From Streptomyces sp. 846.5 (GTDB taxonomy: Bacteria; Actinomycetota; Actinomycetes; Streptomycetales; Streptomycetaceae): 64,000 nucleotides of DNA. The DNA is taken from assembly GCF_004365705.1 (NCBI RefSeq), contig NZ_SOBN01000001.1, positions 2,124,555-2,188,554 on the forward strand, in the 5' to 3' direction. This document shows, piece after piece, positions 1-64,000 of this stretch. How positions within the stretch are numbered: the stretch's first letter is position 1; each line of letters begins with the position of its first letter. The notes under the pieces were generated by a model, which did not search any database, had not been told where the DNA came from, and was given only the letters and a program-made list of their open reading frames with translations. A program made the translations under genes and the position numbers.

Positions 1-375
<375 letters not shown>

Positions 376-389
376 CCGCAGGGCACGTC

Positions 390-423
390 GCAGGGGTGCG
401 CGAGGCGACTCGCGCACCCCTGC
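390..423. terminator. Bidirectional terminator between serB and sixA
   Basis: A perfect 15-bp stem (390-404 with 409-423) around a 4-base loop lies between two converging stop codons. There is no long U-tract, as is usual for such terminators in high-GC actinomycetes. Confidence 0.75.
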
Positions 424-429
424 CTTGGG

Positions 430-951
430 TCAGTCCTTGGGCGACCAGAAGGTGGTGAGGTGGGCCACCCCGGGCTCGACGGCCTTCCAGGGCGTGTCGA
501 GGGTGAGCACGGCGACGGCGGAGGTCGGGAACCCGCTGCTGCGCAGCCGGGTCAGGGTGTCGCCCTCGAAGCCGCCGGTGAGGACCTCGGTCAGGCCCTG
601 CACGCCCGGGTTGTGGCCGACCAGCAGGACGGTCCGGACCTCCTCGGGGACCAGTTCCTGCATGACCTCGATCAGCCGGCCCGGGCTCGCCTCGTAGAGG
701 CGCTCCTCGTAGACCGTTCTGGGCCGGGTCGGAAGCTCGTGGGCGAACAGCTTCCAGGTCTCCCTGGTGCGCTCGGAGGTGGAGCACAGGGCCAGGTCGG
801 GGATGATGCCGGTGCCGGCGAGCCAGCGTCCGGCGACGGGTGCGTCCTTGCGGCCGCGGTCGGCCAGCGGCCGCTCGTGGTCGGGCACGGCGGGCCAGTC
901 GGCCTTGGCGTGCCGGAGGACGATGATCCTGCGGGACGAATCGACGCTCAT
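430..951 (-). CDS. SixA-type histidine phosphatase
   Basis: A 173-residue member of the histidine phosphatase (phosphoglycerate mutase-like) superfamily. The RHAK motif at residues 13-16 holds the catalytic phospho-accepting histidine; the second histidine is in the VGHNPG segment near residue 120. The closest named relatives are SixA proteins, which dephosphorylate phosphohistidine in signalling proteins in Escherichia coli. The substrate in actinomycetes is not known, so the name describes the fold. The ATG at 951 was chosen because homologues begin MSxD just before the first strand; an upstream in-frame GTG would add 17 unlike residues. Confidence 0.85.
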   Translation of the reverse strand: MSVDSSRRIIVLRHAKADWPAVPDHERPLADRGRKDAPVAGRWLAGTGIIPDLALCSTSERTRETWKLFAHELPTRPRTVYEERLYEASPGRLIEVMQELVPEEVRTVLLVGHNPGVQGLTEVLTGGFEGDTLTRLRSSGFPTSAVAVLTLDTPWKAVEPGVAHLTTFWSPKD

Positions 952-1003
952 ACCTGCCAGCTTCCCAGAATTCGCGGAGCCGGGTACTGGGAGCGGGACC
1001 AAG

Positions 1004-1126
1004 TCAGCCCATTGTGGTGGCGAAGGAGGCGATGACGCCGATCACCACGAGGATGGCGAGGATCAGGCCGAACATCTGCAGCAGCTTCTTGTTGCCGCCG
1101 GTGGGATTGGGTTCGAGAACGGGCAT
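1004..1126 (-). CDS. Small single-span membrane protein, SGM_5486 family
   Basis: A 40-residue protein starting MPVLEPNPTGGNKK and continuing as one hydrophobic helix (about residues 17-38, rich in I, L and V) before the stop. The PNP-GGNKK head followed by a single membrane span matches the short actinomycete family called SGM_5486 transporter-associated protein. Its function is not established; the 'transporter' label comes from being next to transporter genes, and an MFS gene does lie 51 bases upstream here. It is easily missed because of its length. Codon choice is strongly GC3, supporting real coding. Confidence 0.75.
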   Translation of the reverse strand: MPVLEPNPTGGNKKLLQMFGLILAILVVIGVIASFATTMG

Positions 1127-1177
1127 GCGACGAGTCTGCCACCGGGTTTTGGATGAGAAGCAGGGGGGTCGTCCCTC

Positions 1178-2478
1178 TTACCCGTGGATCTCGTCCTCGA
1201 TCTGACGCGGACGGGCCGCCCGGCGGCCGACCAGGGCCTGGATCGACATCAGCACCGCGAGGAAGGCCAGCGGCCCGTACCAGCCGTGCTCGTGCTGGTA
1301 GAGGACGCCGATCAGGATCGGTCCTGGCACCGAGATCAGATAGCCGACGCCCTGGGTGAGGAGGAGAGGCGGGTCACGCCCTCCCCGGTCCGGGCGCGCA
1401 GGCCGATCATGGTCAGGGTGAGCGGGAAGGCGCAGTTGGCGAACCCGGCGAGCAGCGCCCAGATCCAGGGAGCGGCCGCCGGGGCGAACGCCAGCCCGGC
1501 GTAGGCGGCCAGGCCGGCTGCGGACAGGATGACCACGATGGCGCCCTGGTCGGGGCGGCGTACGGCGTAGGCCGGGATGACGAAGGCCAGCGGGGCGCTG
1601 ACGGCCATGGAGACCGCGAGCAGCAGCCCGGACTCGGAGGCCGAGATCCCGGCGTCCTGGAAGATCTGTGGCAGCCAGCCCAGGGTGGCGTAGGCGGCGG
1701 TGGCCTGCAGGCCGAAGAAGACGGCGAGGGCCCAGGCGGTGCGGCTGCGGGTGATCTCTCCCCGAGCTCTTCGAGCAGGGGATACCCCATGCTTGGCCGG
1801 GGCGGGCGCGGCAGGGGCCGGGACGGCGCCGGAGCCGGCCCGGTCGCGGCGGGTGAGCGCGAGCTGGGCCAGCCAGACCGCCAGGGCGACGGCCGCGGTG
1901 AGCGACCAGACGCCGAGGCCGACCCGCCAGCTGCCGCCCAGCGCCTTGGTCAGCGGGACTGCGACGGCGGCCGCCGCGGAGGTGCCGAGGGCCAGCGACA
2001 TCGAGTAGAGCCCGGTGATCGGCCCCACCCGGTCCGGGAAGTAGCGCTTCACCAGCACCGGCATCAGCACGTTGGAGACCGCGATGCCGCCCAGGGCCAG
2101 GGCGCTGAGCAGCAGGAACAGCGCGCTGTTCGGGGCGATCGCACGGGCGGCCAGACCGAGCGTGATGGCGCCCATGCCGGCGCAGACGGTGGCGGCGGGA
2201 CCGATCCGGCGGGCCAGGGTGGGCGCCAGCAGGCCGAACAGGGCGAAGCAGAGCGAGGGCAGCGCGGTCAGGATGCCGGCGACGGCCGCGCTCATCCCCA
2301 GCGTGCTGCGGACCTGGTCCAGCATCGGCCCTAGGGCGGCGACGGCCGGGCGCAGGTTGAAGGCGGCCACCGCGATGGCGACGATGAGCAGCAGACGGGC
2401 GCGCCGAGGGGTGAGGATCGGCAGCGGCCGGTGGGTGGTGGAAGGCGGCGTGGGTGCGGTGGTCTCAGCGGCAGGCAT
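1178..2478 (-). pseudogene. CynX/NimT-type MFS transporter, frameshifted near its C-terminus
   Basis: A major facilitator of the CynX/NimT group (cyanate/2-nitroimidazole transporter-like; the substrate cannot be told from sequence) with 10-11 visible membrane segments from residue 29 on. The first frame ends at 1336 in an unlike tail (LSSSPRASAI). The expected ending, including YLISVPGPILIGVLY and a last membrane span, continues in another frame to a stop at 1178. Adding one base at about 1358-1360 would join them into a 433-residue protein of normal length. Either the gene is recently broken or the sequence has a one-base error. The middle loop also carries an inserted palindromic element. 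It is divergent from the GntR gene, which probably controls it. Confidence 0.75.
1756..1790. repeat. Palindromic element inside the MFS coding region
   Basis: The stretch contains CCCC-GAGCTCTTCGAGC-A-GGGG followed by TACCCC, with nested short inverted repeats (GCTC/GAGC and CCCC/GGGG). It resembles a palindrome commonly found between genes in Streptomyces. Here it keeps the frame and encodes KHGVSPARRARGE in the long loop between the two halves of the transporter. Confidence 0.45.
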
Positions 2479-2482
2479 GGAA

Positions 2483-2499
2483 CCATCATAGAATGATGG
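2483..2499. promoter_or_regulatory. Probable GntR operator between divergent MFS and regulator genes
   Basis: A 7-bp inverted repeat, CCATCAT-AGA-ATGATGG, starts 5 bases upstream of the transporter start codon. A second copy of its right half, ATGATGGGAT, is at 2532-2541 and matches 2493-2502 base for base, 39 bp away. Inverted repeats of this size are typical GntR-family operators. The placement lets one protein act on both divergent promoters. Binding is inferred. Confidence 0.5.
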
Positions 2500-2570
2500 G
2501 ATGACTTAGTTTTGCGCAGCGCGGGAGCGCGATGATGGGATCACTGCACAACCCTCGACAAGGAGAGTCC

Positions 2571-3248
2571 ATGGCACTGACCTCGCCCCGGCGTGAGCCG
2601 CTGGCCGACCAGGTGATCGCGCAGCTGCGGATCCAGATCACCTCGGGCGAGTGGCCGGTGGGCTCCCGCATCCCCACCGAAGTCGAGCTGGTCGAACAGC
2701 TGGGCGTGGCCCGCAACACGGTCCGCGAGGCGGTGCGGGCGCTGGCGCACAACGGGCTGCTGGACATCCGGCAGGGCTCGGGGACCTATGTGCTGGCGAC
2801 GAGCGAGCTGGCCGGGGTGATGCACCGGCGGTTCGCGGACGCGGAGCAGGAGCAGGTCGCCGAGCTGCGGGCGACGCTGGAGTCCTCGGCGGCACGGCTG
2901 GCCGCGGGGCGGCGGACCGAGCGGGACCTGGAGCTGCTGGATCTCGCCAGCGAGCGGCGGGAGGAGGCCTGGCGGGGCGGGGACGCCGAGTCCTTCGTCC
3001 AGGCCGACGCGGCGTTCCACCAGGCGGTGGTGGCCGCCAGCCACAACGAGGTGCTGGCCGCGCTCTACGCGGACCTGGGCGAGGTGCTGCGGACGCACCT
3101 GCGGAACGACGTGGGGCCGGTGCTGGCCGCGGAGCGGTACGTCCCGCACGGTGACATCGTCGAGGCGATCAGGTTGCGGGACGGGGCAAGGGCGGCGGAG
3201 CGGGCGGCCTGGGTGGTGGGGCGGTGCAGCGTTGACGAGGGAACCTGA
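2571..3248 (+). CDS. GntR-family transcriptional regulator, FadR/FCD subfamily
   Basis: A 225-residue regulator with an N-terminal winged helix (residues 8-75; VEQLGVARNTVREAVRALAHNG is the recognition region, and the wing has the usual LDIRQGSGTYV) and a helical FCD effector domain after residue 85. The FCD metal/ligand residues appear in FHQAVV and in the later H of VPHGDI. The ATG at 2571 is preceded by AAGGAG at a good distance; an upstream in-frame ATG at 2532 lies inside the candidate operator and was rejected. Its position back-to-back with the broken MFS transporter suggests it regulates that transporter and itself. The effector is unknown. Confidence 0.85.
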   Translation: MALTSPRREPLADQVIAQLRIQITSGEWPVGSRIPTEVELVEQLGVARNTVREAVRALAHNGLLDIRQGSGTYVLATSELAGVMHRRFADAEQEQVAELRATLESSAARLAAGRRTERDLELLDLASERREEAWRGGDAESFVQADAAFHQAVVAASHNEVLAALYADLGEVLRTHLRNDVGPVLAAERYVPHGDIVEAIRLRDGARAAERAAWVVGRCSVDEGT

Positions 3249-3298
3249 TGGGGGCGCGGGGGCTGTTTGGGCAACCGTGCACCTTGGTGGGTGGTTGG

Positions 3299-3329
3299 TC
3301 GCGCAGTTCCCCGCGCCCCTACGGGGCGC
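3299..3329. repeat. Dispersed GCGCAGTTCCCCGCG element with hairpin
   Basis: Copy A of a family seen four times in this window. The shared 22-base core is at 3299-3320, followed by a 7-bp stem (3313-3319 with 3323-3329). It lies between the converging GntR and fabI stop codons and touches the fabI stop, so it probably serves as a terminator for both. Confidence 0.6.
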
Positions 3330-4096
3330 TAGGCGCCGATGGCGTGGAGGCCGCCGTCTACGTGGACGATCTCGCCGGTGGTCTTGGGGAACCAGTCCGA
3401 GAGCAGGGCGACCACGCCGCGGCCGGCCGGCTCGGGGTCGGTGACGTCCCAGGGCAGCGGGGAGCGGCCGTTCCAGGTGTCGGCCAGGGTGTCGAAGCCG
3501 GGGATCGACTTGGCGGCCATCGACTTGAGCGGACCGGCCGAGACCAGGTTGCAGCGGACGTTCTGCTTGCCGAGGTCGCGGGCCAGGTAGCGGGAGGTGG
3601 CCTCCAGCGCGGCCTTCGCCGGGCCCATCCAGTCGTACTGCGGCCAGGCGATGGTGGCGTCGAAGGTCAGGCCGACGACCGAGCCGCCTTCCTCCATCAG
3701 CGGCAGGCAGGCCATCGTCAGCGACTTCAGCGAGAACGCCGAGACGTGCACGGCGGTGGCCACGGACTCCCACGGGGTGTTGAGGAAGTTGCCGCCGAGG
3801 GCGTCCTGCGGGGCGAAGCCGATGGAGTGGACCACTCCGTCCAGGCCGCCCAACTCCTCGCGGACCTTCTCGGCCAGCCCGTCCAGGTGCTCCGCGTTGG
3901 TGACGTCCAGCTCCAGCACCTTGCAGGGCTTGGGCAGCTTCTTGGCGATGCGCTCGGTCAGGCTGGGGCGGGGGAAGGCGGTGAGGATGATCTCCGCGCC
4001 CTGCTCCTGGGCCAGCTTGGCCACCTGGAATGCGATGGAGGTCTCCAACAGCACGCCGGTGACGAGGATGCGCTTGCCTTCGAGGATTCCACTCAT
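3329..4096 (-). CDS. fabI: Enoyl-[acyl-carrier-protein] reductase (NADH), FabI
   Basis: A 255-residue FabI, the enzyme that reduces trans-2-enoyl-ACP in the last step of each fatty-acid elongation cycle. The FabI-type Tyr-x6-Lys pair is Y154 and K161 (YDWMGPAK). The modified nucleotide-binding start VTGVLLETSIAF at residues 12-23 and the dinucleotide end IVHVDGGLHAIGA are typical, and the length is normal. It starts 5 bases after the fabG stop, so the two are co-transcribed in the fabG-fabI order known from streptomycetes. Members of this family are the targets of triclosan and isoniazid-type inhibitors. Confidence 0.95.
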   Translation of the reverse strand: MSGILEGKRILVTGVLLETSIAFQVAKLAQEQGAEIILTAFPRPSLTERIAKKLPKPCKVLELDVTNAEHLDGLAEKVREELGGLDGVVHSIGFAPQDALGGNFLNTPWESVATAVHVSAFSLKSLTMACLPLMEEGGSVVGLTFDATIAWPQYDWMGPAKAALEATSRYLARDLGKQNVRCNLVSAGPLKSMAAKSIPGFDTLADTWNGRSPLPWDVTDPEPAGRGVVALLSDWFPKTTGEIVHVDGGLHAIGA

Positions 4097-4101
4097 GTCG
4101 G

Positions 4102-4806
4102 TCAGTGACCCATGCCCAATCCGCCGTCGACGGGAATGACGGCTCCGGTGATGTACGCGGCCTCGTCGGAGGAGAGGAAGCGGACGGTGGACGCGATCTC
4201 GGACGGATCCGCGTAACGGCCCAGCGGCACGCCCGCGACGATCTCGGCCCGGCGCTCGTCGCTGAGCACCGAGGTCATGTCGGTGTCGACAAACCCGGGG
4301 GCGACCACATTGACGGTGATGTTGCGCGGGCCCAGCTCGCGCGCCAGCGAGCGGGCGAAGCCGACCAGGCCGGCCTTGGAGGCGGCGTAGTTGGCCTGGC
4401 CCGGAGATCCTGTCAGGCCGACGACCGAGGAGATCAGCACGACACGGCCCTTGCGGGCCCGCATCATCAGCTTGGTGGCGCGCTTCACGACGCGGAACGC
4501 GCCGGTCAGGTTGGTGTCCAGGACCGAGGTGAAGTCCTCCTCGGTCATGCGCAGCAGCAGCACGTCCTTGGTGACGCCGGCGTTGGCGATCAGGACCTCG
4601 ACGGGGCCGTGCTCCGCCTCGACCTCCTTGAACGCCTGGTCGACCTGCTCGGCGTCGGTGATGTCGCACTTGACCCCGAAGAGGCCCTCCGGGGGTTCAC
4701 CGGAGCGGTAGGTGACGGCGACCTTGTCGCCCGCCTCGGCGAAGGCTCGGGCGATGGCGAGGCCGATGCCCCGGTTGCCTCCGGTGACGAGAACCGAGCG
4801 GCTCAA
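4102..4806 (-). CDS. fabG: 3-oxoacyl-[acyl-carrier-protein] reductase FabG
   Basis: A 234-residue short-chain dehydrogenase that reduces 3-oxoacyl-ACP with NADPH. The cofactor motif TGGNRGIG is at residues 8-15, NAG at about 75-77, and the catalytic Ser-Tyr-Lys are S126/127, Y140 and K144. The start is taken as the TTG at 4806, giving MSRSVLVTGG and the family's usual length. An AGGAGAGAGAGG stretch lies just upstream, while longer in-frame starts add residues unlike any FabG. It forms a two-gene operon with fabI. Confidence 0.93.
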   Translation of the reverse strand: MSRSVLVTGGNRGIGLAIARAFAEAGDKVAVTYRSGEPPEGLFGVKCDITDAEQVDQAFKEVEAEHGPVEVLIANAGVTKDVLLLRMTEEDFTSVLDTNLTGAFRVVKRATKLMMRARKGRVVLISSVVGLTGSPGQANYAASKAGLVGFARSLARELGPRNITVNVVAPGFVDTDMTSVLSDERRAEIVAGVPLGRYADPSEIASTVRFLSSDEAAYITGAVIPVDGGLGMGH

Positions 4807-4990
4807 CGGTCCACCTCTCTCTCCTGGGTGACAGCTACTGGCAGAAACAGCCAACGCATGAGTACGCAGGCCTACGCATGGCGACGCTATCCGCAGAGGA
4901 CACAGGCAGGCGAATCGGCGCCCGACAGTGGAACCGGCCCTCAGCTGTGGGTTTCCCACAGTGGGGTGCAACATGGCAGCCGGACAACGG

Positions 4991-5024
4991 CAGAAGGCCC
5001 GGCACCTGGGTGCCGGACCTTCTG
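4991..5024 (-). terminator. Terminator of the tRNA-fMet transcript
   Basis: A hairpin with arms CAGAAGG/CCTTCTG and CCGGCACC/GGTGCCGG, 4991-5024, starts 9 bases beyond the tRNA discriminator base on the same strand. It probably ends the tRNA transcript before the fabG promoter. Confidence 0.65.
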
Positions 5025-5033
5025 TCGTGCGAG

Positions 5034-5107
5034 TAGCGGGGACAGGATTTGAACCTGCGACCTCTGGGTTATGAGCCCAGCGAGCTACCGAGCTGCTCCA
5101 CCCCGCG
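5034..5107 (-). tRNA. Initiator tRNA-Met (anticodon CAT)
   Basis: Read on the minus strand, the sequence starts CGCGGGGTGGAGCAG and folds as a complete cloverleaf: D-arm GAGCAGCTCGGTAGCTC, anticodon stem-loop TGGGCTCATAACCCA, and T-arm GCAGGTTCAAATCCTGT. Three consecutive G:C pairs flank the anticodon loop and position 1 (C) does not pair with position 72. Both mark initiator tRNA. CCA is not encoded; the gene is followed by CTC. Confidence 0.95.
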
Positions 5108-5210
5108 TCGTTGTGTCCACACCGTACCCCGGCCGCGCCGGTAAAAGCGAATGGGTATCGGCGGAGGTAGGGCAGGATGCCAGGCGAGACCCATCATCTG
5201 GAGGAGCTTG

Positions 5211-6743
5211 ATGACGGACACATCACCGTCCCTCGATCCCACCTTCCTGGCGCTGCCGCTGCGCGCGCTGGCCGCCGCGGCGCTGGCGCGGGCCGGCGAG
5301 CTCGGTGCGAGCCACGCCGACTTCCGGCTGGAGCGGGTGCGCAGCGCGTCCTGGCGGCTGCGGGACGCGCGGCCGGCCGGGACCTCGGACACGCTGCAGC
5401 TCGGCTTCGCCGTGCGGGTGGTCCTGGGCGGCGCCTGGGGCTTCGCGGCCGGGGTGGACCTGACCCCGTCGGCCGCGGCGCGGGTCGCCGAGCAGGCCGT
5501 GGCGATGGCCAGGCTCTCGGCCGGCATCGGCGCCGCCTCCGGCACCGAGGACCTGGTGGAGCTGGCCGAGGAGCCGGTGTACCCGGACGCGACCTGGGTC
5601 TCCTCGTACGAGGTCAACCCCTTCGAGGTCTCGGACGCGGAGAAGACCGCGCTGCTCGCCGACTGGAGCAGCCGGCTGCTGGGCGCCGAGGGCGTGTCCC
5701 ATGTGACGGCATCACTGCTGGCCGTGCAGGAGAACAAGTTCTACGCCGACAGCGCCGGGACGGTCACCACCCAGCAGCGGATCCGGCTGAACCCGGAGCT
5801 GGAGGCGGTCTCGGTGGACGACGCCACCGGCGCCTTCGACTCGATGCGGACCCTGGCTCCGCCGGTCGGCCGGGGCTGGGAGTACCTGCAGGGCAAGGGC
5901 TGGGACTGGGAGTACGAGCTGGCGGAGCTGCCGGTGCTGCTGGCCGAGAAGATGAAGGCGCCGAGCGTCGAGGCCGGGCGCTACGACCTGGTGATCGACC
6001 CGACCAACCTGTGGCTGACGATCCATGAGTCGATCGGCCACGCCACCGAGCTGGACCGGGCGCTGGGCTACGAGGCCGCCTACGCCGGGACCTCGTTCGC
6101 GACCTTCGACAAGCTCGGCAGCCTGCGCTACGGCTCCGACGTCATGCACGTCACCGGGGACCGCACCGCCGAACACGGCCTGTCCACCATCGGCTACGAC
6201 GACGAGGGCGTGCGGACGCAGTCCTGGGACCTGGTCAAGGACGGCACCCTGGTCGGCTACCAGCTCGACCGGCGGATGGCGAGGCTCAAGGGCCTGGGCC
6301 GCTCCAACGGCTGCGCCTTCGCCGACTCCCCCGGCCATGTGCCGGTGCAGCGGATGGCGAACGTGTCGCTGCGGCCGGCCGCCGACGGCCCGGACACCGC
6401 CGGGCTGATCGCCGGCGTCGAGGACGGCATCTACATCGCCGGGGACCGCTCCTGGTCCATCGACATGCAGCGCTACAACTTCCAGTTCACCGGGCAGCGG
6501 GCCTACCGGATCCGGGGCGGACGGCTGGCCGGGCAGGTCAAGGACTTCGCCTACCAGGCCACCACCACCGACTTCTGGGGCTCGATGGAGGCCGTCGGCG
6601 GCCCGCAGACCTACCGGCTCGGCGGCGCCTTCAACTGCGGGAAGGCGCAGCCGGGCCAGGTCGCGGCGGTGTCGCACGGCTGCCCCTCGGCGCTGTTCCG
6701 CTCCGTCAACATTCTCAACACGCAGCAGGAAGCGGGTCGCTGA
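5211..6743 (+). CDS. tldD: TldD-type metalloprotease subunit
   Basis: A 510-residue member of the TldD/PmbA (peptidase U62) family. The zinc motif HESIGH, at about residues 272-277, identifies it as the catalytic TldD-type partner. In bacteria TldD and TldE form a dimer with a central channel that degrades unfolded peptides, and it has been shown to mature some ribosomal peptides and to process CcdA. The start at 5211 has GAGGAG 5 bases upstream. The stop overlaps the ATG of the next gene by one base, so equal amounts of the two subunits are likely. Confidence 0.9.
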   Translation: MTDTSPSLDPTFLALPLRALAAAALARAGELGASHADFRLERVRSASWRLRDARPAGTSDTLQLGFAVRVVLGGAWGFAAGVDLTPSAAARVAEQAVAMARLSAGIGAASGTEDLVELAEEPVYPDATWVSSYEVNPFEVSDAEKTALLADWSSRLLGAEGVSHVTASLLAVQENKFYADSAGTVTTQQRIRLNPELEAVSVDDATGAFDSMRTLAPPVGRGWEYLQGKGWDWEYELAELPVLLAEKMKAPSVEAGRYDLVIDPTNLWLTIHESIGHATELDRALGYEAAYAGTSFATFDKLGSLRYGSDVMHVTGDRTAEHGLSTIGYDDEGVRTQSWDLVKDGTLVGYQLDRRMARLKGLGRSNGCAFADSPGHVPVQRMANVSLRPAADGPDTAGLIAGVEDGIYIAGDRSWSIDMQRYNFQFTGQRAYRIRGGRLAGQVKDFAYQATTTDFWGSMEAVGGPQTYRLGGAFNCGKAQPGQVAAVSHGCPSALFRSVNILNTQQEAGR

Positions 6744-8128
6744 TGTCTTCTCCTTCGGAGCTGGTCGAGCGGGCGCTGGAACTCTCGCGCACCGACGGCT
6801 GCGTCGTCATCGCCGACGAGGAGTCCGACGCCAATCTGCGCTGGGCCGGGAACGCGCTGACCACCAACGGGGTGACCCGGGGCCGGACGCTGACCGTGAT
6901 CGCCACGGTGGACGGCAGCGAGGGCACCGCCTCGGGGGTGGTCTCCCGCGAGGCGGTGACCGCGGACGAGCTGGAGTCGCTGGTGCGGGCGGCCGAGGCG
7001 GCGGCCCGCGAGGCGGGCCCGGCCGAGGACGCCCAGCCGCTGGTGCGGCCGAGCGGTCCGGCCTCGGCCGACTTCACCGCGGAGCCCGCCGAGACCGGCG
7101 TGGACGTCTTCGCGGCCTTCGCCCCGGCGCTGGGCGAGGCCTTCGCGCGGGCGCGCAAGAGCGGCCGGCTGCTGTACGGCTTCGCCAACCACTCGGTCAC
7201 CTCGACCTACCTGGGCAGCTCCACCGGCCTGCGGCTGCGGCACGACCAGCCGACCGGCACGGTCGAGCTCAACGCCAAGACCGCGGACCTGTCCGGCTCG
7301 GCCTGGGCCGGCGCGGCCACCCGGGACTTCACCGACGTGGACCCGGCCGCGTTGGAGGAGCAGCTGGCCCAGCGGCTGGTCTGGGGCGAGCGCCGCATCG
7401 ACCTGCCGGCCGGACGCTACGAGACGCTGCTGCCGCCCTCGGCCCTGGCCGATCTGCTGATCTACCTGAGCTGGTCGGCCGGCGGCCGGGACGCGGCGGA
7501 GGGCCGTACCGTCTTCTCCAAGCCGGGCGGAGGAACCAGGATCGGCGACCGACTGGCCCGGCTGCCGCTGACGCTGCGCAGCGACCCGGCCTACCCGGGC
7601 CTGGAGTCGGCCCCGTTCGTGATCACCCACTCCTCCGGCGGGGACTCCTCGGCCTTCGACAACGGGCTGCCGATCGAGCCGACGGACTGGATCAGGGACG
7701 GCGAGCTGGCCAACCTGCTGACGACCCGTCACTCGGCGGGCCTGACCGGGCTGCCGGTGCGTCCCGGTCCTGACAACCTCATCGTCGATACCGGCGGCAC
7801 CGCCTCGATGGAGGAGATGGTCGCCCGCACCGAGCGCGGGCTGCTGCTGACCTGCCTCTGGTACATCCGCGAGGTGGACCCGGCGACGCTGCTGCTCACC
7901 GGGCTCACCCGGGACGGCGTCTATCTGGTGGAGAACGGCGAGGTCACCGGTGCGGTCAACAACTTCCGCTTCAACGAGTCGCCGGTGGACCTGCTGGGCC
8001 GGATCACCGAGGCCGGACGGACCGAGCGCTGCCTGCCGCGCGAGTGGGCCGACTGGTTCACCCGGGCCGCGATGCCGCCGGTCCGGGTGGCCGACTTCAA
8101 CATGAGTTCGGTGAGCCAGGCGTCCTGA
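6743..8128 (+). CDS. PmbA/TldE-type partner of TldD
   Basis: A 461-residue TldD/PmbA-family protein without the HExxxH zinc motif, as expected of the TldE/PmbA half of the heterodimer. The family's C-terminal half is recognisable from VITHSSGGDSSAFDNGLP, then LTTRHSAG and NLIVDTGG. It is translationally coupled to tldD (stop and start share one base). It probably forms the non-catalytic wall of the protease channel. Confidence 0.88.
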   Translation: MSSPSELVERALELSRTDGCVVIADEESDANLRWAGNALTTNGVTRGRTLTVIATVDGSEGTASGVVSREAVTADELESLVRAAEAAAREAGPAEDAQPLVRPSGPASADFTAEPAETGVDVFAAFAPALGEAFARARKSGRLLYGFANHSVTSTYLGSSTGLRLRHDQPTGTVELNAKTADLSGSAWAGAATRDFTDVDPAALEEQLAQRLVWGERRIDLPAGRYETLLPPSALADLLIYLSWSAGGRDAAEGRTVFSKPGGGTRIGDRLARLPLTLRSDPAYPGLESAPFVITHSSGGDSSAFDNGLPIEPTDWIRDGELANLLTTRHSAGLTGLPVRPGPDNLIVDTGGTASMEEMVARTERGLLLTCLWYIREVDPATLLLTGLTRDGVYLVENGEVTGAVNNFRFNESPVDLLGRITEAGRTERCLPREWADWFTRAAMPPVRVADFNMSSVSQAS

Positions 8129-8238
8129 CGGGCCGCTGGGACGGCCGGGGCGGCCGGTGGGGGGATCCTGGGAATCTCCTCCAGAAACCGGGTGCCCCGG
8201 CCACGATGCGGCACGTGGCGCGGCGTACCGTGACGGGC

Positions 8239-8586
8239 ATGGGGAAGTCCAAGGGCAAGGTCGAGGTCGTACGGATCACCGGGGCTCGTTCGAGCCTCAC
8301 CGAGGACGTGCGCGGGCGGCAGCGTCGCTACATGATCGCCATGGCGGTGCGCACGCTCTGCGTGATCCTGGCCGTGGTGCTCTGGAAGGAGTCCCGGATC
8401 GTCGCGATCATCGCGCTGGTCGGCGGGATATTCATCCCCTACCTCGCCGTGGTGGTCGCCAACGCCGGTCGTGAGAACTCCCCCAACATGCCGGACACCT
8501 TCATCGGCCACCAGCCGCAGCCGATGCTGGAACCGGGCGCTGCCGCGCCGGCGCCGACCCCGACCGCGGCGCCGCCGGCGAGCTGA
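8239..8586 (+). CDS. DUF3099 family membrane protein
   Basis: A 115-residue protein with a conserved head (VVRITGARSSLTEDVRGRQ, residues 9-27), two close hydrophobic spans (about 32-50 and 54-74), the segment VANAGRENSPNMPDTF and a proline/alanine-rich tail. This arrangement is the actinobacterial DUF3099 family, whose function is unknown. The ATG at 8239 follows a weak upstream site; in-frame starts at 8230 (GTG) and 8206 (ATG) are possible. Confidence 0.8.
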   Translation: MGKSKGKVEVVRITGARSSLTEDVRGRQRRYMIAMAVRTLCVILAVVLWKESRIVAIIALVGGIFIPYLAVVVANAGRENSPNMPDTFIGHQPQPMLEPGAAAPAPTPTAAPPAS

Positions 8587-8673
8587 CTCACAGGGTTCTG
8601 TCAGGCTCCTTCCAGCCTGCTGAGATTTTCTCGTTTCCCCCTCTCAGGGCCCGTTTGCGCATGCAATACTGCA

Positions 8674-8747
8674 CACGCGTTCCGGACTCGTACCGGAACC
8701 GACGGACCGATGCCGGGCAGCTCCCCCCGTGGCTGCCCGGCATCTCC
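8674..8747 (+). ncRNA. 6C-type small RNA candidate
   Basis: Two consecutive stem-loops lie between converging genes. The first is GTTCCGG/CCGGAAC (8679-8685 with 8693-8699). The second is a perfect 13-bp stem (8709-8721 with 8732-8744) whose 10-base loop contains six consecutive cytosines (TCCCCCCGTG). A C6 loop on a long GC stem is the hallmark of the actinobacterial 6C RNA family. The first loop lacks the C-run I would expect, and no convincing promoter was seen. The strand is chosen because the C-run is on plus. It could also simply be a terminator for DUF3099. Confidence 0.6.
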
Positions 8748-8770
8748 ATGTGGTCAACGGCGGTACGCCG

Positions 8771-8980
8771 TCACCCGGTCCAGTCGGCGAACGGGACGAC
8801 GTCCTTGAGGAAGCCCCGAAGGTCCAGGAACTGCGACAGGTGCTCCTTGTGCTCGTCGCAGGCGAGCCAGGTCTTGCGGCGCTCGGGGGTGTGCAGCTTG
8901 GGGTTGTTCCAGGCCAGGACCCAGACGGCGGTCTGACGGCAGCCCTTCGCGGAACAGTGCGGGTTCTCCTCGGTGCTCAT
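8771..8980 (-). CDS. Small conserved cysteine-containing protein
   Basis: A 69-residue protein with CSAKGC near the N-terminus and a third cysteine in WLACDEHKEHL. The Cys and His spacing suggests a small metal-binding fold. Similar short proteins next to moaA in streptomycetes are conserved but uncharacterised; some carry the database name acetone carboxylase, which nothing here supports. The stop lies 18 bases before the moaA 3' end on the same strand's upstream side, so moaA and this gene may share a transcript. Confidence 0.7.
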   Translation of the reverse strand: MSTEENPHCSAKGCRQTAVWVLAWNNPKLHTPERRKTWLACDEHKEHLSQFLDLRGFLKDVVPFADWTG

Positions 8981-8998
8981 CCCTGGAGTATCGCCCGC

Positions 8999-10006
8999 TC
9001 AGCCGCCGATGGCGGACATGGGTCGGTCCGGCTGGTGGAACGAGGGGTCGTCGATGCCGGCGCCGGCCTTCTTGCCCCACATCGCCTTGCGCCACAACTC
9101 GGCGACGACCTCGTCGCCGGAGCCGTCGCGCAGGGCGGCGCGCAGGTCGGTCTCCTCGGTCGCGAAGAGGCAGTTGCGGATCTGGCCGTCGGCGGTGAGC
9201 CGGGTCCGGTCGCAGGCCCGGCAGAACGGGCGGGTGACGCTGGCGATCACGCCGACCCGGGCCGGGCGGCCGTCCGGCCCGGTCCGGCCGTCGACCAGCC
9301 AGCGTTCGGCGGGGGCCGCGCCGCGTCGTCCGTCCGGTTCGGGGGTCAGCGCGAAGCGCTCGCCGAGGCGGGCGAGGATCTCCTCGGCGGTGACCATGTC
9401 GGTGCGGTCCCAGCCGTGCTGGGCATCCAGCGGCATCTGTTCGATGAAGCGCAGCTCATAGCCGTGGTCCAGGCACCAGTCGAGCAGGTCGGCGGCCTCG
9501 TGGTCGTTGACGCCCCGCATCAGCACGGTATTGATCTTCACCGGGCTCAGGCCCGCCGCCTCGGCGGCGGCCAGGCCGGCCACCACGTCGTCCAGGCGGT
9601 CGCGGCGGGTGAGGGTGTGGAAGGTCTCCCGGTCCAGGGTGTCCAGGGAGACATTGACCCGGTCGAGACCGGCCTCGCGCAGGGCGGCGGCGGTACGGGC
9701 CAGGCCGATGCCGTTGGTGGTGAGCGACAGTTCGGGGCGCGGTTCCAGGGCCGCGCAGGCGGCGACGATGCCGACCAGGCCGGGCCGCAGCAGCGGCTCG
9801 CCGCCGGTGAAGCGGACCTCGGTCACCCCGAGCGCGGTGACGGCCAGGCGCACCAGGCGCACCACCTCGGCGTCGGTCAGCAGCTGGGGCTTGGGCAGCC
9901 ACTGCAGGCCCTGTTCGGGCATGCAGTAGGTGCAGCGGAGATTGCAGCGATCGGTCAGCGACACGCGCAGATCGACTGCGCGGCGCCCGAATGTGTCGAT
10001 CAACAT
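8999..10006 (-). CDS. moaA: GTP 3',8-cyclase MoaA
   Basis: A 335-residue radical-SAM enzyme that starts molybdenum cofactor synthesis by rearranging GTP to 3',8-cyclo-GTP. The N-terminal iron-sulfur motif CNLRCTYC is at C21, C25 and C28. The second cluster ligands are in FCRACDRTR and the later NCLF near residues 262-279. FTGGEPLLR marks the SAM site. The protein ends in the conserved Gly-Gly (SAIGG). AAGGGGAG lies 9 bases before the ATG. The partner MoaC is not in the window. Confidence 0.95.
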
Positions 10007-10211
10007 GGCGGCCCGCTCCCCTTGACTGCCTCCCAGGGTATGACCTTGACCGGATCACCGGTCCCAGGACTGCCGTCAGGACGCTTTGTCGATGAATTTC
10101 TCTACCGATGGCAGCCTTCCAGCCCGCTACCGCAGGCAGGGGTGCGTCGTTGTCCAGTCTGAACCCCTTCGAGTGCGCACCGTCCCTGCGGGACAGCTGC
10201 GGAGGTCTGCC

Positions 10212-10433
10212 ATGCCCAGGCGCCCCACATCCCGGAGCCGCGGCTCCCAACCCGAGCCCGAGCCGGGTACCGAGCCCGCTCCGGTCCGGCCGCCCTTCGG
10301 GACGGTCCGGCTGGAGCGGGCGATCACGCCGGTGCCGCCGCCGGCCACGGTCCGTCACCCGCACGCGCTGCCGCTGGGGCCGTCGGTGCCGATGCCGGTG
10401 CTGAGTTTCGCCGCGCTGCGGCGGATGCCCTAG
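10212..10433 (+). CDS. Small proline/arginine-rich protein of unknown function
   Basis: A 73-residue reading frame with strongly GC-biased third positions and a good ribosome site (GCGGAGG, 6 bases before the ATG). It is rich in Pro and Arg at the start, with a central TVRLERAIT segment, and no membrane span, cysteine or known motif. I do not recognise it. It is read toward the acyl-CoA dehydrogenase gene 144 bases downstream. Confidence 0.55.
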   Translation: MPRRPTSRSRGSQPEPEPGTEPAPVRPPFGTVRLERAITPVPPPATVRHPHALPLGPSVPMPVLSFAALRRMP

Positions 10434-10577
10434 CCCGGATGTCCTAGCAGGGTGCCGCCGTCCAGGGGGTGGCGGATCTCACCGGTGCGACGGCTGGGCC
10501 CGCGCGCCCTGACTTTGGAATCATGGCAGCACCCGGCCGTCACCGACGACGGCCAGCTGTGACGACGAGGTTCCGGC

Positions 10578-11756
10578 ATGCCCAAGAGCGCTCTCGATCC
10601 CCGCGACCCGCTGGGGCTGGACGACCTGTTCGACGCCGAGGAGCTGGCGGTGCGCGACACCGTCCGGGCCTGGTGCGCCGACCGGGTGCTGCCGCACATC
10701 GCGGACTGGTACGAGCGCGGTGAACTGCCGGACGTGCGCGGACTGGCCAGGGAGCTGGGCTCGATCGGGGCGCTGGGAATGCACCTGGAGGGCTACGGCT
10801 GCGCCGGGGCCTCCGCGGTCCAGTACGGGCTGGCCTGCCTGGAACTGGAGGCCGCGGACTCCGGGCTGCGCTCGCTGGTCTCGGTGCAGGGCTCGTTGGC
10901 GATGTACGCGATCCACCGCTGGGGCTCGGAGGAGCACCGGCAGCAGTGGCTGCCCGGCATGGCGGCGGGCGAGATCATCGGCTGCTTCGGCCTGACGGAG
11001 CCCGACCACGGCTCCGACCCGGCCTCGATGCGGACCCGCGCCAAGCGCGAGGGCACCGATTGGGTGCTCGACGGGCGCAAGATGTGGATCACCAATGGCT
11101 CGGTGGCCGGCGTCGCGGTGGTGTGGGCGCAGACCGACGACGGCATCCGGGGGTTCGTCGTCCCGACCGACACCCCTGGCTTCTCTGCGCCGGAGATCAA
11201 GCACAAGGGCTCGCTGCGGGCCTCGGTCACCAGCGAGCTGGTCCTGGACGGCGTCCGGCTGCCCGCAGCGGCCGCGTTCCCCGAGGTCCGCGGCCTGAAG
11301 GGGCCGCTGAGCTGCCTCAACCAGGCCCGCTACGGCATCGTCTGGGGTGCGCTGGGCGCGGCCCGCAGCTGCATGGAGGCCGCCCGCGAGTACAGCATCG
11401 GCCGTGAGCAGTTCGGCCGCCCGATCGCGGGTTTCCAGCTCACCCAGGCCAAGCTCGCCGACATGTCGCTGGAGCTCAACAAGGGGCTGCTGCTGGCCCT
11501 GCACCTGGGCCGGCGGATGGACGCCGGCACGCTGCGCCCCGAGCAGGTCAGTTACGGCAAGCTCAACAACGTCCGCGAGGCCATCGAGATCGCCCGCACC
11601 GCGCGCACCATCCTCGGCGCCAACGGGATCAGCTACGAGTACCCGGTGATGCGCCACGCCAACAACCTGGAGTCCGTCCTCACCTACGAGGGCACGGTGG
11701 AGATGCATCAGCTGGTCATTGGTCAGGCCCTGACCGGCCAGGCAGCGTTCCGTTAG
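10578..11756 (+). CDS. Acyl-CoA dehydrogenase, glutaryl-CoA dehydrogenase-like
   Basis: A 392-residue FAD-dependent acyl-CoA dehydrogenase. Diagnostic segments are GCFGLTEPDHGSDP and WITNGS in the flavin/substrate region, the helix REQFGRPIAGFQLTQAKLADM, and the catalytic base in VLTYEGTVEMH (the Glu about 17 residues from the end). The sequence most resembles glutaryl-CoA dehydrogenases (GcdH), which oxidise and decarboxylate glutaryl-CoA to crotonyl-CoA. If so it would supply crotonyl-CoA to the ethylmalonyl-CoA genes at 46.7-52.9 kb. Substrate is inferred; the GcdH Arg that binds the carboxylate was not verified. Confidence 0.85.
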   Translation: MPKSALDPRDPLGLDDLFDAEELAVRDTVRAWCADRVLPHIADWYERGELPDVRGLARELGSIGALGMHLEGYGCAGASAVQYGLACLELEAADSGLRSLVSVQGSLAMYAIHRWGSEEHRQQWLPGMAAGEIIGCFGLTEPDHGSDPASMRTRAKREGTDWVLDGRKMWITNGSVAGVAVVWAQTDDGIRGFVVPTDTPGFSAPEIKHKGSLRASVTSELVLDGVRLPAAAAFPEVRGLKGPLSCLNQARYGIVWGALGAARSCMEAAREYSIGREQFGRPIAGFQLTQAKLADMSLELNKGLLLALHLGRRMDAGTLRPEQVSYGKLNNVREAIEIARTARTILGANGISYEYPVMRHANNLESVLTYEGTVEMHQLVIGQALTGQAAFR

Positions 11757-11789
11757 TCGCGCTCGCACCGGCCGGTCCGGGCGTGCCGG

Positions 11790-12833
11790 TCAGAAGGTGA
11801 TCTTGACCTTGAGGGCGGTGCGCTCGTCCATGGACTTGTAGCCGATCGGGACGCCGTCCAGGCCGACGGTGGCGTCGAAGACCGGGGAGGGGTCGATGGT
11901 GCCGTTGAGGACGTCGGCGAGCAGCTCGGGGATGTAGGCGCGGGCCGGGGCGACGCCGCCGCGCAGGGCGACATTGCGGCCGAACATCTGGCCGATGTCG
12001 ACGCCCGCGCTGCCGCCGTGCGGCACGCCGACGTAGCCGACGGCGCCGCCGTCGCGGGTGATGGAGATCGCGGTGCGCATCGACTCCTCGGTGCCCACCG
12101 CCTCCAGCACCGCGTGCGCGCCGACGCCGCCGGTCAGCTCCTGCACCGCGGCGACGGCCGCCTCGCCGCGCTCCGCGACGATGTCGGTGGCGCCGAAGGT
12201 CCTGGCGATCGCGGTGCGCGACTCGTGCCGGCCCATGGCGATGATCCGGTCCGCGCCCAGGCGCCGGGCGGCAAGCACCCCGCACAGGCCCACCGCGCCG
12301 TCGCCGACCACGGCAACCGTCGACCCCGAGCCCACCCCGGCCGCCACGGCGGCGTGGTGACCGGTCGCCATCACGTCGGAGAGCGCCAGCAGCGCGGTCA
12401 GCAGGTGCTGGTCCGCGGCCGCCTCCTGGGGAAGCTGCACCAGGGTGCCGTCGGCGAAGGGGACCCGCACCGCCTCGCCCTGGCCGCCGTCCGAACCGGG
12501 GCTGCCCCAGAAGCCGCCGTGCGGGCAGGAGGTCTGCAGGCCTTCGACGCAGAACTCGCAGACGCCGTCGGACCAGACGAACGGGGCGACGACCAGGTCA
12601 CCGGGCCTGAAGCCGCGCACCTCGGAGCCCACGGCCTCGACCACCCCGAGGAACTCGTGGCCGATCCGCTGCCCCGGCTCGCGCGCCGAGACGCCGCGGT
12701 AGGCCCACAGGTCGCTGCCGCAGATACAGGCCAGGACGGTGCGTACAACGGCGTCCGTGGGCTTCTGTATCGCGGCGTCGGGGACCTCCTCGATCCGGAT
12801 GTCATGGGGGCCGTGGATCACGGTGGCACGCAT
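11790..12833 (-). CDS. Zinc-dependent alcohol dehydrogenase family protein
   Basis: A 347-residue medium-chain dehydrogenase. Catalytic zinc ligands are C38 (CICGSD) and the GHE motif near residue 59. The structural-zinc lobe reads C-x2-C-x7-C (CEFC...TSC) with one of the usual four cysteines missing. The nucleotide-binding motif is VVGDGAVGL. Substrate cannot be told. It converges on the acyl-CoA dehydrogenase and is divergent from the exonuclease gene. Confidence 0.85.
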   Translation of the reverse strand: MRATVIHGPHDIRIEEVPDAAIQKPTDAVVRTVLACICGSDLWAYRGVSAREPGQRIGHEFLGVVEAVGSEVRGFRPGDLVVAPFVWSDGVCEFCVEGLQTSCPHGGFWGSPGSDGGQGEAVRVPFADGTLVQLPQEAAADQHLLTALLALSDVMATGHHAAVAAGVGSGSTVAVVGDGAVGLCGVLAARRLGADRIIAMGRHESRTAIARTFGATDIVAERGEAAVAAVQELTGGVGAHAVLEAVGTEESMRTAISITRDGGAVGYVGVPHGGSAGVDIGQMFGRNVALRGGVAPARAYIPELLADVLNGTIDPSPVFDATVGLDGVPIGYKSMDERTALKVKITF

Positions 12834-12905
12834 GGAGGGGTCTCAATCTCTCAGGCAACAGAAGCGAACAAAGCTGGAAGTGGTTCTCCGCCTACGATAT
12901 TCCGC

Positions 12906-12919
12906 CCGCACCGGTGCGG
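12906..12919. promoter_or_regulatory. Perfect 14-bp palindrome in a divergent promoter region
   Basis: CCGCACCGGTGCGG lies between the start codons of the alcohol dehydrogenase (12833) and the exonuclease (12966). Given the very high GC of the genome a chance palindrome is possible. Confidence 0.3.
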
Positions 12920-12965
12920 CCGTCGTGGCGGGAGCTGTCAGAGTGGGCCCCTATTCTGGACGACC

Positions 12966-13955
12966 ATGGAACCGACCCGCCTGGACGACATCGACGCGCA
13001 CCCCTATCCCCGGGGCGGCTGGGCCGTGGTGGACGTCGAGACGACCGGCCTGGGCCGCACCGACCGGATCGTGTCGGTGGGTGTGTACCGGCTCGACCCG
13101 CGCGGCGAGGTGCTGGACCACTGGTACACCCCGGTCAACCCCGAGCGCGATCCCGGTCCGGTCTGGATCCATGGTCTGACCAGCGAACACCTGGAGGGCG
13201 CCCCCACCTTCCCGGAGATCGCCGAGCCGCTGGCGGAGCAGCTCTCCGGACGGGTGCTGGTCGCGCACAACGCGCTCTTCGACTGGTCGATGATCTCCCG
13301 CGAGTACGCCCGGATGGGTGGCCGGGCCCCGGTCGAGCAGCGGCTGTGCACCATCGTGCTGGCCCGGGACCTGCGACTGCCGCTGGCCAACCACCGCCTG
13401 GGCACCCTGGCCGGGCACTTCGGGGTGATCCCCCGTCAGGCGCACCACGCGCTGGACGACGCCCGGGTGCTGGCCGAGGTGTTCCGGCCGAGCCTGCGGA
13501 TGGCCGTGGCGGCGGGGCTGCCGCTGCCGTTCCAGCCGTGCGTGGCGCCCGCGCTGGTGGACCACCTCGCGGACGACGCCGACGCCTCCCCCTCCAACCG
13601 CAGCTCCGTTCGCACCGGCGGCTGGAGCCCCTACCGCCCCGCGCGCCGGCGCCCGGCCTGCCCGTACCCGAATCCCGGGCGCTGGGCGCCGGAGCAGCCG
13701 CTGGTGCAGGGGATGCGGGTGGCGATCAGCGGCGACACCGCCACCGACCGCGAACTGCTGGAGGAACGGCTGACCGAGGCCGGCCTGCATGTGGCGAGTT
13801 CGGTCAGCAGCAGGACCAGCCTGCTGGTCACCAACGAGCCGGGCGGCTGGACCACCAAGGCGCGGCGCGCCCGCGAGGTCGGCACGCCGGTGGTGGACGA
13901 GGCCGCCTTCCTGCACCTGCTGCAGGCCGTCGTGCCGCAGCAGCGCCAGGGCTGA
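12966..13955 (+). CDS. DEDDh 3'-5' exonuclease with C-terminal BRCT-like domain
   Basis: A 329-residue protein. The exonuclease motif residues are D23 and E25 (VVDVETTGL), the aspartate in HNALFDWS, and the final His/Asp in HHALDDARV, as in DnaQ-type enzymes. Residues about 250-325 (MRVAISGDTATDRELLEERL...LVTNEPGG...VVDEAAFLHLL) match a BRCT domain as found at the ends of bacterial DNA ligases. It probably trims DNA 3' ends in repair or acts as a stand-alone proofreading nuclease. The ATG at 12966 begins shortly before the exonuclease fold; longer starts would overlap the divergent alcohol dehydrogenase. Confidence 0.85.
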   Translation: MEPTRLDDIDAHPYPRGGWAVVDVETTGLGRTDRIVSVGVYRLDPRGEVLDHWYTPVNPERDPGPVWIHGLTSEHLEGAPTFPEIAEPLAEQLSGRVLVAHNALFDWSMISREYARMGGRAPVEQRLCTIVLARDLRLPLANHRLGTLAGHFGVIPRQAHHALDDARVLAEVFRPSLRMAVAAGLPLPFQPCVAPALVDHLADDADASPSNRSSVRTGGWSPYRPARRRPACPYPNPGRWAPEQPLVQGMRVAISGDTATDRELLEERLTEAGLHVASSVSSRTSLLVTNEPGGWTTKARRAREVGTPVVDEAAFLHLLQAVVPQQRQG

Positions 13956-14021
13956 CGCTCCCGCAGGCCGAGGTCGGGGCCCGCCGTAAGCGGACAGATC
14001 GGGCGGGGGTACCTTCAATGG

Positions 14022-14912
14022 GTGCTCCGCATCCTGCTGACCCGGCGCTGGGTGATCCTGACCCTGGTCTTCTTCGTGCTGATCCCGGTGATGTACCTGC
14101 TGGGCATGTGGCAGTTCCACCGCTACCAGCAGACCAACGTCGGCAACCGGCTGATCTCGCAGAACCTGTCGGCCGGGCCGGTCCCGATCGGGACACTGAC
14201 CCGGCCCGGGGCCACCGTGCCCGGCAGCGAGCGGTACCGGAAGGTCATGGCGACCGGCCACTACGACACCGCGCACCAGTTCGTGGTGCGGCACCGCACC
14301 GACGCGGCCGGGGACACCATCGGCTTCTACGTGGTCACCCCGCTGATCACCGCCGACGGCGACGCGGTGCTGGTGAACCGGGGCTGGGTGACCGCGGGCA
14401 ACACCACCGGCGACCAGTACCCCACGGTGCCCGGCGCCCCGTCCGGCACGGTCACCGTCAGCGGGCTGCTGCAGCCGGACGAGACCACGGCGGTCAGCGG
14501 CATCCGCGACGTCAAGGGGCTCCCCGACCGGCAGTTCATGCTGATCAACAGCCTCGAACAGGCCGGCCACCAGCCCGAACCGGTACTGGCCGGCTATCTG
14601 CAGCTGGTCGGCACCAGCCCGACCGCCCCGGCCGGCGACTCCGCCGAACTGGTGCCGCTGCCCAACAACAGCGACAGCAGCAGCATGGCGGTGGTCGGCA
14701 AGGGCGTGCACCTGCCGTACGCGGTCCAGTGGTGGCTGTTCGCGCTGCTGATCCCGATCGCCTGGGGCGCACTGCTGCGGCGGGAGATCAAGGACCGCGA
14801 ACGCAAGGCCGTGGTCGCCGAGAAGAAGGCCGCCTTCCTGGCCGCCCAGCAAGCTAAAGCTGACACGCCCGGGGAGTCGGTTGGCGCCCCTGCCGGGGCG
14901 ACCGGGGAGTAG
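14022..14912 (+). CDS. SURF1 family cytochrome oxidase assembly protein
   Basis: A 296-residue protein with one membrane span near each end (about residues 9-27 and 242-258) and an extracytoplasmic domain between. The SURF1 signature is visible: GMWQFHRYQ after the first span, VLVNRGWV in the middle and the closing WWLFALLIPIAWGALL. SURF1 proteins help insert haem into cytochrome c oxidase. The start is the GTG at 14022 just before the first span. The tail after the second span is long, charged and alanine-rich (KDRERKAVVAEKKAAFLAAQQAK), a likely cytoplasmic helix. Confidence 0.88.
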   Translation: MLRILLTRRWVILTLVFFVLIPVMYLLGMWQFHRYQQTNVGNRLISQNLSAGPVPIGTLTRPGATVPGSERYRKVMATGHYDTAHQFVVRHRTDAAGDTIGFYVVTPLITADGDAVLVNRGWVTAGNTTGDQYPTVPGAPSGTVTVSGLLQPDETTAVSGIRDVKGLPDRQFMLINSLEQAGHQPEPVLAGYLQLVGTSPTAPAGDSAELVPLPNNSDSSSMAVVGKGVHLPYAVQWWLFALLIPIAWGALLRREIKDRERKAVVAEKKAAFLAAQQAKADTPGESVGAPAGATGE

Positions 14913-14958
14913 CGTCCGACCAGGAAATCGTCGGCCTTTCCGAGTGAGGGGGACGCAC

Positions 14959-16761
14959 ATGCCCGGACGTATCGAGGACTACGCGCTGATCGGGGATCTG
15001 CAGACCGCGGCCCTGGTCGGCCGCGACGGCTCCATCGACTGGCTGTGCCTGCCCCGGTTCGACTCCCCCACCTGCTTCGCGGCCCTGCTCGGTGGCGAGG
15101 AGCACGGCGGCTGGAGGCTCGCGCCCGAGGGCGCCGAGGAGTGCACCAGCCGCTCCTACGTCGGTGACAGCCTGGTCCTGGAGACCGTCTGGGAGACCGA
15201 CACCGGCACCGTCAAGGTGATCGACTTCATGCCGCAGCGGGACCACACCCCCGATGTGATGCGGATCGTCGTGGGCGTCTCCGGCTGCGTGCGGATGCAC
15301 GCCGAGATGCGGCTGCGCTTCGACTACGCGCGGGTGGTGCCGTGGATGCGGCGCACCGACCACCACCGGGTCGCGGTGGCGGGCCCGGACTCGGTGTGGA
15401 TCCGCGGGCACTCCGCGATCCGCACCTTCGGCAAGAACTTCACCACCTTCGGGCAGTTCGAGGTCAACGCCGGCGACCGGATCCCCATAGTGCTGAGCTG
15501 GCTGCCCTCGCACCACTCCAGCCCGCCGCGCCAGGACGCCGAGAAGTCGCTCCAGGAGACCCTGCGGGGCTGGCAGGAGTGGGCCTCGGTGAGCAAGTAC
15601 CGCGGGCCCTACCGGGATTCGGTGATGCGCTCGCTGGTCGTACTCAAGGCGCTGACCTACGAGCCCACCGGCGGCATCGTCGCCGCCGCCACCGCGTCGC
15701 TGCCCGAGGAGATCGGCGGCGAGCGCAACTGGGACTACCGCTTCTGCTGGCTCCGCGACTCCACCATGACCCTCTCGGCGCTGCTGCGCAGCGGCTATGT
15801 CGAGGAGGCCTCGGCCTGGCGCGAGTGGCTGCTGCGCGCCATCGCCGGCGACCCGGCCGACCTGCAGACCATGTACGGGGTGGCCGGCGAGCGCAGGCTG
15901 ACCGAGTTCACCGCCGACTGGCTCCCCGGGTACGAGGGCTCGGCGCCGGTCCGCTTCGGCAACGCCGCCGTCGACCAGCTGCAGCTGGACGTGTACGGGG
16001 AGGTGATAGACACCCTGTACCTCGCGCTGACGGCGGGAATACCGATGGAGCGTCATGTCTGGGCGCTCATCAACTCGTTCATGCGCTTTCTGGCGGAGCA
16101 CTGGAGCGACCCCGACGAGGGCCTGTGGGAGGTGCGCGGCGGACGCCGCCACTTCGTGCACTCCAAGGTGATGTGCTGGGTCGCCTTCGACCGTGCCGTG
16201 AAGATGGCCGAGATGACCGGCATGGCGGCACCGGTGGACCGCTGGCGCGAGGTCCGCGACGCGATCCACCTGGACGTCTGCACCCGGGGCTTCGACCAGG
16301 AGCTGGGCAGCTTCACCCAGTACTACGGCGGCAAGGAACTGGACGCGTCGACCCTCTTCGTGGTCAAGACCGGCTTTCTGCCGGCGGACGACCCGCGGGT
16401 GGTCGGCACCGTCGACGCCGTGCAGAAGGGGCTGGACCACGACGGTTTCGTCCTGCGGTACTCCACCGGGGAGCCCCAGGACGCCCAGGTGGACGGCCTG
16501 CAGGGCACCGAAGGCGCATTCCTGGCCTGCTCGTTCTGGCTGGCGGACGCGCTGATCGCGATCGGGCGGAGGGAGGAGGGACGGCTACTGTTCGAGCGGG
16601 TCGCCGCCATCTCCAACGACCTGGGCCTGATCTCCGAGGAGTGGGACCCGAAGGCCGAGCGGCAGCTGGGCAACACCCCGCAGGCGTTCACCCATGTCGC
16701 CCTGGTCAACACCGCCTTCGCGCTGGAAGAGCCGAAGAAAGCACGACAGGAGGAGCTCTGA
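14959..16761 (+). CDS. Glycoside hydrolase family 15 protein (glucoamylase/trehalase-like)
   Basis: A 600-residue GH15 enzyme. It has the N-terminal beta-sandwich starting with the family's IEDYALIGDLQTAALVG-type opening, then the (alpha/alpha)6 barrel. Catalytic regions include GERNWDYRFCWLRD and, near the end, LQGTEGAFLACSFW with the second catalytic glutamate. No signal peptide is present, so it acts in the cytoplasm. Actinobacterial proteins of this type include the GH15 trehalase of mycobacteria, so trehalose or an alpha-glucan is the likely substrate. The ATG at 14959 is preceded by GAGGGGGA. The SDR gene follows 3 bases after the stop. Confidence 0.88.
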   Translation: MPGRIEDYALIGDLQTAALVGRDGSIDWLCLPRFDSPTCFAALLGGEEHGGWRLAPEGAEECTSRSYVGDSLVLETVWETDTGTVKVIDFMPQRDHTPDVMRIVVGVSGCVRMHAEMRLRFDYARVVPWMRRTDHHRVAVAGPDSVWIRGHSAIRTFGKNFTTFGQFEVNAGDRIPIVLSWLPSHHSSPPRQDAEKSLQETLRGWQEWASVSKYRGPYRDSVMRSLVVLKALTYEPTGGIVAAATASLPEEIGGERNWDYRFCWLRDSTMTLSALLRSGYVEEASAWREWLLRAIAGDPADLQTMYGVAGERRLTEFTADWLPGYEGSAPVRFGNAAVDQLQLDVYGEVIDTLYLALTAGIPMERHVWALINSFMRFLAEHWSDPDEGLWEVRGGRRHFVHSKVMCWVAFDRAVKMAEMTGMAAPVDRWREVRDAIHLDVCTRGFDQELGSFTQYYGGKELDASTLFVVKTGFLPADDPRVVGTVDAVQKGLDHDGFVLRYSTGEPQDAQVDGLQGTEGAFLACSFWLADALIAIGRREEGRLLFERVAAISNDLGLISEEWDPKAERQLGNTPQAFTHVALVNTAFALEEPKKARQEEL

Positions 16762-16764
16762 TCC

Positions 16765-17526
16765 ATGGATCTCGGACTTGAGGGACGTGTCTACGCCGTC
16801 ACCGCCGCCACCCGCGGCCTCGGCTTCGCCAGCGCGGAGGCGCTGGTCGCCGACGGGGCCCGGGTGGTGCTGACCGGGCGCGGCCAGGCCGCGGTGGACG
16901 AGGCCGTCAAGCGGCTGGGCGGTGCCGCCGTGGCGGTCGGCGTGGTCGCCGACAACGCCTCGTCGGACACCGGGGAGCGGGTGATCGCCGCGGCGAGGCA
17001 GCACTTCGGCAGGATCGACGGGGTCCTCATCAGCGCGGGTGGCCCTCCGGCCGGGTCGATGCTGTCCGCGACGGACGAGGAGTGGGCCGGGGCGTTCGAG
17101 TCGGTGTTCCTGGGGGCGGTTCGCATCGCGCGGCGGTTCGCGGGTGAACTGGGGGATGGCGGCTCGATCGGGTTCGTGCTGTCGGCCTCGGTACGGGAGC
17201 CGATCGGCGGGCTGGCGATCTCCAACGGCCTGCGGCCGGGGCTGGCGATGGCGGCGAAGACGCTCGCGGACGAGCTGGGGCCGCGGGGCATCCGGGTGTT
17301 CGGCCTGCTGCCGGCCCGGATCGACACCGAAAGGGTCCAGCATCTCGACTCGCTCGGCGGAGACCCGGAGGGTGCGCGGGCCCGCGCGGCGGCGGGGATT
17401 CCACTGCGGCGATACGGGAGGCCGGAGGAGTTCGGGAGGGTGGCGGCGTTTTATCTTTCACCGGCGGCTTCGTATTTGACTGGTGTGATGGTGCCGGTTG
17501 ATGGGGGTGCGCTGCGGGGGATTTGA
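16765..17526 (+). CDS. Atypical short-chain dehydrogenase lacking the catalytic Tyr and Lys
   Basis: A 253-residue SDR fold related to FabG. The nucleotide loop is TAATRGLG (residues 13-20), with Ala for the first Gly. The catalytic serine is S140, but at the YxxxK positions it has S153 and R157 (ISNGLRPGL). The rest of the fold is intact, with a normal SDR ending YLTGVMVPVDGGALRG. It may bind NAD(P) without classical SDR catalysis, or use other residues. It starts 3 bases after the GH15 gene and is probably co-transcribed. The last 25 codons use many A/T third bases (TTT TAT CTT TCA), unlike the rest of the gene. Confidence 0.8.
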   Translation: MDLGLEGRVYAVTAATRGLGFASAEALVADGARVVLTGRGQAAVDEAVKRLGGAAVAVGVVADNASSDTGERVIAAARQHFGRIDGVLISAGGPPAGSMLSATDEEWAGAFESVFLGAVRIARRFAGELGDGGSIGFVLSASVREPIGGLAISNGLRPGLAMAAKTLADELGPRGIRVFGLLPARIDTERVQHLDSLGGDPEGARARAAAGIPLRRYGRPEEFGRVAAFYLSPAASYLTGVMVPVDGGALRGI

Positions 17527-17555
17527 GCGGGGTGGGATTGCGGGTGCGGGTTGTG

Positions 17556-17629
17556 GGTGGTTTCTGTTCGCGCAGTTCCCCGCGCCCCTTTCTTTAGGGG
17601 CGCGGGGAACTGCGCGAACAGAAACCACC
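17556..17629. repeat. 34-bp perfect inverted repeat built from the GCGCAGTTCCCCGCG element
   Basis: Copy B of the dispersed family, here as two mirror copies: arm 17556-17589, 6-base loop TTCTTT, and arm 17596-17629, all 34 pairs matching. It lies between the converging SDR and AmaP genes and is an obvious bidirectional terminator. Confidence 0.9.
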
Positions 17630-17637
17630 ACGAACGT

Positions 17638-18183
17638 TCACTGAACCCTCGGAACCGAACCCGATTCCACCCGTACCCGCGCCTCCGCCGACAGTGCCGT
17701 CCCAACAGAGCGCCGTGCATGGGCAAGCGGCCCTGCCGCGAGTTCGTGGAGGACGGGGCCCGGGGCCGCCCCCGGGGCGAGGGTCAGAGCGATGCGCGCA
17801 CGCGGGCCGCCGAGGATCCGTACGCGGGCCCGGGAGACGCCAGGGATCTGTTCGGCCTCGTCGGTGACGGCCCGCGCCAGCGCCGCGCCGCGCAGGCGGA
17901 CCGGGAGGTCGGCCAGGTCCGGGACGGTGATCCGGTCCGCCGTGCCGGTGCGGAGTTGGGCCACCATCCAGCTGAGCGACAGCAGCGCGACCACCGCCAA
18001 CCCGGCGAAGACCGTCGGCCACCACCAGTCCTCGCCGCGCCAGCGCACCCGGTCGGCAGGCGCCAGCACCGCGTGGTGCCGGTGGTTCAGGTACAGCCCC
18101 CCGGCCAGCAGCAGCGCTCCCCCGGCGAGCAGCACCAGGCCGACCAGGGCCAGCAGGATGCGATTGACCACCCTCCGGCTCAT
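17638..18183 (-). CDS. amaP: Alkaline-shock response membrane anchor protein AmaP
   Basis: A 181-residue protein with two N-terminal membrane spans (about 9-31 and 54-74) and a C-terminal domain with ARVRILGGPRARI-type strands. This arrangement is that of AmaP, which in Staphylococcus anchors the cell-envelope stress protein Asp23. It is the last gene of a five-gene operon; its ATG overlaps the stop of the previous gene by 4 bases. Likely role: holding the Asp23-family proteins encoded upstream at the membrane. Confidence 0.8.
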   Translation of the reverse strand: MSRRVVNRILLALVGLVLLAGGALLLAGGLYLNHRHHAVLAPADRVRWRGEDWWWPTVFAGLAVVALLSLSWMVAQLRTGTADRITVPDLADLPVRLRGAALARAVTDEAEQIPGVSRARVRILGGPRARIALTLAPGAAPGPVLHELAAGPLAHARRSVGTALSAEARVRVESGSVPRVQ

Positions 18184-18809
18184 GACTTCCCCCTGGGCTT
18201 GCCCTCCGCGCCGACCCTGACATGGACCATCGGCGGGCGGACCAGCCCCAGCCGGGCGCGCTCCGCCGTGAGCCGCTCGGCCAGCGCCGCCTTCACCTCG
18301 CTGGGATCGCCGAAGCCGACGACCGCGCGCACCCGCGCCCTGCGCCGTCCGACCTTCACCCCCGCCTCGCGCACCCCCGGTGTCTCCAGCGCGGCCCGGC
18401 GCAGCATCGCCGCCGCCGCGCGCCGGTCCAGGGCGGCGCGCAGGTCGTCGGTGCCCTCCGTGGCGAGCGGCAGCAGCCGGCGCAGGCCGGGGGTCGCGGC
18501 GAGCAGCAGCAGCCACAGGCCCAGCGCGCAGGCCACGGCCGCGCCGGCGAGCACCCAGGCGTCGTCGAGGTGACGCTGTGCCAGTTCGTCGCTGATCCGA
18601 ATGCGCCAGGCATGGGCCCGGTGCCCGCTGCGGATGTAGATCTCCTCGTAGAGCAGCGCGCCGGCCGCGGCGGCCAGGACCAGGGCGGTGAGGGCGGCGG
18701 CGTTGCGGCGGGCCGACCAGAACCGGCGGCCGCGCGGGGCGTCCGACTGCTCCGGAGCGGCGGGGGCGGCCGGGGCGGGCGCCGTCCCGGCGGGTGAAGC
18801 GACGCTCAT
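18180..18809 (-). CDS. DUF6286-type membrane protein in the Asp23/AmaP operon
   Basis: A 209-residue protein with a Pro/Ala-rich head, two membrane spans (about 38-54 and 86-104) and an AmaP-like C-terminal domain (GVREAGVKVGRRRARVRAVVGFGD). It looks like a second, diverged AmaP-type anchor, called DUF6286 in actinomycetes. It overlaps both neighbours by 4 bases. Biochemical function is unknown. Confidence 0.75.
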   Translation of the reverse strand: MSVASPAGTAPAPAAPAAPEQSDAPRGRRFWSARRNAAALTALVLAAAAGALLYEEIYIRSGHRAHAWRIRISDELAQRHLDDAWVLAGAAVACALGLWLLLLAATPGLRRLLPLATEGTDDLRAALDRRAAAAMLRRAALETPGVREAGVKVGRRRARVRAVVGFGDPSEVKAALAERLTAERARLGLVRPPMVHVRVGAEGKPRGKS

Positions 18810-19165
18810 CGCAGCCCACCGGGGGCTGCCGGGACCAGGCGTTCCACCACCAGGTCGATCCTCGGGTCCTCGGTGCCCGCGAGCTGGACCACCCGCTCGG
18901 TGACCCGGCGGTGCACCGCGCGGGTGACGGCGGCGATGTCGAGGGGGTAGGGCAGGTCGAGGCCCACCGTGATGCTGACGCCGCGTCGCCCCTGCGAGGC
19001 GGTAGCCCGGGGGGAGTCGATCCGTCCCGGCTCGGTCAGCTGGTCGGCGAGGGCCTCTGCGGCCGCGCGGGCGGCGATACGGGCGAGCACCCTGTCGGCG
19101 AGGCGGATGCTGCCGCGCTCGCCCGGGGCGGGCAGGGACGGGGCGGGGACGGCGCCGTAGGCCAT
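18806..19165 (-). CDS. Short Asp23/Gls24-related protein
   Basis: A 119-residue soluble protein. Its core (IRLADRVLARIAARAAAEALADQ, then a strand pair around VSITVGLDLPYP, then AVTRAVHRRVTERV) follows the Asp23/Gls24 pattern of helix, strands, helix, but it is shorter and more diverged than the operon's first gene. It probably pairs with that protein on the membrane anchors. Start and upstream stop share one base. Confidence 0.65.
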   Translation of the reverse strand: MAYGAVPAPSLPAPGERGSIRLADRVLARIAARAAAEALADQLTEPGRIDSPRATASQGRRGVSITVGLDLPYPLDIAAVTRAVHRRVTERVVQLAGTEDPRIDLVVERLVPAAPGGLR

Positions 19166-19356
19166 CAGCTCTTCCGGTCCCTGACCTTGGTGCTGCGGAT
19201 CAGGTCGCCGAACTCCAGGTCGCCGTCCAGCAGCCGCCCGGCCACGAAGCCGACCGCGCCCAGGGCTGCGACCAGCAGGAACGCGGCGAAGCCGCCGAAG
19301 TATCCGGCGAAGCCGAGGGCCATGCCCACGGCCAGGCCGATCAGTGCCATGCTCAC
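19165..19356 (-). CDS. DUF2273-like small membrane protein
   Basis: A 63-residue protein almost entirely made of two glycine/alanine-rich spans (about 4-20 and 23-41), ending in a charged tail DLEFGDLIRSTKVRDRKS. Small DUF2273 proteins of this shape sit beside asp23 and amaP in Gram-positive bacteria. The start may be the GTG at 19356, which overlaps the upstream stop in the coupled GTGA pattern, or the ATG at 19350. Confidence 0.7.
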   Translation of the reverse strand: MSMALIGLAVGMALGFAGYFGGFAAFLLVAALGAVGFVAGRLLDGDLEFGDLIRSTKVRDRKS

Positions 19357-19808
19357 TGGACCCTGCTCTCGGTGGGTTCGTCGTCGTCCTGCTCGTCCGG
19401 CAGATGGACGTCGTTGACGGCGATGTTGACCTCGACGACCTGCAGACCGGTGATCCGCTCCACCGAGCTGATCACGTTCTTCCGCACCACGGCCGCCAAC
19501 TCCGCGATGGGGACCCCGTATTCGACCACCAGGTCGATGTCGAGGGCGGCCTGCCGCTCGCCGACCTCGGCCTTGACGCCCTTGCCGACGTTGGGCCGGT
19601 TCCCGGGGACCCGGTCGCGCACCGCGCCGAAACCACGGGATCCGCTGCCCAGGGCGTGGATGCCCTGCACGTCCCTGGCCGCCATCCCGGCGACCTTCTC
19701 CACGACGCCCACGGCGATGGTGGTACGGCCGCGCTCGCCGCTGGGCGCCAGCTGGACGGTCTCCCGCTGGCCGGGCTTGGGGGCACTGGTCTTGGTCACA
19801 TCGGTCAT
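19353..19808 (-). CDS. Asp23/Gls24 family envelope stress protein
   Basis: A 151-residue Asp23/Gls24 protein: residues 27-135 contain GRTTIAVGVVEKVAGMAARDVQGIHA, then VGERQAALDIDLVVEYGVPI, then ISSVERITGLQVVEVNIAVNDVH, the full family core. In Staphylococcus Asp23 coats the cytoplasmic face of the membrane and responds to envelope stress. It is the first gene of the operon, with AGGGAG 8 bases before the ATG. The promoter region has two GCATAT repeats (plus-strand GCATAT-ACCGG-GCATAT) about 50 bases upstream of the start codon. Confidence 0.9.
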   Translation of the reverse strand: MTDVTKTSAPKPGQRETVQLAPSGERGRTTIAVGVVEKVAGMAARDVQGIHALGSGSRGFGAVRDRVPGNRPNVGKGVKAEVGERQAALDIDLVVEYGVPIAELAAVVRKNVISSVERITGLQVVEVNIAVNDVHLPDEQDDDEPTESRVQ

Positions 19809-19944
19809 GGTGGGGGCTCCCTGTCGGGGTGCCCGGACTCAGCAGTCACAATCTGCATATACCGGGCATATCACCTCGACCCTAGGGGAGCCCCACGACA
19901 CGCACACCGCAGTGAAGACGAACGGGTGAGGCACTGCCGGGCGG

Positions 19945-20769
19945 CTACTCCCCCAGCCCGGCCAGGTCGCGCAGCCGACGCAGCTGGGCGGCGCGCTCGG
20001 CCGCGCGCTGCTCGTCGTAGCCACGACCGAGCGCGCCCTGCAGCAGCGCCTTCGTCTCCACCAGGGCGTCCCGGGGGGCGGCGAGCAGCGCCGCGGCCAG
20101 GTCCGCGGCGGCGGCGTGGAGTTCGGCAACGGGGAGGGCGGCGTTGGCCAGGCCGGTGCGGACCGCCTCGTCCGCGCCGACCCAGCGCCCGGTGCCGCAG
20201 ATCTCCAGCGCGCGGGCCGGACCCACCAGGTCCACCAGCGGCTTGGTCCCGGCCAGGTCGGGCACCAGGCCCAGCGCGGTCTCGCGCATGGCGAACTGGA
20301 CGTCGTCGGCGACCAGTCTGAGGTCGCAGGCCAGGGCGAGCTGGAATCCGGCGCCCACCGCATGCCCCTGCACGGCGGCGATGCTGACCAGGTCGGGACG
20401 GCGCCACCAGGTGAAGGCCTGCTGGTAACCGGCGATGACGGCGTCGCCCTCCTCGCCCTTGGCCAGGTCGAGCAGACCGCGCTCGCCGGGGATCCCCTCC
20501 GGGGTGAAGGCGGCCCGGTCGAGACCGGCCGAGAAGGACTTGCCCTCGGCGAGCAGCAGCACCGCCCGCACCGTCCCGGGCAGGCCGCGGCCGACCGCGG
20601 CGAGGGCGCGCCACAGCGCGGGCGACTGGGCGTTGCGCCGCTCGGGGCGGCACAACGTCACCGTCGCGACGGCGCCGTCCTCGGCCAGCTCCAGCCGGAG
20701 ACCGGCCTCCGCCCACTCGGACGGGTCGGCGCCGGGGCCGGTGTGCATGGTGGGCGCGGAATGGGACAC
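19945..20769 (-). CDS. Enoyl-CoA hydratase/isomerase family protein
   Basis: A 274-residue crotonase-fold protein. The oxyanion-hole segments are GKSFSAGLD and GHAVGAGFQLALACDL, and the glutamate region reads MRETALGLVPDLAGTKPL. That layout fits a hydratase or isomerase of beta-oxidation; the exact substrate is not readable. It is monocistronic, lying between the helix-turn-helix gene and the Asp23 operon. Confidence 0.85.
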   Translation of the reverse strand: MSHSAPTMHTGPGADPSEWAEAGLRLELAEDGAVATVTLCRPERRNAQSPALWRALAAVGRGLPGTVRAVLLLAEGKSFSAGLDRAAFTPEGIPGERGLLDLAKGEEGDAVIAGYQQAFTWWRRPDLVSIAAVQGHAVGAGFQLALACDLRLVADDVQFAMRETALGLVPDLAGTKPLVDLVGPARALEICGTGRWVGADEAVRTGLANAALPVAELHAAAADLAAALLAAPRDALVETKALLQGALGRGYDEQRAAERAAQLRRLRDLAGLGE

Positions 20770-20941
20770 AGGGACCTCCAGCAGCGGTTCGACTCCGAAC
20801 TCTTCGGGCTCGGGCTACTGAAGAGTAACTACTGGGACGCGACGATCGGCGACCGGGTGGGAGGCCCGTGGTGCGGGACTCCGCCAGCCGCCGAAGCGTC
20901 AGGGATCTGACGTACTGATGGGTCGTGCTGATGGATGCGTT

Positions 20942-21175
20942 TCAGGACGTGGCCGCGGCGGTCGCCTTGGCCTTACCGCGCGTGGCGCCACCGCGACCGC
21001 GGAGGGAAACTCCGGACTCGCTGAGCATGCGGTGGACGAATCCGTAGGACCGGCCCGTCTCCTCCGCCAACGCCCGGATACTCGCACCGGAGTCGTACTT
21101 CTTCTTCAGCTCGGTCGCGAGCTTCTCCCGTGCGGGGCCCGTTACCCGGCTGCCCTTTTTCAGAGTCTCGGCCAC
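20942..21175 (-). CDS. Small helix-turn-helix protein
   Basis: A 77-residue basic protein: a Lys-rich stretch (KLATELKKKYDSG), one helix-turn-helix (SIRALAEETGRSYGFVHRMLSESGV, about residues 27-51) and a Gly/Arg/Lys-rich tail (RGRGGATRGKAKATAAATS). Near-identical proteins are conserved in Streptomyces, but their targets are unknown. The GTG at 21175 is chosen because GAGGAGG sits 5 bases upstream. A perfect palindrome 42 bases upstream of the start could be its own binding site. Confidence 0.8.
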   Translation of the reverse strand: MAETLKKGSRVTGPAREKLATELKKKYDSGASIRALAEETGRSYGFVHRMLSESGVSLRGRGGATRGKAKATAAATS

Positions 21176-21216
21176 CCGTGCCTCCTCGTAGCAAGTGCTC
21201 TGTCGGAATCCCATGA

Positions 21217-21230
21217 TCACCCATGGGTGA
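21217..21230. promoter_or_regulatory. 14-bp palindrome upstream of the helix-turn-helix gene
   Basis: TCACCCATGGGTGA is perfectly symmetric and lies 42-55 bases before the start codon. It is a candidate operator, possibly autoregulatory. No test from sequence alone. Confidence 0.4.
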
Positions 21231-21498
21231 CCTCCTGGCCACCCATTCCGCAAGGTCGGCAACGAAAATCCCGGCGGGCAGTGCCGGGCCGCACGGCTGA
21301 CCAGCGCGCGGTTTGCTGTCGCACGCCCGGGGACGTCACCGTGGCATGGCGTGAAAATGCTGATCAGCAGCGGTGAATGGGCAATGCACGGGATTCCCGA
21401 ATGAGCAGAAACTGAGCCGGTTCACTCGTACAGGTGGTGAGCCGTGCGATATGAACTCTTCTGGTCCAGATGCATGATCCAGCGACTACTCCGGCCGG
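21231..21498. other. Gene-free stretch between helix-turn-helix and ABC-F genes
   Basis: No convincing reading frame, tRNA or long hairpin seen. Its base composition is less GC-rich than the neighbours (runs such as GAATGAGCAGAAACTGAG and GATATGAACTC), fitting a regulatory region for the leftward helix-turn-helix gene and a 3' region for the ABC-F gene. Confidence 0.4.
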
Positions 21499-23097
21499 TC
21501 AGGCGAGGGAGACCAGGTCGGCGTAGCCCTCGTTCCAGAGGTCCTCGATGCCGTCCGGCAGCAGGATGATCCGCTCCGGCTCCAGTGCCATGACCGCGCC
21601 CTCGTCGTGGGTGACCAGGACGACGGCGCCGCTGAAGGAACGCAGCGCGCCGAGGATCTCTTCCCGGCTGGCCGGGTCGAGGTTGTTGGTGGGCTCGTCG
21701 AGGAGCAGCACATTGGCGCTGGACACCACCAGGGTCGCCAGGGCCAGCCGGGTCTTCTCGCCGCCGGAGAGCACTCCGGCGGGCTTGTCCACGTCGTCGC
21801 CGGAGAACAGGAACGAGCCGAGGATCTTGCGGACCTCCACCAGGTCCATGTCCGGGGCGGCCGAGCGCATGTTCTCCAGGATGGTGCGGTCGTTGTCCAG
21901 GGTCTCGTGCTCCTGGGCGTAGTAGCCGATCTTCAGCCCGTGGCCGGGGATGAGCGTGCCGGTGTCGGGCTCCTCCACGCCGGCCAGCATCCGCAGCAGC
22001 GTGGTCTTGCCGGCGCCGTTCAGGCCCAGCACGACCACCTTGGAGCCCTTGTCGATGGCCAGGTCGACGTCGGTGAAGATCTCCAGCGAACCGTAGGACT
22101 TGGAGAGCCCCTCGGCCATCAGCGGGGTCTTGCCGCAGGGGGCCGGGTCGGGGAAGCGCAGCTTGGCGACCTTGTCGCTGACCCGGACCGCCTCGAGACC
22201 GGAGAGCAGCTTCTCCGCGCGGCGGGCCATGTTCTGCGCGGCCACGGTCTTGGTGGCCTTGGCCCGCATCTTGTCGGCCTGCGAGTTCAGCTGGGAGGCC
22301 TTCTTCTCGGCGTTGGCGCGTTCGCGCTTGCGGCGCTTCTCGTCGGCCTCGCGCTGCTGCTGGTAGAGCTTCCAGCCCATGTTGTAGACGTCGATGCAGG
22401 TGCGGTTGGCGTCCAGGTAGAACACCTTGTTGACGACCGTCTCCACCAGGTTGATGTCGTGGGAGATGACGATGAATCCGCCGCGGTAGGTCTTCAGGTA
22501 GTCCCGGAGCCAGATGATGGAGTCGGCGTCCAGGTGGTTGGTGGGCTCGTCCAGCAGCAGGGTGTCGGAGTCCGAGAACAGGATCCGGGCCAGCTCGACC
22601 CGGCGCCGCTGACCGCCGGAGAGGGTGTGCAGCGGCTGGGCCAGGATGCGGTCCGGCAGCCCGAGGCTGGCGGCGATGGTGGCCGCCTCGGCCTCGGCGG
22701 CGTAGCCGCCCTTGGTGACGAACTCGGTCTCCAGCCGCGAGTACTTCTTCATCGCGTCGTCGCGGGTCTGGCCCTTGCCGTTGGCCATCTTGTCCTCGGC
22801 GATGCGCATCTTGCGCAGCACCTCGTCCAGGCCGCGGGCGCCCAGGATGCGGTTGCTGGCCAGCACGTCCAGGTCCCCGGTGCGGGGGTCCTGCGGCAGG
22901 TAGCCGACCTGGCCGCTGCGGGTGACCGTGCCGGCGGCGGGGGCGCCCTCGCCGGCCAGCACCTTGGTGAGCGTGGTCTTGCCGGCCCCGTTGCGGCCGA
23001 CCAGGCCGATCCGGTCGCCGGGGGCTACCCGGAAGCTGGCGGACTCCAGCAGGATGCGGGCACCGGCACGCAGTTCGATGGCGTTGGCGGCAATCAT
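21499..23097 (-). CDS. ABC-F family ATPase
   Basis: A 532-residue protein with two ATP-binding cassettes and no membrane domain. Walker A motifs are GRNGAGKTT (about residue 34) and GLNGAGKTT (about 355). The signatures are LSGGQRRRVELA and LSGGEKTRLALA, each followed by LLLDEPTN. A lysine/arginine-rich linker (about 245-310) is predicted to form the coiled helices that reach into the ribosome. ABC-F proteins act in translation or antibiotic protection. No resistance-type extension is obvious, so a housekeeping translation factor is likelier. Confidence 0.9.
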   Translation of the reverse strand: MIAANAIELRAGARILLESASFRVAPGDRIGLVGRNGAGKTTLTKVLAGEGAPAAGTVTRSGQVGYLPQDPRTGDLDVLASNRILGARGLDEVLRKMRIAEDKMANGKGQTRDDAMKKYSRLETEFVTKGGYAAEAEAATIAASLGLPDRILAQPLHTLSGGQRRRVELARILFSDSDTLLLDEPTNHLDADSIIWLRDYLKTYRGGFIVISHDINLVETVVNKVFYLDANRTCIDVYNMGWKLYQQQREADEKRRKRERANAEKKASQLNSQADKMRAKATKTVAAQNMARRAEKLLSGLEAVRVSDKVAKLRFPDPAPCGKTPLMAEGLSKSYGSLEIFTDVDLAIDKGSKVVVLGLNGAGKTTLLRMLAGVEEPDTGTLIPGHGLKIGYYAQEHETLDNDRTILENMRSAAPDMDLVEVRKILGSFLFSGDDVDKPAGVLSGGEKTRLALATLVVSSANVLLLDEPTNNLDPASREEILGALRSFSGAVVLVTHDEGAVMALEPERIILLPDGIEDLWNEGYADLVSLA

Positions 23098-23175
23098 GGC
23101 GAAGGTACTCCCGGGACGACGAGGCGCTGGCGCGGGCCGTCGAGCGGGGCCCTGCTTGAGGCGGAGAGGCCCAGT

Positions 23176-23952
23176 CTACCGGGGTCCGGGCAGCGTCCTG
23201 ATCGGCAAGGCGGGCGCGGGCTTGCCGGTGAGCCGCTGGACCACCTGGGTCGTGAGCCACGGAACGTCGCGGATGCCGACCGTGGTCGTCCCGGTGGCGA
23301 CCGGTCGGGCCAGCGGGGTGGACTGGACCTGCCAGACCCTGCCGGTCCCGTCGAAGGCCTCGACGGTGCTGTAGCTGTCGCAGGGGCGGGCCAGCACCAG
23401 CAGGTCGTCGAGGGCCAGCGCCTGGGCCGGGGCGTAGGAGCAGCCGGCCTGCGGCAGGGTGTCGCTGCGGATGGAGCCGTCGGCGGTGTTGTACTCCATC
23501 ACCACCTGCGCGGTGGGGACCAGGAAGACCTTGCCGCGGTCCAGCGAGGCGACCAGGACGCCCACGTCGGCCGGGTGCTGGCGCAGTCGGTCGGCCAGGC
23601 CGGGGACGAATCGGTGCCAGGCCACGGCGGCCGGATCGGTGCGGACACCGGTGAGCATCCCGTCGCTCCAGACCGCTACGGTGATTCCGGCCAGCGGCAC
23701 CACGCTCACCGGCTCGCTGCCGGGCCGCTTGTAGGACCACAGGGTGTGACCGCTGTCGCTGCCCCTGGTCGCGTACAGCTGGACCGAGCCGTCGGCGCCG
23801 ATCCGGAAGGCCCCGCCGTCCTCCTGGGAGACCGTGTCGTTGCTGTGGACCACCACCGAGTCGCCGAACGGGGCGGGCCGGTGGTCGCGCGCAGCGGCGC
23901 CCACGCCGACGGCGGCGAGGATCACGATGAGGGCTGCGAGCGCGGTACGCAT
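23176..23952 (-). CDS. Secreted or membrane-anchored beta-propeller-like protein
   Basis: A 258-residue protein with one N-terminal hydrophobic segment (about 4-20, an anchor or signal). After it come repeated strands such as DGSVQLYATRGSDSGHTLWSYK and FDGTGRVWQVQSTPLARPV, which resemble PQQ-like propeller blades. Two cysteines (AGCSYAP, RPCDSY) may form a disulfide outside the cell. Function unknown. The ATG at 23952 starts directly before the hydrophobic segment. Confidence 0.65.
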   Translation of the reverse strand: MRTALAALIVILAAVGVGAAARDHRPAPFGDSVVVHSNDTVSQEDGGAFRIGADGSVQLYATRGSDSGHTLWSYKRPGSEPVSVVPLAGITVAVWSDGMLTGVRTDPAAVAWHRFVPGLADRLRQHPADVGVLVASLDRGKVFLVPTAQVVMEYNTADGSIRSDTLPQAGCSYAPAQALALDDLLVLARPCDSYSTVEAFDGTGRVWQVQSTPLARPVATGTTTVGIRDVPWLTTQVVQRLTGKPAPALPIRTLPGPR

Positions 23953-24065
23953 GTTCACTACCGTAGGTCGAGGGGGCGGGGAAGGGGTGCAGGGTCTGCA
24001 AAATGGCGGTCCCAGGAGCGTAACGTTTCTCCTTTGGGCCGCCCGCAGGGCCCTCGGCGGACCGC

Positions 24066-24398
24066 TCAGCCGCGCGGCTGGTAGACGATCAGCGCCGCGC
24101 CGAGCAGGCAGACCGCGGCGCCGGAGAGGTCCCACCCGGTGGGACGGAAGCCGTCCACCAGCACGCCCCAGGCCAGCGACCCGGCGACGAACACCCCGCC
24201 GTAGGCGGCCAGCACCCGGCCGAAGGACGCGTCCGGCTGGAGGGCCGCGACAAAGCCGTAGGCGCCGAGCGCCAGCACTCCGCAGACCGCGTACTGCCAC
24301 CCCCGGTTCTCCTTCACCGACTGCCAGACCAGCCAGCAGCCGCCGATCTCGGCGAACGCCGCCAGTACGAACAGCAGGATCGAACGCGTGACGGTCAT
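24066..24398 (-). CDS. YnfA/UPF0060 family membrane protein
   Basis: A 110-residue protein of four hydrophobic spans with the family start [17 protein letters not shown] and the ending [15 protein letters not shown]. The UPF0060 family belongs to the drug/metabolite transporter group and resembles small multidrug transporters, but transport has not been shown for most members. Confidence 0.9.
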
Positions 24399-24512
24399 CC
24401 CCGCACGATATGACGGATCAGCGGTGAATCACCGGCGGCCCCAGGTGTGTCCCGTCACGCTGGACGGATCGGGCACCTAGCGTGATCCCGAACCGGTCGA
24501 GGGAGGATGCCG

Positions 24513-25532
24513 ATGTCGCGCCGTCGTGCGGTGACGCTGCTGGTCACGGCGGTGGTGGTGGTCGCCGCCGGGTTGGGGCTGTACGGGTGGTCCGGGGACG
24601 GCGGCGGGCGGGGCCCCGGGGCCGACGCGACCGCGGTGCCGGCGCACCAGGTGCCGTTCGGCGCCTTCCTGGGGTCGACCGAGTCCGACGACGCGATGGC
24701 ACAGCTCTCGGCCTGGCTGGGCGGCGCGCCGGTCCGGGTCGGGCACACCTATCTCCCCGGCACCTCCTGGTCGGACATCGAGGGCAGCGCCACCCTGCTC
24801 GGCCCGTGGGCGGCCTGGCGGGACGCCGCGCCGGACCGGCTGCTGGTGCTGGGGGTGCCGATGCTCCCCGACAACGAGGGGCAGGTCCCCGACGACGAGG
24901 TCCGGCAACTGCTGGCACAGGGCGCCGCCGGACGGAACGACGCCCACTTCACCACCCTGGCCCGCACCCTGGTCGCGCTGGGCGCGCCCGACACCGTGCT
25001 CACCCTCGGCTGGGAGATGAACGGCACCACCTACACCGGCCGCTGCGGTCCGGATCCCACCGCCTGGAAGCAGTACTGGCGCCGGATCGTCGCCGCCATG
25101 CGCGCGGTACCCGGGCAGCGCTTCCGCTTCGAGTTCGCGCCGACCAGGGGCGCCGACGCGCACCCCTGGCCGGACTGCTACCCCGGCGACGACGTGACCG
25201 ACGTCGTCGGGATGGACAGCTACGACCTGGCCGGCTCCGACCCGGAGCGGACCGCGCCTTTCGCCAGCTATGTGGACGAGCCCTACGGGCTGCTGGCCCA
25301 GGTCCGCTTCGCGGCGGCGCACCACAAGCCGGTGTCGTACCCGGAGTGGGGGATGTACCACCGGGGCGACGACCCCGCCTACGTCCGAGGGATGCTGGCC
25401 TGGGCGAGCACCCACGACACCCTCTACCAGACCATCACCGACTACTGCCCGCACGGGGTCTGGCGCTGCACCGACAATCCCCGCTCCGGGTGGGTGTTCC
25501 GGGAGGCGCTCAGCGCGCGGTCAGTTCCCTGA
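24513..25532 (+). CDS. GH26-like glycoside hydrolase, membrane-anchored
   Basis: A 339-residue protein: N-terminal span (about 6-25), then a TIM-barrel like that of GH26 beta-mannanases and related enzymes. The acid/base glutamate is in LGWEMNG (about residue 169) and the nucleophile in SYPEWGMY (about 279). The ATG at 24513 has AGGGAGG 6 bases upstream; the ATG at 24507 lies against the ribosome site and is less likely. It stands at the edge of the exopolysaccharide genes and could trim or release the polymer. Its 3' end overlaps the converging acyltransferase gene by 23 bases. Confidence 0.8.
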   Translation: MSRRRAVTLLVTAVVVVAAGLGLYGWSGDGGGRGPGADATAVPAHQVPFGAFLGSTESDDAMAQLSAWLGGAPVRVGHTYLPGTSWSDIEGSATLLGPWAAWRDAAPDRLLVLGVPMLPDNEGQVPDDEVRQLLAQGAAGRNDAHFTTLARTLVALGAPDTVLTLGWEMNGTTYTGRCGPDPTAWKQYWRRIVAAMRAVPGQRFRFEFAPTRGADAHPWPDCYPGDDVTDVVGMDSYDLAGSDPERTAPFASYVDEPYGLLAQVRFAAAHHKPVSYPEWGMYHRGDDPAYVRGMLAWASTHDTLYQTITDYCPHGVWRCTDNPRSGWVFREALSARSVP

Positions 25533-26685
25533 CCTTCGTGCGGACGGCATCGAGCCAGGGGGCGCGGGCGCGCAGCCGGCGGACCGCGGCGGCGCGCAGG
25601 CCGATGGCCGCCGCGTGGACGGCCACCGCGGGCGCCCCGCCCAGCAGCAGCCGCTCGTTGCGGGCCTGCTCGGGGCGCCAGCGCTGCTTGTAGGGCTCGT
25701 CGCCGCGCAGCAGGCTCAGCTCGCCGCGACCGGTGGCGACGGCGTGGGCCGCGCTCTCCCGGAGCAGTATTCCGGCGACGTCCACCCGCTCCCGCAGCTC
25801 CGGGCGCACCCCGTAGAGGTAGAGCGCGGACAGTCCGTGCACCTGCAGCGTCAGATCGCAGGCCACCAGCTCGCCGTCGAGGCGGTACTGACGGACGGTC
25901 GCGCGACCGGCGGCGGCCATCCGCTCGGCGGACCGCGACAGGTGCTCGGCGAAGCGGGAGCGCAGATGCTCGGGGGTGACGCCGCGGCCGCGCCACTGCA
26001 GCTCGTGCAGGGCCAGCAGCTCGCGGAGGGCCCCGGGCACCTCTTCGGGCGGCACCGTGCGGGTCTCGACCCCGGCGGCCTCCAGCCGACGCAGCTTGAC
26101 CCGGCTGCGCTGCGCGGTGCGTCCCGGCAGCCGGGACACCAGCTCCTCCATCGGCACGGCGGGCAGATGCTGGCACAGCGAGTCGGGCAGCCGCCGGGCC
26201 GCCCCCGGCCAGTGCTCGGCGATCCGGTGCGCGGCCGATCCCGGGCGCAGCTCGCGCAGGTCGAGCGCGACCCAGGGACGACGCAGGCCGAGCCCAACGG
26301 CCAGCGCCCGGGCCAGCACCGCCGCGGTCCGCTCGGCGTCGGCGTCGTCCAGCAGCACGTCCAGGAAGTCGGTCAGCCCCTGGCCGACCCCGGTCAGCAG
26401 CGGCAGCACTCGCCGACGCAGCATCAGCGGGGCCGCGCCCACCAGGACGCCGTCCCGACGCACCGTCACCACCCGCAGCCGTCCGGGCCTGCCGTAGCTG
26501 TGCCACCAGGAGGAGAGCCAGGCGTGGCTCTGGAACGGGGTGGCCGTGGCGCAGCGGTCGACCAGGTCGTCCCAGTCGGCGGCCAGGGCGTCGAAGGCGG
26601 CGGCGTCCCGCACCGTGCACACCTCGGTCACCGGGGCCGGGGCCTGCGCCGGTACCGGGGAAGCGGTGAGCTGAGGTGCCGTCAT
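25510..26685 (-). CDS. CelD/BcsL-like GNAT acyltransferase
   Basis: A 391-residue protein with the CelD/BcsL acetyltransferase pattern: ATPFQSHAWLSSWWHSYG near residue 50, and a GNAT half with ALYLYGVRPELRERVDVAGILLRESAAHAVATG followed by LSLLRGDEPYKQRW. Such proteins occur in cellulose and exopolysaccharide loci and are thought to add acyl groups or amino acids. It is the last gene of the leftward exopolysaccharide operon and overlaps the Wzz-like gene by 4 bases. Confidence 0.8.
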   Translation of the reverse strand: MTAPQLTASPVPAQAPAPVTEVCTVRDAAAFDALAADWDDLVDRCATATPFQSHAWLSSWWHSYGRPGRLRVVTVRRDGVLVGAAPLMLRRRVLPLLTGVGQGLTDFLDVLLDDADAERTAAVLARALAVGLGLRRPWVALDLRELRPGSAAHRIAEHWPGAARRLPDSLCQHLPAVPMEELVSRLPGRTAQRSRVKLRRLEAAGVETRTVPPEEVPGALRELLALHELQWRGRGVTPEHLRSRFAEHLSRSAERMAAAGRATVRQYRLDGELVACDLTLQVHGLSALYLYGVRPELRERVDVAGILLRESAAHAVATGRGELSLLRGDEPYKQRWRPEQARNERLLLGGAPAVAVHAAAIGLRAAAVRRLRARAPWLDAVRTKVRELTAR

Positions 26686-27428
26686 CGACGGGCCTGGGTC
26701 GCGGACTGGCGGGGGCGCTTGGAACCCGTCTCGGTGGGGGCGGAGGCGGAGTCCGGGGCCGGGGTCTCGTCGGGGGCCGGCTCGGCGGGCAGTTCGTCGG
26801 TCGGCGCGTCCTCGGAGAGACCGTCCGAGCGGGGCTGCGGCAGCGGCGAGGGGGCCGGGCCGCCGTCGGCGCGCGACTGCCGGGCCATCATGCCGAGGCC
26901 GCCGACCAGCAGGCCGGCCGCGCCGCCCACCGCCACGTCCAGGCTGCGGGAGGGCGAGCTCGCGGCGGCCGGCCTGGCCGCGGCGGCGAAGGTGATCAGC
27001 CGGACCCTGGTCTGCTTGGACGCGTCGTTGCCGAAGGTCACCAGCGAGCGCGCCACCGCATTGGCCTCGGCGGCGGCCCGTGCGGCCGTCGGCGCGCTGC
27101 CGGTGATCTGGACCATCGGCGCGTCCGGCGAGGTGGTCGCCTGGATCAGCGGGGTCAGCTGCGCCAGCGGGACGCCGGTGCTGGCGGACGCGTCCAGCAG
27201 GATCTCCGGCTGGGCGATCACCCGGCCGTAGGCCTGGGCGAAGTTGACGGCGGTGGCGCTGTCGCCGTCCGCCTGCGGCACCACCATCACATAGGCGTTG
27301 GCCTGGAACTGCACCGGCGCGGCCAGCGCGTAGGCGCCACCGCAGGCGGCGCCGAGCGGGACGGCGGCGAGGACGGGCCAGCAGCGGCGCAGGATGCTGC
27401 GCGCGGCGTTACGGCTGGTGTCGGACAT
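26682..27428 (-). CDS. Wzz-like chain-length / polysaccharide export protein
   Basis: A 248-residue protein with a first membrane span (about 15-35), an extracytoplasmic domain starting VQFQANAYVMVVPQ, a second span (about 165-182) and a Pro/Glu/Asp-rich cytoplasmic tail. This is the Wzz/polysaccharide copolymerase plan, but no Walker-type tyrosine-kinase domain is fused or encoded nearby. It probably sets polymer length together with the Wzy-like protein. The stop overlaps the next start by 4 bases. Confidence 0.75.
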   Translation of the reverse strand: MSDTSRNAARSILRRCWPVLAAVPLGAACGGAYALAAPVQFQANAYVMVVPQADGDSATAVNFAQAYGRVIAQPEILLDASASTGVPLAQLTPLIQATTSPDAPMVQITGSAPTAARAAAEANAVARSLVTFGNDASKQTRVRLITFAAAARPAAASSPSRSLDVAVGGAAGLLVGGLGMMARQSRADGGPAPSPLPQPRSDGLSEDAPTDELPAEPAPDETPAPDSASAPTETGSKRPRQSATQARR

Positions 27429-27447
27429 GGCTGCGGGGCTCCTTGGG

Positions 27448-28668
27448 TTATCGAGAGGTCTTCGCCGCGGCAGCGGGCGGGTGCTGGGGAAGCGGAACAG
27501 TGCGGGTAGCAGTGCGGGCAGGGGCAGCGGTGGGGGCAGCGGTGGGGGCGGCGGTACCGGCCCCGCCGAGCTGGTCGTAGAGCTCGGCCACCCGGGGGGC
27601 GAGCCGGGCGATGTCGTAGTGCCGGACCGCCTCCGGCTGCGGCAGCGGCGTACGGCACTGGCGCAGCTGCGCCAGTTCGGCGGCGTAGGCGGCCGGGTCG
27701 GAGCGGACCCGACGGGCCCCCGGGGCCGCCTCCGGCGGGAGTTCGGACAGCGCCGGACCGGAGGACCAGCGCACCGGGAGTCCGGCGGCCAGCCCCTCGA
27801 TCAGCGCCATGCCGAAGGTCTCGTTCCGGGACGGGGCCGCCAGCACGTCCATCGCCGTCAGCAGGTCGGGGACGTCGTCGCGCTCCCCCGCGAACACCAC
27901 CCGGTCGGCGACGCCGGCCGCGCGGGCCCGCCGCTCCAGCGCCGGACGCTCCTCGCCGTCGCCGACCAGCAGCAGCCGGACCCCGCCGTCCCGTTGGGGC
28001 ATCAGGGCCAAGGCGTCCACCAGGACCTCGAACCGCTTGCCCGGGACCAGCCGGCCGAGGCCGCCGACGACCAGCGCGTCCTGCGGCAGGCCCAGGCCGG
28101 CCCGGAGGAACTGACGGGTGGCGGCGCGGGTCGGCGCGGGCTGCGCATAGCGGGCCGCGTCCACGCCGTTGGGGATGGTCAGCACCCGGTGCGCCGGGAC
28201 CTTCCAGTCGGCGAGATGCTCGGCGACCGACTCGGACACCGCCAGGGTGCGCTGCCCCAGCCGCTCCGCGGCCAGGTAGAGGGCGCGCACGCCGGGGGTG
28301 ATCCGGCGGCCCTCGATGACCCCGGGCAGCAGCGAGTGCTCGGTGGCGACCACGGCGCCGACCCCGGCCAGCCGGGCGGCCAGCCGTCCGTAGACGCAGG
28401 CCCGGTAGAGGTGGCAGTGCACCAGGTCGTAACGGCCGTGCCGGATCAGACCGGTGAGCCGGGGCAGCGCGGCCGGGTCCCGGTTGCCGCGCATGCCCAG
28501 GTCGAACACCCGGACGCCGTCCTCGCGCAGGCCCTGGGCCACCGTGCCCGGGTTCTCCAGGGCCACCACGTCGCACCGGTGACGGTCCGGCAGATGCCGG
28601 AGCAGCAGCCGTAGTTGCTGCTCGGCGCCGCCGGCCGCGAGGCCGGTGATCACATGCAGGACCTTCAT
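27448..28668 (-). CDS. GT4 family glycosyltransferase
   Basis: A 406-residue GT-B glycosyltransferase. The N-terminal domain opens VLHVITGLAAGGAEQQ. The nucleotide-sugar domain has GLGRLVPGKRFEVLVDAL and the EX7E motif in NETFGMALIEGL. The last 40 residues are a low-complexity Ala/Pro/Thr tail from a short tandem repeat. It adds an unknown sugar to a lipid-linked repeat unit. It overlaps the deacetylase gene by 4 bases. Confidence 0.9.
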   Translation of the reverse strand: MKVLHVITGLAAGGAEQQLRLLLRHLPDRHRCDVVALENPGTVAQGLREDGVRVFDLGMRGNRDPAALPRLTGLIRHGRYDLVHCHLYRACVYGRLAARLAGVGAVVATEHSLLPGVIEGRRITPGVRALYLAAERLGQRTLAVSESVAEHLADWKVPAHRVLTIPNGVDAARYAQPAPTRAATRQFLRAGLGLPQDALVVGGLGRLVPGKRFEVLVDALALMPQRDGGVRLLLVGDGEERPALERRARAAGVADRVVFAGERDDVPDLLTAMDVLAAPSRNETFGMALIEGLAAGLPVRWSSGPALSELPPEAAPGARRVRSDPAAYAAELAQLRQCRTPLPQPEAVRHYDIARLAPRVAELYDQLGGAGTAAPTAAPTAAPARTATRTVPLPQHPPAAAAKTSR

Positions 28669-29498
28669 CGGGCATCCTCTCCGTCGACCCGGACACGCAG
28701 GCCGCGCAGCCGGTGCCGGGCGCGCTTGGCGCGCAGCCGCAGTCCGTTGTCGCGATCGCCGACGTAGGAGCGCGGCAGCGCCCAGCGGCCGGTGAGCGGG
28801 CCGTGCGCGATGGCGGCGCCGTAGTGGTAGCCACTGTCGCGGACCGCGGCGGCCGCGGCGGCGTCGACCGCGCCGTAGGGGTAGCAGAATCCTCCGACCG
28901 GCTCACCGAGCAGGTCGCGCAGCAGCTCACGGCTGTGCCGGGTCTCCTCGGCCAGGGTTGCGGCGGCGATCCCGGGCAGCGAGCGGTGGTACATGCCGTG
29001 CGAGCCGATCTCGACCCCGCAGTCGTGCAGCCGGAAGATCTGATCCGCCGTCAGCAGCGGCTTGCGTGGCCCCTCGTCCCAGATGTTGTGCCCGCCGAGG
29101 CGGCCGACCACGACGAAGGCGGTGGCGCTGAACCCGTACCGCTGCAGCACCGGCAGCACCCCGCGGGTCAGGTCGGCGTAGCCGTCGTCGAAGGTCAGCC
29201 CGACCAGGTCCGCGGCCCGGCCCAGCGCGTGCGCGCGGAGCAGTTCGCCGAGGCCCACCCCGCGCAGGCCGTGGGCGTGCAGCCAGGCCATCTGCCGGGC
29301 GAAGCGCTCGGGGGTGACGGTGACCCGGTAGGGGTCCTCGGTGTAGTGGTCCACCGAGTGGTACATCAGCGTCCAGGGCGACCGGGCGGGTTTGATCCTG
29401 GGGCCGTGGAAGAGTTCCGTGGTTGAGGGGTCAGCAGGCAGGGGGGCGGTCCTGGCAGTGTCGGACCGGACGCCGTCGGTCCGCGGCTCAGCCACCAT
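28665..29498 (-). CDS. Polysaccharide deacetylase (CE4/NodB-type)
   Basis: A 277-residue NodB-homology protein: catalytic aspartates in LTFDDGYADL, zinc histidines in GSHGMYHRSL, and FCYPYG. No signal peptide is visible, although a proline-rich head precedes the domain, so de-N-acetylation may occur on the cytoplasmic side or by another export route. The ATG at 29498 is chosen for its GGGGAGGG ribosome site and lies 11 bases inside the flippase gene. Confidence 0.85.
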   Translation of the reverse strand: MVAEPRTDGVRSDTARTAPLPADPSTTELFHGPRIKPARSPWTLMYHSVDHYTEDPYRVTVTPERFARQMAWLHAHGLRGVGLGELLRAHALGRAADLVGLTFDDGYADLTRGVLPVLQRYGFSATAFVVVGRLGGHNIWDEGPRKPLLTADQIFRLHDCGVEIGSHGMYHRSLPGIAAATLAEETRHSRELLRDLLGEPVGGFCYPYGAVDAAAAAAVRDSGYHYGAAIAHGPLTGRWALPRSYVGDRDNGLRLRAKRARHRLRGLRVRVDGEDAR

Positions 29499-31287
29499 GG
29501 TGTCCCTCCCCTTCGTCCTTGCCGCCACGGGTCCACAGCCGGGCCGTCAGTGCTGCCATCGGTCCGGTCACCACCGGCGCCCGGAGCACGGCAGCGGCGA
29601 GCACGAAGGCAGCGACGCCGACGACGGCGCCCAGGAGCACCGAGGGCAGCGCGTCGGCGGCGAAGGGCTGGGCCGCCGCGTAGGCGGCCGTGGCGGCGAG
29701 GGCGGCCGCGACCAGCAGCCTGGCCTGGTCCAGCAGGACCGCGCGCAGCCGCAGGGCCACCCCGCGGGTCCTGATGCCCACCAGCAGCAGCACCGCGGTG
29801 AGGGTGATGCCGGTGGCGTTGGCGGCGGCCAGCCCGATCGCTCCGTGGCGTGCCACGGCAGCCAGCCCGATCGTGGTGGTGACCAGCAGTCCGAGGGCCA
29901 TCGCGGCCAGCGGGAACCAGTCGCTGCGGGACCCCGACCTGGCCGGGGCGGTGCCGAAGGCCACCACCGGACGGGTCGAGAAGAACGGCCGGACCAGGGC
30001 GCCGACCATGGCCTGGCCGAGCAGTCCCAGGCTGTAGACGCGCATCACCGAGGCGGTGGCGGCGGTGTCCTGGGCGGTGAAGGCTCCGCGCTGGAACAGG
30101 AGTGCGACGACCTGCGGGGCGCAGGCCATCAGCACGGCGGTGCCGGCCAGGACCAGTGCGCCGATCAGTGCGAGGTCCTTCTGGACCCGGTCCCGGGCCG
30201 CCTCCAGGTCGCCGTCGGCGAGGGCCCTGGCGATGACCGGGAAGGTCACCGTGCACACCAGCACGCCCAGGGTCATCGCCATCTGGGCGACCTTCTCGGC
30301 GTAGTTGAGGTGCGAGATGGTGCCGGGGGCCAGCGAGGAGGCTAGGTAGCGCTCGACGAAGACCTGGGACTGACGGGTGAGGGTGAACAGGGCGATGGGG
30401 AGCAGCGCGAGCGGGCTCAGCACCAGGGCGGGCGAGGCCGTCGGCGGTCGCCGACGGGGCGTCAGGCGGGCGCAGTGGCGGGTGAAGGGCGGCAGCAGGA
30501 CGGCGGTCATGAGGACGCTGCCGAGGGCGACGCCGGCGGCTGCGGCGCGGACTCCGAGGGAGCCGTGCAGCAGCACCATCAGCAGGAGGATGCCGGTGTT
30601 GTAGGCAATGTAGACGGCGCCGGGGGCGGTAAAGCGGCGGTGCGCGCGGAGGCCGGCGCTGAGGTAGCCGGTGAGGCCGAAGGGGAGGACGGTCAGGGCG
30701 GTCAAGCGGGTGCAGACCACGGCGAGGGCGGGGTCGGCGAGGCCGGGGGCGAGGAGGTGGACCAGGAAGGGGGCACCCAGCAGCGTTGCTGCTGAGACGG
30801 CGGTTAGGAGGAGGGCGAGTGGGGGGAGGGTGGCTCCGACCAGGTCTGCTACGGCGGGGGTGGGGGCCGGGGTGCGGGGGGTGGGGGGCTGGTCGCGCAG
30901 TTCCCCGCGCCCCTTGGGTGCTGCATGGTCAGGCGCTGCGGGGACGCTCGCGCTGGCCCGGACCAACCTGCTGCGGGGTGTGGGGACTTGGGGTGGTTGT
31001 TGGGCGGTCTCGGGTTCGGCGGAGAGGGCGAGGCTGAAGGCGGGGACCATGAGGAAGGCCATGGCGTCCTCGATCAGCAGCGGAGCCGCGGTCTCGGGGA
31101 CGGTCCAGGAGACGAGGAAGGCGTCGGTGCCGCGGCCCGCGCCGAAGTAACGGGCCAGCAGGAGGTCGCGGAGCAGGCCGAGCAGGGAGCCGCCGGCGCT
31201 CATCACCGCGGTGATGCCGAAGGCCCGGGCCAGGACGGAGCGGGCGCGGCCGCGGGTCTCGGTGGGGCGGGGTGCGGTCAGGGTCAC
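29488..31287 (-). CDS. MurJ/Wzx-like lipid-linked oligosaccharide flippase
   Basis: A 599-residue multi-span protein of the MurJ/MviN branch of the MOP exporter group. Conserved pieces are SLLGLLRDLLLARYFG and DAFLVSWTVPE at the start, TRQSQVFVERYLAS in the middle and FQRGAFTAQDTA. In this locus it most likely flips the exopolysaccharide repeat unit. A stretch of about 60 residues between the second and third spans (QQPPQVPTPRSRL...DLVGATL) is extra. Part of it is encoded by a copy of the dispersed palindromic element, and base composition drops in this stretch. It overlaps the ligase gene by 4 bases. Confidence 0.85.
   Translation of the reverse strand: MTLTAPRPTETRGRARSVLARAFGITAVMSAGGSLLGLLRDLLLARYFGAGRGTDAFLVSWTVPETAAPLLIEDAMAFLMVPAFSLALSAEPETAQQPPQVPTPRSRLVRASASVPAAPDHAAPKGRGELRDQPPTPRTPAPTPAVADLVGATLPPLALLLTAVSAATLLGAPFLVHLLAPGLADPALAVVCTRLTALTVLPFGLTGYLSAGLRAHRRFTAPGAVYIAYNTGILLLMVLLHGSLGVRAAAAGVALGSVLMTAVLLPPFTRHCARLTPRRRPPTASPALVLSPLALLPIALFTLTRQSQVFVERYLASSLAPGTISHLNYAEKVAQMAMTLGVLVCTVTFPVIARALADGDLEAARDRVQKDLALIGALVLAGTAVLMACAPQVVALLFQRGAFTAQDTAATASVMRVYSLGLLGQAMVGALVRPFFSTRPVVAFGTAPARSGSRSDWFPLAAMALGLLVTTTIGLAAVARHGAIGLAAANATGITLTAVLLLVGIRTRGVALRLRAVLLDQARLLVAAALAATAAYAAAQPFAADALPSVLLGAVVGVAAFVLAAAVLRAPVVTGPMAALTARLWTRGGKDEGEGHHGG
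30893..30914. repeat. Intragenic copy of the GCGCAGTTCCCCGCG element
   Basis: Copy C of the dispersed family, inside the flippase gene. On the coding strand it is read in frame as KGRGELRD. The 22-base core is identical to the three intergenic copies. Confidence 0.85.
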
Positions 31288-32738
31288 GTCGCGGCCTTCC
31301 GGTCCGCACCGGAGGTGCCTTTTCGGTTGCCGACCTGCAGCCCGCCCGTCCTGCTTCTCGTGGGGGTACGGGGGGTCGCCCCCCGGGGAACTGCAGTGAA
31401 GGTGCCGAACGCGGCCAGGCCGACGACCACCGAGACCAGCACCGTGGTGGTGCCGCCGATGTCGGCGTAGAGGAAGTCGACGAGTTGCCAGACCAGCAGC
31501 CCGAGCAGCGCCGCCCCCAGGCCGCCCCGCTCGCGGGCGGTGCGGCGGACGGTACCGAGCAGCAGGGAGAGGAAGAGCACGGCGAAGGCCGTGAGGCCGA
31601 CCAGGCCGTCCTCGCTGAGCAGCAGCAGGTACATGTTGTGGGGAGAGAGCAGCGGCTCGCGGGAGAAGCCCGCGCCCGCGCCGCCGGTGTCGCTGCCCGA
31701 GGAGAGCCGCAGCGGTGCGTGGCCGTCGCGGAACTGGGGGAACTCCTTGGGGCCGACCCCGGTCACCGGGTGGTCCCGCCAGATCCGGCCGGCCGTGGTC
31801 CAGAGGTCGTAGCGGTCGGTCACGGAGTGGTCGGGGGCGGCCCCGGCCACGGTGGTGATGCTGCCGAGCCGCTCGGCGACGCTGGCGCCGCCGAGGCCGA
31901 AGCCGCCGACCAGGACCACGGCAGCGGCGGCGGCGAACAGCGCGCCGCGCAGCGCCAGCCGGACGTCGGAGACGACCAGGGCGACGACGGCGGCGCAGCC
32001 GGTGGCGATCCAGCTGCCCCGGCTGAAGGAGACGGCCAGCGGGAAGACCAGCCCGGCCGCGGTCAGACCGAGCAGCCAGCAGGCGCGGCGGCGTCCGGCC
32101 CGGCGGGCCTCCAGGGCCAGGCCCAGGGCGGCCAGCAGTCCGTAGCTGACGACGGCGGACATGGCCATCACGTCCTGGGACCCGAAGGTGCCGACCGCGC
32201 GGGCGCTGCCGCCGGCGTAGGAGGCGCCGGTGCCGGTGAGGAACTGCTCGGCGCCGACCGCGCCCTCGATCACCGCGGCGCCCACCATCGCGCCCAGCAC
32301 CAGCACCAGGTCCCGGCGCTCGCGCAGGGCGAGCAGCACGGCCAGCGGGACCAGCACGAACACCTGGATGAGTCGGACGAACCCGGACAGGCTCTGGGAC
32401 GGGTCCCGCGAGGCGATGGTGGAGGCGGCCACGGCCACGGCGATCACGCAGAACAGCACCGCAGCCTTGGGCGGGACCAGGGCCCGCCCGGCGCGGAACG
32501 CGGAGAGGACCCGCAGTCCGCAGATCGCCACCAGCCCGACCGAGGCGACGTCGGCCGGGGTCACATGGACGGCCGCGGTGACGTCCTTGTTGCCCAGGGG
32601 CACGCAGACGAGCAGCACCGTCAGCGCCGCCAGGGCGCTGGGACGCCGCAGCAGCGCCAGCAGCGCCTCCCGCCGTCCGGGCGGTGCGCCGGTCTGTTGG
32701 TTGGCCTGCCGTGGCTGCGGCACGCTGAGAAGGGTCAC
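31284..32738 (-). CDS. O-antigen ligase / Wzy-type polymerase family protein
   Basis: A 484-residue membrane protein with about 11 hydrophobic spans and the Wzy_C/ligase loop region, including LAVSFSRGSWIA and, in the large extracytoplasmic loop, HPVTGVGPKEFPQ and PHNMYLLLLSEDGLVGL (the conserved His). In a Wzx/Wzy system it would polymerise repeat units. The final 35 residues are basic, low-complexity and encoded by G-rich repeat-like DNA. Confidence 0.85.
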   Translation of the reverse strand: MTLLSVPQPRQANQQTGAPPGRREALLALLRRPSALAALTVLLVCVPLGNKDVTAAVHVTPADVASVGLVAICGLRVLSAFRAGRALVPPKAAVLFCVIAVAVAASTIASRDPSQSLSGFVRLIQVFVLVPLAVLLALRERRDLVLVLGAMVGAAVIEGAVGAEQFLTGTGASYAGGSARAVGTFGSQDVMAMSAVVSYGLLAALGLALEARRAGRRRACWLLGLTAAGLVFPLAVSFSRGSWIATGCAAVVALVVSDVRLALRGALFAAAAAVVLVGGFGLGGASVAERLGSITTVAGAAPDHSVTDRYDLWTTAGRIWRDHPVTGVGPKEFPQFRDGHAPLRLSSGSDTGGAGAGFSREPLLSPHNMYLLLLSEDGLVGLTAFAVLFLSLLLGTVRRTARERGGLGAALLGLLVWQLVDFLYADIGGTTTVLVSVVVGLAAFGTFTAVPRGATPRTPTRSRTGGLQVGNRKGTSGADRKAAT

Positions 32739-32745
32739 CGCGGTG

Positions 32746-34308
32746 TCAGCTCCCGTCGGACTGGAGCACCGAGGAGATGGTGCGCAGCAGGATCTTGACG
32801 TCCTGCCAGAGGCTCCAGCTCTCGATGTAGTAGTTGTCGAAGCGGGTCCTGTCCTCGATGGAGGTGTCCCCGCGTAGGCCGTTGACCTGGGCGAATCCGG
32901 TGATGCCGACCGGCACCCGGTGCCGGTCGCGGTACTGCGGGTAGGCCTGGGCGAAGCGGGTCACGAAGTAGGGGCGCTCGGGGCGGGGGCCGACCAGGCT
33001 CATCTCGCCGCGCAGCACGTTCCACAGTTGCGGGAGCTCGTCCAGGGAGGTGCGGCGCAGGAAGCGGCCGATCGCGCTCATCCGCTGGTCCTGGGAGATG
33101 TTCCAGCGGGTGGCCGACTCCTGCTCGTCGGCCGGGCGCAGGCTGCGGAACTTGAGCACGGTGAAGGTCTCGCCGTCCAGGCCGATCCGCTCCTGACGGA
33201 AGATCACCCCCGGGCCGCCGTCCACCCGTACCGCGATCGCGCAGGCGGCCAGGATCGGGGCGGCCAGCAGCAGGCCGAGGCCGGCCAGACCGGCGTCGAC
33301 GGCGCGCTTGACCGCCCAGGACGGCCGACGCATCGCGGTGGGCCCGAGCCGCAGACAGGGGAACCCCCAGAGGTGGTCGCCCACCACGGTGCGGCGGTTG
33401 CCGTACTCGAAGGCGCCGAACTCCGGGAAACCGGGCACGAACCAGACCTCGCAGCCGTGGCCGGAGCTGGTGCGCAGGGTCTGCGCGACCTCGGCGTCGT
33501 CGGCCCCGCCGGAGGTGAGGATGACGTCGCGGATGCCCCGCGCGGGGATCGCCAGATCGAGCACCGCGGGACCGCCGAGCACCGGGACGGCGGAGTCGGA
33601 CGGCAGGAAGAGCGGCTCGGGGTCGATGAACCCGACCGGGCGCAGCCCGTACTCGGGGTGGTCGAGCAGGGCGGCGGCGATCCGCTGGCCGATGTGCCCG
33701 GCCCCGGCGATCAGGGTCGGCCGGGGACGGCGCCGGTGGTGGCGGCGGAGCAGTGCGTAGACGGCGCCCCGCCCCAGCACGTCCAGGCCGAGCTGGCACA
33801 GCACCAGCGCGACCAGCAGCCGGAGGTCCACCGGGACCACGGAGAGCCAGAGGCCGTGCAGGCCCCGGTCGAGCGTCAGCGCGAGGGAGACGGCGACGGC
33901 GGCGCGCGCCGCGAGCGAGGGGATCTCGTCGAGGACCGAGGGGGCCAGCCGCAACCGGTAGAGCCCGCCGTAGGAGTTGAGCAGCACCAGCACCGGCAGG
34001 ATGACGAAGGCCGCCCACAGCACCCGGACCGGCTCGCCCGAACCCAGCAGCGCCAGGGCCAGCACCGGCGCGAGCGCGTCCACGGCGAGCAGGGCGGCCG
34101 GGATCCCGGTGCCGGCGCGCCGCCGCCGACGGCGCACGGCGGGTGCGGTGACCGCCGCGGCGCGCTCCACGGCGGTTGACGGGGAGGTGAGTTGGACCGT
34201 GCCCAACCCGGAGGGAGTCGGCCCGGTCAGAGTCGGCCCGGTCAGAGTGGGCGCGGTCGGAGTCGACGCAGTGGCACGCGGCAGTTCGTCGTTGTCAATG
34301 GTGGTCAT
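32746..34308 (-). CDS. Polyprenyl-phosphate sugar-1-phosphate transferase (WcaJ/CpsE type)
   Basis: A 520-residue initiating enzyme of exopolysaccharide synthesis: it moves a sugar-1-phosphate from a nucleotide sugar to undecaprenyl phosphate. About four N-terminal spans are followed by a CoA-binding-like domain (TLIAGAGHIGQRIAAALLD). A further span leads to the catalytic domain with FRQERIGLDGETFTVLKFRS, RRTSLDELPQLWNVL and SLVGPRPERPYFV. The ATG at 34308 has GAGGAG 11 bases upstream. A small Thr/Pro repeat (PTLTGPTLTGPT) occurs near the N-terminus. Confidence 0.92.
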   Translation of the reverse strand: MTTIDNDELPRATASTPTAPTLTGPTLTGPTPSGLGTVQLTSPSTAVERAAAVTAPAVRRRRRRAGTGIPAALLAVDALAPVLALALLGSGEPVRVLWAAFVILPVLVLLNSYGGLYRLRLAPSVLDEIPSLAARAAVAVSLALTLDRGLHGLWLSVVPVDLRLLVALVLCQLGLDVLGRGAVYALLRRHHRRRPRPTLIAGAGHIGQRIAAALLDHPEYGLRPVGFIDPEPLFLPSDSAVPVLGGPAVLDLAIPARGIRDVILTSGGADDAEVAQTLRTSSGHGCEVWFVPGFPEFGAFEYGNRRTVVGDHLWGFPCLRLGPTAMRRPSWAVKRAVDAGLAGLGLLLAAPILAACAIAVRVDGGPGVIFRQERIGLDGETFTVLKFRSLRPADEQESATRWNISQDQRMSAIGRFLRRTSLDELPQLWNVLRGEMSLVGPRPERPYFVTRFAQAYPQYRDRHRVPVGITGFAQVNGLRGDTSIEDRTRFDNYYIESWSLWQDVKILLRTISSVLQSDGS

Positions 34309-34504
34309 CCGCGCACGTACTCCTCTGCTGTGTGCCCATGGGGACGGGGCCCTCCCGAAGCCCGGGCTCGGTCGAGGTAGCACCTGCCGTCGCGATCGAC
34401 GACTCGGCCCGATTGCGACAAAAGGAATGAAGCAGGCAAATACGACAGTACAGAATGTCTCCAGTCGTTTTCTCAGCCGACGTGCTCATTCACACCGATG
34501 AGCA

Positions 34505-35749
34505 TTAGTCAGATTTTCCGGCTGGAATTCGTGCAGCTGTCCCACCCGCAGCGGGCGCGGGAATGCGTCGCTCGGCGACCACTTCCTGATACACCGTCAT
34601 CACGGCGGCGAGGGTCGTTCTCACGTCATGGTGTTCGACCATCCGTTCCCTGGCCCTGGCTCCGGCCGCCAGGCAGGCCACCGGATCCGCCAGCCGCGCT
34701 GCCAGCGCCTCCCGCAGGGCGTCCGGATCGTCCACCGGCAGCAGCTTCTCGCCCGGCCCCAGGCACTCCCGGGCCCCGGCCACCTCGGTCAGCAGGACCG
34801 GGCAGCCGCAGGCCATGGCCTCCAGCGGAACCAGCGCCATGCCCTCCCAACGGGAGGGCAGCACCAGCAGATCCGCCGCCGCGTACCAGTCCCGGGGGTC
34901 GTCGGTGCGGCCGGCGAAGACCACGCTGTCGGGATCGGGCAGAGCGGCGGCCTGCGCCTGCAGGGCGGCGCACTCGGGGCCGTCGCCGACCAGGGCGAGC
35001 CGCGCCCCGGGGATCCGGGACGGGATCGTGGACCAGGCCCGCAGCAGCACGTCCTGCCCCTTCTGCCGGCACAGCCTGCCGACGCAGACGACCAGTGGGG
35101 CCGCGTCCTGCTGGGGCGCGTCCTGCTGGGGCGAGGACAGCCCCAGCAGTTCCCTGGCCCGGGCCTGCAGCGGCAGCCGGACCGGGTCGAAGCGGTCCAG
35201 GTCCACCCCGTTCGGGGCCAGCGCCCAGCGTCCGCCCACGCCGGCGGACTCGCCCTCGGCGCGCTCCTGCTCGCTGACGCACAGCAGCCGGTCGGTCCAG
35301 CGGACCGCCCAGCGCTCCCAGACCCGGGAGCCGATCGCCATCGGCCCGCCGACCGCGGCGAAGGACCAGGCGTGCGGCTGGAAGACGGTCGGGAACACGC
35401 CCCGAACCGCCAGCCGCCCCGCCAGGCCCGCCTTGGCGCTGTGCAGATGCACCAGGTCGGGACGGGACTCGGCGACCAGCCGCCGCAGCGAGGCGACCTC
35501 GCCCGGCAGGCCGGGGCCCGGGGCGCGCACCGCCGTCCAGGGCAGCACCGTCGCACCCACCGCCACCGCCGCGTCCGCGAGCGGGCTCTGCGGCGGGCAG
35601 GCCAGCAGCACCCGGTGGCCGTCCTCGGCCTGCCCCCGGAGCAGGTCGACGACGACCCTGGCGACACCGCCGTCGACGGGCTGGGAGACATGAAGAATGG
35701 TCAGGGGCACGACGGGCAACCTACGGGCCGTGAGTCGTGCGTGCGGCAT
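34505..35749 (-). CDS. GT4 family glycosyltransferase (first gene of the exopolysaccharide operon)
   Basis: A 414-residue GT-B glycosyltransferase: ILHVSQPVDGGVARVVVDL at the start and CVGRLCRQKGQDVLLRAW before the donor domain. The EX7E motif is in RWEGMALVPLEAMACG. The ATG at 35749 follows GGGGTGAGGG; an upstream in-frame start adds 10 residues. A 196-base gap separates it from the sugar-1-phosphate transferase gene, and that gap contains relatively AT-rich DNA, so a second promoter there is possible. Confidence 0.88.
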   Translation of the reverse strand: MPHARLTARRLPVVPLTILHVSQPVDGGVARVVVDLLRGQAEDGHRVLLACPPQSPLADAAVAVGATVLPWTAVRAPGPGLPGEVASLRRLVAESRPDLVHLHSAKAGLAGRLAVRGVFPTVFQPHAWSFAAVGGPMAIGSRVWERWAVRWTDRLLCVSEQERAEGESAGVGGRWALAPNGVDLDRFDPVRLPLQARARELLGLSSPQQDAPQQDAAPLVVCVGRLCRQKGQDVLLRAWSTIPSRIPGARLALVGDGPECAALQAQAAALPDPDSVVFAGRTDDPRDWYAAADLLVLPSRWEGMALVPLEAMACGCPVLLTEVAGARECLGPGEKLLPVDDPDALREALAARLADPVACLAAGARARERMVEHHDVRTTLAAVMTVYQEVVAERRIPAPAAGGTAARIPAGKSD

Positions 35750-35881
35750 TCCCTCACCCCCAGGAATGAGGAACTCCACCCGGAAGAGTGATGCACGGGA
35801 TTGCCGCGTAACTATCTACGGAAGGGATTACCGGGGCTTTGCATTCGGCGGGAAATGACGGTTCGTCGGGCGCGCCCCGCC

Positions 35882-38371
35882 TCAGTCGTCCAGCCGGTGC
35901 GAGAGGTGGAGGTCCCGCTCGGTGTGGCCGTCCTCGATCCGGAGCGCGGTGGCCACCGGCGGGTAGCCGCTGGCGATCACGGTGTACTCCCCCGGCTCCA
36001 GGTCGGTGAAGCGGAACTGGCCGTCGGAGCCGGTGGTCGCAGCGGCGACCACGGTGCCGGTGGAGTCCAGCAGGGTGACCCTGGCGTCCTCGACCGCGTG
36101 CCCGGCGTTGGTGCGCACCGTCCCGCGCAGGGTGCCGCTGCCGGCCATGGCGACGTCCTGGCGGGTCTCCCCGCTGGGGGCGACGTCGACGGCCAGCGCG
36201 GTCGGGCGGTAGGCGCGGGCGCTGACGGCGAGGGTGTAGCGGCCGCAGACCAGGTCGCGGAAGTGGTACGCGCCGTCCGAGTCGGCGTGGGTGGTGGCGG
36301 CGACCTCGCCGCGGGCGTCGGTGAGGGTGACCGTGGCGTCGGCGACCGGCGCGCCCTCGGCGCTGCGGACCGCGCCGGAGAGCCGCCCGGTGCCGCCCAG
36401 CACCACATCGAGGTCCACCGGGCGGTTGCCCACGGTGACGGTGACCGCCTGCGGCTGGTGGCCGGGCGCGGCGGCGATGAGGACGTAGTTGCCGCCCCGG
36501 GGTGCGGCCAGGGTCCAGCGGCCGTCCTGGCCGCTGCCGGCCCGGGCCACCTGGCGCCCGTCCATGTCGATCAGCGTCAGCACGGCGCGGGGCACTCCGG
36601 TCCGGTCGGGCTCCAGCACCGCACCGCTGACCGGGGTGCCGGGCGCGCCGGGGACGCCTGCGGTGTCCAGCGGGGAGGAGGGGGATGACTGGTGCGGCAC
36701 GGGGACCTCCTGTGCTGCCTCGTAGGGGAGGCCGTCGTCGGTACCGGCCTGCGAGGCCGCGTGGGTGACCAAGGGTTTCTCCTTGAGCAGGAAGGCGAGC
36801 AGGAAGCCCAGCGCCAGGACCGGCACCAGGTAGAGGAACACCCGCGGCATCGCCGCCGCGAAGGAGTCGACATAGGCCAGCCGCAGCGGCGTCGGCAGCG
36901 ACCGGACCAGTTCCGGGGTGATCGAGTCGGTCGGCGGGACGGCTCCGGCGGCGACGCCGACATGCGGCAGCCGGTCCTGGAGCTGCTCCGTCAGCCGGGA
37001 GTTGAACAGGGTGCCGAAGACCGCCGCGCCGACCGAACCGCCGATCTGGCGCAGGTAGTTGTTGGCGGAGGTGGCGGCCCCCAGGTCGCCCGGAGCCACG
37101 GAGTTCTGCACCGCCAGCACCATCACCGGCAGCGCCAGCCCGACGCCGAGGCCCAGCACCGCCATCCCCGCGCTCTGCAGCAGGTAGGAGCTGTCGGCGT
37201 GGAGCAGGCCGAGCATGGCCATCCCGGCCGTGGACAGGGCGCCGCCGACGATCGGGTAGACCTTGTAGCGGCCGGTGCGGCTGATCAACTGGCCCGAGGC
37301 GATGGAGGCGACGACGATGCCGCCCATCATCGGCAGCATCTTCAGACCGGAGACGGTGGCGCTGGCGCCGTCCACCATCTGCAGGAAGCTGGGCAGATAG
37401 CTGGCCGCGCCGAACAGGGCGACCCCGACCACGACGCCGATGGCGCCGGAGACGTTGAAGACGCCGTCACGGAACAGCCGCAGCGGGATCACCGGCTCCG
37501 CGGCCCGGCGTTCGGCCAGTGGGAAGAGCAGCAGCGACAGCACCGCCCCGCCGATCAGACCGAGGATCACCGGTGAGGTCCAGGCGTACTGGCTGCCGCC
37601 CCAACTCGTGGCCAGGACAAGGCAGGTGCCGGTGACGGCGAGCAGCAGCGAGCCCAGCACGTCCAGCCTGGGGCGGCGTTCGCCCTCGCCCCGGCCGCCC
37701 CGGCTGCGCTTCGGCTTGAGCACGAGGGAGGTGACGACCAGCGCGGCCAGCCCCAGCGGCAGGTTGACGTAGAAGCACCAGCGCCAGCCCGGGCCGTCGG
37801 TGAACCAGCCGCCGAGCAGCGGGCCCGCCACCGAGGAGAACCCGAACACGGCGCTGATCAGGCCCATGTAGCGACCCCGGGCACGCGGCGAGACGACATC
37901 GCCGATGATCGCCTGGACGCCGATCATCAGCCCGCCGCCGCCGATGCCCTGGACCGCCCGGCAGGCGATCAACTCGTCCATGCTGTGCGCCCAGCCGGCG
38001 AACGCGGAGCCGACCAGGAAGACGGCGATGGCGAACTGGAACACGGACTTGCGGCCCAGCAGGTCGCCGAGTTTGCCGTAGAGCGGCAACCCGATGGTGG
38101 AGGCCAGCAGATAGGCGGTCACCACCCAGGACATGTGCTGCAGACCGTGCAGTTCGCCGACGATCCGTGGCAGCGCGGTGGCCACGATGGTCTGGTCGAG
38201 CGCGGCGAGCAGCAGCGCCATCATCAGTCCGGCGAAGACCAGCCGTAGTTGACGTGGCGTCAAGTCCGGTGCGCCGGCAGCGGCGGCAACAGGCATTACG
38301 GGGGCTGGTGCTTTCTTGGCCGGACGGCTCGTCTGGGTCACGGACATGGCACGGATCATTGCATTGACCAC
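35882..38371 (-). CDS. DHA2-type MFS transporter with three C-terminal carboxypeptidase-regulatory-like repeats
   Basis: An 829-residue protein. Residues 40-530 form a 14-span drug:H+ antiporter of the DHA2 group (LDQTIVATALPRI in span 1, GKLGDLLGRK, ACRAVQGIGGGGLM, GPLLGGWF). After a linker come three tandem beta-sandwich repeats of the carboxypeptidase-regulatory-like type (about 582-650, 664-735 and 745-815), each with a DG-x-[FWY]-F/L turn such as DGAYHFRDL and DGQFRFTDL. DHA2 C-termini are cytoplasmic, where such domains are unexpected. The GTG at 38371 has GAGGA 6 bases upstream, inside a 40-bp inverted repeat. Export of polysaccharide, peptide or drug cannot be told apart. Confidence 0.82.
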   Translation of the reverse strand: MVNAMIRAMSVTQTSRPAKKAPAPVMPVAAAAGAPDLTPRQLRLVFAGLMMALLLAALDQTIVATALPRIVGELHGLQHMSWVVTAYLLASTIGLPLYGKLGDLLGRKSVFQFAIAVFLVGSAFAGWAHSMDELIACRAVQGIGGGGLMIGVQAIIGDVVSPRARGRYMGLISAVFGFSSVAGPLLGGWFTDGPGWRWCFYVNLPLGLAALVVTSLVLKPKRSRGGRGEGERRPRLDVLGSLLLAVTGTCLVLATSWGGSQYAWTSPVILGLIGGAVLSLLLFPLAERRAAEPVIPLRLFRDGVFNVSGAIGVVVGVALFGAASYLPSFLQMVDGASATVSGLKMLPMMGGIVVASIASGQLISRTGRYKVYPIVGGALSTAGMAMLGLLHADSSYLLQSAGMAVLGLGVGLALPVMVLAVQNSVAPGDLGAATSANNYLRQIGGSVGAAVFGTLFNSRLTEQLQDRLPHVGVAAGAVPPTDSITPELVRSLPTPLRLAYVDSFAAAMPRVFLYLVPVLALGFLLAFLLKEKPLVTHAASQAGTDDGLPYEAAQEVPVPHQSSPSSPLDTAGVPGAPGTPVSGAVLEPDRTGVPRAVLTLIDMDGRQVARAGSGQDGRWTLAAPRGGNYVLIAAAPGHQPQAVTVTVGNRPVDLDVVLGGTGRLSGAVRSAEGAPVADATVTLTDARGEVAATTHADSDGAYHFRDLVCGRYTLAVSARAYRPTALAVDVAPSGETRQDVAMAGSGTLRGTVRTNAGHAVEDARVTLLDSTGTVVAAATTGSDGQFRFTDLEPGEYTVIASGYPPVATALRIEDGHTERDLHLSHRLDD

Positions 38372-38373
38372 GC

Positions 38374-38413
38374 ACCGTCCTCGAACTGGTCATACGATCA
38401 GTTCGAGGACGGT
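38374..38413. promoter_or_regulatory. Operator-like 15-bp inverted repeat at the MFS transporter start
   Basis: Arms 38374-38388 and 38399-38413 match perfectly across a 10-base centre. The centre contains TGGTCATACGA (38387-38397), which fits the FadR-subfamily GntR operator pattern TnGTnnnACnA. The left arm includes the ribosome site of the transporter gene. A FadR-type regulator gene lies directly upstream (38569-39273). Confidence 0.6.
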
Positions 38414-38568
38414 CGAGGCCGGGAATTGCTCGATCGGGCGCGATTACCAGCGGAAATGTGACGCCATGTCGATGAATGGCGAAACTCGCTTCATCGACAT
38501 TTGGATCAGGTTCACTCCTGCGAGAGCTCCCTCGTCCCTGTGTTCCCCCAGCGACCGATGCCGGACAG

Positions 38569-39273
38569 TCAGCCCTGGTCCGCCAGCGTCGGCGCCAGCT
38601 CCTCCAGCGCTCCCGTCACGATCGCCCGCATCGCCCGCTCGGCCGCTGCGGCGTCCTGCACGCAGACCGCCTCGGCGACCTCCCGGTGCAGCGCCACGGC
38701 GTAGGGGGCCGGGTGGTGCGGCATGAGCTTGTGCTCGGTGCGCCCGGTGAGCACCGCGCCCACGGCGTCGGCGAGGTGGGCGAACATCTCGTTGCCCGAG
38801 GCGCGCAGCACCAGTGCGTGGAAGGCGATGTCATGACGCAGAAAGGTCCGCAGGTCCCCGCTGCGCGCGGTGACGGTCAGCTCCACCGCGAGGGCGCTCA
38901 GCTCGCGGCAGTGGTCCTCGGTCGCCTGCCGCGCGGCGAGCGCTGCGGCCACCGGCTCGACCGCGACCCGCAGGCCGCCGAGCGAGCTCAGCTGCGCCGC
39001 GCGGTCGGCGCCGGCCAGCCGCCAGCGGATCACCAGCGGGTCGAACACGTCCCAGGCCTCGCGCGGCTGCACCGTCGTCCCGACCCGGCGGCGCGAGGCG
39101 ACCAGGCGCATCGCCTCCAGCACCCGGACCGCCTCGCGGACGACCGTCCGGGACACCCCGTAGCGGGCCTCCAGCTCCTCGCTGCGCAGCACCGTCCCCT
39201 CCGGGATCTCGCCGGAGGCGATGGCGGGCCCGAGGTCCGCGAGAAGGCGCCCGTGCAGGCCCTGGATGTCCAT
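38569..39273 (-). CDS. GntR-family regulator, FadR/FCD subfamily (gluconate locus)
   Basis: A 234-residue regulator: winged helix at residues 5-72 (LEARYGVSRTVVREAVRVLEAMRLV) and an FCD domain with the metal-binding pattern D-x3-H in RHDIAFHALV and later H in ALHREVAEAV. It is divergent from gluconate kinase and upstream of the transporter on the same strand, and is the obvious candidate to control both. TACCCT lies 6 bases before the ATG and there is no ribosome site, so the transcript may be leaderless. The effector is probably gluconate or its 6-phosphate (inferred from context). Confidence 0.85.
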   Translation of the reverse strand: MDIQGLHGRLLADLGPAIASGEIPEGTVLRSEELEARYGVSRTVVREAVRVLEAMRLVASRRRVGTTVQPREAWDVFDPLVIRWRLAGADRAAQLSSLGGLRVAVEPVAAALAARQATEDHCRELSALAVELTVTARSGDLRTFLRHDIAFHALVLRASGNEMFAHLADAVGAVLTGRTEHKLMPHHPAPYAVALHREVAEAVCVQDAAAAERAMRAIVTGALEELAPTLADQG

Positions 39274-39309
39274 GGGGTCAGGGTATCCGGGCCTGCGGTA
39301 GCGAACTCA

Positions 39310-39362
39310 TATGACGATTGCATCTCATCAACTTGAATAAGTCATACCTTTGGAGTCATAGT
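39310..39362 (+). promoter_or_regulatory. gntK promoter with GTCATA operator motifs
   Basis: A promoter-like pair, TTGAAT (39333-39338) and CATAGT (39357-39362), 18 bases apart, is followed 6 bases later by the gntK ATG, suggesting a leaderless transcript. GTCATAC lies in the spacer at 39341-39347, GTCATA overlaps the -10 at 39355-39360, and GTCATA occurs on the other strand at 39310-39315. The same heptamer is at the centre of the MFS operator at 38389-38395. Confidence 0.5.
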
Positions 39363-39368
39363 CCTCCC

Positions 39369-39872
39369 ATGGCTCACAACGTCGTCGTCATGGGCGTCTC
39401 CGGTGTCGGCAAGACCACCGTCGCCCGGCTGCTCTCCGAACGACTCGCCCTCCCCTACGGGGAGGCCGACGACTTCCACCCGCCCGCCAACATCGCCAAG
39501 ATGGCGGCCGGGACGCCGCTCGACGACGCCGACCGCCAACCCTGGCTGGAAGCCATCGGGGCGTGGCTGCAGCAGCAGAACGAGGCCGGGGTCGGTGGCG
39601 TGGTCACCTGTTCCGCGCTCAAGCGCCGCTACCGGGACACCCTGCGCGCCGCCTGCCCGGACATCTGGTTCCTGCACCTGGCCGGCCCCCACGACCTGGT
39701 CGCCGACCGGATCGGCCACCGCACCGGCCACTTCATGCCGCCCTCGCTGCTCGACTCGCAGTACTCGACGCTCGAACCGCTCGGGGCGGACGAGCGCGGC
39801 GCCGTCCTGGACGTCGGACCGGCGCCCGAGCAGCTCGTCGACGAGGCCGTGCGCCTGCTCGGCACGCCCTGA
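39369..39872 (+). CDS. gntK: Gluconokinase
   Basis: A 167-residue P-loop kinase that phosphorylates gluconate to 6-phosphogluconate for the pentose phosphate pathway. Walker A is GVSGVGKTT (residues 9-17). GEADDFHPPANIAKMAAGTPLDDADRQPWL is the gluconate-binding region (the Asp/His pair), and CSALKRRYRD is the LID-side motif. Length and motifs are typical. The permease gene starts 55 bases downstream. Confidence 0.95.
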   Translation: MAHNVVVMGVSGVGKTTVARLLSERLALPYGEADDFHPPANIAKMAAGTPLDDADRQPWLEAIGAWLQQQNEAGVGGVVTCSALKRRYRDTLRAACPDIWFLHLAGPHDLVADRIGHRTGHFMPPSLLDSQYSTLEPLGADERGAVLDVGPAPEQLVDEAVRLLGTP

Positions 39873-39927
39873 CCGAACCGTCCAATCCCCGCACCCCTGT
39901 CCACACCCTTGTCAACGGAGACAATGC

Positions 39928-41325
39928 GTGACCCTCCTGCTGGCCGCCGACGCGGCCCTCCCCCACAGCGGCAGCGACACCAGACTCGTCACCGCCATGC
40001 TGCTCGGCATCGCCGTGATCGTGGCCCTGATCAGCTGGCTGAAGCTGCATCCCTTCCTCGCCCTCACCCTGGGCTCGGGCGTCCTGGCGGCCGTCGCCGG
40101 CGTCCCCTTCGACAAGCTGATGACCAGCTTCTCGACCGGCTTCGGCGCGACCGTCACCAGCGTCGGCCTGCTCATCGGCCTCGGCGCGATGCTGGGCAAA
40201 CTGCTGGCCGACTCGGGCGGCGCGGACATCATCGCCGACACGGTACTGGCCCGCTCCGGGCCCCGTTCGATGCCCTGGGCGATGGGGCTGATCGCCGCCG
40301 TGCTCGGGCTGCCGCTGTTCTTCGAGATCGGCGTGGTGCTGCTGGTCCCGATCGTGGTGCTGGTCGCCCGGCGCGGAAACCTGCCGCTGCTGCGGGTCGG
40401 CATCCCCGCGCTGGCCGGGCTGTCCGTCCTGCACGGACTCATCCCGCCGCATCCGGGCCCGCTGGTCGCCGTGTCGGCGCTGCACGCCAACCTCGGCGTC
40501 ACGCTGGGCCTCGGCCTGCTGGTCGCCGTGCCCACCCTGGTCGTCGCAGGCCCCCTGTTCGCCCGCGTCGCCGAGCGCTGGGTCGGACCACTGGAGCTGC
40601 CCGTGCTGGACCAGGCCGAGGAGGCGGAAGCGGAAGCGGAGGGAGCCGCCCGCCGCAGGCCGAGCTTCGGGGCGACCCTCGGCACCATCCTGCTGCCGGT
40701 CGTGCTGATGCTGGGCAAGGCCCTGGTGGACATCACCGTCGACAAACCCACGGCGACCCCGCAGCGCATCCTCGACTTCGTCGGATCACCGCTGATCGCG
40801 CTGCTGCTGGCGGTGCTGGTCGCGATGGTCACCCTGGGCCGCGCGGCCGGCTTCGACCGGGGCCGGATCTCGGCCACCGCGGCGGCCGCCCTCGGCCCGA
40901 TCGCCGGGATCGTCTTCATCGTCGGCGCGGGCGGCGGCTTCAAGCAGACCCTGGTGGACGTGGGCGTCGGCAATGTCGTCAGCAGCTGGGCGACTCACCT
41001 GCACATCTCCGCGCTGCTGCTCGGCTGGCTGATCGCGGTCCTCATCCGGATCGCGACCGGCTCCGCCACGGTCGCCACCATCACCGCCGCCGGCATCGTC
41101 GCCCCGCTGGCGGCGGGGATGAGCACCACTCACACCTCGCTACTGGTGCTCGCCATCGGCGCCGGATCGCTGTTCTTCTCGCACGTCAACGACGCCGGGT
41201 TCTGGCTGGTGAAGGAGTACTTCGGGATGAGCGTGGGTCAGACGCTCAAGTCCTGGTCGGTGATGGAGACGGTGATCTCGGTGATGGCGATAGCCCTGAT
41301 CCTGCCGCTGAGCCTGCTGATCTGA
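39928..41325 (+). CDS. gntP: GntP-family gluconate permease
   Basis: A 465-residue, about 12-span GntP-family H+ symporter. Family segments are GFGATVTSVGLLIGLGAMLGKLL, LPLFFEIGVVLLVPI, HGLIPPHPGP and SHVNDAGFWLVKEYF. The GTG at 39928, with CGGAG upstream, gives the usual length. It imports gluconate for the kinase encoded immediately upstream. Confidence 0.93.
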   Translation: MTLLLAADAALPHSGSDTRLVTAMLLGIAVIVALISWLKLHPFLALTLGSGVLAAVAGVPFDKLMTSFSTGFGATVTSVGLLIGLGAMLGKLLADSGGADIIADTVLARSGPRSMPWAMGLIAAVLGLPLFFEIGVVLLVPIVVLVARRGNLPLLRVGIPALAGLSVLHGLIPPHPGPLVAVSALHANLGVTLGLGLLVAVPTLVVAGPLFARVAERWVGPLELPVLDQAEEAEAEAEGAARRRPSFGATLGTILLPVVLMLGKALVDITVDKPTATPQRILDFVGSPLIALLLAVLVAMVTLGRAAGFDRGRISATAAAALGPIAGIVFIVGAGGGFKQTLVDVGVGNVVSSWATHLHISALLLGWLIAVLIRIATGSATVATITAAGIVAPLAAGMSTTHTSLLVLAIGAGSLFFSHVNDAGFWLVKEYFGMSVGQTLKSWSVMETVISVMAIALILPLSLLI

Positions 41326-41331
41326 CGCGGT

Positions 41332-41358
41332 GACGGGAGCCCGGCCCGGGCTCCCGTC
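41332..41358. terminator. Bidirectional terminator after gntP
   Basis: A 12-bp perfect stem (41332-41343 with 41347-41358) and a 3-base loop lie between the converging gntP and SRPBCC genes. Confidence 0.7.
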
Positions 41359-41368
41359 GCACGGCCGG

Positions 41369-41809
41369 TCAGCCGACGGAGGACGCCAGGCGGTCCAGGA
41401 CCTCGTTGTTGATCCGGTTCAGGCCCTTGGGAGCGAAGGTCCGCTCGAAGAAGCCGCCGACCCCGCTCGCACCGGCCCAGGTCGTCTCGACGACGACCTT
41501 CGCCTTGCCCTCGCCCGCCGGGGTGACCGTCCAGGTGACCACCATGGTGGAGTTGGCGTCCGTCTCCACCAACTGCCCCGGCGTGGGCTCGGTGACGGTG
41601 AACAGGCAGTCGCGCACCCGCTTCTCGGTCGCCTGCAGCTTCCAGTGCACAACCGTGCCCGCGCCCTTGCCGCCCTCGCGTACCTCGTACTCGCTGAACT
41701 GCGCCGGGAGGATCGCCCCGCGGGACGACTGGTAGTCGGCCAGCACGTCGAAGACCCGCTCCGGCGAGGCGTCCAGCACCCGCTCGGTAACCGCGTAGAC
41801 CTGGCCCAT
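41369..41809 (-). CDS. SRPBCC (START-like) family protein
   Basis: A 146-residue ligand-binding fold of the polyketide-cyclase/dehydrase type: VTERVLDASPERVFDVLADYQSS at the start, alternating strands, then the long C-terminal helix FAPKGLNRINNEVLDRLAS. These proteins bind hydrophobic ligands or act as simple lyases; nothing here fixes the ligand. AGGAG lies 6 bases before the ATG. Confidence 0.82.
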   Translation of the reverse strand: MGQVYAVTERVLDASPERVFDVLADYQSSRGAILPAQFSEYEVREGGKGAGTVVHWKLQATEKRVRDCLFTVTEPTPGQLVETDANSTMVVTWTVTPAGEGKAKVVVETTWAGASGVGGFFERTFAPKGLNRINNEVLDRLASSVG

Positions 41810-41932
41810 GGTTGTACTCCTCAAGCTCACTGTCAGTACCTGCTTACGTAGAAAGACAACCATTGCGCGGGCCGCCGTCCAAACCGGGGCGGCCCGTTAT
41901 CGGTGGCCGGCCGTCCTGCGATGATGTCCGCC

Positions 41933-43291
41933 ATGACGACCACCTGGGACGCGGCCGCTTTTGACGCCTTCGAACGGTCGGGCTGGGCGGGGCGCGGCGC
42001 GGCATACGGCGGCGGCTTCGCACGTCTGACCGCCCACACCGTCGATCCGCTGCTGGACGCGGCGGGTGTGACATCCGGCACCGAGGTGCTGGACGTCGGC
42101 ACCGGGCCCGGTATCGTCGCGGCGGCGGCGCTGGCACGCGGCGCGGTCATCACGGCGGTGGACGCCTCCCCGGAGATGGTCGCACTGGCGGCGGCTGCCT
42201 GCCCGGGCGCGGAGGTGCGTCCCGCCGTCCTCCCCGAACTCCCCTTCCCCGACGGTTCGTTCGACGCCGTGGTGGGCAACTTCGTGATCAACCACCTGGG
42301 CGACGCGGCGGCCGGACTGACCGAGCTGCACCGGGTGCTTCGACCCGGCGGCCGGACCGCGCTGACCTGCTGGGAGAAGGAGGCGATGCGCGCCACCGCG
42401 GTCTTCGGCGAGGCCGTCGCCGCCGTGGGCATCCCCCAGCAGGCCGACCTGCCGTCGTCGGGACCCTTCCTCGCGGGGGCCACCGACCGTGCCGCCGCAT
42501 TCGGTGCGTTGCTCGCCGACGCGGGATTCACCGACGAGTCGGCCCGGCGCCTGCGCTGGACCCACTCGGTGGACCGGGACGACTGGTGGCGCGCGGTCGT
42601 CGGCGGCACCCCGCTGACCGGCTCACTCATCGCCCGCCAGCCGGGCGAGGTGGTCGCCGAGATCAAGCACCGCTACGACGCCCTGGTCGCACCGTACGCG
42701 GAGGGGGTGTCGGGCCTGGTCGGGCTGCCCGCCGTCGCGATACTCGGTGCAGGACGCAAGGGGGTGGGCCAACCGCTGGGCACCGACGAGATCCTCGACA
42801 TCGTCGACGCCGAGGACAACGTGATCGGCCAGGCCCCGCGCGGCGAGGCCACCGCGAAACGGCTGCGCCACCGCTGCGTCTTCATCCTCGCCCGGGACGC
42901 CGACGACCGGATCTTCGTGCACCGCCGCACGGCGGAGAAGCTGGTCTTCCCGTCGATGCACGACATGTTCGTGGGGGGCGTGGTCGGCGCCGGCGAGAGC
43001 TACGACGAGGCGGCGAAGCGCGAGGCCGAGGAGGAACTGGGCGTCGCAGGCCTCTCCCCCGTCCCGCTGTTCCGCTTCCTCTACGAGTCCCCGGAACACA
43101 CCTGGTGGTCCGCCGTCTACGAGACCAGGACCCCGACGACGGTCGCCCCCCAACCCGAGGAGGTCGCCTGGCACGCCTTCCTGACGGAGGCCGAACTCGC
43201 CGCCCGCCTCAGCGAATGGAAGTGGGTCCCGGACGGCCTTGACGCCTGGCGCCGGCTGGCCGCCTGGCGCAACGGAAGGTCCGCCGGCTGA
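41933..43291 (+). CDS. Class I methyltransferase fused to a NUDIX hydrolase
   Basis: A 452-residue fusion. Residues 1-265 form a SAM-dependent methyltransferase (motif I VLDVGTGPGI, ITAVDASPEM, FDAVVGNFVINHL, closing strands AVAILGAGRKG). Residues 275-450 form a NUDIX hydrolase of the IPP-isomerase-like or MutT-like group, beginning EILDIVDAEDNVIG with the Nudix box GVVGAGESYDEAAKREAEEELG. Each domain seems complete and they are joined by only about six residues (VGQPLG). There is no stop and no clear internal ribosome site. The ATG at 41933 precedes the first methyltransferase helix; upstream in-frame starts add up to 10 residues. Confidence 0.8.
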   Translation: MTTTWDAAAFDAFERSGWAGRGAAYGGGFARLTAHTVDPLLDAAGVTSGTEVLDVGTGPGIVAAAALARGAVITAVDASPEMVALAAAACPGAEVRPAVLPELPFPDGSFDAVVGNFVINHLGDAAAGLTELHRVLRPGGRTALTCWEKEAMRATAVFGEAVAAVGIPQQADLPSSGPFLAGATDRAAAFGALLADAGFTDESARRLRWTHSVDRDDWWRAVVGGTPLTGSLIARQPGEVVAEIKHRYDALVAPYAEGVSGLVGLPAVAILGAGRKGVGQPLGTDEILDIVDAEDNVIGQAPRGEATAKRLRHRCVFILARDADDRIFVHRRTAEKLVFPSMHDMFVGGVVGAGESYDEAAKREAEEELGVAGLSPVPLFRFLYESPEHTWWSAVYETRTPTTVAPQPEEVAWHAFLTEAELAARLSEWKWVPDGLDAWRRLAAWRNGRSAG

Positions 43292-43548
43292 GACGGCGAA
43301 GCTGGGATATTCCTCTTCCTACTTCCGGGTAGCCCGGCTACAGTGTCCGCACCACCCCAGTCCGCGTCGGGAGCCGCAGCGACGGGTTGGTTGTTTCTGG
43401 CATGCCGTCACATCTATGGATCCGGCAGTGCCTCTTCTCACGGTGACCTCAGTCGCGCCGTGCACCAGCACCACTCCCCCCTCATCATTTGTTGCGAGGC
43501 CGTCCGAGCGGGACGGCGGGCGCAGCGCTCCCCGAGGAGTACCCAGCC

Positions 43549-45375
43549 ATGACCCTGACTGAGCCCACCCCTGAGCACACCCCCGGGCCCGCCCCCGAGC
43601 TGGACGTCTTCCCCGTCGTCGCCGTCGTCGGGCTCGGCACCATGGGGGCCGGAATCGCCGAGATCGCCGCGCGCAGCGGGCGCAGGGTGATCGGCGTCGA
43701 GCTGGACGCCGCCGCTGCCGGAGCCGCGCTGCGGCGGATCGAGGAGTCGACGGCGCACTCCGTGGAACGCGGGCGGATGACCGCCGGCGAGCGTGCCGAG
43801 CTGCTCGGACGGATCAGCGTCGGGCACGACCTCAACGCCGCGGCCGAGGCGCAGCTGGTGATCGAGGAGATCCCCGAGCAGCTGGAGGCGAAGCGCGAGC
43901 TGTTCGCCGAGCTGGACCGGATCTGCCCGGCCGGGACGGTCCTCGCGACCGGCACCACCGCGCTGTCGGTGACCCGGATCGCCGCGGCCACCCAGCGTCC
44001 CGAACGGGTGATCGGGCTGCACTTCTTCAACCCGGCCCCGGTGATGCAGCTGGTCGAGGTCGTCCGCACGGTGCTGACCAGCGCCGATGTGGCCGAGGCG
44101 GCTGCCGCTTTCGCCCGGGGCCTGGGCAAGTCCCCGGTCGCCGCGGGCGACCGTCCTGGCTTCATCGTCAACGGTCTGCTGTTCGCCTACCTCAACCAGG
44201 CCGCCGCGATGTTCGAGTCGCGCTATGCCACCCGGGAGGACATCGACGCGGCCATGCGGCTGGGCTGCGGGCTGCCGATGGGGCCGCTGGCACTGCTCGA
44301 CCTGATCGGGGTCGACGTGGCCAAGACCGTGCTGGAGGCGATGTACGCGCAGTCGCACGACCGGCTGCACGCCCCCGCTCCGGTGCTGGGTCAGCTGGTG
44401 GCGGCCGGGCTGCTGGGGCGGAAGTCCGGGCGCGGCTTCTACACCTACGCCGCGCCGGGCTCGTCCCAGCCGGTGGCCGAGCCGGATGCGCACGGCGACG
44501 GCGTTGCGGTGGCCGGACGGCAGGTCCGCAGCGTCGGCGTCTGCGGGTCGGGGACGATGGCGACCGGGATCGCGGAGGTGTTCGCCAAGGCCGGCTACGA
44601 CGTCACCCTGGTCGCCCGCAGCCAGGAGAAGGCGGACCGGGCCAAGGCCGGGCTGGCGAAGTCGCTGGAGCGGATGGTGGCCAAGGGACGCCTCGCCGAG
44701 GCCGACCGGGACGCGGCGCTGGCGCGGGTCACCGCCTCGGGTTCGCTGGAGGACCTGGCCACCGCCGATCTGGTGCTGGAGGCCGTCGCCGAGGACCTGG
44801 CGGTGAAGCAGGAGCTGTTCGCCACCCTGGACAAGATCTGCAGGCCCGGCGCGGTGCTGGCGACCACCACGTCCAGCCTGCCGGTGATCCAGTGCGCGAT
44901 GGCGACCGGACGCCCGCAGGACGTGGTGGGGATGCACTTCTTCAACCCGGCCCCGGCGATGCGCCTGGTCGAGGTGGTCAGCACGGTGCTGACCGGGCCC
45001 GATGTCACCGCCACGGTGCTGGAGCTGTGCACCGCGGTGCGCAAGCACCCGGTGGAGTGCGGCGACCGGGCCGGCTTCATCGTCAACGCCCTGCTGTTCC
45101 CCTACCTCAACGACGCGGTGCGGATGATCGAGGAGCACTACGCCTCGGTCGACGACGTCGACACCGCGATGCAGCTGGGCTGCGGCTACCCGATGGGCCC
45201 GTTCGCGCTGCTGGACGTGGTCGGCCTCGATGTCTCGCTGACGATCGAGAAGGTGCTGCACGGCGAGTTCCGCGAGCCCGGACTGGCTCCGGCGCCGCTG
45301 CTGGAGCATCTGGTGGCGGCCGGATGCCTGGGCCGCAAGACCGGGCGTGGCTTCCGCGACCACGCGCGCCGGTGA
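43549..45375 (+). CDS. Two-domain 3-hydroxyacyl-CoA (3-hydroxybutyryl-CoA) dehydrogenase
   Basis: A 608-residue protein made of two complete 3-hydroxyacyl-CoA dehydrogenases in tandem. Each has a Rossmann motif (GLGTMGAGIAE near residue 28; GSGTMATGIAE near 330), the catalytic histidine and glutamate in LHFFNPAPVMQLVEVV / MHFFNPAPAMRLVEVV, and the dimer domain ending LLGRKSGRGFYTY / LGRKTGRGFRDH. The head-to-tail duplication may replace the usual homodimer. It probably interconverts acetoacetyl-CoA and 3-hydroxybutyryl-CoA and so feeds crotonyl-CoA to the pathway downstream. CGAGGAG precedes the ATG. Confidence 0.9.
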   Translation: MTLTEPTPEHTPGPAPELDVFPVVAVVGLGTMGAGIAEIAARSGRRVIGVELDAAAAGAALRRIEESTAHSVERGRMTAGERAELLGRISVGHDLNAAAEAQLVIEEIPEQLEAKRELFAELDRICPAGTVLATGTTALSVTRIAAATQRPERVIGLHFFNPAPVMQLVEVVRTVLTSADVAEAAAAFARGLGKSPVAAGDRPGFIVNGLLFAYLNQAAAMFESRYATREDIDAAMRLGCGLPMGPLALLDLIGVDVAKTVLEAMYAQSHDRLHAPAPVLGQLVAAGLLGRKSGRGFYTYAAPGSSQPVAEPDAHGDGVAVAGRQVRSVGVCGSGTMATGIAEVFAKAGYDVTLVARSQEKADRAKAGLAKSLERMVAKGRLAEADRDAALARVTASGSLEDLATADLVLEAVAEDLAVKQELFATLDKICRPGAVLATTTSSLPVIQCAMATGRPQDVVGMHFFNPAPAMRLVEVVSTVLTGPDVTATVLELCTAVRKHPVECGDRAGFIVNALLFPYLNDAVRMIEEHYASVDDVDTAMQLGCGYPMGPFALLDVVGLDVSLTIEKVLHGEFREPGLAPAPLLEHLVAAGCLGRKTGRGFRDHARR

Positions 45376-45452
45376 CGGCGCCGCTGCGGGCGCGCACGGC
45401 CGGGCCGCCGAGGGTGCCCGTACGGGCAGGGGTGGCGTGTAGCGTTCCGGTC

Positions 45453-46316
45453 ATGAGCGGGGCAGAGAACGGCGGGACGGTAACGGCGGTCGACCAGGCC
45501 AACGGCGCTCCGCGCCGGGTGACGGCACAGCGGCAGCAGATGCGCCAGGACCTGGCGGCGGCGGCCATGGAGCTGTTCGCCAACCAGGGCTACGAGGAGA
45601 CGACGGTCGATCAGATCGCCGCAGCGGCCGGCGTGGCCAGGCGCACCTTCTTCCGCTATTTCCGGTCCAAGGAGGAGGCGATCTTCCCGGACCACGACGA
45701 CACCCTGGTCCGGGTCGCCGACCTGCTGGCCGGCGCCGATCCGGCGGAGCATCCGCTGGACGTGGTCTGCCGGGGCATCAAGGAGGTGCTGCGGATGTAC
45801 GCGGCGACGCCTGGAGTCTCGGTGGCCCGGTACCGGCTGATCCGGCAGGTGCCGACCCTGCGCGAGCGGGAGATCGCGGTGGTGGCCCGGTACGAGCGGC
45901 TGTTCACCCGGTATCTGCTGGGGCGCTTCGACACCGCGGGGCAGGCCTCCGGGGGCTGGGAGCGGGGCGTCGGCGACGACGCGATGCTGGCCGAGGTGTC
46001 GGCGGCGGCCGTGGTCGCGGCGCACAACCATGTGCTGCGGCGCTGGCTGCGTTCCGGCGGCCGGGGCGAGGTCGAGCCGCAGCTGGACCACGCCTTCGAG
46101 GTGATCCGACGGACCTTCTGGGGGAACGCACCCTCGGCCGGGGCATCCCAGGTGGCACCCAGTGCCACCAACGGCGTCGCGGCGACGTTGAGCAGCGCGG
46201 TGGAGAGTGCGGTGGGTGCCACCCCTTCGGGCGAGGTGCTGATCACCGTGGCCCGTACGGACGCCCCGTTGGACGAGGTGCTGCAGAGCATCCGCGCCGC
46301 GCTCGGGGCCAAGTAG
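45453..46316 (+). CDS. TetR-family transcriptional regulator
   Basis: A 287-residue regulator with a TetR DNA-binding domain at residues 23-73 (AAAAMELFANQGYEETTVDQIAAAAGVARRTFFRYFRSKEEAIFP) and a long ligand-binding part. The last 60 residues are unusual for the family and contain TNGVAATLSSAVES and ITVARTDAPLDEVLQSI. It lies between the hydroxyacyl-CoA dehydrogenase and ccr genes, all read rightward. A TetR-type activator (CcrR) regulates ccr in Methylobacterium, which supports the same role here, though orthology was not tested. A palindrome matching the ccr promoter motifs lies inside its own coding region at 46151. Confidence 0.87.
   Translation: MSGAENGGTVTAVDQANGAPRRVTAQRQQMRQDLAAAAMELFANQGYEETTVDQIAAAAGVARRTFFRYFRSKEEAIFPDHDDTLVRVADLLAGADPAEHPLDVVCRGIKEVLRMYAATPGVSVARYRLIRQVPTLREREIAVVARYERLFTRYLLGRFDTAGQASGGWERGVGDDAMLAEVSAAAVVAAHNHVLRRWLRSGGRGEVEPQLDHAFEVIRRTFWGNAPSAGASQVAPSATNGVAATLSSAVESAVGATPSGEVLITVARTDAPLDEVLQSIRAALGAK
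46151..46169. promoter_or_regulatory. Intragenic TetR-type operator candidate
   Basis: GGTGGCAC-CCA-GTGCCACC is a perfect 8-bp inverted repeat with a 3-base centre, inside the 3' part of the TetR gene. The same half-site and spacing recur at the ccr promoter. Confidence 0.5.
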
Positions 46317-46344
46317 GGGACGTAACCGCAGGTCAGAGCAGAAT

Positions 46345-46381
46345 CGTCAGGCCCCTCCCGGCGCGCCGGAGGGGCCTGACG
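46345..46381 (+). terminator. Terminator after the TetR gene
   Basis: A 14-bp perfect stem (46345-46358 with 46368-46381) with a 9-base GC loop lies 28 bases past the stop. It should separate the TetR transcript from ccr. Confidence 0.75.
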
Positions 46382-46403
46382 CATGCCCTGGGGTATGTGT
46401 TGC

Positions 46404-46423
46404 CACGTGATGACGCTCACGTG
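46404..46423. promoter_or_regulatory. CACGTGA inverted repeat upstream of ccr
   Basis: CACGTGA (46404-46410) and TCACGTG (46417-46423) flank 6 bases. It differs from the GTGGCAC motif, so a second regulator may bind here. Confidence 0.35.
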
Positions 46424-46438
46424 TCCTGAGTCCATATT

Positions 46439-46484
46439 GGTGGCACGCAGTGTCTTTACGGGTGGCACAGGGTGCCAGTACCTT
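46439..46484 (+). promoter_or_regulatory. ccr promoter with two GGTGGCAC operator copies
   Basis: TTTACG (46455-46460) and TACCTT (46479-46484) are separated by 18 bases, fitting a vegetative promoter. Site 2, GGTGGCAC-AGG-GTGCCA at 46461-46477, fills the spacer. Site 1, GGTGGCAC-GCA-GTGTC at 46439-46454, ends at the -35 box. The two start 22 bp apart, about two helical turns. A leader of about 215 bases to the ccr ATG would follow. Confidence 0.6.
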
Positions 46485-46706
46485 GTTACTCACTGGTCGC
46501 GGCGCCGCGGCTCCCCACCCTGGCGCGCCATGCCCAGGGCCCGTGCGACACCCCTGCACGGGCGGTCGGCAGCAGCCCCACCACCACGCGACTGAAGCGC
46601 AGCCCAGCAAGGCCCAGCACCAAGCCCCTCATCACCGGTGTCCGTTCCCGGTACCCCCAACAGACGTCCCCGCACCCCTCAAGCGGGGAAGCCGCCGGAG
46701 GCAACC

Positions 46707-48059
46707 ATGAAGGCCCCAGCCATGAAAAGCATCCTCGAAGCGATCACCAGCGAGGACGCGAGCCCGGCCGATTTCGCCGCACTCGACGTCCCCGAGTCCT
46801 ACCGGGCGGTCACGCTCCACAAGGACGAGGAGCAGATGTTCGCCGGCCAGGACAGCCGTGACAAGGATCCCCGCAAGTCGCTGCACGTCGAGGAGATCGC
46901 CGTGCCGGAACTCGGCCCGGGCGAGGCCCTGGTCGCAGTGATGGCCAGCGCGGTGAACTACAACACCGTGTGGAGCTCGATCTTCGAGCCGGTCTCCACC
47001 TTCTCCTTCCTGGAGCGCTACGGGAAGCTCTCGCCGGAGACCTCGCGCCACAACCTGCCCTACCACGTGGTGGGTTCGGACCTCGCGGGCGTGGTGCTGC
47101 GCACCGGCCCCGGGGTGCACGCCTGGAAGCCCGGCGACGAGGTGGTCGCGCACTGCCTGAGCGTCGAACTGGAGAGCGCGGACGGCCACAACGACACCAT
47201 GCTCGACCCGGAGCAGCGGATCTGGGGCTTCGAGACCAACTTCGGCGGCCTGGCCGAGATCGCCCTGGTGAAGTCCAACCAGCTGATGCCCAAGCCGGCC
47301 CACCTCACCTGGGAGGAGGCCGCCTCCCCCGGGCTGGTGAACTCCACCGCCTACCGGCAGCTGGTCTCCCGCAACGGCGCCGGTATGAAGCAGGGCGACA
47401 ACGTGCTGATCTGGGGCGCCAGCGGAGGCCTCGGCTCCTACGCCACCCAGTACGCGCTGGCCGGCGGTGCGACGCCGATCTGCGTGGTCTCCAACGACGC
47501 CAAGGCCGACATCTGCCGTGCGATGGGCGCCGAGGCGATCATCGACCGCAGCGCCGAGGGCTACCGGTTCTGGAAGGACGAGCACAACCAGGACCCGAAG
47601 GAGTGGAAGCGGCTGGGCGGGAGGATCCGCGAGCTGACGGGCGGCGAGGACGTCGACATCGTCTTCGAGCACCCGGGCCGGGAGACCTTCGGCGCCAGTG
47701 TCTATGTGACGCGGAAGGGCGGCACCATCGTCACCTGTGCGTCGACAAGTGGCTATATGCACCAGTACGACAACCGCTACCTCTGGATGTCGCTGAAGCG
47801 CATCGTCGGCTCGCACTTCGCCAACTACCGCGAGGCGTGGGAGGCGAACCGGCTGATCGCCAAGGGGAAGATCCACCCGACCCTGTCGAAGACGTACACC
47901 CTGGAGGAGACCGGCCAGGCGGCGCTGGACGTCCACCACAACCGGCACCAGGGCAAGGTCGGCGTGCTCTGCCTCTCCCCGCGCGAGGGCCTGGGCGTCC
48001 GCGACGAGGAGCTGCGGGACAAGCACCTGTCCGCCATCAACCGCTTCAGGGGTGAATAG
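46707..48059 (+). CDS. ccr: Crotonyl-CoA carboxylase/reductase
   Basis: A 450-residue medium-chain reductase that reduces crotonyl-CoA with NADPH and carboxylates it to (2S)-ethylmalonyl-CoA. Family segments include VMASAVNYNTVWSSIFEPVSTFSFLERYGK, HVVGSDLAGVVLRTG, IWGASGGLGSYATQYALAGGATPICVVSN, VFEHPGRETFGASV and the CO2-pocket region around VNSTAYRQL. The ATG at 46707 has GCCGGAGG upstream and gives the normal length. Besides the ethylmalonyl-CoA pathway, Ccr supplies ethylmalonyl-CoA extender units to polyketide synthases in streptomycetes. Confidence 0.95.
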   Translation: MKAPAMKSILEAITSEDASPADFAALDVPESYRAVTLHKDEEQMFAGQDSRDKDPRKSLHVEEIAVPELGPGEALVAVMASAVNYNTVWSSIFEPVSTFSFLERYGKLSPETSRHNLPYHVVGSDLAGVVLRTGPGVHAWKPGDEVVAHCLSVELESADGHNDTMLDPEQRIWGFETNFGGLAEIALVKSNQLMPKPAHLTWEEAASPGLVNSTAYRQLVSRNGAGMKQGDNVLIWGASGGLGSYATQYALAGGATPICVVSNDAKADICRAMGAEAIIDRSAEGYRFWKDEHNQDPKEWKRLGGRIRELTGGEDVDIVFEHPGRETFGASVYVTRKGGTIVTCASTSGYMHQYDNRYLWMSLKRIVGSHFANYREAWEANRLIAKGKIHPTLSKTYTLEETGQAALDVHHNRHQGKVGVLCLSPREGLGVRDEELRDKHLSAINRFRGE

Positions 48060-48062
48060 CGG

Positions 48063-50093
48063 ATGACCCAGCGAGACCGCCCCTGGCTGATGCGGACCTA
48101 TGCGGGGCACTCCTCCGCCACCGCGTCGAACGAGTTGTACCGCAAGAACCTGGCGAAGGGTCAGACCGGCCTTTCCGTCGCCTTCGACCTGCCCACCCAG
48201 ACCGGTTACGACCCCGACCACGTCCTGGCCAAGGGCGAGGTCGGCCGGGTCGGCGTGCCGGTGGGCCATGTCGGCGACATGCGGGCGCTGTTCGACGGCA
48301 TCCCGCTGGAGCGCACCAACACCTCCATGACGATCAACGCCACCGCCATGTGGCTGCTGGCGATGTACCAGGTCGTCGCGGAGGAGCAGGGCGCGGACAT
48401 CGCCAAGCTCACCGGCACCACCCAGAACGACATCATCAAGGAGTACCTGTCGCGCGGGACGCATGTCTTCCCGCCCGGTCCCAGCATCCGGCTGACCACC
48501 GACATGATCGCCTACACCGTGGCGAACATCCCCAAGTGGAACCCGATCAACATCTGCAGCTACCACCTCCAGGAGGCCGGGGCCACCCCGGTCCAGGAGC
48601 TGGCGTTCGCGATGTGCACCGCCATCGCGGTGCTGGACGCGGTGCGGGACCGCGGTCAGGTCGCGCCCGAGCAGATGGGCGAGGTGGTCGCCCGGATCTC
48701 CTTCTTCGTCAACGCGGGCGTCCGCTTCGTCGAGGAGATGTGCAAGCTCCGTGCCTTCGGCCGGATCTGGGACACCGTCACCCGCGAGCGCTACGGCATC
48801 CAGGACGCCAAGCAGCGGCGCTTCCGGTACGGGGTCCAGGTCAACTCCCTGGGCCTGACGGAGGCCCAGCCGGAGAACAACGTCCAGCGGATCGTGCTGG
48901 AGATGCTGGCCGTGACGCTGTCCAAGGACGCCCGCGCCCGCGCCGTCCAGCTCCCGGCCTGGAACGAGGCGCTGGGCCTGCCCCGACCCTGGGACCAGCA
49001 GTGGTCGCTGCGGATCCAGCAGGTGCTGGCGTACGAGTCGGACCTGCTGGAGTACGGCGACCTGTTCGAGGGCAGCCGGGTCGTCGAGGCCAAGGTGCAG
49101 GAGCTGGTCGAGGGCGCGACCGCCGAGATCGACAAGGTGCTGGCCATGGGCGGGGTCACCCCCGCCGTGGAGTCCGGCTACCTCAAGGCGGCGCTGGTCG
49201 GCTCGCACGCCGAGCGCAGGGCCCGGATCGAGTCCGGCGAGGACAAGGTCGTCGGGGTCAACTGCTTCGAGACCACCGAGCCCAGCCCGCTCACCGCCGA
49301 TCTCGACACCGCGATCATGCAGGTCGATCCCGACGCGGAGCGGGCCGTGGTGGAGGCCTTCGCCCAGTGGCGCAAGGAGCGCGACGAGGACGCCGCGGTG
49401 GCCGCCCTGGCCGAGCTCAAGCGCCAGGCCGCCACCGACGCCAACCTGATGCCGGCCACCCTCGCGTGCGTCCGGGCCGGGGTGACCACCGGGGAGTGGG
49501 CCTTCGCGCTGCGCGAGGTCTTCGGCGAGTACCGCGCCCCCACCGGCGTCGGCGGCGCGCCGATCACCGGCCCGGTCGAGGGCGGGAGCGGCGCCGAGCT
49601 GCTGGCCGTCCGCGAGGCCGTCCGCATCACCGCCGAGGAGATCGGCGCGGGGCGGCTGCGGCTGCTGGTGGGCAAGCCGGGCCTGGACGGGCACTCCAAC
49701 GGCGCCGAGCAGATCGCGGTACGGGCACGGGACGCCGGGTTCGAGGTGGTCTACCAGGGCATCAGGCTGACGCCCGAGCAGATCACCTCGGCGGCGGTCG
49801 CCGAGGACGTCCACTGCGTCGGCCTGTCCATCCTCTCCGGCGCGCACGCCGAGCTCGTCCCCGACGTACTGCGGCGGCTGCGGCGGGCCGGGGTGGAGGA
49901 CGTGCCGGTGATCGTCGGCGGGATCATCCCGGCGGCGGACGAACAGGACCTGCTGGCGCAGGGCGTCGCCGCCGTCTTCACCCCCAAGGACTTCGGTATC
50001 ACCCACATCATCGGCCGTATTGTCGACGAGATCCGTCGCGCACACGGACTTCCCCCGTTCTCGGACCTCAAGGAAGAGACCCTCACCGCATGA
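48063..50093 (+). CDS. ecm: Ethylmalonyl-CoA mutase (MeaA-type, coenzyme B12-dependent)
   Basis: A 676-residue acyl-CoA mutase. The substrate barrel starts WLMRTYAGHSSATASNELY and includes VAFDLPTQTGYDPDH. The C-terminal cobalamin domain (about 535-660) has the base-off motif GLDGHSNGAEQ, with the lower-ligand histidine. It converts ethylmalonyl-CoA to methylsuccinyl-CoA. It starts 3 bases after ccr and overlaps the next gene by 4 bases. The older name MeaA refers to the same enzyme. Confidence 0.95.
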   Translation: MTQRDRPWLMRTYAGHSSATASNELYRKNLAKGQTGLSVAFDLPTQTGYDPDHVLAKGEVGRVGVPVGHVGDMRALFDGIPLERTNTSMTINATAMWLLAMYQVVAEEQGADIAKLTGTTQNDIIKEYLSRGTHVFPPGPSIRLTTDMIAYTVANIPKWNPINICSYHLQEAGATPVQELAFAMCTAIAVLDAVRDRGQVAPEQMGEVVARISFFVNAGVRFVEEMCKLRAFGRIWDTVTRERYGIQDAKQRRFRYGVQVNSLGLTEAQPENNVQRIVLEMLAVTLSKDARARAVQLPAWNEALGLPRPWDQQWSLRIQQVLAYESDLLEYGDLFEGSRVVEAKVQELVEGATAEIDKVLAMGGVTPAVESGYLKAALVGSHAERRARIESGEDKVVGVNCFETTEPSPLTADLDTAIMQVDPDAERAVVEAFAQWRKERDEDAAVAALAELKRQAATDANLMPATLACVRAGVTTGEWAFALREVFGEYRAPTGVGGAPITGPVEGGSGAELLAVREAVRITAEEIGAGRLRLLVGKPGLDGHSNGAEQIAVRARDAGFEVVYQGIRLTPEQITSAAVAEDVHCVGLSILSGAHAELVPDVLRRLRRAGVEDVPVIVGGIIPAADEQDLLAQGVAAVFTPKDFGITHIIGRIVDEIRRAHGLPPFSDLKEETLTA

Positions 50094-51049
50094 CCGTGAA
50101 TCGCCTCCGCCCCCGCCGCTCCTGCCTCGCCGTCCCGGGCAGCAACCCGCGCTTCCTGGAGAAGGCCCAGGGCCTGCCCGCCGACCAGGTCTTCCTGGAC
50201 CTGGAGGACGCCTGCGCGCCGCTGGCCAAGGAGGGCGCCCGCCACACCATCGTGGACGCGCTGAACCAGGGCGACTGGACCGGGAAGACCCGGGTGGTCC
50301 GGGTCAACGACTGGACCACCCACTGGACCTACCGCGACGTGGTGACCGTCGTCGAGGGCGCCGGCCAGAACCTGGACTGCATCATGCTGCCCAAGGTCCA
50401 GGACGCCCAGCAGGTGGTCGCGCTGGACCTGCTGCTCACCCAGATCGAGAAGACCATGGGCTTCGAGGTCGGGAAGATCGGCATCGAGGCGCAGATCGAG
50501 AACGCCAAGGGCCTGATCAACGTGGACGCCATCGCGGAGGCCTCGCCCCGGCTGGAGACCATCATCTTCGGCCCGGCCGACTTCATGGCCTCCATCAACA
50601 TGAAGTCCCTGGTCGTCGGCGAGCAGCCGCCCGGCTACAGCGCGGACGCCTACCACTACATCCTCATGCGCATCCTGATGGCCGCCCGTGCCAACGACCT
50701 GCAGGCCATCGACGGCCCCTACCTGCAGATCCGCAACGTGGACGGCTATCGCGAGGTCGCCGGGCGCGCGGCCGCGCTGGGCTACGACGGCAAGTGGGTG
50801 CTGCACCCCGGCCAGGTGGACGCCGCCAACGAGGTGTTCTCGCCGAGCCAGGAGGACTACGACCACGCCGAGCTGATCCTGGACGCCTACGACTGGTGCA
50901 CGTCCGAGGCCGGCGGCAAGAAGGGCTCGGCGATGCTCGGCGACGAGATGATCGACGAGGCCAGCCGGAAGATGGCGCTGGTCATCTCCGGGAAGGGGCG
51001 GGCCGCGGGGATGCAGCGGACCACCAAGTTCGAGATTCCGGAGGCGTAG
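50090..51049 (+). CDS. mcl: L-malyl-CoA/beta-methylmalyl-CoA lyase (HpcH/CitE family)
   Basis: A 319-residue CitE-like lyase: RRSCLAVPGSNPRFLEKA, the metal-binding DLEDACAP (Asp/Glu), RVNDWTTHWTYRD, EAQIENAKGLIN and GKWVLHPGQVDAANEVFSP. Within this operon it should split beta-methylmalyl-CoA to glyoxylate and propionyl-CoA (Mcl1 activity). The start codon overlaps the ecm stop (ATGA). Confidence 0.9.
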   Translation: MTVNRLRPRRSCLAVPGSNPRFLEKAQGLPADQVFLDLEDACAPLAKEGARHTIVDALNQGDWTGKTRVVRVNDWTTHWTYRDVVTVVEGAGQNLDCIMLPKVQDAQQVVALDLLLTQIEKTMGFEVGKIGIEAQIENAKGLINVDAIAEASPRLETIIFGPADFMASINMKSLVVGEQPPGYSADAYHYILMRILMAARANDLQAIDGPYLQIRNVDGYREVAGRAAALGYDGKWVLHPGQVDAANEVFSPSQEDYDHAELILDAYDWCTSEAGGKKGSAMLGDEMIDEASRKMALVISGKGRAAGMQRTTKFEIPEA

Positions 51050-51053
51050 GGCC

Positions 51054-51557
51054 ATGCAGTTCGGACGCACCTTTGAGGAGTTCGAGGTCGGCGCGGTCTA
51101 CAAGCACTGGCCCGGGAAGACCGTCACCGAGTACGACGACCATCTCTTCTGCCTGCTGACCATGAACCACCACCCGCTGCACCTGGACAGCAACTACGCC
51201 GAGAAGACCACGGACTTCGGGAAGAACGTGGTGGTCGGCAACTACATCTACTCGCTGCTGCTGGGGATGTCGGTGCCGGACGTCTCCGGCAAGGCGATCG
51301 CCAACCTGGAGGTCGAGTCGCTGAAGCACATCGCGCCGACGTTCCACGGCGACACCATCTACGGCGAGACCGTGGTCCTGGACAAGACGCCGTCGAAGTC
51401 CAAGAGCGACCGGGGGATCGTGTACGTGGAGACCAAGGGGTACAAGCAGGACGGCACGGTCGTCTGTGTCTTCAGACGCAAGGTGATGGTTCCCACCGAG
51501 ACCTATGTCAAGGAGAGGGGCGGGGAGCAGGCGGGACGGCCTGAGCCTCGGTCGTAA
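51054..51557 (+). CDS. mch: Mesaconyl-CoA hydratase (MaoC-family dehydratase)
   Basis: A 167-residue MaoC-type hot-dog fold: GAVYKHWPGKTVTEYDDHLF (catalytic Asp/His region), MNHHPLHLDSNYAEKT and NYIYSLLLGMSVPD. In the ethylmalonyl-CoA pathway it hydrates mesaconyl-C1-CoA to beta-methylmalyl-CoA. It starts 4 bases after mcl. The final 15 residues (KERGGEQAGRPEPRS) are low-complexity and look like read-through into decayed DNA before the dispersed repeat. Confidence 0.88.
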   Translation: MQFGRTFEEFEVGAVYKHWPGKTVTEYDDHLFCLLTMNHHPLHLDSNYAEKTTDFGKNVVVGNYIYSLLLGMSVPDVSGKAIANLEVESLKHIAPTFHGDTIYGETVVLDKTPSKSKSDRGIVYVETKGYKQDGTVVCVFRRKVMVPTETYVKERGGEQAGRPEPRS

Positions 51558-51583
51558 CGGTGCGGACCGTAGCCGGTTGCTGT

Positions 51584-51605
51584 TCGCGCAGTTCCCCGCG
51601 CCCCT
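51584..51605. repeat. Dispersed GCGCAGTTCCCCGCG element between mch and mcd
   Basis: Copy D, lying inside the operon 26 bases past the mch stop. It is a single unpaired copy with no mirror arm, so it should not be a strong terminator; ccr-mch and mcd may still be read together. Confidence 0.8.
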
Positions 51606-51693
51606 AAGAAGTCCCCCACGTACCAGGTGTCCTGCGGCTGCTGCCACAGCCGCGGGGCACCTACCCCCTCAACGTCACTTCAGGAGTCAGCCC

Positions 51694-52905
51694 ATGGGAC
51701 GCCTCGCCCAGACCGAAGGCCTCACCGAGATCCAGCAGGACATCCTCAGCACTGTTCGAAGCTTTGTCGACAAGGAGATCATTCCGGTCGCCACCGAGTT
51801 GGAGCACCGGGACGAGTACCCCGCCGCCATCGTCGAGGGGATGAAGGAGATGGGCCTGTTCGGGCTCATGATCCCGGAGGAGTACGGCGGCCTCGGCGAG
51901 TCGCTGCTGACCTACGCCCTGGTGGTGGAGGAGATCGCGCGCGGCTGGATGTCGGTGTCCGGCATCGTCAACACCCACTTCATCGTGGCGTACATGATCG
52001 CCCAGCACGGGACCCAGGCGCAGAAGGACCACTTCCTGCCGCGGATGGCCACCGGCGAGGTCCGCGGCGCCTTCTCCATGTCGGAGCCCGGGCTGGGGTC
52101 GGACGTCGGGGCGATCCGGACCAAGGGCGTCCGGGACGGCGACGACTACGTCATCAACGGGCAGAAGATGTGGCTGACCAACGGCGGCACCTCCACCCTG
52201 GTCGCGGTGCTCTGCCGGACCGACGAGGGGCACCCCGAGGGCACCGCCCCGCACAAGTCGATGACCACCTTCCTGATCGAGAAGACGCCGGGTTTTGGCC
52301 CCAACGAGACCGTCCCGGGGCTCACCATCCCCGGCAAGATCGAGAAGATGGGCTACAAGGGCGTGGACACCACCGAGATGATCCTGGAGGACGTCCGCAT
52401 CCCGGCGGACATGGTCCTCGGCGGGACCTCGGGCCGCGGCTTCTACCAGATGATGGACGGGGTCGAGGTGGGCCGGGTCAATGTCGCGGCCCGCGGCTGC
52501 GGCGTCGCCCATCGCGCCTTCGAGCTGGGCATCCGCTACGCCCAGCAGCGCAGCACCTTCGGCAAGAAGATCGCCGAGCACCAGGCGATCCAGTTCAAGC
52601 TGTCGGAGATGGCCACCAAGGTCGAGGCCGCCCACCAGATGATGGTGATGGCCGCCCGCAAGAAGGACTCGGGCCAGCGCAACGACCTGGAGGCCGGGAT
52701 GGCGAAGTACCTGGCCTCCGAGTACTGCAAAGAGGTGGTCGAGGACTCCTTCCGGATCCACGGCGGCTACGGCTTCTCCAAGGAGTACGAGATCGAGCGC
52801 CTCTACCGGGAGGCGCCGATGCTGCTCATCGGTGAGGGGACTGCGGAGATCCAGAAAATGATCATCGGTCGCCGGCTGCTGGAGGACTATCGTCTCGGGG
52901 AATGA
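51694..52905 (+). CDS. mcd: (2S)-Methylsuccinyl-CoA dehydrogenase (acyl-CoA dehydrogenase family)
   Basis: A 403-residue flavoprotein: FSMSEPGLGSDVGAIRT and WLTNGGTSTLVAVL in the FAD/substrate region, RSTFGKKIAEHQAIQFKLSEM, and FRIHGGYGFSKEYEIERLYREAPMLLIGEGTAEIQKMIIG at the end. Known methylsuccinyl-CoA dehydrogenases are distinct acyl-CoA dehydrogenases encoded beside ecm and ccr, so context supports this assignment. The name rests on the operon more than on a diagnostic residue. The ATG at 51694 has CAGGAG 8 bases upstream. Confidence 0.87.
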   Translation: MGRLAQTEGLTEIQQDILSTVRSFVDKEIIPVATELEHRDEYPAAIVEGMKEMGLFGLMIPEEYGGLGESLLTYALVVEEIARGWMSVSGIVNTHFIVAYMIAQHGTQAQKDHFLPRMATGEVRGAFSMSEPGLGSDVGAIRTKGVRDGDDYVINGQKMWLTNGGTSTLVAVLCRTDEGHPEGTAPHKSMTTFLIEKTPGFGPNETVPGLTIPGKIEKMGYKGVDTTEMILEDVRIPADMVLGGTSGRGFYQMMDGVEVGRVNVAARGCGVAHRAFELGIRYAQQRSTFGKKIAEHQAIQFKLSEMATKVEAAHQMMVMAARKKDSGQRNDLEAGMAKYLASEYCKEVVEDSFRIHGGYGFSKEYEIERLYREAPMLLIGEGTAEIQKMIIGRRLLEDYRLGE

Positions 52906-52930
52906 GACGCGCCCTGCCGTCAACGGCGAG

Positions 52931-52962
52931 AATCGGCCGGAACCACTGGGTTCCGGCCGATT
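52931..52962 (+). terminator. Terminator after mcd
   Basis: A 14-bp perfect stem (52931-52944 with 52949-52962), 4-base loop, followed by TTCCCC. It closes the ethylmalonyl-CoA transcript. Confidence 0.85.
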
Positions 52963-53331
52963 TCCCCGTTCTGCCTTCCGTACCATGGAGTACGTGCTTC
53001 GGCACCCCGTTCGGCCCCGCGCGCGGGGGTGCTTCGCACGCCCCCTGTTCGCCTCGACAAGCCCCTGACCACTCCTGAGAGAGTTGTCACCGATCCTGTG
53101 AAACGCTTGGCCCCAAGGGGTCGACACCTCTACGTTCGTAGCAGGGGACGAGGCCGTGGAGAGCTTCCCCGCCTCCTGGAGGTTGCCTAGTGACCGTCTG
53201 CTGCCGATAGCATCCACCCCTGGACAGATACGTCCCCGAACCCCTCGATCACGCGGCCCCTCGCGCGGTCACCGTACGCCGGTACCCTCGGCGTCCATAC
53301 CGTTCCCGGGCCCCCGCGACAAAGGTCTTCG
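52963..53331. other. Gene-free stretch upstream of psd
   Basis: About 370 bases with no convincing gene. A GTG-started 31-codon frame at 53098 lacks a good ribosome site. A promoter-like pair, TTGGCC (53107-53112) and TACGTT (53131-53136) with 18 bases between, is the best visible signal; the -10 lies in a small symmetric CTACG-TT-CGTAG. Confidence 0.35.
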
Positions 53332-53985
53332 ATGCCCCTCAGTCCGTCCCCACGATCCGCGAGCCGCCCCCGTGTCACGCTTGCACGCGGCTGCTCGCCC
53401 TGGCTTGCCCCCACGGTCCTCACCGCCGCCGCCTGCACCGCCCTCACCCGGCGCAGCGGCAAGTGGGCCCTGGCGGCAGTACCGGCCTCCGCGCTCAGCG
53501 CGGGGATGCTGTGGTTCTTCCGCGACCCCGAGCGCACCATCGGCCAGGGTCGGGTGATCTCCCCCGCCGACGGTGTGGTGCAGAGCATCGACGCCTGGCC
53601 CGACGGCCGCACCCGGGTCGCGATCTTCATGAGCCCGCTCAATGTGCACGTCAACCGGGCGCCGCTGCCCGGCACGGTCACCTCGGTCGAGCACGTGGCC
53701 GGCGGGTTCGTCCCGGCGTTCAACAAGGACAGCGACCGCAACGAACGGGTCGTGTGGCACTTCGACACCGAGCTCGGCGACATCGAGATGGTCCAGATCG
53801 CCGGGGCCGTCGCCCGCCGGATCATCCCCTACCTGCCCGCCGGGACCAAGGTCGAGCAGGGCGAGCGGATCGGGCTGATCCGCTTCGGCTCGCGGGTCGA
53901 CACCTACCTGCCCGCAGGCGTCGAGCCCGGGGTGCAGGTCGGCCAGAAGACCACGGCTGGGGTGACTCGCCTTGACCGTGACTGA
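53332..53985 (+). CDS. psd: Phosphatidylserine decarboxylase
   Basis: A 217-residue decarboxylase proenzyme that makes phosphatidylethanolamine. It has a membrane-proximal head, then FFRDPERTI, SPADGVVQSI, IFMSPLNVHVNRAPL and the self-cleavage site LIRFGSRVD, where the Ser becomes the pyruvoyl group. This is the short Psd type of actinomycetes. Its 3' end overlaps the pssA start by 14 bases, so the two consecutive steps are coupled. Confidence 0.93.
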   Translation: MPLSPSPRSASRPRVTLARGCSPWLAPTVLTAAACTALTRRSGKWALAAVPASALSAGMLWFFRDPERTIGQGRVISPADGVVQSIDAWPDGRTRVAIFMSPLNVHVNRAPLPGTVTSVEHVAGGFVPAFNKDSDRNERVVWHFDTELGDIEMVQIAGAVARRIIPYLPAGTKVEQGERIGLIRFGSRVDTYLPAGVEPGVQVGQKTTAGVTRLDRD

Positions 53986-54841
53986 CCCCGAGACCCTGCA
54001 GGAGTCCGACGACGACCGGGACGGCGCGGCCCGCCGGCTGCGCCGGCTGCGCGACCGCGAGCTGCGCACCCCCCGTTCGCCCCAGCACCTGTCCACCGCG
54101 GACATGTTCACCCTGGGCAACGCCGTCTGCGGTTTCCTGGCGGTCTACTGCACCACCACCGGGGTACTGATCCCGCACCTCACCGGGGTGGCCACCAGCG
54201 GCGACCGGCGCAGCGCGGCCACCGCGGTGACGCTGCTGCTGATCGGCTCGATGTGCGACCTGTTCGACGGCCTGGTGGCGCGCAAGCTGCGCTCCTCCGC
54301 GCTGGGCGCCGAACTGGACAACCTGGCCGACCTGATCAGCTTCGGCATCGCGCCGGCCTACTTCGTCGTGGTCTGGGGCATGGTCTCGGACGGCGCGCAC
54401 CAGCGGGTGTCCGCCGGGATCGCCATCCTGGTGCTGCTCGCGGTGGTGCTGCGGCTGGCGCGGTTCTCCTGCACCACGATGCGGCCCGGGGTGTTCCAGG
54501 GCATGCCCTGCCCGATGGGCGCGCTGACGGTGATCTCGATCGTGCTGCTCAATCCGCCGTTCGTGCTGGCCGTCCTGGGCATCGTCGCGGTGGCCGGGCT
54601 GATGGTGAGCCGGGTCGAGTACCCCAAACCGCACGGGGTGCTGGCGACGGCGACGCTCTGCTGGATCGTGGTCAGCATGGGCTGCCTGGCGGCCTGGGCC
54701 ACCGGCGTGCCCGGCGGCGAGACGCTGCTCAAGGTCGGCGCGACGCTCCAGGTCACGCTGGCGCTGGTGGCGCCGCTGATGGTGATCCGCCGCAAGGTCG
54801 GCGACGTCCGGGCCCGCCGTGCGGAGTCCCGTACCAGCTGA
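53972..54841 (+). CDS. pssA: CDP-diacylglycerol-serine O-phosphatidyltransferase
   Basis: A 289-residue CDP-alcohol phosphatidyltransferase with 7-8 membrane spans and the signature D-x2-DG-x2-AR-x8-G-x3-D-x3-D seen in DLFDGLVARKLRSSALGAELDN. It makes the phosphatidylserine used by Psd. The start may be the TTG at 53972, 8 bases after GGGGTGA, or the GTG at 53978. Confidence 0.92.
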   Translation: MTVTDPETLQESDDDRDGAARRLRRLRDRELRTPRSPQHLSTADMFTLGNAVCGFLAVYCTTTGVLIPHLTGVATSGDRRSAATAVTLLLIGSMCDLFDGLVARKLRSSALGAELDNLADLISFGIAPAYFVVVWGMVSDGAHQRVSAGIAILVLLAVVLRLARFSCTTMRPGVFQGMPCPMGALTVISIVLLNPPFVLAVLGIVAVAGLMVSRVEYPKPHGVLATATLCWIVVSMGCLAAWATGVPGGETLLKVGATLQVTLALVAPLMVIRRKVGDVRARRAESRTS

Positions 54842-54858
54842 GTCGGTAGCAAGCCCTT

Positions 54859-54899
54859 CGAAGCCCCCGTGACCGCAGCGAGCGGACGCGGGGGCTTCG
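54859..54899. terminator. Bidirectional terminator between pssA and MFS gene
   Basis: An 11-bp stem (54859-54869 with 54889-54899) lies between converging genes; the 19-base loop is long. Confidence 0.65.
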
Positions 54900-54911
54900 G
54901 CGTGGGACGGC

Positions 54912-56471
54912 TCAGACCGCCTGGCTCGGCTCCGGCGCGGCCGCAGCGGTGGCCGGCTCCGGCCTGCGCTCCCAGGGCGCCGGCTCGCCACGGCGGACCA
55001 GGGCGAACACCAGCAGGCCCGCGGCGATGCCGGTGATCCCGGCGACCAGGTAGACCCGGTCCAGACCGGCCGCGAAGGAGGCGTGCACCAGCTGCTGGAC
55101 AGTGTCCCGCCGGTCCGCGGGGACCGCGGCCAGCACCGCCTGGGCCCGGCCGCCGCTCAGCGCCGAGGCTGCCGCGTGCGGGTCCGCGAGGTGGCCGTCG
55201 GCGGTGACGAAGGACTGCACCCGGTTGGCGAAGACCGTGCCGAGGACGGCGATGCCCAGGGCGTAGCCGAGCTGGCGGCCGGTGTTGACCACGCCGCTGG
55301 CCATCCCGACCCGCTCCCGCGGAACGCTGCCCAGGGCGGCGGACATCAGCACCGGCATGGCCGCGCCGACCCCGGCACCGCTGACGATCAGGCCCGGCAG
55401 CGCGGTGGTCCAGGAGGAGCCGGGCGAGACCAGCATCAGCAGCAGCGCGCCGACGCCGACCAGGACCAATCCGAGGCCGACCGGCAGCTGCGGCGGCGCC
55501 TTGCGGAAGATCCGGGCGTTGTTGCCGGAGACCACGAAGGCGGCCAGGGCCAGCGGGCAGACCGCCAGGCCCGCCTGGATCGGGCTGAGGCCCAGCACCG
55601 ACTGCATCCAGATGCCGGTGTAGGTGAGGTGGGCGAAGGCGGCGGCGTTCACCAGCAGCGCGGCCAGGGTCAGCCCCGCGAAGCTGCGGTTAAGCAACAG
55701 CGACAGGTCCAGCAGCGGGTCGGACACCCGCAGTTCCACCAGTACGAAGGCCATCAGCGCCACGGCGGCCACCCCGAGCCAGGTCAGCACGGTGCTGCTG
55801 CCCCAGCCCCGGTCGGCGCCCTCGATCAGGCCGTAGACCAGCGCACCGGAGAAGGCCGTGAAGGCGATCGCGCCGGCGTAGTCAAGTGTCGCCGCGTCGA
55901 GTCGGCCACGGCCGTGGCCCTGATCGCTTTTCAGATGACGCAGGGTCATCACCACGGCCAGTGCGGCGATCGGCAGATTGACGTAGAAGATCGCGCGCCA
56001 GTCGATCTGGTCGGTGAGCACCCCGCCGAGGACCGGGCCCACGGCCGCGGCGCCGCCGCTGACGGCGCCCCAGATACCGAAGGCGGTGCCCCGGTCGCGG
56101 CCCTGGTAGGCGGCGTTGAGCAGCGAGGTGGTGGAGGTCAGCATCGCGGCGCCGCCGACGCCCTGGGCGGCGCGGGCCGCGATCAGGGTCGCGGCGTCGG
56201 GCGCGAGGCCGCAGGCGAGCGAGGCGACGGCGAAGACGACCAGGCCGCCGAGGTAGAGCCGGCGGTGGCCGAGTCTGTCGCCGAGCGCGCCGACGACCAT
56301 CAGCAGGGCGGCCAGCACCAGTGCGTACATGTCCACCACCCACTGCAGGGAGGTGAAGGAGGAGTGCAGGTCGGAGGCCATGTCGGGCAGGGCGACGTTC
56401 ACGATGCTGACGTCGACCAGCAGCATGAAGGTGCCGAGGCAGATGGCGATCAGGGGTATCCACTTACGCAT
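54912..56471 (-). CDS. DHA2-type MFS efflux transporter
   Basis: A 519-residue, 14-span transporter of the DHA2/EmrB-QacA group: LVDVSIVNVALPDM in span 1, ALGDRLGHRRLYL, ARAAQGVGGAAM, GPVLGGVLTDQIDWRAIFYVNLP and MASGVVNTGRQLGYALG. The substrate is unknown. It is divergent from a double-Lrp regulator gene, 84 bases between start codons, and probably controlled by it. The ATG at 56471 precedes the first span directly. Confidence 0.88.
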   Translation of the reverse strand: MRKWIPLIAICLGTFMLLVDVSIVNVALPDMASDLHSSFTSLQWVVDMYALVLAALLMVVGALGDRLGHRRLYLGGLVVFAVASLACGLAPDAATLIAARAAQGVGGAAMLTSTTSLLNAAYQGRDRGTAFGIWGAVSGGAAAVGPVLGGVLTDQIDWRAIFYVNLPIAALAVVMTLRHLKSDQGHGRGRLDAATLDYAGAIAFTAFSGALVYGLIEGADRGWGSSTVLTWLGVAAVALMAFVLVELRVSDPLLDLSLLLNRSFAGLTLAALLVNAAAFAHLTYTGIWMQSVLGLSPIQAGLAVCPLALAAFVVSGNNARIFRKAPPQLPVGLGLVLVGVGALLLMLVSPGSSWTTALPGLIVSGAGVGAAMPVLMSAALGSVPRERVGMASGVVNTGRQLGYALGIAVLGTVFANRVQSFVTADGHLADPHAAASALSGGRAQAVLAAVPADRRDTVQQLVHASFAAGLDRVYLVAGITGIAAGLLVFALVRRGEPAPWERRPEPATAAAAPEPSQAV

Positions 56472-56555
56472 GCGACCAGCATCGGCGCCGGAGCCCGCAG
56501 TTCCCCAGCCAGCGGCCCGCCAGCGGCGGAACTCGACATAACCTAGGCTGGAGCG

Positions 56556-57566
56556 GTGAAATCCCATGAGTTCGACCGGCTGGACCGGCAGCTGGTGCGC
56601 GCCCTCCAGGTCGACGGGCGGGCCTCGTTCAACCGGATCGCGCAGGCGCTCGGGGTCTCCGACCAGACCGTGGCGCGCCGCTACGGCAGGCTGCGCGGCC
56701 AGGGCTCGGTCCAGGTGATGGGGCTGACCAGCCCCGCGGTGATGGGCGAGGCCCAGTGGATCATCCGGGTCCAGTGCACCCCGGACGGCGCGGCCCCGGT
56801 CGCGGAGGCGCTGGCCCGCCGCGACGACACCGCCTGGATCAGCCTGATCTCCGGCGGCACCGAGGTGACCTGCATGAGCCGCTCAGGCAACGACCGTACC
56901 GACTCGCTGCTGCTGCAGCGGCTGCCGAGGACCCGCAGCGTGGTCGGGGTCACCGCCTACTGCGTGCTGCACACCTACTTCGGCGAATCACTCAGCCTGA
57001 TCAGCAAGTTGGACACGCTGACGGCGGAGCAGGTGCGGCAGCTGGAGCCGGGGCCGTCCACCGCCGCACCACGGCCGGCCGGGTCGCTGGACGAGGCCGA
57101 CCGCCGGATGCTGGCCCTGCTGCAGCAGGACGGCCGCACCGGCCTGGCCGAGCTCGCGGCCGCCGCCGGGATCTCGCAGACCTCGGTGCGCCGGCGGATG
57201 GCCGAGCTGCAGGCGAGCGGGGTGCTCTACCTCGACATCGACTTCGACCGGAAGATCTTCGGGCTCGACACCGTGGCGATGCTGTGGCTGTCGGTCTCCC
57301 CGTCCGAGCTGGAGCGCACGGGGCGCGACCTGGCCGCCCACCCCGAGGTGGCCTTCTGCTGCGCCACCACCGGGCCGACCAATCTGCACGCGGTGGTGAT
57401 CTGCAAGTCCATTCCGGCCTTCTACACCTATCTGACCACCAGCATCTCCGCCCTGGACGCCGTCCAGCAGGTGGAGACCGGGCCGGTGCTGCGCCGGATC
57501 AAGGCCGCGGGCCCGTACCCGGCCGCGCCCGGGGACGTCCGGTACTGGAGCGGGCGGAAGGCGTAG
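56556..57566 (+). CDS. Two-domain Lrp/AsnC family regulator
   Basis: A 336-residue protein with two Lrp units in tandem. The first is a helix-turn-helix at residues 5-50 (ALQVDGRASFNRIAQALGVSDQTVARR) with a diverged ligand domain; the second starts near 180 (ALLQQDGRTGLAELAAAAGISQTSVRRRMAEL) with a complete RAM-like domain. Start is the GTG at 56556. Lrp proteins usually sense amino acids; here the divergent transporter is the likely target. Confidence 0.85.
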   Translation: MKSHEFDRLDRQLVRALQVDGRASFNRIAQALGVSDQTVARRYGRLRGQGSVQVMGLTSPAVMGEAQWIIRVQCTPDGAAPVAEALARRDDTAWISLISGGTEVTCMSRSGNDRTDSLLLQRLPRTRSVVGVTAYCVLHTYFGESLSLISKLDTLTAEQVRQLEPGPSTAAPRPAGSLDEADRRMLALLQQDGRTGLAELAAAAGISQTSVRRRMAELQASGVLYLDIDFDRKIFGLDTVAMLWLSVSPSELERTGRDLAAHPEVAFCCATTGPTNLHAVVICKSIPAFYTYLTTSISALDAVQQVETGPVLRRIKAAGPYPAAPGDVRYWSGRKA

Positions 57567-57584
57567 CGGGGGTCCGGGCGGGGC

Positions 57585-58076
57585 TCAGCCCAGCGGGGGC
57601 AGCGCCTCCAGGGCGTGCAGGCTGAGCCGGTCCAGGCCGTCCACCACTGCGCCGGCGCGGTCGGCCGGGAGGACGGCGAAGACATGGCGGTCGAGTTCCT
57701 CGACATGACGGCGGGCCGCCTGGACCAGCCGGGCCGCCCCGGCGGGGGTCAGCGTGACGACCTGGACCCGCTTGTCCGCGCTGGAGCGCTGCCGCTGGAC
57801 CAGCCCGGTGGCGATCATCCGGTCGATCAGTCGGGTGGCCCCGCCGCTGGTCAGCACCAGACGGCGGGAGAGGTCGCCCATCGGGGCGCCCTCCGGCTTG
57901 GCGGCGAGCAGCAGCAGAACCTCGAACATCGGGTGGCTGAGCCCGCTCTCGTGCTCCATCGAGGAGCCGAGCAGGCGCTCCAGCCGGTTTGCCGCGGTCA
58001 GCAGCACTCCGAAGGCCTGGATCCGGGAGTCGGCGACCGCGTCCGCGGGCGAATCGATCCGTCCTAAGGCTGTCAT
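57585..58076 (-). CDS. MarR-family transcriptional regulator
   Basis: A 163-residue winged-helix regulator: GLSHPMFEVLLLLAAKPEGAPMGDLSRRLVLTSGGATRLIDRMIATGLVQRQ with the wing SSADKRVQVVTLTPAG. The ATG at 58076 lies 8 bases after GAGGG and was preferred to the ATG at 58082. No clear target gene is adjacent; it converges on the Lrp gene. Confidence 0.87.
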   Translation of the reverse strand: MTALGRIDSPADAVADSRIQAFGVLLTAANRLERLLGSSMEHESGLSHPMFEVLLLLAAKPEGAPMGDLSRRLVLTSGGATRLIDRMIATGLVQRQRSSADKRVQVVTLTPAGAARLVQAARRHVEELDRHVFAVLPADRAGAVVDGLDRLSLHALEALPPLG

Positions 58077-58155
58077 GTCCATTCCCCTCACCCGACTGCT
58101 GCCACACACCGTACTCGCCCTGCGGGTGGGGCAGTCGGCCGCGGGGCCGCGGGTC

Positions 58156-59703
58156 TCAGCGGCCGCCCTCGTGCACGCTGAAGGCGCTGCGGCGGGCCGC
58201 GCGGGCCACACCGGGGTCGGGGTGGGCCGAGGCGACGGCGGCCAGGACCTGGCCCGCCCTGGGGTGGCCGATCCTGCGGGCCAGCGCGAACAGGCGGCCC
58301 GGGTCGCCGTCGGTGGCGCCCTGGACATGGCGGACCAGCATCGCGGTGTCGCCGTGTTCGAGCACGGCCGCGCCGGTGTCCACCCACAGCCAGGCGGCGT
58401 CGTCCTGGCCGAGCACGTCCGAGGGCAGCACCTCTTCGTCGGTCTGCTCGGCCAGCCAGAGCAGAGCGTACGGGCGCAGCAGCGGCTCCTCGGTGCAGTC
58501 CCTGATGGCCGGCTCGGCCGGGTGCCCGGCGACCCGCAGCGCCTCGAAGGCGAGCCCGCGCAGCAGCGCGTCCTCGCCGCGGGCGACGTCGAGCAGGTCC
58601 GCGACCGCGCTCTCGGCCTGACGGGCCGCCAGCCAGGCCCGGTACTCGGCGCGGGCCGGGCCCGGGGAGTACTGGGCGCAGGCGGTCAGCAGCTCCAGCG
58701 CGGACTGCTCGATGTGCCCGGCGGCGGTCTGCGCGACGGTGCAGATCTCCTCCAGCTTGGCCCGCACCGCCCAGTGGCCCAGCGGGGTGAGCTCGGCGCA
58801 GACGTCCACGACGGTGCTCTCGGCGTCGGCCGGGCCGAGGTCGGTGCGGACCACGGCGCCGACGGCGGCGAAGCCGTCCAGCATCCAGTCCAGGACCCCG
58901 GCGACCTCGGTCGCGCCCGGGGTGAGGGTCAGCGCCAGCGCGCTGTCGCCGCGGACGGCGCTGACGGCCCAGGCGGCGTGCGGGACGGGGGCGCCCAGCG
59001 CGGGGGGCACGCCCCCGTGCCACTGCTCCTCCAGGCCGCGGCGCAGCAGTTCCAGCAGCTCGGTGAGCGGCACCGGGCCGTCCACCAGGTGCAGGAAGGA
59101 GAGCAGTTGCGGGGCGTGGTCGACGGCGAGCCCGGCCAGCGAGGTCAGGTTGCGGTCCGGTACCGGCACCAGCAGCGTCCAGGCGTCGAACAGCGCCGCC
59201 CAGCCGCGCAGTACGGCCTCGTCGTCGTGCTCCCAGGCATGCAGCCGCCAGCCGGGGCCCGCGCCGCTGCCGCGCAGTTCGACCAGGCCGGCCAGCCGGG
59301 CCCGCTCCCAGGAGGCGACGGCGTCGTCGTGGGTCATCGCCAGGGCGCGCCCGGCCGAGACCACGTCGCCCTCCAGCAGGTCCCCGCGCCGGTCGACGTT
59401 GGGCAGTTCGCCGGCCCAGCGGGCGATCCGGACCGCGTCGGCGAGCAGCCTGCGGGCGAGCGGGGAGAGCTGGGCGGGGCCGGGCAGCCCAGCAGGGGGC
59501 GTGCGGCGGGCATGCGCGCCGGAGCGCGCAGCGCCGGCGCTGCCCATGCCGCCTGAGGTGGCCGCGCGGGGCTGCGGCGGGCGGGCGGCGGTCGGCAGCC
59601 GGGTCACCCGTGCGGGTGCACCCTCCTGTCGCCCGCCAACGGTGTCGGGTCGGCCAGAAATCTCGGATCGGCCAGTACGGTCACGCGAATTCCGGGACGT
59701 CAC
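58156..59703 (-). CDS. Conserved hypothetical protein with winged-helix-like and repeat-like parts
   Basis: A 515-residue protein I do not recognise. After a basic, low-complexity head (to about residue 75), residues 78-160 (LSPLARRLLADAVRIARWAG...ASWERARLAGLVELRGSG) resemble a winged helix. The middle is alpha/beta-like, and residues 345-510 contain helical repeats of HEAT type (GEDALLRGLAFEALRVAG; GDPGRLFALARRIG). There is no membrane span. The start is uncertain: 59703 is the longest, and the ATG at 59547 is possible. Confidence 0.6.
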   Translation of the reverse strand: MTSRNSRDRTGRSEISGRPDTVGGRQEGAPARVTRLPTAARPPQPRAATSGGMGSAGAARSGAHARRTPPAGLPGPAQLSPLARRLLADAVRIARWAGELPNVDRRGDLLEGDVVSAGRALAMTHDDAVASWERARLAGLVELRGSGAGPGWRLHAWEHDDEAVLRGWAALFDAWTLLVPVPDRNLTSLAGLAVDHAPQLLSFLHLVDGPVPLTELLELLRRGLEEQWHGGVPPALGAPVPHAAWAVSAVRGDSALALTLTPGATEVAGVLDWMLDGFAAVGAVVRTDLGPADAESTVVDVCAELTPLGHWAVRAKLEEICTVAQTAAGHIEQSALELLTACAQYSPGPARAEYRAWLAARQAESAVADLLDVARGEDALLRGLAFEALRVAGHPAEPAIRDCTEEPLLRPYALLWLAEQTDEEVLPSDVLGQDDAAWLWVDTGAAVLEHGDTAMLVRHVQGATDGDPGRLFALARRIGHPRAGQVLAAVASAHPDPGVARAARRSAFSVHEGGR

Positions 59704-59790
59704 GCCGTGCAGTCTTCCCCGTCCGCGGGGCAGTTGTCACATCCCCTGGCGCGGCGGGGTGCTAACGGTCCCGGAATGGTGACGGAAGGG

Positions 59791-60906
59791 TCACAGGAGG
59801 GGCGTGAGGAATCTGAGCAGGGTCGCCTGGTAGCGCTCCGGATCCGCGTTCCACAGCGCCTCGTGCTCCGCGCCGGCGTACTCCTCGTAGACCACGAGAC
59901 GCTCGCGCCGCCGGGCGAGCTCCCGGGCCGGGGCGACGGCCGCGACGGTGTCGTCCGCGCTGTGCAGCAGCAGCGCCGGGACGGTGAGGTCGGCACCGAG
60001 GGCGAGCCGGTCGAAACCGGCCGGATCGACCGCGGAGCGCCCCTGGGCCGCCCGTACGCCCAACTCGGCCAGCGGGCCGGGGACCCCGCGCCGGGTGGCC
60101 TGCCGGCGCACCGTGTCCTCCCAGTCCAGCACCGGGGAGTCCAGCACCAGGCCGCGGACCGCCTCGCGGTGGTCGGAGCGGGCCGCCGCCTGGAGCGCCA
60201 TGGTGGCCCCCACCGACCAGCCGTAGAGCAGGATCCGCCCCGCGCCGCCGTCCACCGCGAGCCGGATCGCGGCCTCCACGTCGCGCCACTCGGTCTCGCC
60301 GAAGTGGGCGATGCCGTCCGGCGAGCGCGGCGCGCCCTCGTCGTTGCGGTAGGTCACCACCAGCACCGGGACCTTGAGCCGGTCCAGCAGCGGCAGCAGC
60401 GGCAGCGCCTGGCGGCGGTCGGCGCCGATGCCGTGGACGGCGATGACGCACAGGTCGCGCACGCCCGGCAGGTACCAGGCGGGCATCGGGCCGAGCTCAC
60501 CGCGGACATGGATCTCGGAGTAGTCGAGGCCGAGCGCGGAGCGGGGGTCGCCGGTGAGGACCTGCGGGGTGATCAGCACGGTCTGCCCGACCGCGAGCGC
60601 GTCGCCGGCGGTGCTCTCCAGCCGACGGACCACGGTCTGCGCGGTGGTGCCGAGCACCTCGCCCACGACCGCGTGTCCTGACGCGTACTCAAGCGCGTAG
60701 CGGCCGGGGCGCTGGGTCTCCCAGGAGCGGGTGAGCTCGACCCGCCCGGCGGCCAGGGAGTGGACCCGGAGCCCGCCGCCGGTGGCCGGGGCCGCGCCGC
60801 GGGGCCGGACCGAGAAGTCGGAGACCACCCGTCCGGCCACCAGCGCGGCCGCGCCGGCGCCCAGCGCCGTGGCCGTGGCCAGTACAGCCGTTCGTCCCCA
60901 GCGCAT
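59791..60906 (-). CDS. Alpha/beta hydrolase with N-terminal membrane anchor
   Basis: A 371-residue protein: one hydrophobic N-terminal segment (about 7-27), an 110-residue unique region, then an alpha/beta-hydrolase fold. The nucleophile elbow is LYGWSVGATMAL (Ser about 222), with the acid in SADDT and the histidine in AGAEHEALW near the end. It is probably an extracytoplasmic esterase or peptidase anchored to the membrane; substrate unknown. Confidence 0.82.
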   Translation of the reverse strand: MRWGRTAVLATATALGAGAAALVAGRVVSDFSVRPRGAAPATGGGLRVHSLAAGRVELTRSWETQRPGRYALEYASGHAVVGEVLGTTAQTVVRRLESTAGDALAVGQTVLITPQVLTGDPRSALGLDYSEIHVRGELGPMPAWYLPGVRDLCVIAVHGIGADRRQALPLLPLLDRLKVPVLVVTYRNDEGAPRSPDGIAHFGETEWRDVEAAIRLAVDGGAGRILLYGWSVGATMALQAAARSDHREAVRGLVLDSPVLDWEDTVRRQATRRGVPGPLAELGVRAAQGRSAVDPAGFDRLALGADLTVPALLLHSADDTVAAVAPARELARRRERLVVYEEYAGAEHEALWNADPERYQATLLRFLTPLL

Positions 60907-61109
60907 CTGGCTCCCAAGGTCGGTCCGCTACGACGTCCATACCCGCTCCAGCCAATCCCAGTACCCCGCGCCCGTACGCGCCAGCGGTGCGCGGCCATCC
61001 GACGGAGTGTCCGAGTCCGCCGCGCGCACCTGACACAGTGGGCATTGCCGCAGGTCCAGGGCATCGGTAGCGTGCCGGGCACTATCCGCAGCAGGGAAGC
61101 AGGTCTCGC

Positions 61110-62510
61110 GTGGGCACGTCCGCCACCGCCAACGGCGGTGTCTCGTTCTGGTACTCGACCATCGGGCTCCCCACGCCCCGCAGCCCGCTGGACGGTTCGG
61201 CCGAGGCCGACGTCTGCATCGTGGGCGGCGGCTACACCGGCCTGTGGACCGCGTACTACCTGAAGAAGGCCGATCCCGGCCTGCGCGTCACCGTCCTGGA
61301 GCAGCGCTTCTGCGGCTACGGCGCGTCAGGCCGCAACGGCGGCTGGCTCTACAACGGCTTCGCCGGGCGCGGGGTCTTCGCCCACAGGTACGGCAGGCCC
61401 GGCGCGATCGCCATGCAGCAGGCGATGAACGGCGCCGTGGACGAGGTGATCGCGGTGTGCGCGGCCGAGGGCATCGACGCCGACATCGCCAAGGGCGGGA
61501 TGATGGAGGTCGCCCGCACCCCGGCCCAGCTGGAGCGGCTGGGGGCGTACGTCGAGAACGAGCACTCCTTCGGCGAGACCGCGCTGGAACTGCTGAGCCC
61601 CACAGAGGCCGCCGCCCGGATCGACGTGGACGGCGCTCTGGGCGCCTGCTGGACCCCGCACGGGGCCCGGATCCAGCCCGCGAAGCTGGTGGTCGGGCTG
61701 GCCCGGGTGGTCGAGGCGATGGGCGTGTCGGTGTACGAGTCCACGACAGTGACCGAGATCGTGCCGGGCTCGTCCGGTGCGCTCGCCAAGGCGGTGACCG
61801 AGCGCGGCACGGTGTCGGCGCGGTTCGTGCTGCGGGCCACCGAGGGCTTCACCTCGGCGCTGCGCGGCGAGCGGCGGTCCTGGCTGCCGATGAACTCCTC
61901 GATGGTGGTCACCGAGCCGCTGCCGGCCGCGTTCTGGGAGGCGGTCGGCTGGTCCGGGCGGGAGACCCTGGGCGACATGGCGCACGCCTACATGTACGCG
62001 CAGCGCACCGCCGACGACCGGATCGCCCTGGGCGGTCGCGGCGTCCCGTACCGCTTCGGCTCGCGCACCGACAACGACGGGCTGACGGCGCAGAAGACGG
62101 TGGACCAGCTGCGGGCGATCCTGGAGGACTTCTTCCCGGCCGCGGCCGGGGCGCGGATCGACCACGCCTGGTCCGGTGTGCTGGGCGTGCCGCGGGACTG
62201 GTGTTCGACCGTGGAGCTGGACCGGGCCACCGGTCTCGGCCTGGCCGGCGGCTATGTCGGCAGCGGCGTGACCACCACCAACCTGGCCGCCCGGACCCTG
62301 CGGGACCTGGTGCTGGAGCAGGACACCGGGCTGACGGCGCTGCCCTGGGTGAACCACCGGGTCAGGCGCTGGGAGCCGGAACCGCTGCGCTGGATCGGCG
62401 TGCACGGCATGTACGCCGCCTACCACGCGGCGGACCGGCAGGAACGCGGGGGCAGGGCGACCACCTCGCCGATCGCCCGGGTCGCCGACGTGGTCTCGGG
62501 ACGGCACTGA
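61110..62510 (+). CDS. FAD-dependent oxidoreductase (DAO family)
   Basis: A 466-residue amine/glycine oxidase-type flavoprotein: dinucleotide motif VGGGYTGLWTAYYL (residues 32-45), GRNGGWLYNGFAG, and a C-terminal GGYVGSGVTTTNLAARTLRDLV. Related proteins oxidise gamma-glutamylputrescine or other amines, but substrate is not visible. Start is the GTG at 61110. Confidence 0.85.
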   Translation: MGTSATANGGVSFWYSTIGLPTPRSPLDGSAEADVCIVGGGYTGLWTAYYLKKADPGLRVTVLEQRFCGYGASGRNGGWLYNGFAGRGVFAHRYGRPGAIAMQQAMNGAVDEVIAVCAAEGIDADIAKGGMMEVARTPAQLERLGAYVENEHSFGETALELLSPTEAAARIDVDGALGACWTPHGARIQPAKLVVGLARVVEAMGVSVYESTTVTEIVPGSSGALAKAVTERGTVSARFVLRATEGFTSALRGERRSWLPMNSSMVVTEPLPAAFWEAVGWSGRETLGDMAHAYMYAQRTADDRIALGGRGVPYRFGSRTDNDGLTAQKTVDQLRAILEDFFPAAAGARIDHAWSGVLGVPRDWCSTVELDRATGLGLAGGYVGSGVTTTNLAARTLRDLVLEQDTGLTALPWVNHRVRRWEPEPLRWIGVHGMYAAYHAADRQERGGRATTSPIARVADVVSGRH

Positions 62511-62657
62511 GCGGGGGCGGACGAGCGGCGGACTCGGGGCGCTGACTGTCCGCAGTCGCGTGCGGACTCCCCGAGATGCGGAACGCGGGGCGGTGGCTGA
62601 GGCTGGGATCCGGGGGGAGTCGGAAGACCGCAGCAGCACTGACCGCCTGGGGTGCCC

Positions 62658-62930
62658 ATGTCTGTCCTACTCTGCGTCGTCATAGCTCCGATCGGCCTGC
62701 TCGTCATCCTGGGCATGTCGTGGTTCGAGGACCACTTCCTCCGCCCGCCCACCAGCCCCGGTGAGCAGGTCGTACTCAGTCAGGTCGTCCAGGGGCAGGT
62801 GCTGCCCGGTCCGGTCCTGGGCCCGGTCCAGGGCCCGGCGTCGTCCGAGCCGGGATCGCCCGGCGTCGAACTGCTGCGCATCGTCCGCACACCGAAGCAG
62901 CTGCCGGCGAGCAAGGACAACGCCGCCTGA
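62658..62930 (+). CDS. Small single-span membrane protein of unknown function
   Basis: A 90-residue protein: N-terminal span (about 3-19), the segment WFEDHF, and a Val/Gln/Gly/Pro tail with degenerate short repeats (VVLSQVVQGQVLPGPVLGPVQG). I do not recognise it. Start at the ATG 62658; the GTG at 62652 is in frame. Third-position GC supports coding. Confidence 0.55.
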   Translation: MSVLLCVVIAPIGLLVILGMSWFEDHFLRPPTSPGEQVVLSQVVQGQVLPGPVLGPVQGPASSEPGSPGVELLRIVRTPKQLPASKDNAA

Positions 62931-62982
62931 GAAGGGGGCGGTCAGTGGCCGGGGCCGGCGCCGGTTGACGCTCGGTCCGGCG

Positions 62983-63200
62983 GCGTGGTGGTATCAGCAG
63001 GCCAAACGGAGGCATGGAGAGGAAGCCGGTGAAGGGGGAGACCCCCAGTCCGGCGCGGTCCCGCCACTGTCACCGGGGAGCGCCCTCGAACGACGGCCAC
63101 GGCGGCGGCCACACCTGCTTCAGGTGGCGGCAGCTGCGGGAAGGCCCGGGGGCGTGTCGATCCGGGAGCCAGGAGACTCTCGCCCCCGGTTCGTCGATCC
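62983..63200 (+). promoter_or_regulatory. Adenosylcobalamin riboswitch
   Basis: The aptamer core is plain: GGAAGCCGGTGAAG at 63021, then CCGGCGCGGTCCCGCCACTGT at 63050-63070, and the B12 box AGCCAGGAGAC at 63167-63177. These are the conserved elements of the cobalamin riboswitch class, in the right order. It lies just upstream of cobalamin genes on the same strand. Ligand binding would lower their expression, probably at translation, since GAGGA at 63219-63223 overlaps a small GTGA/TCAC stem. Confidence 0.92.
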
Positions 63201-63234
63201 AGGGCGCGGACCCTGAGTGAGGACATTCACCGCC

Positions 63235-63300
63235 ATGCGCGTTGCTGCTGCACCACCACTTCTGCCTGCAGTCCCCGCCACCGCTCAGCCCTGCGGCTGA
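63235..63300 (+). CDS. Possible 21-residue leader peptide before cbiB
   Basis: An ATG at 63235 with GAGTGAGGA 12 bases upstream opens a 21-codon frame (MRVAAAPPLLPAVPATAQPCG) that stops at 63300, only 5 bases before the cbiB start. The only good ribosome site after the riboswitch serves this frame, so cbiB may depend on it by translational coupling. It could also reflect a misplaced cbiB start. Confidence 0.4.
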   Translation: MRVAAAPPLLPAVPATAQPCG

Positions 63301-63305
63301 CCGCC

Positions 63306-64000
63306 GTGCGGGCGACCACCGCCCTGGGCCTCGCAGCGGGATTCGCGGCCGACGCCGCCCTCGGCGACCCCCGGCGCGGGCACCCGGTGGCCGGGTTCGG
63401 CCGGGCGGCCGGGGCACTGGAGCGGCTGATCCGGCGCGACCGGCGCGACACCGGAGCGGTCTTCACGGCGATCTGCGTCGGCGCCGTCGCCGGGGCGGCC
63501 CGCTGCGGCGAGCGCGCCCTGCGCGGCAGCCCGGCCGGGGCGGCGCTGTTCACGGCCGGGGCCACCTGGACCGTGCTCGGCGGCGCGTCCCTGGTGCGGG
63601 AGGCGCGGATCATCGGCGACGCGCTGGAGGCGGGTGACCTCGCGGCCGCGCGCGAGCGTCTGCCCTACCTTTGCGGCCGCGACCCCAGGGAGCTGACCGG
63701 GCAGCAGATCGCCCGTGCGGTGGTCGAGTCGGTGGCCGAGAACACTGCCGACGCGGTGGTGAACGCCCTGGTGTGGGGCGCGGTGGCGGGTGCCCCCGGG
63801 CTGCTGGCGTTCCGTGCGGTGAACACCCTGGACGCCATGGTGGGCCATCGCTCGCCCCGCTACCTGCGGTTCGGCTGGGCCTCGGCCCGGCTGGACGACG
63901 TGGCGGGCTGGCCGGGGGCCCGGCTCACCGCGCTGCTGACGGTGGCCGCGGCGGGGCCGGAACACCGCCGCGACGCCTGGCGGGTCTGGCGGGCGGACGC
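63306..64000 (+). CDS. cbiB: Adenosylcobinamide-phosphate synthase CbiB/CobD, N-terminal part (runs off the window)
   Basis: A membrane enzyme that attaches the aminopropanol arm to adenosylcobyric acid. The family landmarks GDPRRGHPVAGFGRAAG (residues 17-33) and VVESVAENTADAVVNALVWGAVAGAPG (about 139-165) are followed by FRAVNTLDAMVGHRSPRYLRFGWASARLDD. The first 231 residues are present. The GTG at 63306 is taken as start; there is no other in-frame ATG or GTG upstream, though a CTG is possible. The riboswitch upstream makes it B12-repressed. Confidence 0.9.
   Translation, partial: MRATTALGLAAGFAADAALGDPRRGHPVAGFGRAAGALERLIRRDRRDTGAVFTAICVGAVAGAARCGERALRGSPAGAALFTAGATWTVLGGASLVREARIIGDALEAGDLAAARERLPYLCGRDPRELTGQQIARAVVESVAENTADAVVNALVWGAVAGAPGLLAFRAVNTLDAMVGHRSPRYLRFGWASARLDDVAGWPGARLTALLTVAAAGPEHRRDAWRVWRAD

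Follow-up and report, generated by a model that had tools for sequence, protein, structure and literature searches.

The best-described relatives of the system analysed here are regulators of the TetR family. MftR, the mycofactocin TetR repressor of mycobacteria, has an operator that contains TGGCACTCGATGCCA and is released by long-chain acyl-CoAs (PMC8728441). The site of SCO3201, a TetR regulator of Streptomyces coelicolor, is TGGCAGATTCTGCCA (PMC7324645). The paper on CcrR, the TetR-family regulator of ccr in Methylobacterium extorquens, calls it an activator in its title; a CcrR mutant is reported with half of the Ccr activity (cited in PMC4207312; PMC4606968). AccR of Streptomyces avermitilis is a TetR repressor of short-chain acyl-CoA genes, with the operator GTTAA-N6-TTAAC (reviewed in PMC10933834). 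RamB of Paracoccus denitrificans, a ScfR-type regulator that is not related to TetR, coordinates acetyl-CoA assimilation, binds intermediates of the ethylmalonyl-CoA pathway and has two binding boxes upstream of malate synthase (PMC10370305). Lastly, SCO6474 of S. coelicolor, a TetR gene near sco6475 (FadB-like dehydrogenase), receives a passing mention in one paper, which gives neither function nor operator. The open-access papers searched, also under the names SCO6473 and SCO6474, contained no description of the TetR regulator considered here.

As a class, the arrangement that we describe is ordinary: a TetR gene with palindromic operators beside its target. Measured against the open-access papers searched, the new elements are the assignment of the regulator, a tandem operator that is almost universal in the family, and a predicted regulon. 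The ethylmalonyl-CoA pathway is also a source of ethylmalonyl-CoA and similar building blocks of polyketide antibiotics. The exact predicted operators and the list of further targets make control of the pathway directly testable and provide an engineering handle, and a possible role emerges for a conserved TetR gene with one passing mention found in the open-access literature.

The tetR-ccr locus and its regulator

The window, that is, the whole 64-kb stretch of DNA that was analysed, has a Streptacidiphilus-like setting, and the nearest tetR-ccr loci are those of S. carbonis and S. jeojiense, with a TetR identity of 96-97%. The order on the plus strand is two-domain 3-hydroxyacyl-CoA dehydrogenase, tetR, ccr, acyl-CoA mutase, CitE-like lyase, MaoC-type hydratase and acyl-CoA dehydrogenase (Table 1). 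A specific equivalog cutoff was passed by ccr only (TIGR01751), the other operon genes being named by family and position; the segment from ccr to the acyl-CoA dehydrogenase gene is, judged from gene order, an ethylmalonyl-CoA operon. Gene order also indicates that SCO6474 is probably the orthologue of the TetR of this locus. The ATG of ccr at 46707 is preceded by GGAGG, which sets the leader at about 215 nt; no known RNA element was found in it, an Rfam search of 43000-53500 having returned no match. A strong hairpin stands behind tetR and likely marks the end of its transcript, which suggests two separate transcripts, one for tetR and one for ccr; a terminator scan found no intrinsic-terminator pattern at this hairpin. 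Further upstream (41903-43291), a single open frame seems by eye to combine SAM-dependent methyltransferase-like and NUDIX-like parts.

Table 1. Features of the tetR-ccr locus, in window coordinates
Feature	Position	Strand	Remarks
3-Hydroxyacyl-CoA dehydrogenase gene	43489-45375		upstream of tetR; one chain encodes two such units
tetR	45453..46316	+	287-aa MftR-like TetR regulator, recognition helix GVARRTFFRYF; predicted palindrome binder
Intragenic palindrome GGTGGCAC-CCA-GTGCCACC, whole GGTGGCACCCAGTGCCACC	46151-46169	.	linker-coding part of tetR; putative auxiliary operator
G+C-rich hairpin 3' of tetR	46345..46385	+	fold of 46317-46425: -60 kcal/mol, z -4.55; without U-run
Predicted operator site 1, TGGCACGCAGTGTCT	46441..46455	.	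abuts -35; TGRCACNNNGTGYCT in 81/81 sequences including the window
-35-like hexamer TTTACG	46455..46460	+	TTGYCN-type in Streptomyces; 81-promoter alignment
Predicted operator site 2, TGGCACAGGGTGCCA	46463..46477	.	inside 18-bp spacer; kept in 81/81 including the window
-10-like hexamer TACCTT	46479..46484	+	mostly TACSTT across loci; conserved block directly after site 2
ccr, crotonyl-CoA carboxylase/reductase	46707..48059	+	TIGR01751 618 bits, cutoff 378.55
Acyl-CoA mutase (ethylmalonyl-CoA mutase by position)	48063..50093	+	acid_CoA_mut_N 461 bits, acid_CoA_mut_C 132 bits, both above cutoff; next after ccr in operon
CitE-like lyase (malyl-/methylmalyl-CoA lyase by position)	50096..51049	+	citE-type families, below equivalog cutoffs
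MaoC-type hydratase (mesaconyl-CoA hydratase by position)	51054..51557	+	RipB/Ich and 2-methylfumaryl-CoA hydratase families, below cutoffs
Acyl-CoA dehydrogenase (methylsuccinyl-CoA dehydrogenase by position)	51694..52905	+	acyl-CoA dehydrogenase families, below equivalog cutoffs

The N-terminal domain of the TetR exceeds its Pfam cutoff (PF00440 TetR_N, 60.4 bits against 24), and the MftR-type C-terminal domain falls just under its own (PF17754 TetR_C_14, 20.8 bits against 22.7; a paralogue at another locus, L125, passes with 38.7). The best NCBIfam match is MftR itself (TIGR03968), at 97.2 bits and hence far below the equivalog cutoff of 224.9. The AF2 model (pLDDT 64) aligns to TetR structures and has their all-helical fold; its best match is 2rae (Z 17.5, rmsd 4.6 Å over 187 residues), MftR (8x0a) aligns with a Z of 17.0 (3.5 Å, 179 residues), and SCO0337 and SCO3201 are also among the closest. 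The nearest solved relatives of the protein, 2dg7, 2rae, SCO3201 (4cgr, 7pt0) and MftR (8x0a), agree with this fold comparison. The variable linker is followed, at 46236-46313, by a conserved C-terminal tail, GEVLxTVARTDAPLDEV, that lies outside the usual TetR domain.

MftR resembles the TetR of the locus in its C-terminal domain, in a near-identical recognition helix (GIARRTLFRYY in MftR, GVARRTFFRYF here, GVAPRTFYRYF in SCO3201) and, given the role predicted for the latter, in controlling the adjoining gene cluster. Its operator TGGCACTCGATGCCA fits the palindrome described below at 11 of 12 positions. For the form T-N2-GGCA-N5-TGCC-N2-A, the comparison covered the core, GGCA-N5-TGCC, which is present in site 2 and in the copy inside tetR. 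By contrast, MftR has one 27-bp operator in place of a tandem pair, and the target here is the ethylmalonyl-CoA operon; tetR is not at a mycofactocin cluster, its immediate neighbours being the hydroxyacyl-CoA dehydrogenase gene and the ccr operon. The related SCO3201 has a 15-bp palindromic site, TGGCAGATTCTGCCA, with the same outer half-sites, but its inner bases are GATTC instead of CNNNG and its published targets are other genes. CcrR is likened by description, as an analogy, since it too is a TetR-family regulator of ccr; it differs in being described as an activator. AccR was considered as the regulator and rejected, as its operator, GTTAA-N6-TTAAC, differs from the conserved TGRCACNNNGTGYCA and its targets differ as well.

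Other members of the TetR group have palindromes between their own gene and the next one, which encodes an OB-fold protein or an acyl-CoA dehydrogenase, and the group appears to recognise palindromes of the TGRCACNNNGTGYCA class. Because the MftR operator and the SCO3201 site share this 15-bp class with TGRCACNNNGTGYCA, the neighbouring TetR is the likely, predicted binder of the ccr palindromes. Several Streptomyces (L124:5586-6821, L125:5372-6682) have, behind the gene of a paralogous MftR-like TetR, a similar tandem GGGTAC-N3-GTGCC / TGRCAC-N3-GTGCCA and then a gene for a ChsH2-like Zn-ribbon/OB-fold protein, a second, unnamed TetR-operator pair.

Tandem palindromes at the ccr promoter

Read directly, the region of site 1 is GGTGGCACGCAGTGTC (46439-46454) and that of site 2 is GGTGGCACAGGGTGCCA (46461-46477). 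With no mismatch allowed, GGTGGCACN3GTGNC occurs at three places only in the window; these give 4 strand-wise hits, whereas 60 dinucleotide shuffles average 0.05 and never exceed 1. The three palindromes recorded by the sequence-only reading thus exist, far above chance. With two mismatches, 19 occurrences were found in the window and 21 expected, so the information rests in the strict form only; the loose motif (two mismatches in the window, one in the genome) lies at or below control levels and was dropped as evidence. Strict TGRCACNNNGTGYCA occupies five places in the whole 9.0-Mb genome, two of them in the window, and its reversed control one. Elsewhere in this genome (L129:5202-6785), a palindrome TGACACCAAGTGTCA is flanked by a TetR gene on one side and a divergently oriented NAD-dependent epimerase-type gene on the other.

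The spacer between TTTACG and TACCTT is 18 bp long and is occupied by the palindrome copy of site 2, and the two promoter 15-mers begin at 46441 and 46463, 22 bp apart; direct reading bears out the earlier description on both points. Both hexamers were read by eye, and a simple sigma-70 scan did not call a -35/-10 pair at this promoter. Just upstream of site 1, an A/T-rich stretch (46429-46440) is conserved, with a counterpart at this position in L035-L088 (GAGNGAAATT in Streptomyces); it may act as an UP-like element or bind another factor.

Using tblastn, tetR and ccr were placed together in 80 loci of Streptacidiphilus, Kitasatospora and Streptomyces. The sequence-only reading had set, as its own refuting test, a lack of the motif upstream of ccr in relatives; the tandem element is present in 80/80 loci, always with 22 bp from start to start. 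It reads TGRCAC-N3-GTGYC-TT, a six-base gap and TGNCAC-N3-GTGYCA, with one locus in which the second site opens with a different base. Counted from the ccr start of the alignment, it lies about 215-370 bp upstream. CAC and GTG are invariant in both sites in all 81 sequences, the window included; TACSTT stands directly behind the element in most loci, and the -35/-10 spacer measures 18 bp in Streptacidiphilus and Kitasatospora and 17 bp in Streptomyces. In two loci (L063 and L073), about 3 kb separate tetR from ccr, yet the element stays about 260-285 bp from ccr, and it is therefore part of the ccr promoter. A survey of 296 genomes of the class found the element in 26 of the 28 family members, against 1 of 268 others, and the reversed control in none of them. 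The sole outsider (L095/L128) has it beside a different TetR gene: this locus (L128:5283-7120, of another actinomycete family) has in a row the TetR gene, two perfect TGACAC-N3-GTGTCA 22 bp apart and a gene for an acyl-CoA dehydrogenase.

An operator inside the -35/-10 spacer is the classic geometry of a repressor, and a protein bound there normally blocks the polymerase. The sites, their conservation and geometry, their recurrence at further genes and their association with the TetR are observed; from these we infer binding by the TetR, repression and a ligand. The explanation that we favour, and regard as probable, is that the MftR-like TetR binds the tandem TGRCACNNNGTGYCA sites and represses the ccr operon until a CoA thioester releases it, and that it controls further genes of acetyl-CoA assimilation. 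Each of the adjoining TGRCACNNNGTGYCA palindromes would hold one dimer, so that two dimers, separated by two helical turns, cover the -35 hexamer and the spacer; together they would exclude RNA polymerase and keep the ethylmalonyl-CoA operon (ccr, mutase, lyase, hydratase and dehydrogenase) off. The TetR would then be released by a CoA thioester whose level increases during growth on acetate or fatty acids; this signal is proposed because of the kinship to MftR and the nature of the target genes. Repression relieved by a CoA thioester is the best reading of the predicted promoter.

Activation of ccr from the same sites, or a dual role in which the TetR at site 1 contacts RNA polymerase, would be in keeping with the reported activator CcrR of M. 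extorquens, with the position of site 1 against the -35 hexamer and with an AAATT stretch upstream of it that is conserved in Streptomyces. We consider this unlikely, because site 2, in the spacer, is conserved as much as site 1 and because MftR, a relative of known function, acts as a repressor (PMC8728441). An appreciably smaller chance is left to a different physiological binder, another MftR-like TetR or a global regulator, to which the adjoining tetR would be incidental: same-group paralogous TetRs adjoin very similar tandem sites in Streptomyces and could cross-bind, but tetR and the tandem site occur together (80/80 loci; 26/28 in the family and 1/268 outside), the genome of the window has no second TetR at E<1e-25, and the excess of palindromes follows the presence of the TetR (see below).

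These results bear on the earlier proposal that the TetR governs entry into the ethylmalonyl-CoA pathway. Its predicted control of the ccr promoter gains from the 80/80 conservation and from the match to the published operators of the nearest characterised TetR relatives, and repression through site 2 from the geometry of a site that fills the spacer. A separate activation through site 1 gained no support: conservation is equal for site 1, site 2 and the 22-bp spacing between them, as suits a pair of dimers that work jointly.

The palindrome within tetR

In Streptacidiphilus/Kitasatospora-type loci, the palindrome inside tetR is perfect (12/12) in 25 of 26 cases; the tetR genes of Streptomyces do not have it. 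It encodes a linker that varies in length and sequence and is predicted to be disordered, with a pLDDT below 50 in the model (residues 226-269). Nevertheless, the alanine codon within the palindrome is GCA in 26 of 27 sequences, though GCA makes up 5.5% of alanine codons, and all 27 have GGT or AGT, which represent 12% of glycine and 9% of serine codons. Rare codons kept within a variable linker suggest selection on the DNA. Three Streptomyces without the copy in the gene have a palindrome 165 bp upstream of site 1.

Many TetR systems have an operator upstream of their own tetR gene, unlike this one, and autoregulation by that route was rejected. In a check of 79 loci, the regions upstream of tetR and of the dehydrogenase and mutase genes gave no site except a single 11/12 match, at a position that points to a partial alignment. 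Because no operator was found upstream of tetR, the TetR may instead regulate its own gene through the internal site, which would hold down tetR transcription; looping between this site and the promoter sites is possible as well.

The third copy could instead be coding sequence without a regulatory role, which would leave the two promoter copies as the only ones that matter; this concerns that copy alone and does not compete with repression of ccr by the TetR. Its absence from the Streptomyces genes and a distance to the promoter sites that varies from about 230 to 330 bp speak for such a view. The rare codons (GCA 26/27; GGT/AGT 27/27) in a linker whose protein sequence varies, and the palindrome 165 bp upstream of site 1 in the three Streptomyces, speak against it, and we find it rather doubtful.

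A predicted regulon beyond ccr

A predicted regulon beyond ccr goes further than the sequence-only reading. It was examined in a family sample of 41 genomes, 32 of which hold the TetR (at least 64% identity) and 9 of which do not; the genomes are related and not independent, so the p-values given here overstate independence. The strict palindrome and its reversed control number 138 and 39 in the 32 genomes with the TetR, against 17 and 19 in the 9 without (Fisher p 0.0004). When the two ccr-locus sites per genome are removed, the association with the TetR weakens to p 0.08, and the signal beyond ccr therefore rests mainly on specific genes. Sites noticed in a small number of genomes had led to the choice of these genes before the sample was used to test them; discovery and test therefore partly overlap.

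Of the 27 genomes with the TetR that were examined for ppdK (pyruvate phosphate dikinase), 19 have a perfect palindrome 267-333 bp upstream of it; none of the 7 genomes that hold the gene without the TetR has it (Fisher p 0.0012). citA (citrate synthase) has a perfect palindrome upstream in 14 of 29 genomes, mostly with a second, half-conserved site 22 bp upstream of the first, as in the genome of the window (C1:3526840). Upstream of aceB (malate synthase), 16 Streptomyces-side genomes have a near-palindrome at 42-117 bp, and mostly a second site further upstream. A match to icl (isocitrate lyase) was obtained in 5 of 41 genomes; the four with the TetR each have two near-palindromic sites upstream of it, and the one without the TetR has none. 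Membership in the regulon varies by lineage, and among these genes the genome of the window has sites at ccr and citA only. One genome in which no TetR was found (G304, 93% complete) has the palindrome upstream of citA even so.

Taken with the ccr operon, ppdK, citA, aceB and icl form a predicted regulon of acetyl-CoA assimilation and PEP formation with one metabolic logic. Where present, the same TetR would control citrate synthase through a tandem operator of its own, as well as pyruvate phosphate dikinase, malate synthase and isocitrate lyase, and the palindrome pair looks like a switch for the whole acetate-use programme in Streptomyces relatives. The wider proposal, of a Streptomycetaceae master regulator that senses a CoA thioester, couples the ethylmalonyl-CoA operon to citrate synthase, ppdK, malate synthase and, where present, icl by one operator type, and tunes its own expression through the in-gene operator, is put forward tentatively, as slightly more apt to fail than to hold. 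At the threshold used, isocitrate lyase had no match in 36 of 41 Streptomycetaceae genomes, that of the window included; most Streptomycetaceae examined therefore probably depend mainly on the ethylmalonyl-CoA pathway to grow on acetate and fatty acids.

Further genes have sites in fewer genomes. fabG was set aside as a regulon gene and is a possible member at most: a site is present in 4/4 genomes of the genus Streptomyces, and other genera are without it, most having a TTGACAC remnant only. Sites at etfBA, bioB/bioF and the lipA region occur in one or two genomes each. In three Streptacidiphilus loci (L089:4810-4828, L201:5280-5298 and L205:5333-5351), a flotillin-type operon, made up of a membrane protein gene and a flotillin-like gene, has a perfect palindrome upstream of it. 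In several Streptacidiphilus (L191:6403, L194:6275, L195:6044), a palindrome lies between anti-sigma-factor-antagonist-like and sigma-factor-like genes, about 25 kb from citrate synthase.
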